A stretch of 37,170 nucleotides of DNA from Campylobacteraceae bacterium (lineage in GTDB: Bacteria; Campylobacterota; Campylobacteria; Campylobacterales; BB28): NCBI GenBank assembly GCA_016744535.1, contig JADGEE010000020.1, positions 1 through 37,170 of the forward strand, given 5' to 3'. Shown here piece by piece: positions 1-37,170 of the stretch. Every line of letters begins with the position of its first letter. Within the stretch, counting starts at the first letter, position 1. The notes beneath the pieces are model-generated. The model did no database searches, had not been told where the DNA came from, and worked only from the letters and a program-made list of their open reading frames with translations. Made by a program: the position numbers and the translations under genes.

Positions 1-965
1 CTTATGGAGATATTATAGATAATATTTTAGACTTAAATAAAAGTTTAGAGAGTGATAAAAGATTAAAAAATATAAATATTGAGTTAATTCAAAGTGATAA
101 AATTTATACATTTTTATATGATGATTTAGATTTAGCTATTCCTGAAAATTTAAGAGAAATATTTATATTAAATTTAATAAAATTTTGGCAATTAAATATA
201 TACAAATACTCTAACATTAAATCAAAAATATTTTTGAGAATTGATATATTTGACAAATTAAATATTGAAGATAAGACACATTTAGATATAAATATATTAA
301 CTCTAAAGTGGAATAAAAAAGAGATATTATCTTTAATTTTTAAAGTTATAATTGCTACATTAAGTGAAAATGAGATAAATATATTGAATTTAAATAATAT
401 AGTAAAAAGTTATAAAAATTTTGAGATAACTTCAGATATTAAAATATTAAATAGCTCAATTTACATACTTTTAGGTACTAAAATTAATATAACTTCTCTG
501 ATTATGGACGAATGGATTATTAAATATTTATCAGATACAAATAGAGTTATAACTCCGAGGACAATTTACTCTTTTATTTTTGAGACAATATCAAATGAAT
601 TAAATAAATTACCTATTAGTAGTAATAATAAAATAATATTTCAAAATTTTTCAAAAGATTACAAAGAGATAATAGAACAAGTATCAAAAAATAGACTATA
701 TGATTATCTTAATGAACATAGAGATTATGAAAAACATATTAATAAAATTAAGGATATGGGATATAGTAGTTTTACATTTGAAGATTTTAAAAGTGAGTAT
801 AAAAATATTAAAGATGAAACAGTTAAAAATTATCTATTAAATTTAGAAAAAAGTGGTTTTTTGCGAAATGATAAACAGACTAAAAAGTATAGATTGGCAG
901 AAATATACGCACCTTGCTTGAAATTAAAAAACAATAAAAGAGTAAATAAAGAGGTAAAACATTGA
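1..965 (+). CDS. P-loop ATPase (Sll1717-like), C-terminal part; 5' end outside window
   Basis: The reading frame is open from base 3 to the TGA at 963-965 with no stop, so the gene starts before the window. The TTG at 234 is an internal codon, not the start. Visible features are a Walker-B-like FLYDDLDLA around bases 111-140, a FLRIDIFDKL stretch followed by LTLKWNKKEIL, and a C-terminal region (about 765-920) that reads like a winged helix (FTFEDFKSEY, YLLNLEKSGFLR). The order Walker B, then an R-x-D-I-F segment, then a 'W..+.iL' segment is what I know from P-loop ATPases of the Sll1717 family, often found in accessory regions. The Walker A region is not in the window. The stop overlaps the TTG start of the next gene (TTGA), so translation is probably coupled. 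Family call moderate; partner unknown. Confidence 0.65.
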   Translation, partial: YGDIIDNILDLNKSLESDKRLKNINIELIQSDKIYTFLYDDLDLAIPENLREIFILNLIKFWQLNIYKYSNIKSKIFLRIDIFDKLNIEDKTHLDINILTLKWNKKEILSLIFKVIIATLSENEINILNLNNIVKSYKNFEITSDIKILNSSIYILLGTKINITSLIMDEWIIKYLSDTNRVITPRTIYSFIFETISNELNKLPISSNNKIIFQNFSKDYKEIIEQVSKNRLYDYLNEHRDYEKHINKIKDMGYSSFTFEDFKSEYKNIKDETVKNYLLNLEKSGFLRNDKQTKKYRLAEIYAPCLKLKNNKRVNKEVKH

Positions 966-1771
966 AAAAAAAATTAATAATTTCTATTTTTGTATTGAGT
1001 TTAAATGCAGGAATATTTGATTTTCAAGAGATTGAAGAAGCAAATAGATTCTATAATGAAGAGCAATATAGTGATTCAGTGAAACATTTTAAAAATATTT
1101 CAAAAATAAAAAATTCAAATGAAGCTAATTATGACTTAGCAAATGCAGAGTATAAGAGTGGTAAGTTTCAAGAAGCAATTAATAGTTATGAAAAAGTTGT
1201 AACTAAAAATAGTGATTTAGAGTTTGATAAACTCTATAATATGGCAAACTCTTTCGTTAAATTAAATGATTTAAAAAAAGCAGAGGAGTTTTATGAGAAA
1301 GCTTTAAAACTTAAAGATGATGAAGATGCCAAATATAATTTAGAGTTAGTTAAAAAAATACAAGAACAACAAGAGCAACAAAAACAAGATAAAGATGAAA
1401 ATAAAAAAGACGATAAAAAGGATGATAAGAAACAAGAGAATAGAGATAAAGAAGAGAAAAAAAACGAAAATAAAAAAGATGATGAGAAGAGTAAAGAAGA
1501 AGATAAAAAGAATCAAGAAAAGCAAAAAAATAAGGAAGAGAAAAAAGATGAAAAAAATCAAAGCGAAGAAGATAAGAAAAAAGATGAAAAATCTGATGAT
1601 AAAGATGAAATAAAAAAAGGTGAAAGTCAAGCTAGTGAGGGTAAAAATATGGAAGAGATAAGTGATTTAGAAGAGAAAAAATGGATTAATCGATTAAATG
1701 AGAGAAAAGTTAAAACTCTCCCTTATGAAGATATCAAAGCAAAGGACGAAGATGTTAAGAGTTATTGGTAG
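962..1771 (+). CDS. BatC-like TPR protein with charged low-complexity tail
   Basis: This 269-residue protein starts at TTG 962, overlapping the previous stop; the next in-frame residues (MKKKLIISIFVLSLNAG) form a plausible signal peptide. Residues about 20-130 hold three to four TPR-like helical repeats (for example FYNEEQYSDSVKHFKNI and KAEEFYEKALKL). Residues about 135-225 are almost only K, D, E, N and Q. The end (WINRLNERKVKTLPYEDI) resembles the short conserved tail of BatC proteins of Bacteroides aerotolerance (Bat) operons, and the next gene is BatD-like, which supports the call. It probably acts in the periplasm or at the inner membrane as a scaffold. Its 3' end overlaps the batD-like start by 20 bases. 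No BatA/BatB von Willebrand proteins are visible; they may lie upstream or be absent. Confidence 0.7.
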   Translation: MKKKLIISIFVLSLNAGIFDFQEIEEANRFYNEEQYSDSVKHFKNISKIKNSNEANYDLANAEYKSGKFQEAINSYEKVVTKNSDLEFDKLYNMANSFVKLNDLKKAEEFYEKALKLKDDEDAKYNLELVKKIQEQQEQQKQDKDENKKDDKKDDKKQENRDKEEKKNENKKDDEKSKEEDKKNQEKQKNKEEKKDEKNQSEEDKKKDEKSDDKDEIKKGESQASEGKNMEEISDLEEKKWINRLNERKVKTLPYEDIKAKDEDVKSYW

Positions 1772-3212
1772 CCTACTTTTAATAAGTTTAAATTTATTTG
1801 CTTTTGTAGAAGCTACATTAAGTTCAAACAATATCACTTTAGGTGAAAGAGTTACTTTGACTCTAAGTGCAAGTGGGCAAAATGTAATTTTTCCAGAACT
1901 TTTAGATATAGCAGGTTTTGAGATAGAGAGTACAGCAAAGTCTCAAAATATATCTATTATAAATGGAAAACAGAGTATTAAAATTTCTAAGAGTTTAACT
2001 TTTACTCCAACTAAATCTCTTAAAATTACTCCATTTGAAATTGAAGTTAATGGGGTAAAAGAGAAAACAAAAGAGTTAAATTTAAAAATAGTAAAATCTA
2101 AACCAACTTCAAAAAATAGTAAATTTACATTTGAAGTTAAAGTAGATAAAAAAGAGGCATATGTAGGTGAACCAATTAAATATACGATTCTTTTTAAGAG
2201 AGCTATTAAAGAAGATGTTTTAGATATTGAATATTCTCAAATTAATTTTCCAAACTTTTGGTCAAAACAAGTTGGAAAAGAGAATGCTTATAGAGAAGAT
2301 AGCTATATAGTTCATAAATTAAACTTTATTTTATTTCCTCAAAAAGCTGGTAAAATTAAAATTGCCCCATCAAAACTTAGAGTTGCAACTCCAAAGAGAA
2401 GTCGAGATATTTTTGGTTTTTGGGTTAAAAGTCCTCATTGGAGAACTATATTTTCAAATGAGTTAAGTTTTAATATTAAACCAATTCCAGATAATATTAA
2501 TCTTGTTGGTGATTTTAAAATTGAAGCTGATATCGATAAGAGTAGTGTAAAAGAAAATGACCCTATTAATTTAACTCTAAAAATAAGCGGTATTGGTAAT
2601 TTTGATGCACTAGAGGAATTTAATTTAAATTTAGATGGTGCAATTGTATATGCTGATAAATCTCAAAAAAATTATAAATTTGTAGGTGATGATTATAGTG
2701 GAAATTACAGTAAAAAATTTGCATTAATTGCAGAGAAAAATTTTATAATTCCTAGTTTTACTCTGAAGTATTTTGATTTAAAAACAAAGACAGTAAAAGA
2801 GATTAAAACTAAAGAGTTCTCTATTAGCGTAGAGGCTAAGAGAAAATTAGAGACTAAATTAGAGACATTAGAAGCTAAAGTTGAAACAGAAACTGAAATT
2901 GAAACAAAAATAGAGCATAAAGAGTTAAAAATAATTTCAAATATTGATAAGTTAATATATATAATGTTTGGATTCTTTTTGGGTATTATCTTTATATTAA
3001 TTATTAAGTTTGTTAAAATTGATTTTAGTAAATTCAAAGAAGTTAAATTTTCTTTAAAAGATAGAGATTTACTTAAGTTATTAATTCCATTTGCTTCTAA
3101 AAATACACAAGCTAAAGAGATAGTTTTGAAATTAGAAGAGAATATTTATTATGGTAAAAAACATAAAATTAGTAAAAAAGAGATAACGAAACTTTTAAAT
3201 GAAATTAATTAA
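1752..3212 (+). CDS. BatD-like membrane protein
   Basis: I place the start at ATG 1752 (486 residues): AAGGA lies five bases upstream, and a signal peptide (MLRVIGSLLLISLNLFAFVEA) begins there. The upstream ATG at 1698 would add 18 charged residues before the signal sequence. The body is a long beta-rich extracytoplasmic region with the BatD pattern of early 'ATLSSNNITLGERVTLTL' and a later 'VDKKEAYVGEPIKYTI'. One transmembrane helix follows near residues 400-422 (IYIMFGFFLGIIFILII), then a basic cytoplasmic tail of about 60 residues. Just before the helix is an E/T/K-rich stretch with KLETKLETLEAKVETETEIE. The family is linked to Bat/MoxR-type operons. Its function here is inferred from the neighbour pair. 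Confidence 0.72.
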   Translation: MLRVIGSLLLISLNLFAFVEATLSSNNITLGERVTLTLSASGQNVIFPELLDIAGFEIESTAKSQNISIINGKQSIKISKSLTFTPTKSLKITPFEIEVNGVKEKTKELNLKIVKSKPTSKNSKFTFEVKVDKKEAYVGEPIKYTILFKRAIKEDVLDIEYSQINFPNFWSKQVGKENAYREDSYIVHKLNFILFPQKAGKIKIAPSKLRVATPKRSRDIFGFWVKSPHWRTIFSNELSFNIKPIPDNINLVGDFKIEADIDKSSVKENDPINLTLKISGIGNFDALEEFNLNLDGAIVYADKSQKNYKFVGDDYSGNYSKKFALIAEKNFIIPSFTLKYFDLKTKTVKEIKTKEFSISVEAKRKLETKLETLEAKVETETEIETKIEHKELKIISNIDKLIYIMFGFFLGIIFILIIKFVKIDFSKFKEVKFSLKDRDLLKLLIPFASKNTQAKEIVLKLEENIYYGKKHKISKKEITKLLNEIN

Positions 3213-3346
3213 ATAAATAATTTCTACCTCTTCTTCTTATTTTTTTACTTAAACTTAACTAAAATTTAAAAAATATCACAATTTTTACACTTATATTTGC
3301 TAAAATAAGAGCTTATTAAAACTTTATTTACATATTTAAGTTTTAG

Positions 3347-3352
3347 TATAAA
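3347..3352 (+). promoter_or_regulatory. candidate -10 box upstream of the 3372 gene
   Basis: The 159-base gap after batD holds no gene. TATAAA lies 20 bases before the ATG at 3372, preceded by T-rich sequence, and an AAGGA ribosome site lies at 3361-3365. In such AT-rich DNA a -10 box is weak evidence. Confidence 0.3.
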
Positions 3353-3371
3353 TTTATTTTAAGGAATATTA

Positions 3372-3851
3372 ATGAGAAAGATTCTTTTAGGTTCACTTAT
3401 CTTAAGCGGATTTCTTTACGCTAACTCAACAGAAATTTTTCCTGATGTGTTAAGCTCAGAGAGTGTTATTAACTTCTACTCAAATGTAGAGATTAAAGAG
3501 AGTGGTGAAAATTTAGTTACTCCAAAGATAAATAATAAAAATAAGGCTAAATGTGGTGCTTTTCTTAGAAGTAAATTTTGTAAAGCTAGTGGTGAATCTC
3601 CAAAGGCTCTAAAAGAGTTTAAATTTTTAAATTCTAATATTAATGAAAGTATTGAAATAGATAGTGATATTACTTTAAGTAGTGAAAATATTGGAAACTT
3701 AGTGATTACTAAAGATAATTTAATAATCACTTTTGATGCACCAAGTATAAATGGATTATTTAATCGAACTCAAAAGATAGCCTCTATTATTGATGAAGCT
3801 AAAAATACGACATTTATCTTTAGGGCAGGTGATTACTATAGGTGGTTTTGA
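3372..3851 (+). pseudogene. Piece 1: signal peptide and start of beta-rich region
   Basis: The 159-codon opening piece has a good RBS (AAGGA) and a signal peptide, MRKILLGSLILSGFLYANS. It then has two cysteines (AKCGAFLRSKFCKAS) and a beta-helix-like stretch (IEIDSDITLSSENIGNLVI) leading to TTFIFRAGDYY. The frame then falls into RWF and stop; the natural continuation, GGFEVMSQ, is in the next frame. If expressed, this would be a short exported fragment. Confidence 0.65.
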
Positions 3852-4014
3852 GGTAATGTCTCAAAGTTCTAAAAAGAAAGTAGTACACGATAGAGTAGAG
3901 ATTAAGACAGATGGAAATAGTCGGTTTTTTATCAAAGATAAATTTGAGATAACTAAAAACACAAACTCTAATCCAAAAAATGATGTAATTGTCATAAATA
4001 AAGATAAATCCTAA
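3790..4014 (+). pseudogene. Piece 2: continuation in the next frame, ended by TAA
   Basis: The homologous part probably begins at about 3841 (GGFEVMSQ); the codons from 3790 to 3840 are out of the ancestral frame. It reads on with VEIKTDGNSRFFIKDKFEI to VIVINKDKS, then TAA at 4012-4014. The stop is in the same frame as piece 3, so it is a nonsense change and not a frameshift. Confidence 0.6.
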
Positions 4015-4023
4015 AAAGAGTTA

Positions 4024-4731
4024 ATGATTTACTCTTTAGGTGATATAAACATCAATACAAGTGCAAGTTTTAATATAAATGCCTTAATTTATAGTTTTAC
4101 TAATTTTGATATTGTAGGAAATCCACAAAGTAGTTTTAGTGGTGCAATTCACTCTAAGGGTGAGTTAAATATTGGAGATAAAAAGAGTATCGGTGAATTT
4201 GTTTATGATAAAAAATCAATAAGTGAACTTTATAGTAACGGATTTAATCTTATTTCACTTCCAAAAGACCCAAAAGAAGAAGGGAAAAAAACATTAGAGG
4301 GAATTGATAGCAATAGAAATGGTGTTAGGGATGATGTTGAGATTTTTGTACATGAAAATCGTTTTAGTAGTGAAGCTGTAAATATGGCTTATATGCAAAA
4401 AGCAAAAATGTTTCCAAGTGTAATACTTACAAAATATGATGCACCTACAAGAGCAGAGAATAGAGAGAGAGCTATAAAAGCGATGTATGAGATGGATAAA
4501 GTGAGTGAGTGTGAACAAGCTATATATGAGAAAAAATATGGTTTAGGAGATGATGCTTTTAATGATGATTACGCATTTTCTATTAAGTTACAGGCATCTG
4601 TATTTAATACAGAGGATAGAATGAAACTCTATATTGAATATAACGGACTTTTAAGTCAAACTTTTTTATCTAACTATTATGGAAGTTTTGAGATAGAGGA
4701 GTGCTGTCAAGAGTTTCCACACCTTTTTTAG
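4024..4731 (+). pseudogene. Piece 3: end of beta region, DSNRNGVRDD loop, helical domain
   Basis: It is in the same frame as piece 2 and begins with MIYSLGDININTSASFNINALIYS and FSGAIHSKGELNIG, a pattern seen in MshQ-like pilus-associated proteins (LIY...GD...INALIY...F.GAI). After it come GIDSNRNGVRDDVE, a calcium-binding-type loop, and a helical part with MAYMQKAK and RAIKAMYEMDKVSECEQAIYEKKYG. It ends in PHLF and a stop inside the T-run. The ATG at 4024 has no clear ribosome site, so I doubt independent translation. Confidence 0.6.
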
Positions 4732-6362
4732 AGATTGCAAAAGATAATGGATTAATAGGGAGTGTGAATGGTTTAGATTTAGGTGATTTAATATTTATTA
4801 TGTCAGAACTTTTAGGTTTATCTACAAGACCATTAACTATAATTTTATCTCAAATGAATACAATGACAAAAATGGAGATGGATGCAAAAATGGAATTACA
4901 AAACTCTGACCTTATAGTAGATAGATATAAAAAAGAAATCAATAATGATTATAAAATTATTGGAATAGGACACGGTCAGGGAGTCTTATTTGCAAACTCT
5001 TTTTATGAAGAGTTATACAAAGATAGTCCTATAAAAACTCAATCTTATGGAGTTGTTGGAGTTGGAAGTTTGGCAGGTAAAATAAAAGATAATAGTAACT
5101 CCGATAACTATATAACTTTAAAAGAGGATATAGTGTGGCAAATTACAAGTACAGCTTATCCATTTTCAACTCTGCCAGCAAATGAAACTGCAAATACTTG
5201 CTTTTATAATAACGGTTTAAGCGATATTAGATGTCACAGTTTTAAAGGTACTTATATAAGTGATAAAAATGAACATATTAGTGGAATGTCATCTAAAGAT
5301 AAAATATTTGATGATATTATACGAGTTGGTAGAGGTTTAGAAAATCCAAAAAAAGAGTGGAATATAGTTGATTTTCACTATGAAGATGATGGAACTTGTG
5401 AACATAAAATTGATTTAGAGTATCCAGAGTTAAGTGAATATCTAACAGTTTATCCTTTTAATTTAAATGGAAATATATATCCAGTTAAAGGTAATAATTG
5501 GGTAGTTGCTAGTTGTGGAGGAAAAGAAGTTATTGAAAACACTAAAGGTTGGGATGGAATAGAAAACTATGATTGTTCTAAATTAGAAGGGGCAGACGAA
5601 GTTATAAAATGTAATCCCTCAAAACCATCTCCTTGGATAGTTACAAATAAATATGATGAGGGTACTTGTGATTATAGAGTTGATGTAACTAATAGTGAAA
5701 CAGGTGAGAGTCAATCAAGTGTTTATCCATTTAATGAAAGTGGTTATGTTTATGATGTAAATGACGAAAATGTAATGGCAAATTGTAATGGTACTGAAAT
5801 AGCAGATTTAACACAAAATGGAACTGATGAGTGTTATCTGTTGGAAGGGACTGGTGAAATTATTGAGGTAGAACCGACACCAACACCGACACCAGAATGT
5901 GGTGAAGGTGAAGAACAGATAATTAATAATGACTTAGAGTGTGGTGATGAAGAGTATATGAATCACGGAGGATGTTATCAAGATGGCTCTTTATTTAAAT
6001 ACTGTTCTGGTTTTGTTCGCTCTGAAATACCAGTAAAAGTTGAAGTGAAAGCAAGTAATTTACCTTCTAATTGGTATGGTAGTTCTCAACATAGTCATGA
6101 TTGGATAGAGGTTTCTGATGATTTGGTTACTATGCCTACTTATAATCATGGAAGTTCTTACAATGGAAGATTTACATATAGAATTATAAACTCTAATTTA
6201 TATATGAATTTTGAAGGAAGTTGGTATGAGAATAATGAATGCTCTAAGTTGAATTCTCAAGAAAAACCATTAGATTGCTTTACTTCACTAAATCCTCTTT
6301 TTTTTATAAATTCAGTAGGAGAGTTTACTTCTAATCATTTTTCTTTAAAAGTGAGTGAATAG
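4701..6362 (+). pseudogene. Piece 4: hydrolase-like part, two repeats, PT linker, C-terminal domain
   Basis: The nominal start is GTG 4701, without a convincing ribosome site; the ancestral frame probably enters near 4729. Residues 80-105 (YKIIGIGHGQGVLFANSFY) match the nucleophile elbow of alpha/beta hydrolases of the type VxxHSQGNLFAN, but the serine position is glycine (GGT, 4974-4976). From about residue 225 two similar segments follow each other (GTCEHKIDLEY...YPFNLNGNIYPV and GTCDYRVDVTN...YPFNESGYVYDV), then a PTPTPTP linker and a C-terminal domain with several cysteines. It would need the lost signal peptide for export. Confidence 0.6.
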
Positions 6363-6389
6363 AAATAAGATATAATCTCTCTCTACTAA

Positions 6390-6599
6390 TACTTTTATAA
6401 TACTAGACATACTTTTGCTTCAATAATGTTATCAAATGGAGAAGATCCTCTTTGGATAAGTCAAATGTTAGGACACAAAGATTTAACAACAACATTTAAA
6501 TACTATGCAAAGTATATTAAACAAAATAATATTGAGAGAGCAACTTTTTTAAATGATTACCATACAAAAAGCGTACAGAAGCAAAAAATGATTTTTTAA
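6390..6599 (+). pseudogene. Tyrosine recombinase (integrase), C-terminal remnant
   Basis: After a TAA at 6387-6389 the frame reads YFYNTRHTFAS, then PLWISQMLGHKDLTTTFKYYAKY, and stops at 6597-6599. This is the end of a phage-type integrase: the box II arginine (RHTFAS), the LGH motif and, nine residues after its histidine, the tyrosine nucleophile. About two thirds of a normal protein is missing: the arm-binding and core-binding domains, the first catalytic arginine and the lysine. There is no start codon with a ribosome site. It ends 24 bases from the tRNA-Ser 3' end, the usual place for an integrase, so it probably marks an old integration event. Confidence 0.85.
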
Positions 6600-6623
6600 A
6601 GCCCGTAAAATGGGATGTTTAAA

Positions 6624-6714
6624 TGGCGGACAGGGAGGGATTCGAACCCTCGGTACCGTTACCAGTACGCTTCCTTAGCAGGGAAGTGGTTTCAGCCAAC
6701 TCACCCACCTATCC
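6624..6714 (-). tRNA. tRNA-Ser (anticodon GCU), CCA encoded
   Basis: Read on the minus strand, the acceptor arms GGATAGG and CCTGTCC pair (one G-T pair), with discriminator G and an encoded CCA at 6624-6626. The anticodon stem CTTCC/GGAAG holds the loop CTGCTAA, giving anticodon GCT for serine AGC/AGU codons. The T arm is GAGGG-TTCGAAT-CCCTC. The long variable arm (GCGTACTGGTAACGGTACC region) is as expected for a class II serine tRNA. The body without CCA is 6627-6714. Confidence 0.95.
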
Positions 6715-6737
6715 ATCAATTTTGTTTGTGGATGGAA

Positions 6738-6743
6738 ATTATA
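6738..6743 (-). promoter_or_regulatory. -10 box of the tRNA-Ser gene
   Basis: TATAAT on the minus strand lies 24 bases before the mature 5' end of the tRNA, in the gap behind hemN. No clear -35 is seen, which is usual for this phylum. Confidence 0.5.
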
Positions 6744-6765
6744 TCAAAAACAGATTAAAAATAAC

Positions 6766-8127
6766 TTAAACTGTTTTACTAAATTTTCTTTTATTCTCTG
6801 GAGTTCTTTTTAAATAACTATCAAAAGGCATAGCAATATTTCTAATTAAAAGTGTTCCTGTTGGATTTACTTCAATTTTATTTTTTGATATTTTCACTAA
6901 ATCTTCAAATTCATTTAAATCATTTATATCATCTTTAAAATATTCAAAAAAATCTATATTAAATCTATTTTCAACTCTTTTTATATCTAATTTAAAATTA
7001 GCCATAATTTCCATTATTACAGCTTTTCTAATTAAATCATCATTGCTTAATTGAATTCCTCTAAAAACTGGCAATTTTCCAGCGTCAATTGCACTTTCAT
7101 ATAGATTCATATCTTTATAATTTTGTACATAGTAATCATTACCTTCACCAATACTAGTAAGCCCTATTCCAATTAAATCTGCTCCACCTTTTGTAGTATA
7201 GCCTTGAAAATTTCTATGTAATTCACCTTTCTGGATTGCTAAAAATAGTTCATCTTCAGGTTTTGCAAAATGATCCATTCCAACTGTTTTATAACCAGTA
7301 GTAGTTAAATAATCTATCGTATATTGCATAATTTTAAGTTTTTCACTAGGGGTAGGTAGCGTTGTTTCATCAATCTTTCTCATAGTTTTCTTCATCCAAG
7401 GAACATGAGCATAATTAAATACAGCTAATCTATCTGGATTTAACTCTTTTACATAAGCTAGTGTCTCTTTGAATGTCTCTAAACTTTGAAATGGTAAACC
7501 ATAAATTAAATCTATATTTACACTTTTAATTCCAGATTTTCGTGAGTTTTCAATAACTCTTTTGCTATCTTCAAAACTTTGAATTCTGTGAACTGCTTCT
7601 TGAACTTTTGGATTAAAATCTTGTACTCCAAAACTAAATCTGTTAAACCCACCTTCAACTAAAACTTTAAGTTGTTCATTATTAAAATATCTAGGGTCAA
7701 TTTCACAAGATATCTCTACATCTTTAGAGATATTTTTAAAGTGAGATTTAATTATAACAATCACTTTTTTAAGTTGAATTGCACTTAAAAATGTTGGTGT
7801 TCCGCCACCAAAATGAATTTGAATTACTTCTCTTTTAGTGTCTAAATGTTTTGATAAAATTTCTAATTCATCTCTTAAATATTTAATATATCTCTCTTTT
7901 TTATCCTCTTTAGATGTATAAACCACATTACAGCCACAAAAATAACAAGCACTTCTGCAAAATGGAATATGAAAATATAATGATAGTGGTCTTGATTTAT
8001 CTGCATTTTCTAATTTTTGAATATATTTATCAATATCAAAACTCTCATTAAATTCAGGCGCAGTTGGATAACTTGTATATCTAGGTCCAGCCTTTGAAAA
8101 TTTTGAAAATTTTTCAAAATCAATCAT
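6766..8127 (-). CDS. hemN: Oxygen-independent coproporphyrinogen III oxidase
   Basis: This 453-residue radical-SAM enzyme would convert coproporphyrinogen III to protoporphyrinogen IX without oxygen, in the cytoplasm, for haem synthesis. The N-terminus has the HemN signature GPRYTSYPTAP (residues 14-24) and the Fe-S motif C57-X3-C61-X2-C64-G-C66. HFGGGTPTFL follows as the SAM-binding glycine motif. The C-terminal HemN domain is present, and the length matches full HemN and not the shorter HemW. The ATG overlaps the upstream gene's stop by four bases, so it is the last gene of an argF-UPF0763-hemN operon. Confidence 0.95.
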   Translation of the reverse strand: MIDFEKFSKFSKAGPRYTSYPTAPEFNESFDIDKYIQKLENADKSRPLSLYFHIPFCRSACYFCGCNVVYTSKEDKKERYIKYLRDELEILSKHLDTKREVIQIHFGGGTPTFLSAIQLKKVIVIIKSHFKNISKDVEISCEIDPRYFNNEQLKVLVEGGFNRFSFGVQDFNPKVQEAVHRIQSFEDSKRVIENSRKSGIKSVNIDLIYGLPFQSLETFKETLAYVKELNPDRLAVFNYAHVPWMKKTMRKIDETTLPTPSEKLKIMQYTIDYLTTTGYKTVGMDHFAKPEDELFLAIQKGELHRNFQGYTTKGGADLIGIGLTSIGEGNDYYVQNYKDMNLYESAIDAGKLPVFRGIQLSNDDLIRKAVIMEIMANFKLDIKRVENRFNIDFFEYFKDDINDLNEFEDLVKISKNKIEVNPTGTLLIRNIAMPFDSYLKRTPENKRKFSKTV

Positions 8128-8597
8128 AAATCTTCCTTAGATATCATCTCATTTATGTCTACATTATAAAATAAATTTGGGTGTCTCTTTTTTATTTTTT
8201 TAACAACTCCATTTACATTTAAATTTAAAAGACTTTTCTCTTTTGGTGAATTAATTACGCTACCAACTTCATTCATAGCTACTGCTAATACATCATTGTA
8301 ATCAATTGGTAATTCTTGCATTATTGCTTGTTCAAGTCTTATATTTAAATTCTCTTGCAATGCATTTTTTGTTGTACTAAGTAGTGTGACTAAAAGTTCC
8401 ATTGATATCAATGGATGAACTTTGTCATCTTCATCTATAATAAACCACGGTTTTTTTGAATCGAAACTACCACTTTGTAACTCTAAAATTTGTTTATTTT
8501 CACTATCTTCATTATTATTTTTTAATTTTAAGACAGTTTTTTCACCTTCAATGCCTAAACTATCTGCTATTTTATTAATTTTTTTATTTATACTCAT
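8124..8597 (-). CDS. UPF0763 / DUF2603 family protein
   Basis: The 157-residue soluble protein has no signal peptide or membrane helix. The N-terminus (INKIADSLGIEGEKTVLKL) and the segment KPWFIIDEDDKVHPLISMELL fit a conserved Campylobacterota-only family of unknown function (DUF2603). The position between argF and hemN is, as I recall, the same as that of Cj0993c in Campylobacter jejuni, which strengthens the family call. Its start overlaps the argF stop (TAATG) and its stop overlaps the hemN start (ATGA), so all three are likely translated together. No catalytic motif is evident. Confidence 0.75.
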   Translation of the reverse strand: MSINKKINKIADSLGIEGEKTVLKLKNNNEDSENKQILELQSGSFDSKKPWFIIDEDDKVHPLISMELLVTLLSTTKNALQENLNIRLEQAIMQELPIDYNDVLAVAMNEVGSVINSPKEKSLLNLNVNGVVKKIKKRHPNLFYNVDINEMISKEDL

Positions 8598-9505
8598 TAA
8601 TTATTCCTTTTTGAATCTAACCAAACCATTAAACCCTTTTGTGCGTGAAGTCTATTTTCTGCTTCATCAAATACAACACTCTTAGCTCCCTCAATAATTT
8701 CTTCACTCACCTCTTTGCCACGATATGCTGGTAAACAGTGTAGAAATATTGCATCCTTTTTTGCTAAATTCATTAAAGAGTTATCTACGATAAAGCCTTC
8801 AAAATCTTTAATTCTCTTCTCTTTTTCATCCTCTTGACCCATTGAAATCCAAGTATCAGTTGTTACAACATCAGCATTAGCCACAGCTTCTTTTGGATTA
8901 TTTGAAATTTTAATATTACTTAAATCTAAATTTTTTAAAAGTTCACTATCTATCTCATAACCATTAGGAGTAGCTACTCTTAACTCAAACCCTAGCTTAC
9001 TTGCTAAAATAGCCCAACTATGAGTCATATTATTTCCATCTCCAACATAAGCTACAATTGGATTTTTATCTTTTTTATGTTCAATCATAGTCATATAATC
9101 AGCTAATAGTTGAATAGGATGAAACTCATCAGTCAAACCATTTATGACAGGAACTTTTGAATATTTTGCAAACTCTTCAATCATACTTTGTGAAAATGTT
9201 CTAATCATAACCATATCAACCATTCTTGAGATTACTCTTGCAGTATCACTAACTGGCTCACCACGCCCTAATTGAATATCTTTATTTGATAAAAATAACC
9301 CAACACCACCTAATTGGTATATCCCAACTTCAAAACTAACTCTTGTTCTAGTTGAGCTTTTTTCAAAAATCATCCCTAAAGTTTTATTTTTTAAATATGG
9401 CTTTAATTCACCTTGTTTAGTTTCAGCTTTTATTTTGATTGCTAAATTTATAATTTCTAAAATTTCTTCTTTTGAAAACTCTTTTAGTGTTAAGAAGTGT
9501 CTCAC
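8597..9505 (-). CDS. argF: Ornithine carbamoyltransferase
   Basis: The enzyme joins carbamoyl phosphate and ornithine to form citrulline in arginine synthesis. The 302-residue sequence has the carbamoyl-phosphate motif STRTR at residues 51-55, the segment [11 protein letters not shown], and the ornithine-side HCLP at residues 256-259. These separate it from aspartate carbamoyltransferase. The start is GTG at 9505 with AAGGTT just upstream. It is first in the argF-UPF0763-hemN operon. The 61-base gap behind it is AT-rich and may hold its promoter. Confidence 0.95.
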
Positions 9506-9566
9506 GACTAACCTTTTTTAAATATTTTTAATCTTTCATTTTATCATAATTATTATAATTATTTTT

Positions 9567-10403
9567 TTAACCCATTTTATCTATCTCTTCTTTTATATTA
9601 TCTTTTATTATATCTTTTATCTCATCAATTTCTATAAATGAAAATTTATCACTATTTTTAAATGAATCTACTATTTTTATATTAAAATTCACACTCAATT
9701 CTTCTTTAATCTCTATCACATCTTTATTATAATGATTTCCACTAACTAATAAAATTGGTACAATTTGAATCTCTATATTTTTGTTATTATCACTATTTTG
9801 GTTTTTAATATCTCTAATTAAGGCTTCTTTTATAGCATAAAATGGAAATGAACCCTCTAATGAACAAAAATAATTTTTAGGATTTAAAACTTTTAATAAT
9901 TGACTTACATAATCAATTGATGCTATTCCATTTGTCTCAAAATCAGGTGTTCCGTGCATAATATATAAATTAACTGTATTAGGATTTTGAACTCTTAACT
10001 TATCATCAATTGCTTTTATAGCTAAAGTAGTAGATTTATTTTTACTAAAAACTGCTTTTGTTGTTTTAATATTTGAAAGTGAAAACTCTCTAAAGCCTTT
10101 AACTGTTCTTTTTACTAAATTGTGCTCGTCAGTTGGAAATAGATTAATTGAAGATACAATAATTTTACGATAACCCTCTAAATCTAAGTTCGCTAAAGAT
10201 TGTGGAAGATTTTTAAAAATTATCTTTTTTTTCTTTAATTTTTTAATTACCATTTTTGATGAAAATGATAGATACACATCAATATTTTTAAATTCACTTT
10301 CGATATACTTTTTTAACTCTAAATACTTATCTTGTTCGATGATTGAGCCAAAACAAGATAGTAAAATAGCTTTATCTTTATTATAATGTCGAAATCTTTT
10401 CAT
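9567..10403 (-). CDS. cbiK: CbiK-like anaerobic cobalt chelatase
   Basis: The 278-residue protein resembles sirohydrochlorin cobaltochelatase CbiK, which inserts Co2+ in the anaerobic B12 route. It opens with KAILLSCFGS, the family's early beta strand and loop. It has a metal-ligand histidine in IMHGTPDFETNGI and a second in PILLVSGNHYNKDV (family pattern 'P.mlVaGdH..nDm'). No signal peptide is seen, so it is probably cytoplasmic. It is divergent from cbiA across 50 bases, which fits a shared cobalamin role. Some family members act in haem transport or as nickel or iron chelatases, so the metal is inferred. Confidence 0.75.
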   Translation of the reverse strand: MKRFRHYNKDKAILLSCFGSIIEQDKYLELKKYIESEFKNIDVYLSFSSKMVIKKLKKKKIIFKNLPQSLANLDLEGYRKIIVSSINLFPTDEHNLVKRTVKGFREFSLSNIKTTKAVFSKNKSTTLAIKAIDDKLRVQNPNTVNLYIMHGTPDFETNGIASIDYVSQLLKVLNPKNYFCSLEGSFPFYAIKEALIRDIKNQNSDNNKNIEIQIVPILLVSGNHYNKDVIEIKEELSVNFNIKIVDSFKNSDKFSFIEIDEIKDIIKDNIKEEIDKMG

Positions 10404-10453
10404 ATAATTAACCTCTTTTTAATTTTTAATGAAATTATACCAAAAGGAATAAA

Positions 10454-11728
10454 ATGCCAAAAGCTATCGCAATAACTGCTACAAATTCAGGAAGTGGAAA
10501 AACTCTATTATCTATGGCTTTACTTAATCATTTTAAAGATAGAGCAAGAGCCTTTAAAGTTGGTCCAGATTTTATAGATCCACAATTTCATCAATATATT
10601 ACTAAAAATGCCTCTATTAATTTAGATGGATTTATAATGAATGAGAATCAAATCAAATGGTTATTTAATCACTACTTAGATGATAAAATAGGGCTTATAG
10701 AAGGAGTTATGGGCTTTTATGATGGCTTAGAAAGAAAAGCTTCAACTTATGATATTACAACTATTTTAAATATTCCAACTATTTTAATATTATCTGCAAA
10801 GGGAACTTATACCACACTTTTGGCGATATTAAAAGGGATGCTAGAGTATAAAAAAAACAGTATTAAAACAGTTGTTTTAAATCATATTTCAAGTCAAATG
10901 CACTATACAATGATAAAAAATTTAATAGAGGCTGAATTTGATATTAAAGTTTTAGGCTTTATTAAAAAGGATTTAAAGAGTATCACTTCAAGACACTTAG
11001 GACTTAATTTGAATGAGCTTGAAAGCGGTGAGATAAGAGAAATTTCAAATGAAGTTTTAGAAAATTTAAATTTAAAAGAGTTAGAAAAATTAGCTGAATT
11101 TATTCCACCCAAAATTGATTTTTATCCATTTGAAAAAGTTCCTAAAAGTAATTTAACTCTAGGAGTTGTATATGATGAAAATTTTTCATTTTTATATTAT
11201 GATAATTTACAATTATTTAAAAAAATATTTAAAGAAGTTAAAATAATTTCGGCTGTAAATGATGATATAATTTCAAAAGATATTGACAATTTATATATTT
11301 GTGGTGGATATGTGGAGACAAAAGAGGCTTATTCTAAAATTAAAAATTCAAATAAATTTAAAGAATCTCTAATAGAATTTTCAAAAACAAAACCCATTTA
11401 TGCAGAGTGTGCAGGACTTATCTATTTAGGTAATAAAATTGATGATTTTAAAATGAGTGGAATTTTAAATATTGATTTTACTATGCAAGATAAAAGAGAA
11501 CGATTAGGGTATTATTTAGCAAAAGATAATTTGAAAGATACAATTTATAAAGGTCACGCTTTTCACTACTCAAAACCATTAAATATAGAAAATGGAATTT
11601 GGCAATTAGCTAAAAGAGATAATTTTAAAATTAATGGAACTTGGAAAAAAAAGAAAGTAGTAGGGACATATTTACATACTATGTTTAGAAGTGAATTAAA
11701 TATTATAAATAGTTATTTAAAAGGATAG
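10454..11728 (+). CDS. cbiA: Cobyrinate a,c-diamide synthase
   Basis: The enzyme amidates the a and c side chains of cobyrinate using ATP and glutamine. The N-terminal half has a P-loop (ATNSGSGKT, residues 9-17), KVGPDFIDP and EGVMGFYDGL, all typical of CbiA/CobB. The C-terminal half is a class I glutamine amidotransferase-like domain with the cysteine in YAECAGLIYLG (about residue 319) and a histidine in GHAFHYSKP. The length of 424 is slightly short for the family. AAAGGA lies before the ATG. Adjacent cbiK supports the anaerobic pathway and therefore the symbol cbiA over cobB. Confidence 0.88.
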   Translation: MPKAIAITATNSGSGKTLLSMALLNHFKDRARAFKVGPDFIDPQFHQYITKNASINLDGFIMNENQIKWLFNHYLDDKIGLIEGVMGFYDGLERKASTYDITTILNIPTILILSAKGTYTTLLAILKGMLEYKKNSIKTVVLNHISSQMHYTMIKNLIEAEFDIKVLGFIKKDLKSITSRHLGLNLNELESGEIREISNEVLENLNLKELEKLAEFIPPKIDFYPFEKVPKSNLTLGVVYDENFSFLYYDNLQLFKKIFKEVKIISAVNDDIISKDIDNLYICGGYVETKEAYSKIKNSNKFKESLIEFSKTKPIYAECAGLIYLGNKIDDFKMSGILNIDFTMQDKRERLGYYLAKDNLKDTIYKGHAFHYSKPLNIENGIWQLAKRDNFKINGTWKKKKVVGTYLHTMFRSELNIINSYLKG

Positions 11729-11730
11729 TG

Positions 11731-12657
11731 ATGGTTTTTGAAAATGTCTCTTTTTTAGAAAAATTAAATCAAAGTGAGCTAGATAAATATATTATAACCC
11801 CAAATAGGAAAAAAAATAACTTAAATTTATTTAAAACAGCGTTAATGCTTTCAGCCCAAAATATAAAACATTTAAATAAATTAAATATCCTAACTTCTGA
11901 TATAGTTATTATTAATCTTGAAGATGGAGTTTCTACTGAACTTAAACCAATTGCTTTACGATTAGCTTCTGTTTTTATCTCAAATTTAAAGAGTAGTTAC
12001 TCTAAAATTGTAGTTAGAATCAACCCATTAAATGAGGGTGGTGAAGATGAGATAAAATTATTAAATAGAGTTAAACCTGATGCCATAAGAATCCCAAAAG
12101 TAAAAGATGAGAGTGATGTTATAAGAGCTTTAAGTTTGATTGATAATGATATTGAAGTTGATTTATCAATAGAAACAAAAGAATCACTTCATAACTTATC
12201 TAAATTAAGAGTTGATAATAGAGTGAAGAGAGTCTATTTAGGGATTTTAGATATGTTAGAGAGTTTAGATTTACCACAAGCTATTTTAAAAAGAGATAAT
12301 CCAACAATAGATTATATTTTATCAAAGTTTTTAATTGACTCAAAACTTTCAGGATTAATTCCAATTTCATTTGTTTTTCAAGAGTATAAAAATTTAGAGG
12401 AGTTTACTAAGTGGTGTGAATATGAAAAAGCTATCGGTTATGAGGGTAAGGGAGTTATTTCACCAAAGCAAGTTAAAATTGCAAATACTATATTTAAAAT
12501 AGAAGATGAAATTATAAATAGAGCTAAATATATAAAAAAGAAGTTTGAAGAGATGAAAAAAAAGGAAATAACTGGTTTTAGTGATGGAAAATATGGATTT
12601 ATAGATGAGCCAATCTATAAAGATAGTTTAAATATTTTAAATAGAGTTAGAAAGTAA
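11731..12657 (+). CDS. CitE-like HpcH/HpaI aldolase/citrate lyase family protein
   Basis: I prefer ATG 11731 over GTG 11728 because AAGGA (11721-11725) is five bases from the ATG. The 308-residue protein fits the CoA-ester lyase family: IVIINLEDGVS carries the Mg-binding glutamate region, VVRINPL the binding arginine, VDLSIETKESL the next acidic strand, and the C-terminus has GYEGKGVISPKQVKIAN (family 'GF.GK..IHP.Q'). The usual N-terminal RS.LFVPG segment is not recognisable, so the substrate is uncertain. It follows cbiA with no gap and is probably co-transcribed, though no link to cobalamin is obvious. Confidence 0.7.
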   Translation: MVFENVSFLEKLNQSELDKYIITPNRKKNNLNLFKTALMLSAQNIKHLNKLNILTSDIVIINLEDGVSTELKPIALRLASVFISNLKSSYSKIVVRINPLNEGGEDEIKLLNRVKPDAIRIPKVKDESDVIRALSLIDNDIEVDLSIETKESLHNLSKLRVDNRVKRVYLGILDMLESLDLPQAILKRDNPTIDYILSKFLIDSKLSGLIPISFVFQEYKNLEEFTKWCEYEKAIGYEGKGVISPKQVKIANTIFKIEDEIINRAKYIKKKFEEMKKKEITGFSDGKYGFIDEPIYKDSLNILNRVRK

Positions 12658-12703
12658 AAATTAGATAATATCAACTTAATTTAATTTTAACTCTTTTACC
12701 TAC

Positions 12704-12743
12704 TATAAGTATATAATCAAAATAAATATAGAATATACTTATA
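12704..12743. repeat. Inverted repeat with extra half site upstream of signalling operon
   Basis: TATAAGTATAT (12704-12714) and its exact complement ATATACTTATA (12733-12743) are 18 bases apart. A third TATAAGTA lies at 12757-12764, directly before the ribosome site of the 12775 gene. This could be an operator for a dimeric regulator. The sequence is AT-only apart from one G/C per arm, so chance cannot be excluded. Confidence 0.4.
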
Positions 12744-12774
12744 ATAATATTATGTTTATAAGTAAAGGCTTTGT

Positions 12775-13902
12775 ATGATTGGACAAAAAGTTTTAATAGT
12801 TGATGATACACCAAAAAATATCCAAGTTGTTGCAAGTGTTTTAAAAGATAAAAACTATTCACTCTCATTTGCAAGCAGTGGTACAAAAGCGATTGAACTT
12901 TGTAATAAAAATATTTTTGATTTAATTTTATTAGATGTAATGATGCCTAAACTTAATGGATTTGAGACTTGTGAAGAGATTAAAAAGAAAAATGAGTATA
13001 AAGATGTACCAATTATATTTTTAACTGCTAAAACTGATTTAGAAAGTATTATAAAAGGTTTTGATGTTGGGGGGATTGATTACATTACAAAACCGTTTAA
13101 TTCCAAAGAGTTACTCTCTCGTGTTAATACCCATCTTAAAGTTAGAAAATTAAGTTATGAATTAATTGAATCTGAAAAAATGGCACTATTAGGTAGTTTA
13201 GTGGCTGGAGTTGCACACGAAATAAATACTCCTATTGGTGTTTGTGTCACGGCTACTTCAACTTTAAATTCAAGAATAGAGGAACTTCTAAATCATCCTA
13301 TTTTTGAAAAATTAAATGATGAGAAGAGAGAATATTTTCAAACTCATATAATTGAACTTAATAAATTAACACTTAGTAACTTATCAAAAGCCTCATCACT
13401 TATTAAGAGTTTTAAGAAAGTAGCAGTTGAGCAGACGCACGAGGAGATAAGAGAAATTAAATTGTGTCAATATTTAAGTGAAGTAGTAGAGACACTAAGC
13501 CCACAATATAAAAAAGCTAATCATAAATTTAAATTAAATTGTAATGATGAAATCTGTATTAAAACTTATACAGGAGTGATTGGACAAATTTTGACAAATT
13601 TAGTTATGAATTCTATAATTCACGGTTTTAAAAATAAAAAAAATAAATTAATGAAACTTAATTTAATTGATAAAGATGATTTTATAGAACTTATATATGA
13701 GGATAATGGAGTTGGAATTGATAAAGAGTATAGAAAAAAAATATTTGAGCCATTTTTTACTACAAATAGGGAAATTGGCTCTGGACTTGGAATGAATATA
13801 GTTCAAAATATTGTAATTCAGAAGTTAAAAGGTAATATCTCATTAATAGATACTACAAATGGAGTAGAGTTTTTAATAAAATTTCCAAAGGATTTAAGTT
13901 GA
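12775..13902 (+). CDS. REC-HisKA-HATPase signalling protein
   Basis: The 375-residue cytoplasmic protein has a receiver domain at residues 1-120 (VLIVDD, phospho-aspartate in LILLDVMMP, lysine in YITKPF). A kinase follows with its H-box at about residue 149 (GVAHEINTPI) and ATP-binding motifs NLVMNSIIHG, DNGVGI, FFTT and GSGLGMNI. No membrane helix or sensor domain is seen, so its input is likely the receiver, phosphorylated by another kinase. It is first of three overlapping genes with the REC-kinase at 13899 and the hybrid kinase at 15070. An inverted repeat lies in its upstream region. Confidence 0.88.
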   Translation: MIGQKVLIVDDTPKNIQVVASVLKDKNYSLSFASSGTKAIELCNKNIFDLILLDVMMPKLNGFETCEEIKKKNEYKDVPIIFLTAKTDLESIIKGFDVGGIDYITKPFNSKELLSRVNTHLKVRKLSYELIESEKMALLGSLVAGVAHEINTPIGVCVTATSTLNSRIEELLNHPIFEKLNDEKREYFQTHIIELNKLTLSNLSKASSLIKSFKKVAVEQTHEEIREIKLCQYLSEVVETLSPQYKKANHKFKLNCNDEICIKTYTGVIGQILTNLVMNSIIHGFKNKKNKLMKLNLIDKDDFIELIYEDNGVGIDKEYRKKIFEPFFTTNREIGSGLGMNIVQNIVIQKLKGNISLIDTTNGVEFLIKFPKDLS

Positions 13903-15077
13903 GAGATTGCTGTTATACTCCAGATAAATGGGATGTACTTATTGTAGATAATGAAATTGATATATTAAATGTAACAAAATTTGCTCTTTTTAACTTTAAA
14001 TATATGGATAAAAAATTAAATTTAATAAATGCTTCTTCAAAAGCTGAAGCTATGGAGAAGTTAAAAGCGAATCCCAATATCTCTGTAGCTTTTATTGATA
14101 TTATTATGGAAGAAAACGATTCAGGATTGAAGTTAGTTGAATATATTAGAAAAGAGTTAAATAATTACAAAATTAGACTTGTAATTAGAACTGGGCAACC
14201 TGGAGACTATCCAGAGAGAAAAGTGATAGAAAAATATGAGATAAATGACTATAAATCTAAAGATGAATTAACCGAAGATGAACTTTTTTGTACTATGACT
14301 ACTGCAATTAGAGGATATTGTGATTTAATTATGCTTGAATACTATAAAGAGCTTGAACACCAATTGATACAAGATTCTAAAATGTCAAGTATGGGTGAAA
14401 TGATAGGAATGATAGCACATCAGTGGCAACAACCATTAAATTTAATGAGTTTGATTACAGGTGAATTGGAAATGTCACATAGTAGTAATAATTTAGATGT
14501 ATTTAATTTTGAAAGTTTTATTAATAGAACATATAATCAAATACATTATATGTCTCAAACTATAAATGATTTTAGAGGTTTTTTAAAACCAGATAGAGAA
14601 AAAAAATTATTTAATGTAAAAAAAAGTCTGGAATCTATATTTACTATTTTAGATGTTATTTTAAAACAGAAAAATATTAAATATGCTCTTAATTCAGAGA
14701 ATAACTATCTCTTAAATGGTTATGAAACAGAATTTAAACAAGCTGTTATAAATATAATTACAAATGCAAAAGATGTTCTTAGTGAAAAGATAATAGAAAA
14801 AGGATTTATAAAAATTAATATAAAATTAATTAATAATGAAATTATAATATCAATTAAAGATAATGGAGGAGGAGTTGATAAAAGATTATTACCAAATAAA
14901 CTATTTGAAAATTATATAACTACAAAAGGTTTAAAAGGCACAGGAATGGGTCTATATATCACAAAACATGTTATAGAAAATAGTTTTAATGGAAAAATTT
15001 TGTGTAAAAATTGGAAAAGAGGTGCTGAATTTATAATAAAAATGCCTAATGTTAAAGTAGGAATTATTAGTGATTAA
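13899..15077 (+). CDS. Receiver-domain histidine kinase (HQWQQPL type)
   Basis: This 392-residue cytoplasmic protein starts at TTG 13899, overlapping the preceding stop (TTGA). Residues 12-145 are a receiver-like domain (VLIVDNEIDIL, AFIDIIMEENDSG) with the characteristic IRTGQPG and INDYKSKDELT, known from response regulators of the DUF3369 type. The kinase H-box is IAHQWQQPLN near residue 171, a Campylobacterota hallmark. ATP-site motifs are NIITNAKD, DNGGGV and GTGMGLYI. It overlaps the next gene by eight bases, so the three are one translational unit and probably one phospho-signalling pathway. Confidence 0.85.
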   Translation: MRDCCYTPDKWDVLIVDNEIDILNVTKFALFNFKYMDKKLNLINASSKAEAMEKLKANPNISVAFIDIIMEENDSGLKLVEYIRKELNNYKIRLVIRTGQPGDYPERKVIEKYEINDYKSKDELTEDELFCTMTTAIRGYCDLIMLEYYKELEHQLIQDSKMSSMGEMIGMIAHQWQQPLNLMSLITGELEMSHSSNNLDVFNFESFINRTYNQIHYMSQTINDFRGFLKPDREKKLFNVKKSLESIFTILDVILKQKNIKYALNSENNYLLNGYETEFKQAVINIITNAKDVLSEKIIEKGFIKINIKLINNEIIISIKDNGGGVDKRLLPNKLFENYITTKGLKGTGMGLYITKHVIENSFNGKILCKNWKRGAEFIIKMPNVKVGIISD

Positions 15078-17628
15078 AGTTAGTATTTTATCTATATTAT
15101 TGATTAATACTCTATTTGGAAATGAGAAAGTGACACTTCAATTAAAATGGTTTAACTCTTTTCAATTTGCAGGTTACTATATGGCAAAAGAGAAAGGTTA
15201 TTATAAAGATTCTAAAATAGATTTAGAAATTAGAGAGTTAAAAGCAAATCAAAATATAATTACTGATATTATAAATAAAAAGGTAAATTATGCAATTGCT
15301 GATTCTGGAATTTTAGTAAATAGATTAAAAGGTGAGCCAGTAGTTGCATTAATGGCACTCTTTCAACACTCTCCAGTAGTTTTATTAACTAAAAAATCTT
15401 CTGAATTAATCGATCCATCTCAACTTAAAAATAGAAAAATTATGCTTGAGAGTGAAGGAACTCACGATGCTTCAATAATTGCTATGTTAAAAGAATCAGG
15501 AGTTAATTTAGATGATATAGAGATAGAGAAATATACTTATGACATTAATGATTTAATTGAAGATAGAGTTGATGCTATGAGTGCATATATCTCGTATGAG
15601 CCATATCTGCTAAAAGAGAAAGGAGTCGAATTTAATACTATAAATCCCATAAATTATGGATTAGATTTTTATGGAGACATTCTATTTACATCAGAGAGTG
15701 AAATTGATAAAAATTTTCAAAGAACGCAAAACTTTATAAATGCTTCTAAAAAAGGATGGGAATATGCTTTTAATAATATTGATGAAACGATAAATTTAAT
15801 TATAAAAAAGTATAAATATAAGGGTAATAAAAAAGCATTAAAATTTGAAGCTAAAGAGATGAAAAAATTGATACTTCCAAATTTAATAGAGATTGGTCAA
15901 ATGAATTTAGCTAGATTTGAGAGAATTGCAAATGTATATTTAGAACAAAAATTAATAAATGATAAATTAAATTTAAAAGGTTTTTTATATAATCCTCAAA
16001 AACAACAAACTTATAATTATATATATATTTTAATTGCTACTATTTTCATATTAATAAGTCTTTTTTTATATTTTTTAAATTTACAATTAAAAAAATTAAT
16101 AGAGAAAAAAACAAAAGAATTACAAGATACTAATAAAAAGTTATCTATTGCAAAAGATGAAGCAGAACACGCCAATATTGTAAAAAGTGAATTTTTAGCA
16201 AATATGAGTCACGAAATTAGAACACCATTAAATTCTGTTATCGGTTTTACGGAATTGCTTGAGAGTATTATTGTAAATGAGAGAGAAAAAACTTACTTAA
16301 ATGCTATAAAATCAAGTGGAAAAACATTACTAACACTAATTAATGATATATTAGATTTATCTAAAATAGAGGCTAGAAAACTTCAAATAAACTTAGAAGC
16401 TATAAATATTTATAGTCTTTTTGCAGAAATAGAGAGAATTTTTAGTCTTAAAATTAAAGAGAAAAATTTAGAATTTAAAATTAAAATTGAATCAGATGTT
16501 CCAAAAGCTTTGATTTTAGATGAGATTAGAGTTAGACAAGTTTTAATAAATTTAATCTCTAATGCTATTAAATTTACAGATTCTGGATTTGTAAGTTTAA
16601 ATGCAAAAGTAAAAATAAACCCTACATATTTAAGTGATTTAAATTTAATATTAGAGATAAGTGATAGCGGAGTTGGAATAAAAGAGAGTGAACAAAAGAA
16701 AATTTTTGGTTCATTTGAACAACAAGATGGACAATCAAATAGAAAATATGGTGGAACTGGATTAGGTCTAGCCATAACTAAAAAACTTTGTGAAATTATG
16801 GGTGGTAAAGTTTCAGTTAAAAGTCAAAAAGATGTAGGCTCAACTTTCCAAATATATTTTAAAGATGTTGCTGTTAGCTCTGTTGAAGTCTCAAGCAAAG
16901 ATGATAATGATTTTGAGATAGATGCCATTATTTTTAAGAGAGCTATTTTACTTGTAGTTGATGATATAGAACCAAATAGAATGGTAGTTATAGAAAACTT
17001 TAAAAATACAAATATTACTCCAATTGATGCCTCAAATGGTGAAATAGCAATTATGAAAGCTAGAGAAACTAAACCTGATATTATCTTAATGGATATAAGA
17101 ATGCCTGTAATGGATGGTGTGGAGGCTACAAAAATACTAAAGAGTGATGAAAAATTAAAATCAATCCCTATTATCGCCTTAACAGCTTCAGTTATGGAGC
17201 ATCAAAAAAATAAGATAAAACATCTTTTTAATGGATTTTTACAAAAACCAATTAGTAGAAGAGGTCTTATAAGAGAGTTAATGAAATTTTTGCCTTATGA
17301 GAATAATATTAAAAAAGATAAACAAATTATAGAAGAAAAGTCAAAAAATATAAAAGAGATAGAAGAGTTTGTAAAAGAGTTAAGTGAACTTTATCCAATT
17401 TATGAAAATGCAAAAGATAATTCTGAATTTGAAGAGATAAAAAATTTTGCAATAGAGTTAAATACTATTGCTACTAAATATAGTGCAGAAAATTTTATAA
17501 ACTTTGCAACTTCTCTAATAAAAAGTGTAGATGAGTTTGATATTGAACAAATTGAAATTAAGATGGAAAAATTTAAAGATATTTATTTAAATTTAAAAAT
17601 AAAAGAAGAAAAAATAAAAGATAATTAA
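15070..17628 (+). CDS. Hybrid histidine kinase with THI5/NMT1-like periplasmic sensor
   Basis: The start is GTG 15070, inside the preceding gene. In order the 852 residues hold: a signal sequence; a periplasmic-binding domain at about 20-300 (VTLQLKWFNSFQFAGYYMA is the typical THI5/NMT1 opening); a transmembrane helix near 317-337; HisKA with NMSHEIRTPL near 380; HATPase with NLISNAIKFTD, DSGVGI and GGTGLGLAI; and a receiver with IILMDIRMP near 672. The last 100 residues are helical and look Hpt-like but have no HxxKG motif. THI5-like domains bind pyrimidines, taurine or nitrate-like ligands, so the ligand is open. It converges with the next gene, overlapping by four bases. Confidence 0.88.
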   Translation: MIKVSILSILLINTLFGNEKVTLQLKWFNSFQFAGYYMAKEKGYYKDSKIDLEIRELKANQNIITDIINKKVNYAIADSGILVNRLKGEPVVALMALFQHSPVVLLTKKSSELIDPSQLKNRKIMLESEGTHDASIIAMLKESGVNLDDIEIEKYTYDINDLIEDRVDAMSAYISYEPYLLKEKGVEFNTINPINYGLDFYGDILFTSESEIDKNFQRTQNFINASKKGWEYAFNNIDETINLIIKKYKYKGNKKALKFEAKEMKKLILPNLIEIGQMNLARFERIANVYLEQKLINDKLNLKGFLYNPQKQQTYNYIYILIATIFILISLFLYFLNLQLKKLIEKKTKELQDTNKKLSIAKDEAEHANIVKSEFLANMSHEIRTPLNSVIGFTELLESIIVNEREKTYLNAIKSSGKTLLTLINDILDLSKIEARKLQINLEAINIYSLFAEIERIFSLKIKEKNLEFKIKIESDVPKALILDEIRVRQVLINLISNAIKFTDSGFVSLNAKVKINPTYLSDLNLILEISDSGVGIKESEQKKIFGSFEQQDGQSNRKYGGTGLGLAITKKLCEIMGGKVSVKSQKDVGSTFQIYFKDVAVSSVEVSSKDDNDFEIDAIIFKRAILLVVDDIEPNRMVVIENFKNTNITPIDASNGEIAIMKARETKPDIILMDIRMPVMDGVEATKILKSDEKLKSIPIIALTASVMEHQKNKIKHLFNGFLQKPISRRGLIRELMKFLPYENNIKKDKQIIEEKSKNIKEIEEFVKELSELYPIYENAKDNSEFEEIKNFAIELNTIATKYSAENFINFATSLIKSVDEFDIEQIEIKMEKFKDIYLNLKIKEEKIKDN

Positions 17629-18272
17629 ATTTTAACTATATTCTTTAAAACTAAAACTTTTTTAAGATAATCTCTTGTTTCAGCTCTTGGATGTTTTGTT
17701 GTCAAAATATGATAAACTTCATTTGGACTTAATTGATTTATGATTTTTGTAGCCTTTTTTCTATCGCTAGAAAATACTTTAAGCACAGCCCCTGCTCCAC
17801 TATTATAAGAGGATATCATACAATACTCTAAGCTTTCTCTATTTTTAATTTTTCCTAAATATTTATCTAAAATAGTAAAGTATGCAACTCCTACTTCAAT
17901 ATTTAAATTTGGATTTTTAAGTTCGTGACGACTTGGCATTCCACTCTTTTTAAAGATTCGTTTATAGACATCAGCTCCAGCTGTTTCAGGTTTTATCTGC
18001 ATAAGTCCAGTTGCACCAGAGCTTTTATTTACAACTCTTGGATTAAAGTTACTCTCTTTTTTCATAATGGCTTTAACAAGTCTCTTGTCAATATTATATT
18101 TTTTTGCATATTTTTTTATTAAGTGGTCAAAGTCTGAACTTTGATACTTATCTTTTATACTTTTCATAACTCTATAATTTGAGTTTTTAAAATCTCTATA
18201 ATCAACCACAACTTTACTTGAACATCCAGTTATAAAAATAAAAAAAATTAAAACTAAAATTGACTTTTTCAT
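17625..18272 (-). CDS. MltC-like lytic transglycosylase lipoprotein
   Basis: The 215-residue protein has a lipoprotein signal with lipobox ITGC (Cys17). The transglycosylase domain has catalytic Glu73 in KKESNFNP, SSGATGLMQIKPETAG, and NLNIEVGVAYF. SGMPSRHELKNPNLNIEVG closely follows the MltC pattern (SG.PSR..L.dP..NId.G). It would cleave murein glycan strands at the cell envelope. It lacks the MltC N-terminal domain, so it is shorter than enterobacterial MltC. It is last gene of the gatC-pilT-dedA-pepA operon and shares TAATG with pepA. Confidence 0.85.
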   Translation of the reverse strand: MKKSILVLIFFIFITGCSSKVVVDYRDFKNSNYRVMKSIKDKYQSSDFDHLIKKYAKKYNIDKRLVKAIMKKESNFNPRVVNKSSGATGLMQIKPETAGADVYKRIFKKSGMPSRHELKNPNLNIEVGVAYFTILDKYLGKIKNRESLEYCMISSYNSGAGAVLKVFSSDRKKATKIINQLSPNEVYHILTTKHPRAETRDYLKKVLVLKNIVKI

Positions 18273-19720
18273 TATTTTAGACTCTCAAGCCAATCAATTA
18301 CAACTCTAACTCCAGCCCCACTTGCTCCATAAGGATTATATCCCCAAGCTTTTTCTACATAAGCAGGTCCTGCAATATCAAGATGTAACCATTTATCTTT
18401 ATTCTCTTCTTTGATAAATTCACTTAAAAATAGTCCTGCTGTAATTGCTCCTCCATAACCACTTGAGCTTATATTAGAGATATCTGCTACATTACTTTTT
18501 AAGAGTTTTGGTAAATATCTATTAAATGGTAACTCTGCAACTAATTCACCACTCTTTTTACTAGCTTTTAGCATTTTAGATTTTAATTTATCGCTATATC
18601 CCATAACTCCACTTGTGTATTCTCCAACTGCTACAACACAAGCACCAGTTAGAGTTGCTATATCGATTATATAATCAGGATTTAACTCATCTTGAGCGTA
18701 ACATAAGCAATCAGCTAAAACTAAACGCCCCTCTGCATCAGTGTTTCTAATCTCTATACTCTTACCATTTTTAGCAATTAATACATCATCAGGTTTAAAA
18801 GCATCTCCACCAATCATATTTTCAGTAGCACCTATAATTCCGTGAACTTCAATATCAATTCCTAGTTTACTAATTGCATTCATAATTCCTAAAACTGCAC
18901 TTCCACCACTTTTATCAGATTTCATTGTAACCATATAGCTACCTGGCTTTAAGCTAAGACCACCACTATCATAAGTTAAACCTTTTCCTATAATAGCTAC
19001 TTTTGCTTTTGCATTTTTAGGTTTATAAGTTAAATGAATTAATCTTGGAGGGTGAATACTTGCACGACTAACAGCTAAAAAGGCATTCATTCCATTTTTT
19101 GCTAAAAATTTTTCATCTTCAATTTTACATTCTAAATTATTATCTTTTGCTAATTTTAAAGCAATTTTTGCCATCTCTTTTGGAGTTAGCTCATCAGGCA
19201 TAGAGTTTACAACATCTCTTACTAAATTTGTTGAAGTTGCTCTAATTTCACCCTCTTGTATCGCTTTATTTATTAAATCTGCATCTAGTTTATTATTATT
19301 ATAATCTTCAAATGCAAATATAATATTCTTTAAGTGTAACTTCTCTTTTTCACTTTTATATTTATCAAAGTTATAAACTCCTAGAATAAACCCCTCTACC
19401 ATAGCCTTTATATTAGCACTTAGAGTCTCTTTATCACTATAAATGCCAATTTTAATACTTTTATATTTTGCTTTTTTTATTGAATTTATAACTTTAGCTG
19501 ATGCAATTCTTAACTCTTCGTGTTCTAGTTTTGTGCCTACATAAATTTTATGTTGATGAGGCAAAAAAGCTACCTCTTCAACACTTCCTTTAAAATCAAC
19601 TGTTTTTAAATCTTTTTTATCATAAACCCATTTATGTTTTAAATTTTTATCTATTACAAATATAACTTCACAATCTGCATTTATTTTAGATAACTCTTTT
19701 AACTCTAATAAAAACTTCAT
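18272..19720 (-). CDS. pepA: Leucyl aminopeptidase (M17)
   Basis: The 482-residue cytosolic metallopeptidase removes N-terminal amino acids. The two-metal site is complete: K246 and D251 in GKGLTYDSGG, D269 in MKSDKSGG, and the signature NTDAEGRLVLAD beginning at residue 326. The N-terminal third is the diverged M17 oligomerisation domain. The start overlaps the dedA stop by four bases and the stop overlaps the transglycosylase start by one, so it is an internal operon gene. Confidence 0.95.
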   Translation of the reverse strand: MKFLLELKELSKINADCEVIFVIDKNLKHKWVYDKKDLKTVDFKGSVEEVAFLPHQHKIYVGTKLEHEELRIASAKVINSIKKAKYKSIKIGIYSDKETLSANIKAMVEGFILGVYNFDKYKSEKEKLHLKNIIFAFEDYNNNKLDADLINKAIQEGEIRATSTNLVRDVVNSMPDELTPKEMAKIALKLAKDNNLECKIEDEKFLAKNGMNAFLAVSRASIHPPRLIHLTYKPKNAKAKVAIIGKGLTYDSGGLSLKPGSYMVTMKSDKSGGSAVLGIMNAISKLGIDIEVHGIIGATENMIGGDAFKPDDVLIAKNGKSIEIRNTDAEGRLVLADCLCYAQDELNPDYIIDIATLTGACVVAVGEYTSGVMGYSDKLKSKMLKASKKSGELVAELPFNRYLPKLLKSNVADISNISSSGYGGAITAGLFLSEFIKEENKDKWLHLDIAGPAYVEKAWGYNPYGASGAGVRVVIDWLESLK

Positions 19721-20325
19721 TTTTTCTCCTTCATTTTCTCTCTTCGTTTTTTTCTTCTATCACTACTACTATTAGTTACTCTATGAAAGTAATAGTATAA
19801 ACTTCCAGCTAAAATTATTGCAACTGGAAGTGCAATATACCAATGTGCTTTAATATACTTTAGAATTTCTAATATCTCTTCACCAAAAATATAAGCTGGA
19901 ATAATTGTTATACTAGACCAAGCAAAAGCACTTAAAAAATTTATAAATGCAAACTTTTTTGCATCATATTTTGTAACTCCAATAGCCATTGGCAAAATTG
20001 TCCTAAGTCCATACATATATCTTTGTACAAAGATTATGGGCCATCCATACTTTTTTAAAAGTAGATGTGCTAGGGCAAATTTACGTCGATGTGTCCTAAA
20101 CTCACTGTGAATATATGATTTATTATATCTACCTATATAAAAATAAATTTGGTCACCAACAAATCCACCTAAAGCCGCTACTACTATTGCAATAGATAGT
20201 GTCATATCACCTGTATGGCTTAAAACTCCAGCCATTACAAGCCCTGTTTCACCCTCTGCTATACTCCAGATAAAAAGTATAATATAACCATACTCTTTAA
20301 TCCACTCAATAAATAACTCTTCCAT
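19717..20325 (-). CDS. DedA-family membrane protein
   Basis: The 202-residue inner-membrane protein has the DedA features: an acidic residue in the first helix region (IAEGETGLVMAG), GGFVGDQIYFYIGR, and the key arginine segment FVQRYMYGLRTILPMAIG. About five hydrophobic segments are seen. The C-terminus is strongly basic (RRKKRREKMKEKK). DedA proteins are involved in envelope homeostasis and, in some members, lipid flipping. The start shares one base with the pilT stop. Confidence 0.88.
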   Translation of the reverse strand: MEELFIEWIKEYGYIILFIWSIAEGETGLVMAGVLSHTGDMTLSIAIVVAALGGFVGDQIYFYIGRYNKSYIHSEFRTHRRKFALAHLLLKKYGWPIIFVQRYMYGLRTILPMAIGVTKYDAKKFAFINFLSAFAWSSITIIPAYIFGEEILEILKYIKAHWYIALPVAIILAGSLYYYFHRVTNSSSDRRKKRREKMKEKK

Positions 20326-21380
20326 TATCCTAAAGCCTTTTTTAACTCTTCTTGATTTGTTGAAAATCTAAGTGCATTATCTTTTGTAATTTTATTCTCT
20401 CCTATAAGTCGTAACATCTCTTGTGTTTGTGTCTGCATTCCTGTTCCACCTTGACCTATTTGCATTTGTGAATAGAGTTGATGAATTTTTCCCTCTCTAA
20501 TTAAATTTCCTAAAGCTGGATTATTGATTAATATTTCACTTACAGCAACTCTTCCACCTCCAACTTTAGGTAATAATGCTTGTGCAATTCCTGCTACAAG
20601 TGTTGCTGATAGTTGAGCTGAAATTTGAGGTCTCTCATCTGCTTCAAAAGTATCAAGTATTCTATTTATTGTGGCAACTGCTGAATTTGTATGTAGCGTT
20701 GAAAAAACTAAGTGACCAGTCTCTGCTGCGGTAATAGCAGCTTTAATAGTCTCTTTATTTCTCATTTCGCCAATTAGTATGATATCAGGGTCTTGACGAA
20801 GAGCTGATTTTAGTGCATTTGCAAATGACATTGTATCACTTCCTACACTTCTTTGTGAAAAAAGAGATTGCTTATTTTGATGCACAAACTCAACTGGATC
20901 TTCAATTGTTAAAATATGTTTATTTTCTGTTAAATTAATCTCATTTAACATAGCTGCTAGAGTTGTTGATTTACCACTTCCAGTGGGGCCTGTAACTAAA
21001 ATAAGACCCTTTTCTCTTTTTATTAACTCTTTATAAATTTGAGGTGCTTTTAAATCATCAATTGATGGAATTTTAGTAGGAATAACTCTAAATGCAGCCC
21101 CCATTTTTTCAAGTGCTACATAGTAATTTGTTCTAAATCTAGAGATTGATGTTTGAACCATAAAGTCTAACTCTTTTTTCTCTATGAATTCTCTTCTCTC
21201 TCTATCATTTAACGCAGGTGCACAAATTTTTTTTACTTCATCATTACTAAGAGGAGTCTCATAGCCTTGAAGTACTTCAAGTTTTCCGTCAATTCTAATA
21301 AGAGGAGGCTCTCCTCCTAAAAAATGTAAATCAGAACCACCAAATTTAACCATTTTATCAAGCATCTCATTTAATTGCAT
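20325..21380 (-). CDS. pilT: Type IV pilus retraction ATPase PilT-like
   Basis: This 351-residue AAA-type secretion ATPase would power retraction of type IV pili from the cytoplasmic side of the pilus base. It has Walker A GPTGSGKST (131-139), the Walker B region DPDIILIGEMRN, and the histidine box GHLVFSTLHTNSA. The C-terminal motif AIREG is seen as LIREGKIHQLYSQMQIG, a PilT hallmark. PilU is possible, but this segment favours PilT. Its neighbours are not other pilus genes. It is 13 bases downstream of gatC. Confidence 0.9.
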   Translation of the reverse strand: MQLNEMLDKMVKFGGSDLHFLGGEPPLIRIDGKLEVLQGYETPLSNDEVKKICAPALNDRERREFIEKKELDFMVQTSISRFRTNYYVALEKMGAAFRVIPTKIPSIDDLKAPQIYKELIKREKGLILVTGPTGSGKSTTLAAMLNEINLTENKHILTIEDPVEFVHQNKQSLFSQRSVGSDTMSFANALKSALRQDPDIILIGEMRNKETIKAAITAAETGHLVFSTLHTNSAVATINRILDTFEADERPQISAQLSATLVAGIAQALLPKVGGGRVAVSEILINNPALGNLIREGKIHQLYSQMQIGQGGTGMQTQTQEMLRLIGENKITKDNALRFSTNQEELKKALG

Positions 21381-21393
21381 AAAAAAACCTATC

Positions 21394-21684
21394 CTATTCT
21401 ATAATTTTAGGAACTATAAAAAAGTTATTCTCACTTTTTGGTGCATTTGCTAAAATTTTATGAGCAATCTCTTTTTGATTTAAGACAACATCATTTTCTA
21501 ATCTTGTACCACCACTAAGAGTTGTAAAAGTTGCTTCAATTTGTGATATATCAATTGAGTTTAAATTATCAACAAAACTTAAAATTTCGCTAAGTTGTGA
21601 TTTTACTTCATCTTTTTTTGTATCATCTATCTTTAAAGAAGCTAATTTTTCAAGTTTTGCTAAAAGTTTATCATCTATAACCAT
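21394..21684 (-). CDS. gatC: Asp-tRNA(Asn)/Glu-tRNA(Gln) amidotransferase subunit C
   Basis: The 96-residue protein has the GatC pattern: LLAKLEKLASLKIDD at the start, SQLSEILSFVDNLNSIDIS, and a C-terminus with ILANAPKSENNFFIVPKIIE. It stabilises the GatA-GatB complex that amidates misacylated Glu-tRNA(Gln) or Asp-tRNA(Asn). gatA and gatB are not in the window. It is first gene of a five-gene minus-strand operon. Confidence 0.93.
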   Translation of the reverse strand: MVIDDKLLAKLEKLASLKIDDTKKDEVKSQLSEILSFVDNLNSIDISQIEATFTTLSGGTRLENDVVLNQKEIAHKILANAPKSENNFFIVPKIIE

Positions 21685-21714
21685 TTCATACCTTTTATTT
21701 ATAAATTTTTGTTG

Positions 21715-21720
21715 ATTATA
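21715..21720 (-). promoter_or_regulatory. -10 box for the gatC operon
   Basis: TATAAT on the minus strand lies 31 bases before the gatC ATG in the 103-base divergent gap. No good -35 is seen. The plus-strand gene's promoter must share this gap; its ribosome site is AAGGAG at 21777-21782. Confidence 0.45.
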
Positions 21721-21787
21721 ACAAAAAACTTATTACTTTTTTATTTAACTTTTGATAACATTCCCAAAATTGTACTAAGGAGATATT

Positions 21788-22381
21788 TTGAATCAAAACC
21801 TCGAATTTATCAAAGAAGAATTAAGCGCTCAAGAGAAATTTTTAGAGAGTGTTATTAAAATTGAAACATTTGCTAAAAAATATAAAAAATTATTAATTGC
21901 TTTAGGTGTTATTGTAATTGTTGGAATAACTGTATATGGAGTAAGCGAATATATTAAAAGTGAAAGTTTAGAAGATTCAAATAGAGCTTATTTAACACTT
22001 TTAAGTGATTTAAATGATGAGAGTGCAAAAAATATTTTAAAAAAGAAAAATCCAAATCTATATAGTGTTTATCTATTTCAAAAAGCTATTAAAGATGGTG
22101 ATATTAAAGCTTTAAATGAAATTGCTAATAAAAATATGGTAGTTATTTCAGATTTATCTAAATATCAATTAGCAACTCTGAAAAAAGAGACTACAGCATT
22201 AAGCAGTTACTTAACTCTTAAAGATGCTATACTTAAAGACTTCGCTCTTTTTCAAGAAGCATATCTGTTAATAAAAGAAGATAAACTCGATGAAGCTAAA
22301 TTAAAACTCTCTATGATAGGATTAGAATCTCCTACGAAAAATGTAGCAAATTTTTTAGAACACTACTTAATTAAAAAATAA
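21788..22381 (+). CDS. YfgM-like single-pass membrane protein
   Basis: TTG 21788 is chosen because AAGGAG ends five bases before it. The 197-residue protein has a short cytoplasmic head, one transmembrane helix at about 34-52 (LLIALGVIVIVGITVYG), and a helical periplasmic part of TPR-like repeats (LFQEAYLLIKEDKLDEAKLKL). The topology and C-terminal motif fit YfgM, an accessory subunit near the SecYEG translocon. The next gene is a BamB-like lipoprotein, the same order as yfgM-bamB in Escherichia coli, which supports the call despite low similarity. Confidence 0.6.
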   Translation: MNQNLEFIKEELSAQEKFLESVIKIETFAKKYKKLLIALGVIVIVGITVYGVSEYIKSESLEDSNRAYLTLLSDLNDESAKNILKKKNPNLYSVYLFQKAIKDGDIKALNEIANKNMVVISDLSKYQLATLKKETTALSSYLTLKDAILKDFALFQEAYLLIKEDKLDEAKLKLSMIGLESPTKNVANFLEHYLIKK

Positions 22382-22400
22382 TTAAAATACAGGATACATT

Positions 22401-23405
22401 ATGAAATTTTTACTTCAATTTTCAATTTTTTTTCTATTAGTAACTCTATTCTTAGGATGTAATCAAAAGCAATATTTTGAACCTAAAAGTGTTGCTGGAG
22501 ATGTTAATTTTGATGGAACTCTCTCATCTAGTATTTCAAGGTCACATAGTGATGGTGCAACTTTAGTTAATGGAGAGGTTTTAACAAGAAAAGGTATAGT
22601 TAATATAAAATTAAATAAAAATTTTTACTTTTTAAATGAAGATGAAAAATTTATTATAGCAACTAATAGATGTGGTATCATTAAACTTTTTGATAGAGAT
22701 AATTTTAAATTAATAAAAGAAATTGACTTTAAAGTAAGTGTGACATCTGCTAGTTCTAAAGAGGATAAATTAGCAATTGTATTAGCAAATAATGAGATAC
22801 TTCTTTATGATATTAGTGAAGATAAAAAACTATTTTCACAAAAAAGTGAGGATGTTTACGCATTAAATTCAAAAATAGCTTCACCATATTTCTTAAATGA
22901 TTTAATTCTTTTTCCAACCTTAGATGGAAAAGTTGTAATAATTGATAGTGAAAATTATAAATTTATTAGAGATATTGTAGTTTCAAGTGAAAATTTTTTT
23001 AATAATATCATCTATTTAGAGGTAATTGAAAATAGGCTTGTCGCTTCAACTTCAAATAAAGTAGTCTCTGTAAATCCAAAATTTACAAATAGTTATGATG
23101 TAGGAGTTAGAGATATTTTAGTATTAGATGATAGTTTATATATCTTTACAACTGATGGAAAAATTATTTTAAGCAACTTAGATTTAAATATAATAAAAGA
23201 GAAAAAATTTCCATTTGCACATTTTGTTGGAGTTGTGAGTGGAAAATATATTTATGGAGTTGAAAAAGAGGGATATTTAATTGCAATTGATAAAAATTTA
23301 ATGACTTCAAATATATTTAAACTTGATGATAAAATTGAAAAACCTATTTTTACAACTAAAAATAGAATATATTATGATAATAAATATTTTGAACTTAGTA
23401 AATAG
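22401..23405 (+). CDS. BamB-like beta-propeller lipoprotein
   Basis: The 334-residue protein begins with a lipoprotein signal ending in LFLGC (Cys20). The rest is repetitive beta structure with blades that end in patterns such as GIIKLFDRDNFKLIKEID, EILLYDISEDKKLF and KVVIIDSENYKFIRDI, as in PQQ-type propellers. BamB is an outer-membrane lipoprotein of the beta-barrel assembly machine. The YfgM-like gene upstream favours BamB over an unrelated propeller. The AGGA ribosome site and ATG are clear. Confidence 0.65.
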   Translation: MKFLLQFSIFFLLVTLFLGCNQKQYFEPKSVAGDVNFDGTLSSSISRSHSDGATLVNGEVLTRKGIVNIKLNKNFYFLNEDEKFIIATNRCGIIKLFDRDNFKLIKEIDFKVSVTSASSKEDKLAIVLANNEILLYDISEDKKLFSQKSEDVYALNSKIASPYFLNDLILFPTLDGKVVIIDSENYKFIRDIVVSSENFFNNIIYLEVIENRLVASTSNKVVSVNPKFTNSYDVGVRDILVLDDSLYIFTTDGKIILSNLDLNIIKEKKFPFAHFVGVVSGKYIYGVEKEGYLIAIDKNLMTSNIFKLDDKIEKPIFTTKNRIYYDNKYFELSK

Positions 23406-23725
23406 TGAAAGAGTTAATAGAATCTTTATCAAATAAAGGTTTAATTTTTAAAAAATTAGAAAAAATTAAACCTAAAGAGCTAGAAATTAGAAAAAGAGTT
23501 ACTATATATACTGGTATTGATTTAAAAAGTTACCATACAGTAATTCTAAATATTTCTCAAAAAAGTAGATTTTTAACTAAAGATATTTTAAAATTAGAGG
23601 AAATTTTCCAAAAAATTATCAATTTTAAAAAGATAAATTGTAAAAAAAAGATTTTAATTTTAAATGCACCACTCTGCTCTAAAGCTAAGAGTATATTAAA
23701 TGAAAAAAAATGGAAACTATTTTAA
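23405..23725 (+). CDS. Uncharacterised small protein
   Basis: The 106-residue protein starts at GTG 23405, sharing one base with the preceding stop (TAGTG), so it is coupled to the BamB-like gene. It is basic (many K), with no signal peptide or membrane helix. It has one predicted alternating beta/alpha region (RVTIYTGIDLKSYHTVILNI) and two cysteines (NCKKKILILNAPLCSKAKS). I do not recognise the family. The gene looks real because of the tight coupling and normal codon use. Confidence 0.7.
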   Translation: MKELIESLSNKGLIFKKLEKIKPKELEIRKRVTIYTGIDLKSYHTVILNISQKSRFLTKDILKLEEIFQKIINFKKINCKKKILILNAPLCSKAKSILNEKKWKLF

Positions 23726-23820
23726 AATAATAAAAATTTATAAAATAATGATATTTGATAATAATATTTTTTTATAGTAGAATAAAAACTTTTTTATAGA
23801 AGCTTTAAGGAAATATTATT

Positions 23821-26052
23821 ATGATAAAAAACTTATCTATCAAGCGAAAACTTATCTTATTAAGTGTAACTGTATTAATGGTTATTTTTACTTACTCTCT
23901 TAAAAATTTTTATGATTCATACTATTCATATAAAAATGCTAAAAACACTACTGCTGTTGTAGAACTATCAGTAAAAATGAGTGCAGTATTGCACGAACTT
24001 CAAAAGGAGAGAGGTGCTAGTGCTGGATTTATTGGCTCAAATGGTAAAAAATTTGCAAATATACTCTCAAAACAATACATTCAAACAGATATAAAAATAA
24101 AAGAGCTTAGAGAGTTTTGTAAAAATTGCACTATTTCACATACAAATATGCTAAATAAAGAACTTAAATTAGACTCGATAAAAGACATTCGACCTCGTGT
24201 AAAATCACTCTCAATTAAAGGTAAATATGCTATTGGATTTTATACTGCATTGAATAAAAAAATAATTGATACTATTACAAATTTTTCTACTATTCCAGAA
24301 AATATTGAAATACGAACTAATTTTAATAGTTTTGTTCTATTTATAAGCTCAAAAGAGAGAGCAGGAATTGAGAGGGCAGTATTATCTAATGTATTTGCAA
24401 AAGATAAATTTAACACAGATTCATTTGCTAAATTTACATCTCTTGCATCTGAACAAAAAACTCTATTAAACCTATTTTTTCAAATTTCAAGTCCTGTTAT
24501 GAAAGAGAAGTTTGAAGAACTTAAAAAACATAACTCATTTATGGAAGTAGAAAGATTAAGAAATATTGCTATTTCAAAAAAAGAAAACTTTGAGGTAGAT
24601 CCTACTTTTTGGTTCAAAACAATTACTCAAAAAATAAATCAACTTAAAATATTTGAAGATAAAATTGCTAAAGATATTATAATATCTGCAAATGATAAAG
24701 CTTATTTAGCAATGATGATGTTAATAGTTATTTTAATAATATCAATTGTTAGTATTTTAATTATTATATATCTCTCATACAGTGTTACAAATACTATTTC
24801 TACTTCTATAAAAAAATTTAATGATTTAATTAAAAATGTAAATAATGGTAATCTATCTAATTTAAAAATTGATGGAATAAATGCTGATGAAATGGGTGAT
24901 TTGGCTAAAATTTTACAATCACTTGTTAAAACATTTAGTACTTTAATTGAAAGAATTAATACTTCAGTTTCACAAGCTTCAAAATCTGACTTTAGTTATA
25001 ATCTTAATGATGATGGGCTAAAAGGTGATTTTTCTACGGCAATAGTTATGGTTAAAAGTGGAATAGATGCGATGCAAGAAGCTTATGAGAAACAGAGACA
25101 TATAAACTTTAGTATGAATATTAGAAGTATTGGGGATGTTGGAAGTGGATTGAAATTGATTCAAAGTGAAATGGCATTGATTATAAAAGAGCTTATAAAT
25201 GTTTATAATAATACAAAAGAAGCTAGTGAACAATCAAGCAATTCTATGAAAGCTATTGAGTATATTCTTAATAAACTTCAAACTCTTGTTGAGCATATTA
25301 ATGATAGTAATATTAGCATAGAGAGTTTAAATAATAAAACTAGCGATATTACTTCTGTTGTTGATTTAATTAAAGATATTGCAGACCAAACAAATTTACT
25401 TGCCTTAAATGCAGCAATTGAAGCAGCAAGGGCTGGAGAAAATGGTAGAGGTTTCGCTGTTGTAGCTGATGAAGTCAGACAACTAGCAGAGAAGACTCAA
25501 AAAGCTACTAGTGAAATAACTGTATCTATTAACTCTATGAAACAAGAAGCTAATATTATTTTAGATAAATCAATAATAATGACTCAGTTGGCAGAAGAAT
25601 CATCAAAGTCAGTAGAAAACTTTAATACAACTATGAGTGAGCTTAATAGTAATGCTATATCAATAACTAATGTTATTGAAGATATGGAAAATATGGTTTT
25701 TATAGTTTTAGCAAAAATTGATCATATTATCTATAAGTCAGATGCTTATAATACAATTGTTGATTTTAATACAACCAAAGCAACCACATTTTCAGACCAT
25801 CAAAAATGTAGACTTGGTCAATGGTATGCAAATACAGGTAAAGATAGATTTGCTAATACAAATGCGTATAAAGTTATGGTAACACCTCATAAAGATGTTC
25901 ACGATAGAGTTCATACTAATATGGAATTTATTACAAATGGTGATAAAAGACTTGAAAATGAAGCTAAAATTGTTGAAAATTTTAAATCAATGGAAAATTC
26001 AAGCAATCAACTTTTTATATTATTAGATGATATGAGAAAAGAGTCAAAATAA
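23821..26052 (+). CDS. Methyl-accepting chemotaxis protein with NIT and CZB domains
   Basis: The 743-residue inner-membrane chemoreceptor has TM1 near 9-28. A periplasmic domain opens with [16 protein letters not shown] (about 60), the signature of the nitrate/nitrite-sensing NIT domain. TM2 is near 294-320, then HAMP. The signalling tip is at about 518-560 ([20 protein letters not shown]). After the coiled coil, residues about 625-720 match a CZB zinc-binding domain: a histidine in [16 protein letters not shown], and HKDVHDRVH. It stands alone with its own RBS (AAGGA). Ligand is inferred from the domain only. No pentapeptide methylation tether is seen. Confidence 0.88.
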
Positions 26053-26086
26053 AACAAAAAATATTAATACTTAAGAAAATTTTATG

Positions 26087-26092
26087 TATAAT
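26087..26092 (+). promoter_or_regulatory. Extended -10 box for ilvC
   Basis: TGTATAAT (TATAAT at 26087-26092) lies about 45 bases before the ilvC start. An A/T-only inverted repeat (TAAAATT 26100-26106, AATTTTA 26109-26115) sits just after it; its meaning is unclear. Confidence 0.5.
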
Positions 26093-26133
26093 CAGCCACT
26101 AAAATTAAAATTTTAACTTAAATAAAAGGATAA

Positions 26134-27159
<1,026 letters not shown>

Positions 27160-27173
27160 TATTAAGGCTAGAT

Positions 27174-27986
27174 ATGGGTGAAGTAATTACCATAACTTCT
27201 GGTAAGGGGGGAGTTGGCAAATCTACAACAACAGCAAATCTTGCTGTTGGTTTAGCTGAAAATGGCAAAAAAGTTGTAGCAATAGATTTTGATATTGGAC
27301 TTAGAAATTTAGATATGATTTTAGGACTTGAGAGACGAATTGTATACGATGTAGTTGATGTAATGGAGGGTAATTGTAACTTAAGCCAAGCATTAATTCA
27401 CGATAAACGCTCAAAAAGTTTGTATTTTCTACCAGCTTCACAAACTAAAGACAAAGATATACTTGATAAAGAGAAAGTTAGAAAATTAGTTGAAGAGTTA
27501 AAAGAGGAATTTGATTTTGTTCTCTTAGATTCTCCAGCTGGAATTGAGGGTGGTTTTGAACATTCTATATTTTTAGCTGATAGAGCTATAATTATAACAA
27601 CTCCTGAAGTAAGTGCAGTTAGAGATGCTGATAGAGTAATTGGTATAATTGATGCTAAAAGTGAAAAAGCTATAAAAGGTGGAGAAGTTACAAAACATAT
27701 TATTATCAATAGAATCAAAAAAGAGTTAGTTGATAGAGGTGAAATGCTAAGTACTGAAGATGTACTCGATATTTTAGCACTACCTTTGATTGGACTTGTA
27801 CCAGAAGATGAAAAAATTGTAAGTTCCACTAATGCGGGTGAACCTGTATTTTATGATAAAAACTCTTTTTCAGGAGAAGCTTTTAGAAGAGTAGCAAAAA
27901 GAATTTTAGGTGAAGATGTAGAGTATATGGATTTAAATAAAAAGAGTGGATTTAAAGGCTTATTGAAAAGGTTATTTAAAAGATGA
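27174..27986 (+). CDS. minD: Septum site-determining ATPase MinD
   Basis: This 270-residue ParA/MinD ATPase recruits division inhibition to the membrane and oscillates under MinE. The deviant Walker A is [10 protein letters not shown] (9-18), with [26 protein letters not shown] split over the following strands. [11 protein letters not shown] holds the catalytic region. The C-terminus ([12 protein letters not shown]) is the amphipathic membrane-targeting helix. The stop overlaps minE by four bases. minC is not adjacent here. Confidence 0.96.
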
Positions 27987-28234
27987 GTTCTTTATTTGAG
28001 AGAATATTTGGAACTAAAAAAAATAGTGCCTCTGTTGCAAAGGATAGATTAAAAATTGTCTTAGCACACGAGAGAATGAGTTCAGATTATCCATTTATGA
28101 ATGCCTTAAAAGAGGAGATTTTGCAAGTTATAAAAAAGTATATAAAAGTTAAAGATATAAATATAAAAACTGAAAAAAGCGATAGTATTGAAATGCTTGA
28201 AGTCGAAGTAATGTTAGATGAAAAAAAACAGTAA
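27983..28234 (+). CDS. minE: Cell division topological specificity factor MinE
   Basis: The 83-residue partner of MinD stimulates its ATPase. The N-terminus [10 protein letters not shown] is the membrane-binding helix; [14 protein letters not shown] is the MinD-contact helix; the C-terminal part forms the dimerisation domain (IKVEVMLD-like end: MLEVEVMLD). The start overlaps minD (ATGA). Its last 17 bases overlap the next gene. Confidence 0.94.
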
Positions 28235-29330
28235 ATTTACACAAAAAAATACTCAAAAGAGAAACTTAAAGTTTGTAGCTTCTGTATTATTAATTGGTCT
28301 CTTAATTTTAACTCTTATTATTGGGTTTAATTTTATTGATAATAAATTTAATAATACTGGAGATTTAAATTTATCTTTAATAGAAGAGACAGATAGTAAC
28401 AATATAATCCAAAAAAGTGATGATATTTTAGATATGATAGAGTATCATAAATATGATGAGTATTTAGTTAAAGAAGAAGAGTTAAAAATAGATGAAAATT
28501 ATACAGAAAATGTTATTGAAAATATAGTTGCAAAATATGAAGATGATTTAAATATTTTACAAGCTAAAGAAAAAGAGATAGATAATTTAACTACTTCAGA
28601 GTATGAAGAAATAACTCGTATTGTTGATAATAATAATTCTAAATTAATATTAATTAAAGAAGATGTAAGAGAAGATGTAGTAGAAAAAGCAAAATTAGTT
28701 ATAATTATGGATGATATATCTTTTGGGCATCAAGTTAAAGATGTTGAAGCTTTAAACTTAAGTATTACTTTATCATTTTTACCTCCAAATACAATTCATC
28801 CTAAAACATCATTATTAGCTAAAAATATTAATGAATATATGGTTCATCTTCCTCTTGAAGCACTAAGATATCCAAATAAAGAAGACAACACTTTAAATGT
28901 AGAAGATAATGAAACTAAAATAGAGAGTAGAATAAAAGAGATTAGAGAGTGGTTTCCAAAAGCTAAATATATAAATAATCATACTGGTAGTAAATTTACT
29001 GCAGATAAAGAGGCTTTAAAGAAACTATTTAAAATTTTAGATAAATATGAATTTAAATTTATAGATAGCAGAACTACCCCTAAAACAAAAGTTCAATTAG
29101 TATCTAAAGAGTTTGATTTAAAATATATTAGAAGAGATGTCTTTTTAGATAATAAAGCTGATGTGGAATATATAAAAGAACAACTTAAAAAAGCAGTAAA
29201 AAAAGCTAAAAAGAAAGGTATTGCAATAGCAATTTGTCATCCTAGAAAAACTACAATAGAAGCACTTAGGCAATCTAGTGAAATTTTAAAAGAAATAGAG
29301 TTAATAAATATGGATAAATTAAATCTTTAA
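28218..29330 (+). CDS. Divergent polysaccharide deacetylase family protein
   Basis: The 370-residue protein has an N-terminal membrane anchor (about 20-42, FVASVLLIGLLILTLIIGF) and a variable acidic linker to about 150. The C-terminal domain has LVIIMDDISFG, VHLPLEALRYP, YINNHTGSKFTAD and IAICHPRKTT. This pattern belongs to the divergent polysaccharide deacetylase family (Polysacc_deac_2), which keeps the D, H and acidic metal residues. It probably acts in the periplasm on cell-envelope sugars. Overlap with minE and neighbouring ilvC are typical for the phylum. Confidence 0.87.
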   Translation: MKKNSKFTQKNTQKRNLKFVASVLLIGLLILTLIIGFNFIDNKFNNTGDLNLSLIEETDSNNIIQKSDDILDMIEYHKYDEYLVKEEELKIDENYTENVIENIVAKYEDDLNILQAKEKEIDNLTTSEYEEITRIVDNNNSKLILIKEDVREDVVEKAKLVIIMDDISFGHQVKDVEALNLSITLSFLPPNTIHPKTSLLAKNINEYMVHLPLEALRYPNKEDNTLNVEDNETKIESRIKEIREWFPKAKYINNHTGSKFTADKEALKKLFKILDKYEFKFIDSRTTPKTKVQLVSKEFDLKYIRRDVFLDNKADVEYIKEQLKKAVKKAKKKGIAIAICHPRKTTIEALRQSSEILKEIELINMDKLNL

Positions 29331-29357
29331 AGGTTTAATTTATTATAAAAAATAAGC

Positions 29358-29363
29358 TATAAT
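29358..29363 (+). promoter_or_regulatory. -10 box upstream of trpC
   Basis: GCTATAATAG contains a consensus TATAAT 28 bases before the TTG start. CCCAAA (29367-29372) and TTTGGG (29377-29382) form a small hairpin that overlaps the Shine-Dalgarno GGGAG (29380-29384). The expected transcript start (about 29370) would remove part of the left arm, so a regulatory role is doubtful. Confidence 0.5.
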
Positions 29364-29390
29364 AGACCCAAAAAAATTTGGGAGTTATTT

Positions 29391-30176
29391 TTGATTTTAG
29401 ATGAAATTATTGCAAAAACAAAAGAAGATTTAGAAAAGAGAAAAGCAGAGTATTCAGAAGAGTGGTTAGGAAGAAGTTTAGCCTTTAATCCATATCCACC
29501 AAGAGATGTAAAAAAAATTTTAGCCTCAACAGAAAAAGATCCATATAAAATCATAGCAGAAGTTAAAAAAGCAAGTCCTAGTAAAGGGGTTATTAGAGCT
29601 GATTTTGACCCAATTAAAATTGCTCAAGAATATGAATTAGGTGGTGCTAATGCACTTAGTATATTAACAGAGCCTCACTACTTTCAAGGCGATATTGAGT
29701 ATTTAACACAAATCAGACGCTATGTACCAATGCCACTACTTAGAAAAGATTTTATAGTAGACAAATATCAACTACTTGAAGCTTTAGTTTATGGAGCTGA
29801 CTTTGTACTACTTATTGCAAAAGCCCTGTCTAAAAAAGAGTTAAAAGAGTTGTTAGAATACACTTGGCACTTAGGAATGGAAGCTTTAATTGAAATACAC
29901 GATAAAGAGGATTTAATAAAAGCTATTTTTGCTGGTGGAAATATAATAGGGATAAATCATAGAAATTTACAAACTTTTGAGATGGATATGTCATTGTGTC
30001 ATAAATTAATCCCAATGATACCAAATGGTAAAATTATTGTAGCAGAGAGTGGGATAAATAATCACGAACAAGTAGTAGAATTAAATAAAATTGGAGTGGA
30101 TGCTTTTTTAATTGGAGAGCATTTTATGAGACAAGATTCTATTAGTGACGAGGTTAAGAAAATCAAAGGAATGTAA
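29391..30176 (+). CDS. trpC: Indole-3-glycerol phosphate synthase
   Basis: The enzyme closes the indole ring in tryptophan synthesis. The 261-residue TIM barrel has [13 protein letters not shown] (phosphate and catalytic Lys/Glu region), [23 protein letters not shown] and IVAESGINN, all in the expected order. The start is TTG 29391, six bases from GGGAG; this gives the usual N-terminus [14 protein letters not shown]. It stands with its own promoter and is followed without a gap by a GlcF-like gene. Other trp genes are not in the window. Confidence 0.95.
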
Positions 30177-31439
30177 ATGTTTGATTATACAAAAATAAGT
30201 GATGATTGTATTAAATGCGGAAAATGTATACCAACTTGTACAATTCATCAAAATAGTGCCGATGAAGTTACCTCGCCAAGAGGATTTTTAGATTTACTTG
30301 GAGCTTATAAAAGAGGTGAGCTTGAATTAAATAAAGATACTAAGAATATATTTGAGAGTTGTTTTTTATGTACAAATTGTGTTGATGTCTGTCCAAATTC
30401 ACTCTCAACTGATTTTATGATACAAAATATTAGAAAAGATATTGCTAATAAATTTGGAATATCAGTATATAAAAAAGGTTTCTTTTATCTATTAAGAAAT
30501 CGTAAAATAATGGATTTTGCTTTTAAATCAGGTTTCTTTTTAAAAACTTGTGGATTCAAAGAAGAGGGTGAATCTTTAAAGCCTAGGGGATTTATGCCTT
30601 TTATTGAAAAAGATAGAATAGTTCCAAATATCGCAAAAACAAGTTTTTTAAACAAATATCCTGAAAATATAAAAAATAGTGAAGATTCTAAAAAAAGAGT
30701 AGCAATTTTTATCGGTTGCCTTTCTAATTATAATTATACAAGTGTAGGAGATGCGTTAGTTAAGATACTTAAAATACTTGAAATTAATGTATTTACGGCA
30801 AAAAAACAGCAATGCTGTGCAGCCCCAGCTTATTTTACGGGTGATTTCAAAACAGTTGAAATTAATGCTAAAAAAAATATAAAGTATTTTGAGAGTTTTA
30901 TTGATGATGTTGATGCAATAGTAATCCCAGAGGCTACTTGTAGTGCAATGATAAAACACGATTATCCAAAATTTTTTGAAAATGACCCTGAATGGAGAGT
31001 TAGAATCAATAAATTAAATGAGAAAATTTTTATCTCAACTGAATATTTAGATAAATATACAAATTTAAAAGATATATTAAAAGATAAAAATATTAAATTT
31101 AATGAATTAGTGACTTATCATGACCCTTGCCACTCACGAAAAGTTCAAGGCGTGTATAAAGAGCCAAGAGAATTAATAAATCAAAATTATAAAATGATTG
31201 AAATGAACGACCCAAATCGCTGTTGTGGTTTTGGTGGAATTACAATTCAAGCTGAAAAATTTGAGTTAGCAAAAAGTGCAGGCATGCCAAAAGCTAAAAT
31301 GATAAAAGATAGTAATGCCGATATTGTTTCAGCAGAGTGTAGTGCTTGTAGAATGCAGTTAAGTAACGCTCTCTATCAAAATAATGTCACAACTAAATTT
31401 CAACATCCATTGGAATTAATTGCAAAAGCACTTGACTAA
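30177..31439 (+). CDS. GlcF-like iron-sulphur oxidoreductase subunit
   Basis: The 420-residue protein begins with two 4Fe-4S motifs: C11, C14, C17, C21 and C62, C65, C68, C72. It then has two CCG-type domains: FIGCLSNY with QQCCAAPAY, and YHDPCHSRKVQG with RCCGFGG. This is the layout of glycolate oxidase subunit GlcF and of lactate-utilisation LutA-like proteins, which pass electrons from a flavoprotein to the respiratory chain. No GlcD-like flavoprotein is adjacent, so the substrate is unclear. It starts directly after the trpC stop. Confidence 0.82.
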   Translation: MFDYTKISDDCIKCGKCIPTCTIHQNSADEVTSPRGFLDLLGAYKRGELELNKDTKNIFESCFLCTNCVDVCPNSLSTDFMIQNIRKDIANKFGISVYKKGFFYLLRNRKIMDFAFKSGFFLKTCGFKEEGESLKPRGFMPFIEKDRIVPNIAKTSFLNKYPENIKNSEDSKKRVAIFIGCLSNYNYTSVGDALVKILKILEINVFTAKKQQCCAAPAYFTGDFKTVEINAKKNIKYFESFIDDVDAIVIPEATCSAMIKHDYPKFFENDPEWRVRINKLNEKIFISTEYLDKYTNLKDILKDKNIKFNELVTYHDPCHSRKVQGVYKEPRELINQNYKMIEMNDPNRCCGFGGITIQAEKFELAKSAGMPKAKMIKDSNADIVSAECSACRMQLSNALYQNNVTTKFQHPLELIAKALD

Positions 31440-31450
31440 AAGGAGTTAAA

Positions 31451-31957
31451 ATGAATAAAGAGGAGTTAAAAAGTTTTATTGATGAGAAAAAGCTTAAACC
31501 TAAACTTAAGGAGAATATAAAGGGGTTAGTAAAATTTGAAAAAGTTTTAAGAAAAGTGCAAAATGATATTCTATATTTAAAACAACACGGTTTAACTTTT
31601 AATGATATAGTTGAATATTTAGAATATAAAAAAAATATAAAAATTTCTAAAAAAATATTAATTTACTTTTATAAAAAAGAGATTTTAAATAATAGAAAAG
31701 ATACTTTTGAAAAGATTATTAAAGAGAGTAGTGTTTTAGATTTTAGATTTAATAAAATTATGAAAATTTATAAAGATAAAAAAATTAAATTAAAAGGTTT
31801 AATTTATAAAATTTCAAACTTTTCTATTTCTAATGGAAAACTCCATTTAGGAATTACAACTAGAGATAAGTCTCATTTTAAAGTAATTGAGCTTAATCCT
31901 AATAATGGAGATATAAAGAGACAATTTGAGAAATTATTGGTTAATAATATAAATTAA
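31451..31957 (+). CDS. Uncharacterised protein with possible helix-turn-helix
   Basis: The 168-residue, lysine-rich protein has AAAAGGAG before its ATG. Residues about 37-75 (VQNDILYLKQHGLTFNDIVEYL and KNIKISKKILIYFYKK) have the 'G.t..dI...L....ik.s...i..y' pattern of helix-turn-helix heads in mobilisation and plasmid proteins. The C-terminal part looks beta-rich (LKGLIYKISNFSISNGKLHLG). No signal peptide is seen. I do not recognise the whole family. It lies at the border between housekeeping genes and the accessory right part. Confidence 0.6.
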   Translation: MNKEELKSFIDEKKLKPKLKENIKGLVKFEKVLRKVQNDILYLKQHGLTFNDIVEYLEYKKNIKISKKILIYFYKKEILNNRKDTFEKIIKESSVLDFRFNKIMKIYKDKKIKLKGLIYKISNFSISNGKLHLGITTRDKSHFKVIELNPNNGDIKRQFEKLLVNNIN

Positions 31958-31972
31958 ATTAAAAGGATATTT

Positions 31973-32641
31973 ATGAAAAAAACTTTATTAAGTTTACTGG
32001 TAAGTGGATTTTTATTAAGTGGATGGGCAGTTAGTGAGAATCTTTTAACAGTTGTGCAAGGTGAGAATGTTTGCACCATAAATAATGGTTATATGGTAGC
32101 TACTCATACAATGGGTGAAGCATCTGTTTCAAATGGTTTAATATACTTTAGAACTCTAACACCTTTTCCTCTATCAATTTACTATAAAGCTCCTACTAAC
32201 TATAGAGTTGTAAATAGAACAATAGACTTAAACTCTTTTCAATTACCAAATACCAATTATAAATTTTTCTTAGAAATTTCTTCTGTATTAGCTACTGGTG
32301 AAGCTTTTTATGTAAAGGGAAATGGAGAGTGTTATCTTGCTTATTTTCCAAAAATAGATGGGCTTAATAGTGATGGTGGAGAAGTTGAAAATGATATTAG
32401 TAGTGAAATAGAAACAGAAGATAACATTGAAGAATTTAATGAAAAAGATGTAAAACTTTTAACAAAAGATGAGTTTGATAATTTAGGTAGTGGTTGGCAT
32501 TTAATTGGAACAGGTGTAAGCATAAATGATATAAGTATATTTGGAGAATCAAAAAATACTATTTGGACATTTGAAAATAATAGTTGGATTAATAATGTAA
32601 AAGAGATAAAACCTCTACAGGGGTTTTGGATAAAGAAATAA
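31973..32641 (+). CDS. Secreted protein A with shared C-terminal domain
   Basis: The 222-residue protein has a signal peptide (MKKTLLSLLVSGFLLSGWAV). The middle (about 20-150) is beta-rich with two cysteines (GENVCTINN, NGECYLAYF). The last 65 residues (from 32444) are 58/65 identical to the end of the protein at 33075, with GSGWHLIGTG, IWTFENNSW and PLQGFWIKK. The 35 bases from AAAAGGATATTT through the first codons are also identical to that gene. The C-terminal domain resembles GW.LIG-type domains found at the ends of secreted proteins in this phylum, whose function I do not know. The middle is not shared. Confidence 0.75.
   Translation: MKKTLLSLLVSGFLLSGWAVSENLLTVVQGENVCTINNGYMVATHTMGEASVSNGLIYFRTLTPFPLSIYYKAPTNYRVVNRTIDLNSFQLPNTNYKFFLEISSVLATGEAFYVKGNGECYLAYFPKIDGLNSDGGEVENDISSEIETEDNIEEFNEKDVKLLTKDEFDNLGSGWHLIGTGVSINDISIFGESKNTIWTFENNSWINNVKEIKPLQGFWIKK
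32444..32638 (+). repeat. Copy 1 of a 65-codon C-terminal domain module
   Basis: Its partner is at 33903-34097. Only 7 of 65 residues differ (for example V/A, S/T, K/R), and several base changes are silent. The module begins at LTKDEFDNLGSGWHL and runs to the stop. Confidence 0.85.
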
Positions 32642-32683
32642 ATTTTTATCTCTTTTCTTCTTTAAATTTTAAAGGATAAAACA

Positions 32684-32854
32684 ATGCAAACTTTAGATAT
32701 AAAAATTGAATTACAAGATGGTATTTTTGATAAACTTATAAATGCTTTAAACTCTTTTAATGGGTTAGAAATAAAAGAGATTAAACAAAATAAATTATTA
32801 AAAAAAGGAAAATTAAAAACAAGAAATGCTTATGACTTGTTAAAAGAATTATAA
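32684..32854 (+). CDS. Small antitoxin-like protein
   Basis: A 56-residue open frame with AAAGGA before its ATG reads MQTLDIKIELQDGIFDKLIN, then LNSFNGLEIKEIK, and ends NAYDLLKEL. A short beta strand followed by helices and a basic stretch is what small antitoxins of RelE/ParE-type pairs look like. The next frame starts one base after its stop. I infer the role from size and arrangement; there is no clear family match. Confidence 0.5.
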   Translation: MQTLDIKIELQDGIFDKLINALNSFNGLEIKEIKQNKLLKKGKLKTRNAYDLLKEL

Positions 32855-32855
32855 A

Positions 32856-32912
32856 ATGAGAATTGAGACAATAGATTATTTTGAAAAAAATATAATAGCA
32901 AAAAACCAATAG
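32856..32912 (+). pseudogene. Truncated toxin-like remnant (18 codons)
   Basis: An ATG one base after the antitoxin-like stop begins MRIETIDYFEKNII, similar to the opening of RelE/ParE toxins ('i..t..FeK.lk'). It stops after 18 codons, and no toxin-like continuation is seen in the other frames before 33000. This fits a decayed toxin-antitoxin pair in which only the antitoxin remains open. Confidence 0.4.
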
Positions 32913-32940
32913 TAAACCGACCGACCAAAGTTTATTTACT
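32911..32940. promoter_or_regulatory. Candidate operator-like site around CCGACCGACC
   Basis: CCGACCGACC (32917-32926) is unusually GC-rich for this region and sits between AGTAAA (32911-32916) and TTTACT (32935-32940), which are inverted. Tandem ACCGACCG half-sites are known from some TetR-family operators, but there is no TetR gene here and the symmetrical second half is missing. Confidence 0.25.
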
Positions 32941-33074
32941 ATCGCTTCTTTCAAATTTAAGTCTATCTAAGAAGTATGTAAAAGTTGTGATATTTTGAAA
33001 TTTATAAAAAATTTGTATTAAATTTTTAACTAAGTTACTATTTTACACACTTTTTAGATTTTAAAAGGATATTT

Positions 33075-34100
33075 ATGAAAAAAACTTTATTAAGTTTGGT
33101 GGTAAGTGGTTTTTTAATTGGTGCAATAGCAAATGAGAACGATATAGAAGTAGAAAATAAAGTTTTAAAAGAGAGGTTAAATAGTTTAGTTAATACTTCT
33201 AATAAAAGAGACATAAATATAAACTCAAAAGTTAATATTGAAAAATCATTAAATGAGTTTACTAAAAATACTATTAACAAAAGAAATTTTACTGATTATA
33301 ATCCAAATAAAAATGTAATGGAAAAAATATTAGGTAAATATAAAGTTAATTATAAGATTGGAAGTAGTTATTCTGAAAAATATTTAATAATAAATAAAAC
33401 AGAGTTATCAGATGAATATGGGTATGAAAATATGGGTACACATGGTTTCTATGAAACTTCTGATAATTTATTACTATGTCGTTATGATAATAAAGAATCT
33501 ACAGGATATGATTATATTTGTTTAGGAAACTCTTCTTTGGGGAATGATTATACTAGTTGGTATTACTTTAACTTAAATGAAAATTCAATTAATGGAAAAT
33601 ATTATATTGGAAATGGTAATAACGCTGCTAAGGCTATGACATATGGTATAGATTATACAATGACAGGAACTAAGTTAGAAAATTATAATGATACAGTTAC
33701 AATAAATAGTGATTATATTTATACAAGTGAAGATATGAATAATGCAAAATCAACACAAAAAGAAGAATGTAAGACTAATCCTGAAAGTTGTGGAATAGAA
33801 ATAGTAGAGTGTAAAGATAATAACATAGATACAACTTTTATTACGACAGCAACACCTCCTACTTTACCATCTACTACAAATGATTTAACGAATATAAAAG
33901 ATGTAGATGTAAAATTTTTAACAAAAGATGAATTTGATAATTTAGGTAGTGGTTGGCATTTAATTGGAACAGGTGCGACTATAAATGATATTAGTATATT
34001 TGGTGAATCAAAAAATACTATTTGGACATTTGAAAACAATAGCTGGATAAAAGATGTGAGAGAAATAAAACCACTTCAAGGTTTTTGGATAAAGAAGTAG
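33075..34100 (+). CDS. Secreted protein B with shared C-terminal domain
   Basis: The 341-residue protein has a signal peptide (MKKTLLSLVVSGFLIGAIA) whose DNA and ribosome site match protein A. The middle (about 20-275) is unrelated to protein A. It has a helical start (KVLKERLNSLVNTSNKRDIN) and a beta-rich part resembling lipocalin-like repeats of short strands (for example EKYLIINKTELSDEYGYEN), with cysteines at LLCRYDNK, YICLGN and two later pairs. The C-terminal 65 residues match protein A. The gene ends 17 bases before addA. Confidence 0.75.
   Translation: MKKTLLSLVVSGFLIGAIANENDIEVENKVLKERLNSLVNTSNKRDININSKVNIEKSLNEFTKNTINKRNFTDYNPNKNVMEKILGKYKVNYKIGSSYSEKYLIINKTELSDEYGYENMGTHGFYETSDNLLLCRYDNKESTGYDYICLGNSSLGNDYTSWYYFNLNENSINGKYYIGNGNNAAKAMTYGIDYTMTGTKLENYNDTVTINSDYIYTSEDMNNAKSTQKEECKTNPESCGIEIVECKDNNIDTTFITTATPPTLPSTTNDLTNIKDVDVKFLTKDEFDNLGSGWHLIGTGATINDISIFGESKNTIWTFENNSWIKDVREIKPLQGFWIKK
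33903..34097 (+). repeat. Copy 2 of the 65-codon C-terminal domain module
   Basis: See copy 1 at 32444-32638. It begins VDVKFLTKDEF and ends in GFWIKK before the stop at 34098-34100. Confidence 0.85.
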
Positions 34101-34117
34101 ATGAAAATAGGAATAAC

Positions 34118-36850
34118 ATGAATAGATTTTTAGCCTTAAAGGCGAGTGCGGGAAGTGGAAAAACATTTAATTTAGTAATTAGATATATTTCACTTCTTTT
34201 TATGGGTGCAAAAAGTGAAGAGATTTTAACTCTTACTTTTACAAATAAAGCTAGTAATGAGATGAAGAGTAGAATATTTGATGTAATTAAAAATTTAGAC
34301 ACAAACGATTCTAAATATAAAAGTTATTTAGAAACTATTTCAAAAAATTTAAATAAATCTCCTCACGCTTTGATTAAACAAAAAGAAGTTTTATTTAGTA
34401 ATTTTTTAATTAGTGATATTAAAATTATGACTATTGATAAATTTTTAAATAGAATTTTGAGAAGCTTTTGTTGGCATGTGAATTTAAATAATGACTTTAA
34501 TATTAAAGGCGATAAACGAGAATTTATTAAGAGTCAATTTTTAAAATCTCTTAGTGAAGAGGAGTTAAAAGTTGTGATAGATTTTTCACACTATCAAGAG
34601 AAGGGGCTTAAAGACCTCTTTGACCTATTTTATACATTTAATTCCAAAGATAAAGAGTTACCAAAATTAAACTTTAAAGAGTTTAATTCAAATTTAAATG
34701 AGAAAATATTAAAAGAGGCATTTAAAATAAAGGATTTCTATAATACTCATCCAAAAGCTTCTAAAAGTGCAACAAATGCAGTTAATTTCAATAGTGTAGA
34801 GGAACTTTTAGAGAGAGGTAAAACTTGGCTTAGTAAAGATTTATTGAGAGAGTTTAGTTATTTTAAGAAAAAAGATTTACATAGTGATTCACTAGAAGAG
34901 GTATTTAATAATTTAAAACCACTATTAATAGAGTATTTTGAGCAAAAAGAGACAATTGCACTAAAACGACTTTTTCATCTATATGAAATTTTTAAAAAGT
35001 ATAGATTAAGTTATAAAAAATCTAAAAATGAACTGAATTTTGATGATGTAACAAATTTAACTTATCACTTATTGCGAGATGATGAGTTAGAGAATCAATT
35101 TTTATATTTTAGGTTAGATAGTCAAATTTCACATATTTTAATGGATGAATTTCAAGATACAAGCGTTATTCAATTTGAAATACTAGAGCCAATTATTGAT
35201 GAGATAATAGTGAGTCAAGAGAGAACATTTTTTTATGTGGGCGATACAAAACAGTCAATTTATCGCTTTCGTGGAGGAAAGAGAGAACTTTTTGATAATT
35301 TAATCCAAAAATATAACTTTAAAGTTGATAATTTAAATACAAATTATAGAAGTAAGGAAGTTATAGTAGATTTTGTAAATAGAATCTTTAGGGATAAAAT
35401 TTATGGATATGTAAAACAAAATGCAAATTTACCTACAAATAGAGGTGGTTTTGTTGAAATATTAAAAGGTGAAGAGTATTTTCAAGCTCTAAAAGATACA
35501 GTAGAAAAACTATTAAACAGTGGAGTTAAAGAGAGTGACATTACAATTTTAGCTTTCAAAAATAGTGATATTTTAAAGATAAAAGATTTTTTAGAAGATA
35601 GTATTGAAGGAGTTAAAATTGTAACAGATACTACTTCAAAACTTATAAATCAACAAAGCGTTAAAGCTATTATAAATTTTATGAAATATCTATATTTCAA
35701 AGAGAAAGGGGCTATTTATAAAGCTAACTTTTTTGCACTGATTGGAGAAAATCCATTTCAAGATATAAATTATTTATCTTATAATTTGTTTGATAAACCT
35801 GTAAATTTAATAAATCAAATTTCACATAACTACACTATTTTTGATGAGAATATTTTAAAATTTATAGAGCTATCTTTTAACTTTAAAGATTTAACAGAGT
35901 TTATTTATGAAATTGATTTTTTAGATAGTTCTATGGCTACAAAAATAAGCGATGGAATTAAAGTTATGACTATTCATAAATCAAAAGGCTTAGAGTTTAA
36001 ACACTTAATAGTTTTTGATAGTATAGGAAAAAAAGCACCTGATAGAAACTCTATTATCTTTGATTATGATAATATAATATTAAAAGATATTAAATATAAG
36101 TTAAAATATCGTGAGGGAATTGATAAAGATTATAGCGAAGTTGTAAAAAAGGAGAAGGGAGAACAATTAATTGATAGCATAAATACTCTTTATGTAGCTT
36201 TTACAAGGGCAGAGTATTCACTTTTTATAATTGCAAAAGAGAAAACCAGTGAATTTGATATTTTAAATTTAATTAATGAATCTATTGGTGAGTTAAAAAT
36301 TGAGCAAAAAAAAGAAAAAGAGGATTTAAAAAAGGAAGCTTTTGAGATAGAAACCAAAAATTGGGGTAGACAAAATGATATTATTAAAGAGGAAATTGAG
36401 TATAAACCAAATGATATGGATGCAATTCAATTTGGATTAGCTACTCATTATATGTTTGAAAATTTAAATGGCTTTGATTTAGATTCACTAAAATTAGCAA
36501 AAGAGAAAACTAATAATAAATATGGAATTGCTTTAGGTGAGCGAATAGAGACTATCTATAATAGCGTAAAAGAGACTCTTAAAAATACAAAATTTATAAA
36601 TTTAATAGGAGGAGAAATTTATAAAGAGTTACCGTTTATTTATAAAAGTGAAATTAAAAGAATTGATTTAATGGTAGAGAAAGAGAGTGATATTTATATA
36701 ATTGATTATAAAACGTCACAAGATAATAGCCCAAGTTATAAAAAGCAAGTATTACAATATAAAGAGGCTATGAGAGAAATAAAAACTAAAAATGTATTTG
36801 CATATTTAGTTTTTATAAATGAGAAAGGAGTAGAAGTAAGAGAAGTTTAA
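34118..36850 (+). CDS. addA: RecB-like helicase-nuclease AddA
   Basis: I use ATG 34118 (910 residues), with AGGA six bases upstream. The TTG at 34085 would start inside the preceding gene and has no ribosome site. The UvrD/RecB helicase motifs are seen: Walker A ASAGSGKTF near the start, LTLTFTNKAS, MDEFQDTS (II), GDTKQSIYRFRGGK (III), NTNYRS (IV), VMTIHKSKGLEF (V) and LYVAFTRAE (VI). The C-terminal nuclease has IDLMVE and IIDYKTSQ of the PD-(D/E)XK RecB type. It would process double-strand breaks with AddB. No addB is adjacent; in Helicobacter pylori the two genes are also separate. Confidence 0.92.
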   Translation: MNRFLALKASAGSGKTFNLVIRYISLLFMGAKSEEILTLTFTNKASNEMKSRIFDVIKNLDTNDSKYKSYLETISKNLNKSPHALIKQKEVLFSNFLISDIKIMTIDKFLNRILRSFCWHVNLNNDFNIKGDKREFIKSQFLKSLSEEELKVVIDFSHYQEKGLKDLFDLFYTFNSKDKELPKLNFKEFNSNLNEKILKEAFKIKDFYNTHPKASKSATNAVNFNSVEELLERGKTWLSKDLLREFSYFKKKDLHSDSLEEVFNNLKPLLIEYFEQKETIALKRLFHLYEIFKKYRLSYKKSKNELNFDDVTNLTYHLLRDDELENQFLYFRLDSQISHILMDEFQDTSVIQFEILEPIIDEIIVSQERTFFYVGDTKQSIYRFRGGKRELFDNLIQKYNFKVDNLNTNYRSKEVIVDFVNRIFRDKIYGYVKQNANLPTNRGGFVEILKGEEYFQALKDTVEKLLNSGVKESDITILAFKNSDILKIKDFLEDSIEGVKIVTDTTSKLINQQSVKAIINFMKYLYFKEKGAIYKANFFALIGENPFQDINYLSYNLFDKPVNLINQISHNYTIFDENILKFIELSFNFKDLTEFIYEIDFLDSSMATKISDGIKVMTIHKSKGLEFKHLIVFDSIGKKAPDRNSIIFDYDNIILKDIKYKLKYREGIDKDYSEVVKKEKGEQLIDSINTLYVAFTRAEYSLFIIAKEKTSEFDILNLINESIGELKIEQKKEKEDLKKEAFEIETKNWGRQNDIIKEEIEYKPNDMDAIQFGLATHYMFENLNGFDLDSLKLAKEKTNNKYGIALGERIETIYNSVKETLKNTKFINLIGGEIYKELPFIYKSEIKRIDLMVEKESDIYIIDYKTSQDNSPSYKKQVLQYKEAMREIKTKNVFAYLVFINEKGVEVREV

Positions 36851-36938
36851 AAAATATAATTTTATTTATCTTTTAGTTACATATTTTGATTTTTTATAAT
36901 AAAATATGGCGTTGCATCCTTTCACAGCTAAATTAATT

Positions 36939-36945
36939 TAAAAAT
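36939..36945. repeat. Left 7-bp target duplication (TAAAAAT)
   Basis: It is identical to 37072-37078 and abuts the left end of the MITE-like element. A/T-only, so some chance of coincidence. Confidence 0.55.
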
Positions 36946-37071
36946 CTGATGTTACGCTAAGTTTTTTAATATATTCCCTATTATAGGTCTTCTTGACATA
37001 TTAACAGTGTATTATTAGATGTTTTGAAAGCCCAAACTATGGATACTCTTGAAAAGTCATCGTAACATCAG
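36946..37071. mobile_element. 126-bp MITE-like element
   Basis: The ends CTGATGTTACG (36946-36956) and CGTAACATCAG (37061-37071) are perfect 11-base inverted repeats; over 20 bases they match at 17. The element is flanked directly by TAAAAAT on both sides. A minus-strand 15-codon frame (MSRRPIIGNILKNLA, 36952-36999) ends in the left repeat and may be a relic of a transposase end. TTGACA at 36993-36998 points outwards. It cannot be a terminator because the arms are about 100 bases apart. The parent insertion sequence family is not identified. Confidence 0.65.
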
Positions 37072-37078
37072 TAAAAAT
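37072..37078. repeat. Right 7-bp target duplication (TAAAAAT)
   Basis: It is the partner of 36939-36945 and directly follows the right inverted repeat. Confidence 0.55.
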
Positions 37079-37116
37079 AAATGGCTTTTTGATTAGCTTT
37101 TTGATAAAATTTGTTT

Positions 37117-37170
37117 ATGAAAAAATACAAAAAATATAAAAGATTAACAACATATCAAAAAGAATTAATT
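37117..37170 (+). CDS. Start of an unknown gene, cut by window end
   Basis: Eighteen codons (MKKYKKYKRLTTYQKELI) are open to the window end. The ribosome site is weak. The basic start and LTTYQKELI vaguely recall a transposase helix-turn-helix head, but too little is visible to say. Confidence 0.35.
   Translation, partial: MKKYKKYKRLTTYQKELI

Follow-up and report, generated by a model that had tools for sequence, protein, structure and literature searches.

A 126-bp MITE in a Campylobacteraceae genome shares its ends with co-resident insertion sequences and with miniature elements of other bacteria

The window, a stretch of 37,170 nucleotides from a Campylobacteraceae bacterium (assembly GCA_016744535.1, contig JADGEE010000020.1), carries a genuine bacterial MITE of 126 bp. 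The element is a new MITE family of a kind already known and is ordinary in function: its length lies within ~70–300 bp, it has terminal inverted repeats and no transposase gene, it occurs in several dispersed copies with target-site duplications, and it has its ends in common with an autonomous-type element of the same genome, the transposase of which is probably damaged. Judging from its anatomy and from what is known of the family concerned, the MITE is very probably mobilised in trans by the IS701/IS4-like DDE transposase of a ~1.1-kb insertion sequence, the ends serving as recognition sites and the target being cut with a 7-bp stagger.

The 126 bp occupy positions 36946–37071 and have TAAAAAT on either side (36939–36945 and 37072–37078). 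The ends, CTGATGTTACG at 36946–36956 and CGTAACATCAG at 37061–37071, form a perfect 11-bp inverted repeat, and the 20-bp arms are complementary at 17 of 20 positions (85%). The initial annotation had described a MITE-like element with perfect 11-base ends and a 7-base repeat, and its coordinates, length and arm matches were all reproduced. The features of this region are, in order:

36908..36945, + strand: IS-A, the first ~38 bp of a putative IS1-like insertion sequence, truncated at the MITE; dispersed copies at C86, C168, C4 and C63
36939..36945, no strand: left 7-bp direct repeat TAAAAAT, also within the IS-A end sequence; uninterrupted IS-A copies read TTTAAAAATATAAG
36946..37071, + strand: the 126-bp MITE, matching the consensus of six full-length copies
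36946..36965, + strand: left terminal inverted repeat, outer 11 bp perfect, 17/20 overall
36993..36998, + strand: TTGACA hexamer within the MITE, without an acceptable -10 at 16–18 bp
37052..37071, - strand: right terminal inverted repeat, final 11 bp perfect, 17/20 overall
37072..37078, no strand: right 7-bp direct repeat TAAAAAT, also within the IS-B end sequence; uninterrupted IS-B copies read GCTAAAAATAAATGG
37072..37170, + strand: 5' part of IS-B without its outer 18 bp, with an ORF that runs from the ATG at 37117 off the contig end; copies at C168:38373, C160:8165, C78, C144 and C8

Many perfect 11-bp inverted pairs occur in the AT-rich DNA of the window (60 pairs no more than 500 bp apart, against a shuffle mean of 48). 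An exact 7-bp direct repeat flanks just one of the 60, namely the 126-bp element, and none in 30 shuffles. ORFs of at least 20 aa are absent from the element, in agreement with the earlier statement that it carries no transposase. The short relic frame that had also been read there is ruled out as a transposase remnant by this ORF scan and by comparison with transposase relatives, to which the element shows no similarity (best E 0.26). Its interior had no detectable relation to any insertion sequence compared, so derivation of the MITE by internal deletion is unsupported.

Is the element repeated in the host? The host genome (3.02 Mb in 174 contigs) contains six further copies that are 98–99% identical, one of them truncated, which makes seven with the window copy; the latter has the consensus sequence of the six full-length copies. 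The flanks differ at each site and the sites are unrelated to one another. Exact 7-bp duplications border three copies (TTACTTA at C153, TTAGTAA at C16, TTATTAA at C165), the flanking repeat at C168 matches at 6 of 7 positions, and the copies at C73 and C40, two of the seven, have no duplication. At C16, the MITE interrupts a reading frame, with a stop immediately after its left end; when the flanks are joined through a single TTAGTAA, the frame is continuous and extends for another 26 codons. A Pfam search gave no name for the interrupted frame. The 11-mer CTGATGTTACG itself occurs 20 times in the host genome, compared with once for the reversed control.

The host genome also contains insertion sequences with these ends, as do other genomes. 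One of those in the host is an element of 1121 bp at C60:7997–9117, with ends as in the MITE and an ORF of 347 aa that matches NCBIfam NF049921 (IS701_2) at 224 bits, under the cut-off of 250, and Pfam DDE_5 and DDE_Tnp_1 weakly. Aligned with nine plasmid-borne relatives and the more distant ISMesi2, the C60 transposase is ~20 residues shorter immediately ahead of the catalytic E, where both Y and R of Y(2)R(3)E(6)K are missing; a fragment at C36 of the same genome keeps the Y and R segment. No matching 7-bp repeat borders the C60 insertion sequence. By sequence, its transposase is probably a diverged and damaged member of the NF049921 group that has lost its function, and the MITE may therefore have no working helper today. 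Further fragments of transposase relatives lie at C36, C144, C153 and C118, and fragments of insertion sequences with MITE ends at C153, C37, C118, C36, C2 and C8; with C60 probably damaged and the other copies fragmentary, no intact helper was provable in the host assembly. Insertion sequences of the NF049921 group resemble the window MITE in their CTGATGTTACG-type ends and AT-rich 7-bp duplication and differ from it in that the MITE has no transposase and an unrelated interior. Next to the C60 insertion sequence, C60:6500–8000 carries gyrB-like sequence in several broken frames that ends at the insertion sequence; it has the look of a gyrB pseudogene or else of a chimeric junction.

A second MITE, of 214 bp, is found at C32:10778–10991. 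It has the same 11-bp ends, an exact duplication of TTAATTA and no transposase. Both of its ends resemble the C60 insertion sequence over 26–40 bp and are closer to it than those of the window MITE, and the interiors of the two MITEs are unrelated. Sequence related to the C32 interior is present near C4:3900.

Are such ends peculiar to this lineage? Intact relatives of ~1.1 kb occur in other bacteria with the same ends and 7-bp duplications of the TTAWTAA type. Plasmid insertion sequences of Acinetobacter schindleri, Piscirickettsia salmonis and two Polaromonas are 1099–1148 bp long, have ends of the CTGATGTTACGCA or CTGAYSTTACGCA type and stand between exact 7-bp repeats (TTATTTA, TTATTAA, TTACTAA and TATTTAA). 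We scanned 85,000 species genomes for short elements in which CTGATGTTACG and its complement are 76–136 bases apart and obtained at least 118 stretches; the 80 matches listed came from about ten phyla, with one Sulfurimonas among them. Many of these genomes are metagenome assemblies, and organism names are given as recorded. At least 80 other elements of 101–156 bp thus have the ends of the window MITE, mostly with unrelated interiors: together with the window and C32 elements, the interiors of the matches listed fell into 33 clusters, and the window interior matched none. Among the matches listed, an exact 7-bp repeat borders 33 of 79 testable elements and an exact 8-bp repeat 9 of 79, whereas shuffling the partners left 2 and 1, and the targets have the consensus TTAWTAA. 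Of 21 genomes with short elements, again among the matches listed, 11 contain the transposase family. Complete insertion sequences with the same ends were found in such genomes, including one of 1146 bp in Parabeggiatoa (TCAATAA twice) and one of 1136 bp in Hymenobacter (TTATATA twice); Pseudanabaena has MITEs and a co-resident insertion sequence that share the longer end CTGATGTTACGTGGAA.

The 126-bp MITE was absent from all 398 other genomes of the order and from plasmids and phages, and viral contigs held no element of such shape. When the C60 transposase was first used to scan genomes, it gave no match; two further genomes of the order have transposase relatives, with ATCGTAACATCAG ends. 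The single same-genus genome does not have the element. Its counterparts of the flanks could be located near yajC and tRNA-Phe, and the homologous intergenic DNA is too diverged for an empty site to be found there at base resolution. The initial annotation had held that its reading would be refuted if there were no other copies, no insertion sequence with such ends and no empty site in relatives; the first two are excluded because other copies and end-sharing insertion sequences exist, and an empty site at base resolution did not come to light in a relative. Its proposal of a new non-autonomous family in this lineage holds in that the element is multi-copy and present in this genome only, and fails in that the ends are not special to the lineage (about ten phyla among the matches listed). 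In the literature, the end sequence was matched by chance only, in primer-like strings, and the papers searched contained no MITE family of this lineage.

How would the element move? What is observed is a set of nearly identical copies in different places, some with exact 7-bp duplications, whose ends recur in insertion sequences of this and other genomes that produce a duplication of the same kind. We suggest that the MITE ends would be recognition sites of the DDE transposase from ~1.1-kb insertion sequences with CTGATGTTACG ends. Supplied in trans, the transposase would bind both ends, move the 126-bp unit and join it to an AT-rich TTAWTAA target with a 7-bp stagger, the host repair of which would leave 7-bp direct repeats. 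Because the ends are strictly paired with a 7-bp target, such mobilisation is directly testable.

Comparable pairs are known. MITEAba12 is ~113 bp long, and its ends are identical to those of the co-resident ISAba12, with identity at the ends only; target duplications accompany about 40% of its copies, and fresh transposition has been observed (PMC6382973). MITEAba12 and its helper have the architecture and logic of the window MITE, from which they differ in IS family, in their GGCTTTGTTGCACAAA ends and in their 9-bp duplications. Nezha, a cyanobacterial MITE for which ISNpu3-like elements are the proposed movers in work cited in PMC3049150, is likewise a bacterial MITE with a proposed co-resident mover, and its IS group may be the same.

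To which family does the helper belong? NCBI names the group IS701, and the A. schindleri relative scores 342 bits against NF049921, over the curated cut-off that the C60 transposase misses. IS701 as defined has 4-bp duplications, ends of the form ---YACT-Y, a length of 1400–1550 bp and mostly no Y of YREK (PMC2266710). The helper relatives depart from this definition with a 7-bp duplication, CTGATGTTACG ends, a length of 1.1 kb and Y(2)R(3)E(6)K present; we place them outside IS701 as defined because of its 4-bp duplications and usual lack of the Y. They carry D74, D170, Y271, R274, E278 and K285 with 7-bp duplications, and in these features they resemble the IS4 family, which is defined by D(60-110)D(100-150)E together with Y(2)R(3)E(6)K and by duplications of ~7–13 bp (PMC2266710). 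Their size and ends match no listed IS4 subgroup, and the best NCBIfam match is IS701_2. The ISAba11 group has HHEK in place of YREK and a 5-bp duplication. The helper relatives have YREK and 7-bp duplications; one of them is annotated as 'group ISAba11 transposase'. Solved structures included no relative by sequence.

We tentatively propose, at somewhat less than even confidence, a cross-phylum class of miniature transposons with the near-invariant 11-bp end CTGATGTTACG and a palindromic 7-bp TTAWTAA target. It would be served by one uncurated group of 1.1-kb insertion sequences with YREK and a 7-bp duplication, separate from IS701 in its published definition, with unrelated, genome-specific DNA repeatedly captured between the ends. 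A clean MITE family and end-matching insertion sequences are added to this lineage, and a single short signature at the termini picks out many miniature elements that are otherwise without annotation in about ten phyla among the matches listed, so that such elements can be found by a simple pattern.

Was the window copy inserted where it now stands? Other copies of IS-A (TTTAAAAATATAAG) and IS-B (GCTAAAAATAAATGG) continue through TAAAAAT without interruption, and in both this heptamer sits exactly at the MITE boundary. The window holds only the outer part of IS-A, which appears IS1-like from its short zinc-ribbon-like N-terminus, and only the inner part of IS-B. Because the MITE joins IS-A to IS-B and does not split one unique sequence, the TAAAAAT repeat does not cleanly prove that the copy was inserted at this place; it could have arisen by MITE–MITE recombination, by misassembly or by insertion into a fusion that already existed. 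The chances are about even that the copy was not inserted in situ, and that MITEs lying in IS-A and IS-B at TAAAAAT were joined afterwards by recombination or misassembly through the repeat, which would leave it a MITE all the same. The shared heptamer and the outer-to-inner arrangement speak for such a history, as does the contig, which stops 92 bp beyond the right repeat, within the repeated IS-B. Against it, two independent insertions at the same 7-mer would be required, and an uninterrupted IS-A::MITE or MITE::IS-B parent is absent from the assembly. This doubt leaves the identification as a MITE untouched, since the evidence for it comes from the other copies. Insertion sequences lie at the ends of many contigs, which makes the host genome an IS graveyard; putative IS1-like ends (GGCGTTGCRTCCTTTCACAGCTA...) are scattered at window 36908–36945, C86, C168, C4, C63, C22 and C149.

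The MITE could also have been selected as a promoter or regulatory repeat that drives the downstream gene, a reading we regard as very improbable. The outward TTGACA reported earlier is indeed present at 36993–36998 and faces the ORF at 37117. As a promoter it fails: no usable -10 accompanies it, no predicted promoter uses it, and the number of promoter calls is within the shuffle range. Moreover, the ORF is the 5' end of the multi-copy IS-B, a Pfam search gave no name for its start, and the remaining MITE copies lie at unrelated sites. A promoter for this ORF is ruled out on both counts, and the idea that the element influences a gene starting at 37117 is unsupported because the ORF is part of another insertion sequence and a credible promoter is missing. 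The window copy probably leaves host genes unaffected, and its consequence for the window is small, the neighbouring 'gene' being another mobile element. That the element is a structured RNA or a chance inverted repeat, and not a transposon, can be dismissed: both strands fold better than shuffles (z -3.2 and -3.5), but the inverted ends account for the fold, an Rfam search gave no match, and multiple copies with target duplications at unrelated sites already refute it.

Elsewhere in the window, at 31973–34100, two adjacent genes encode putative secreted proteins with near-identical C-terminal repeats of ~60 aa (LTKDEFDNLGSGWHLIGTG...LQGFWIKK).
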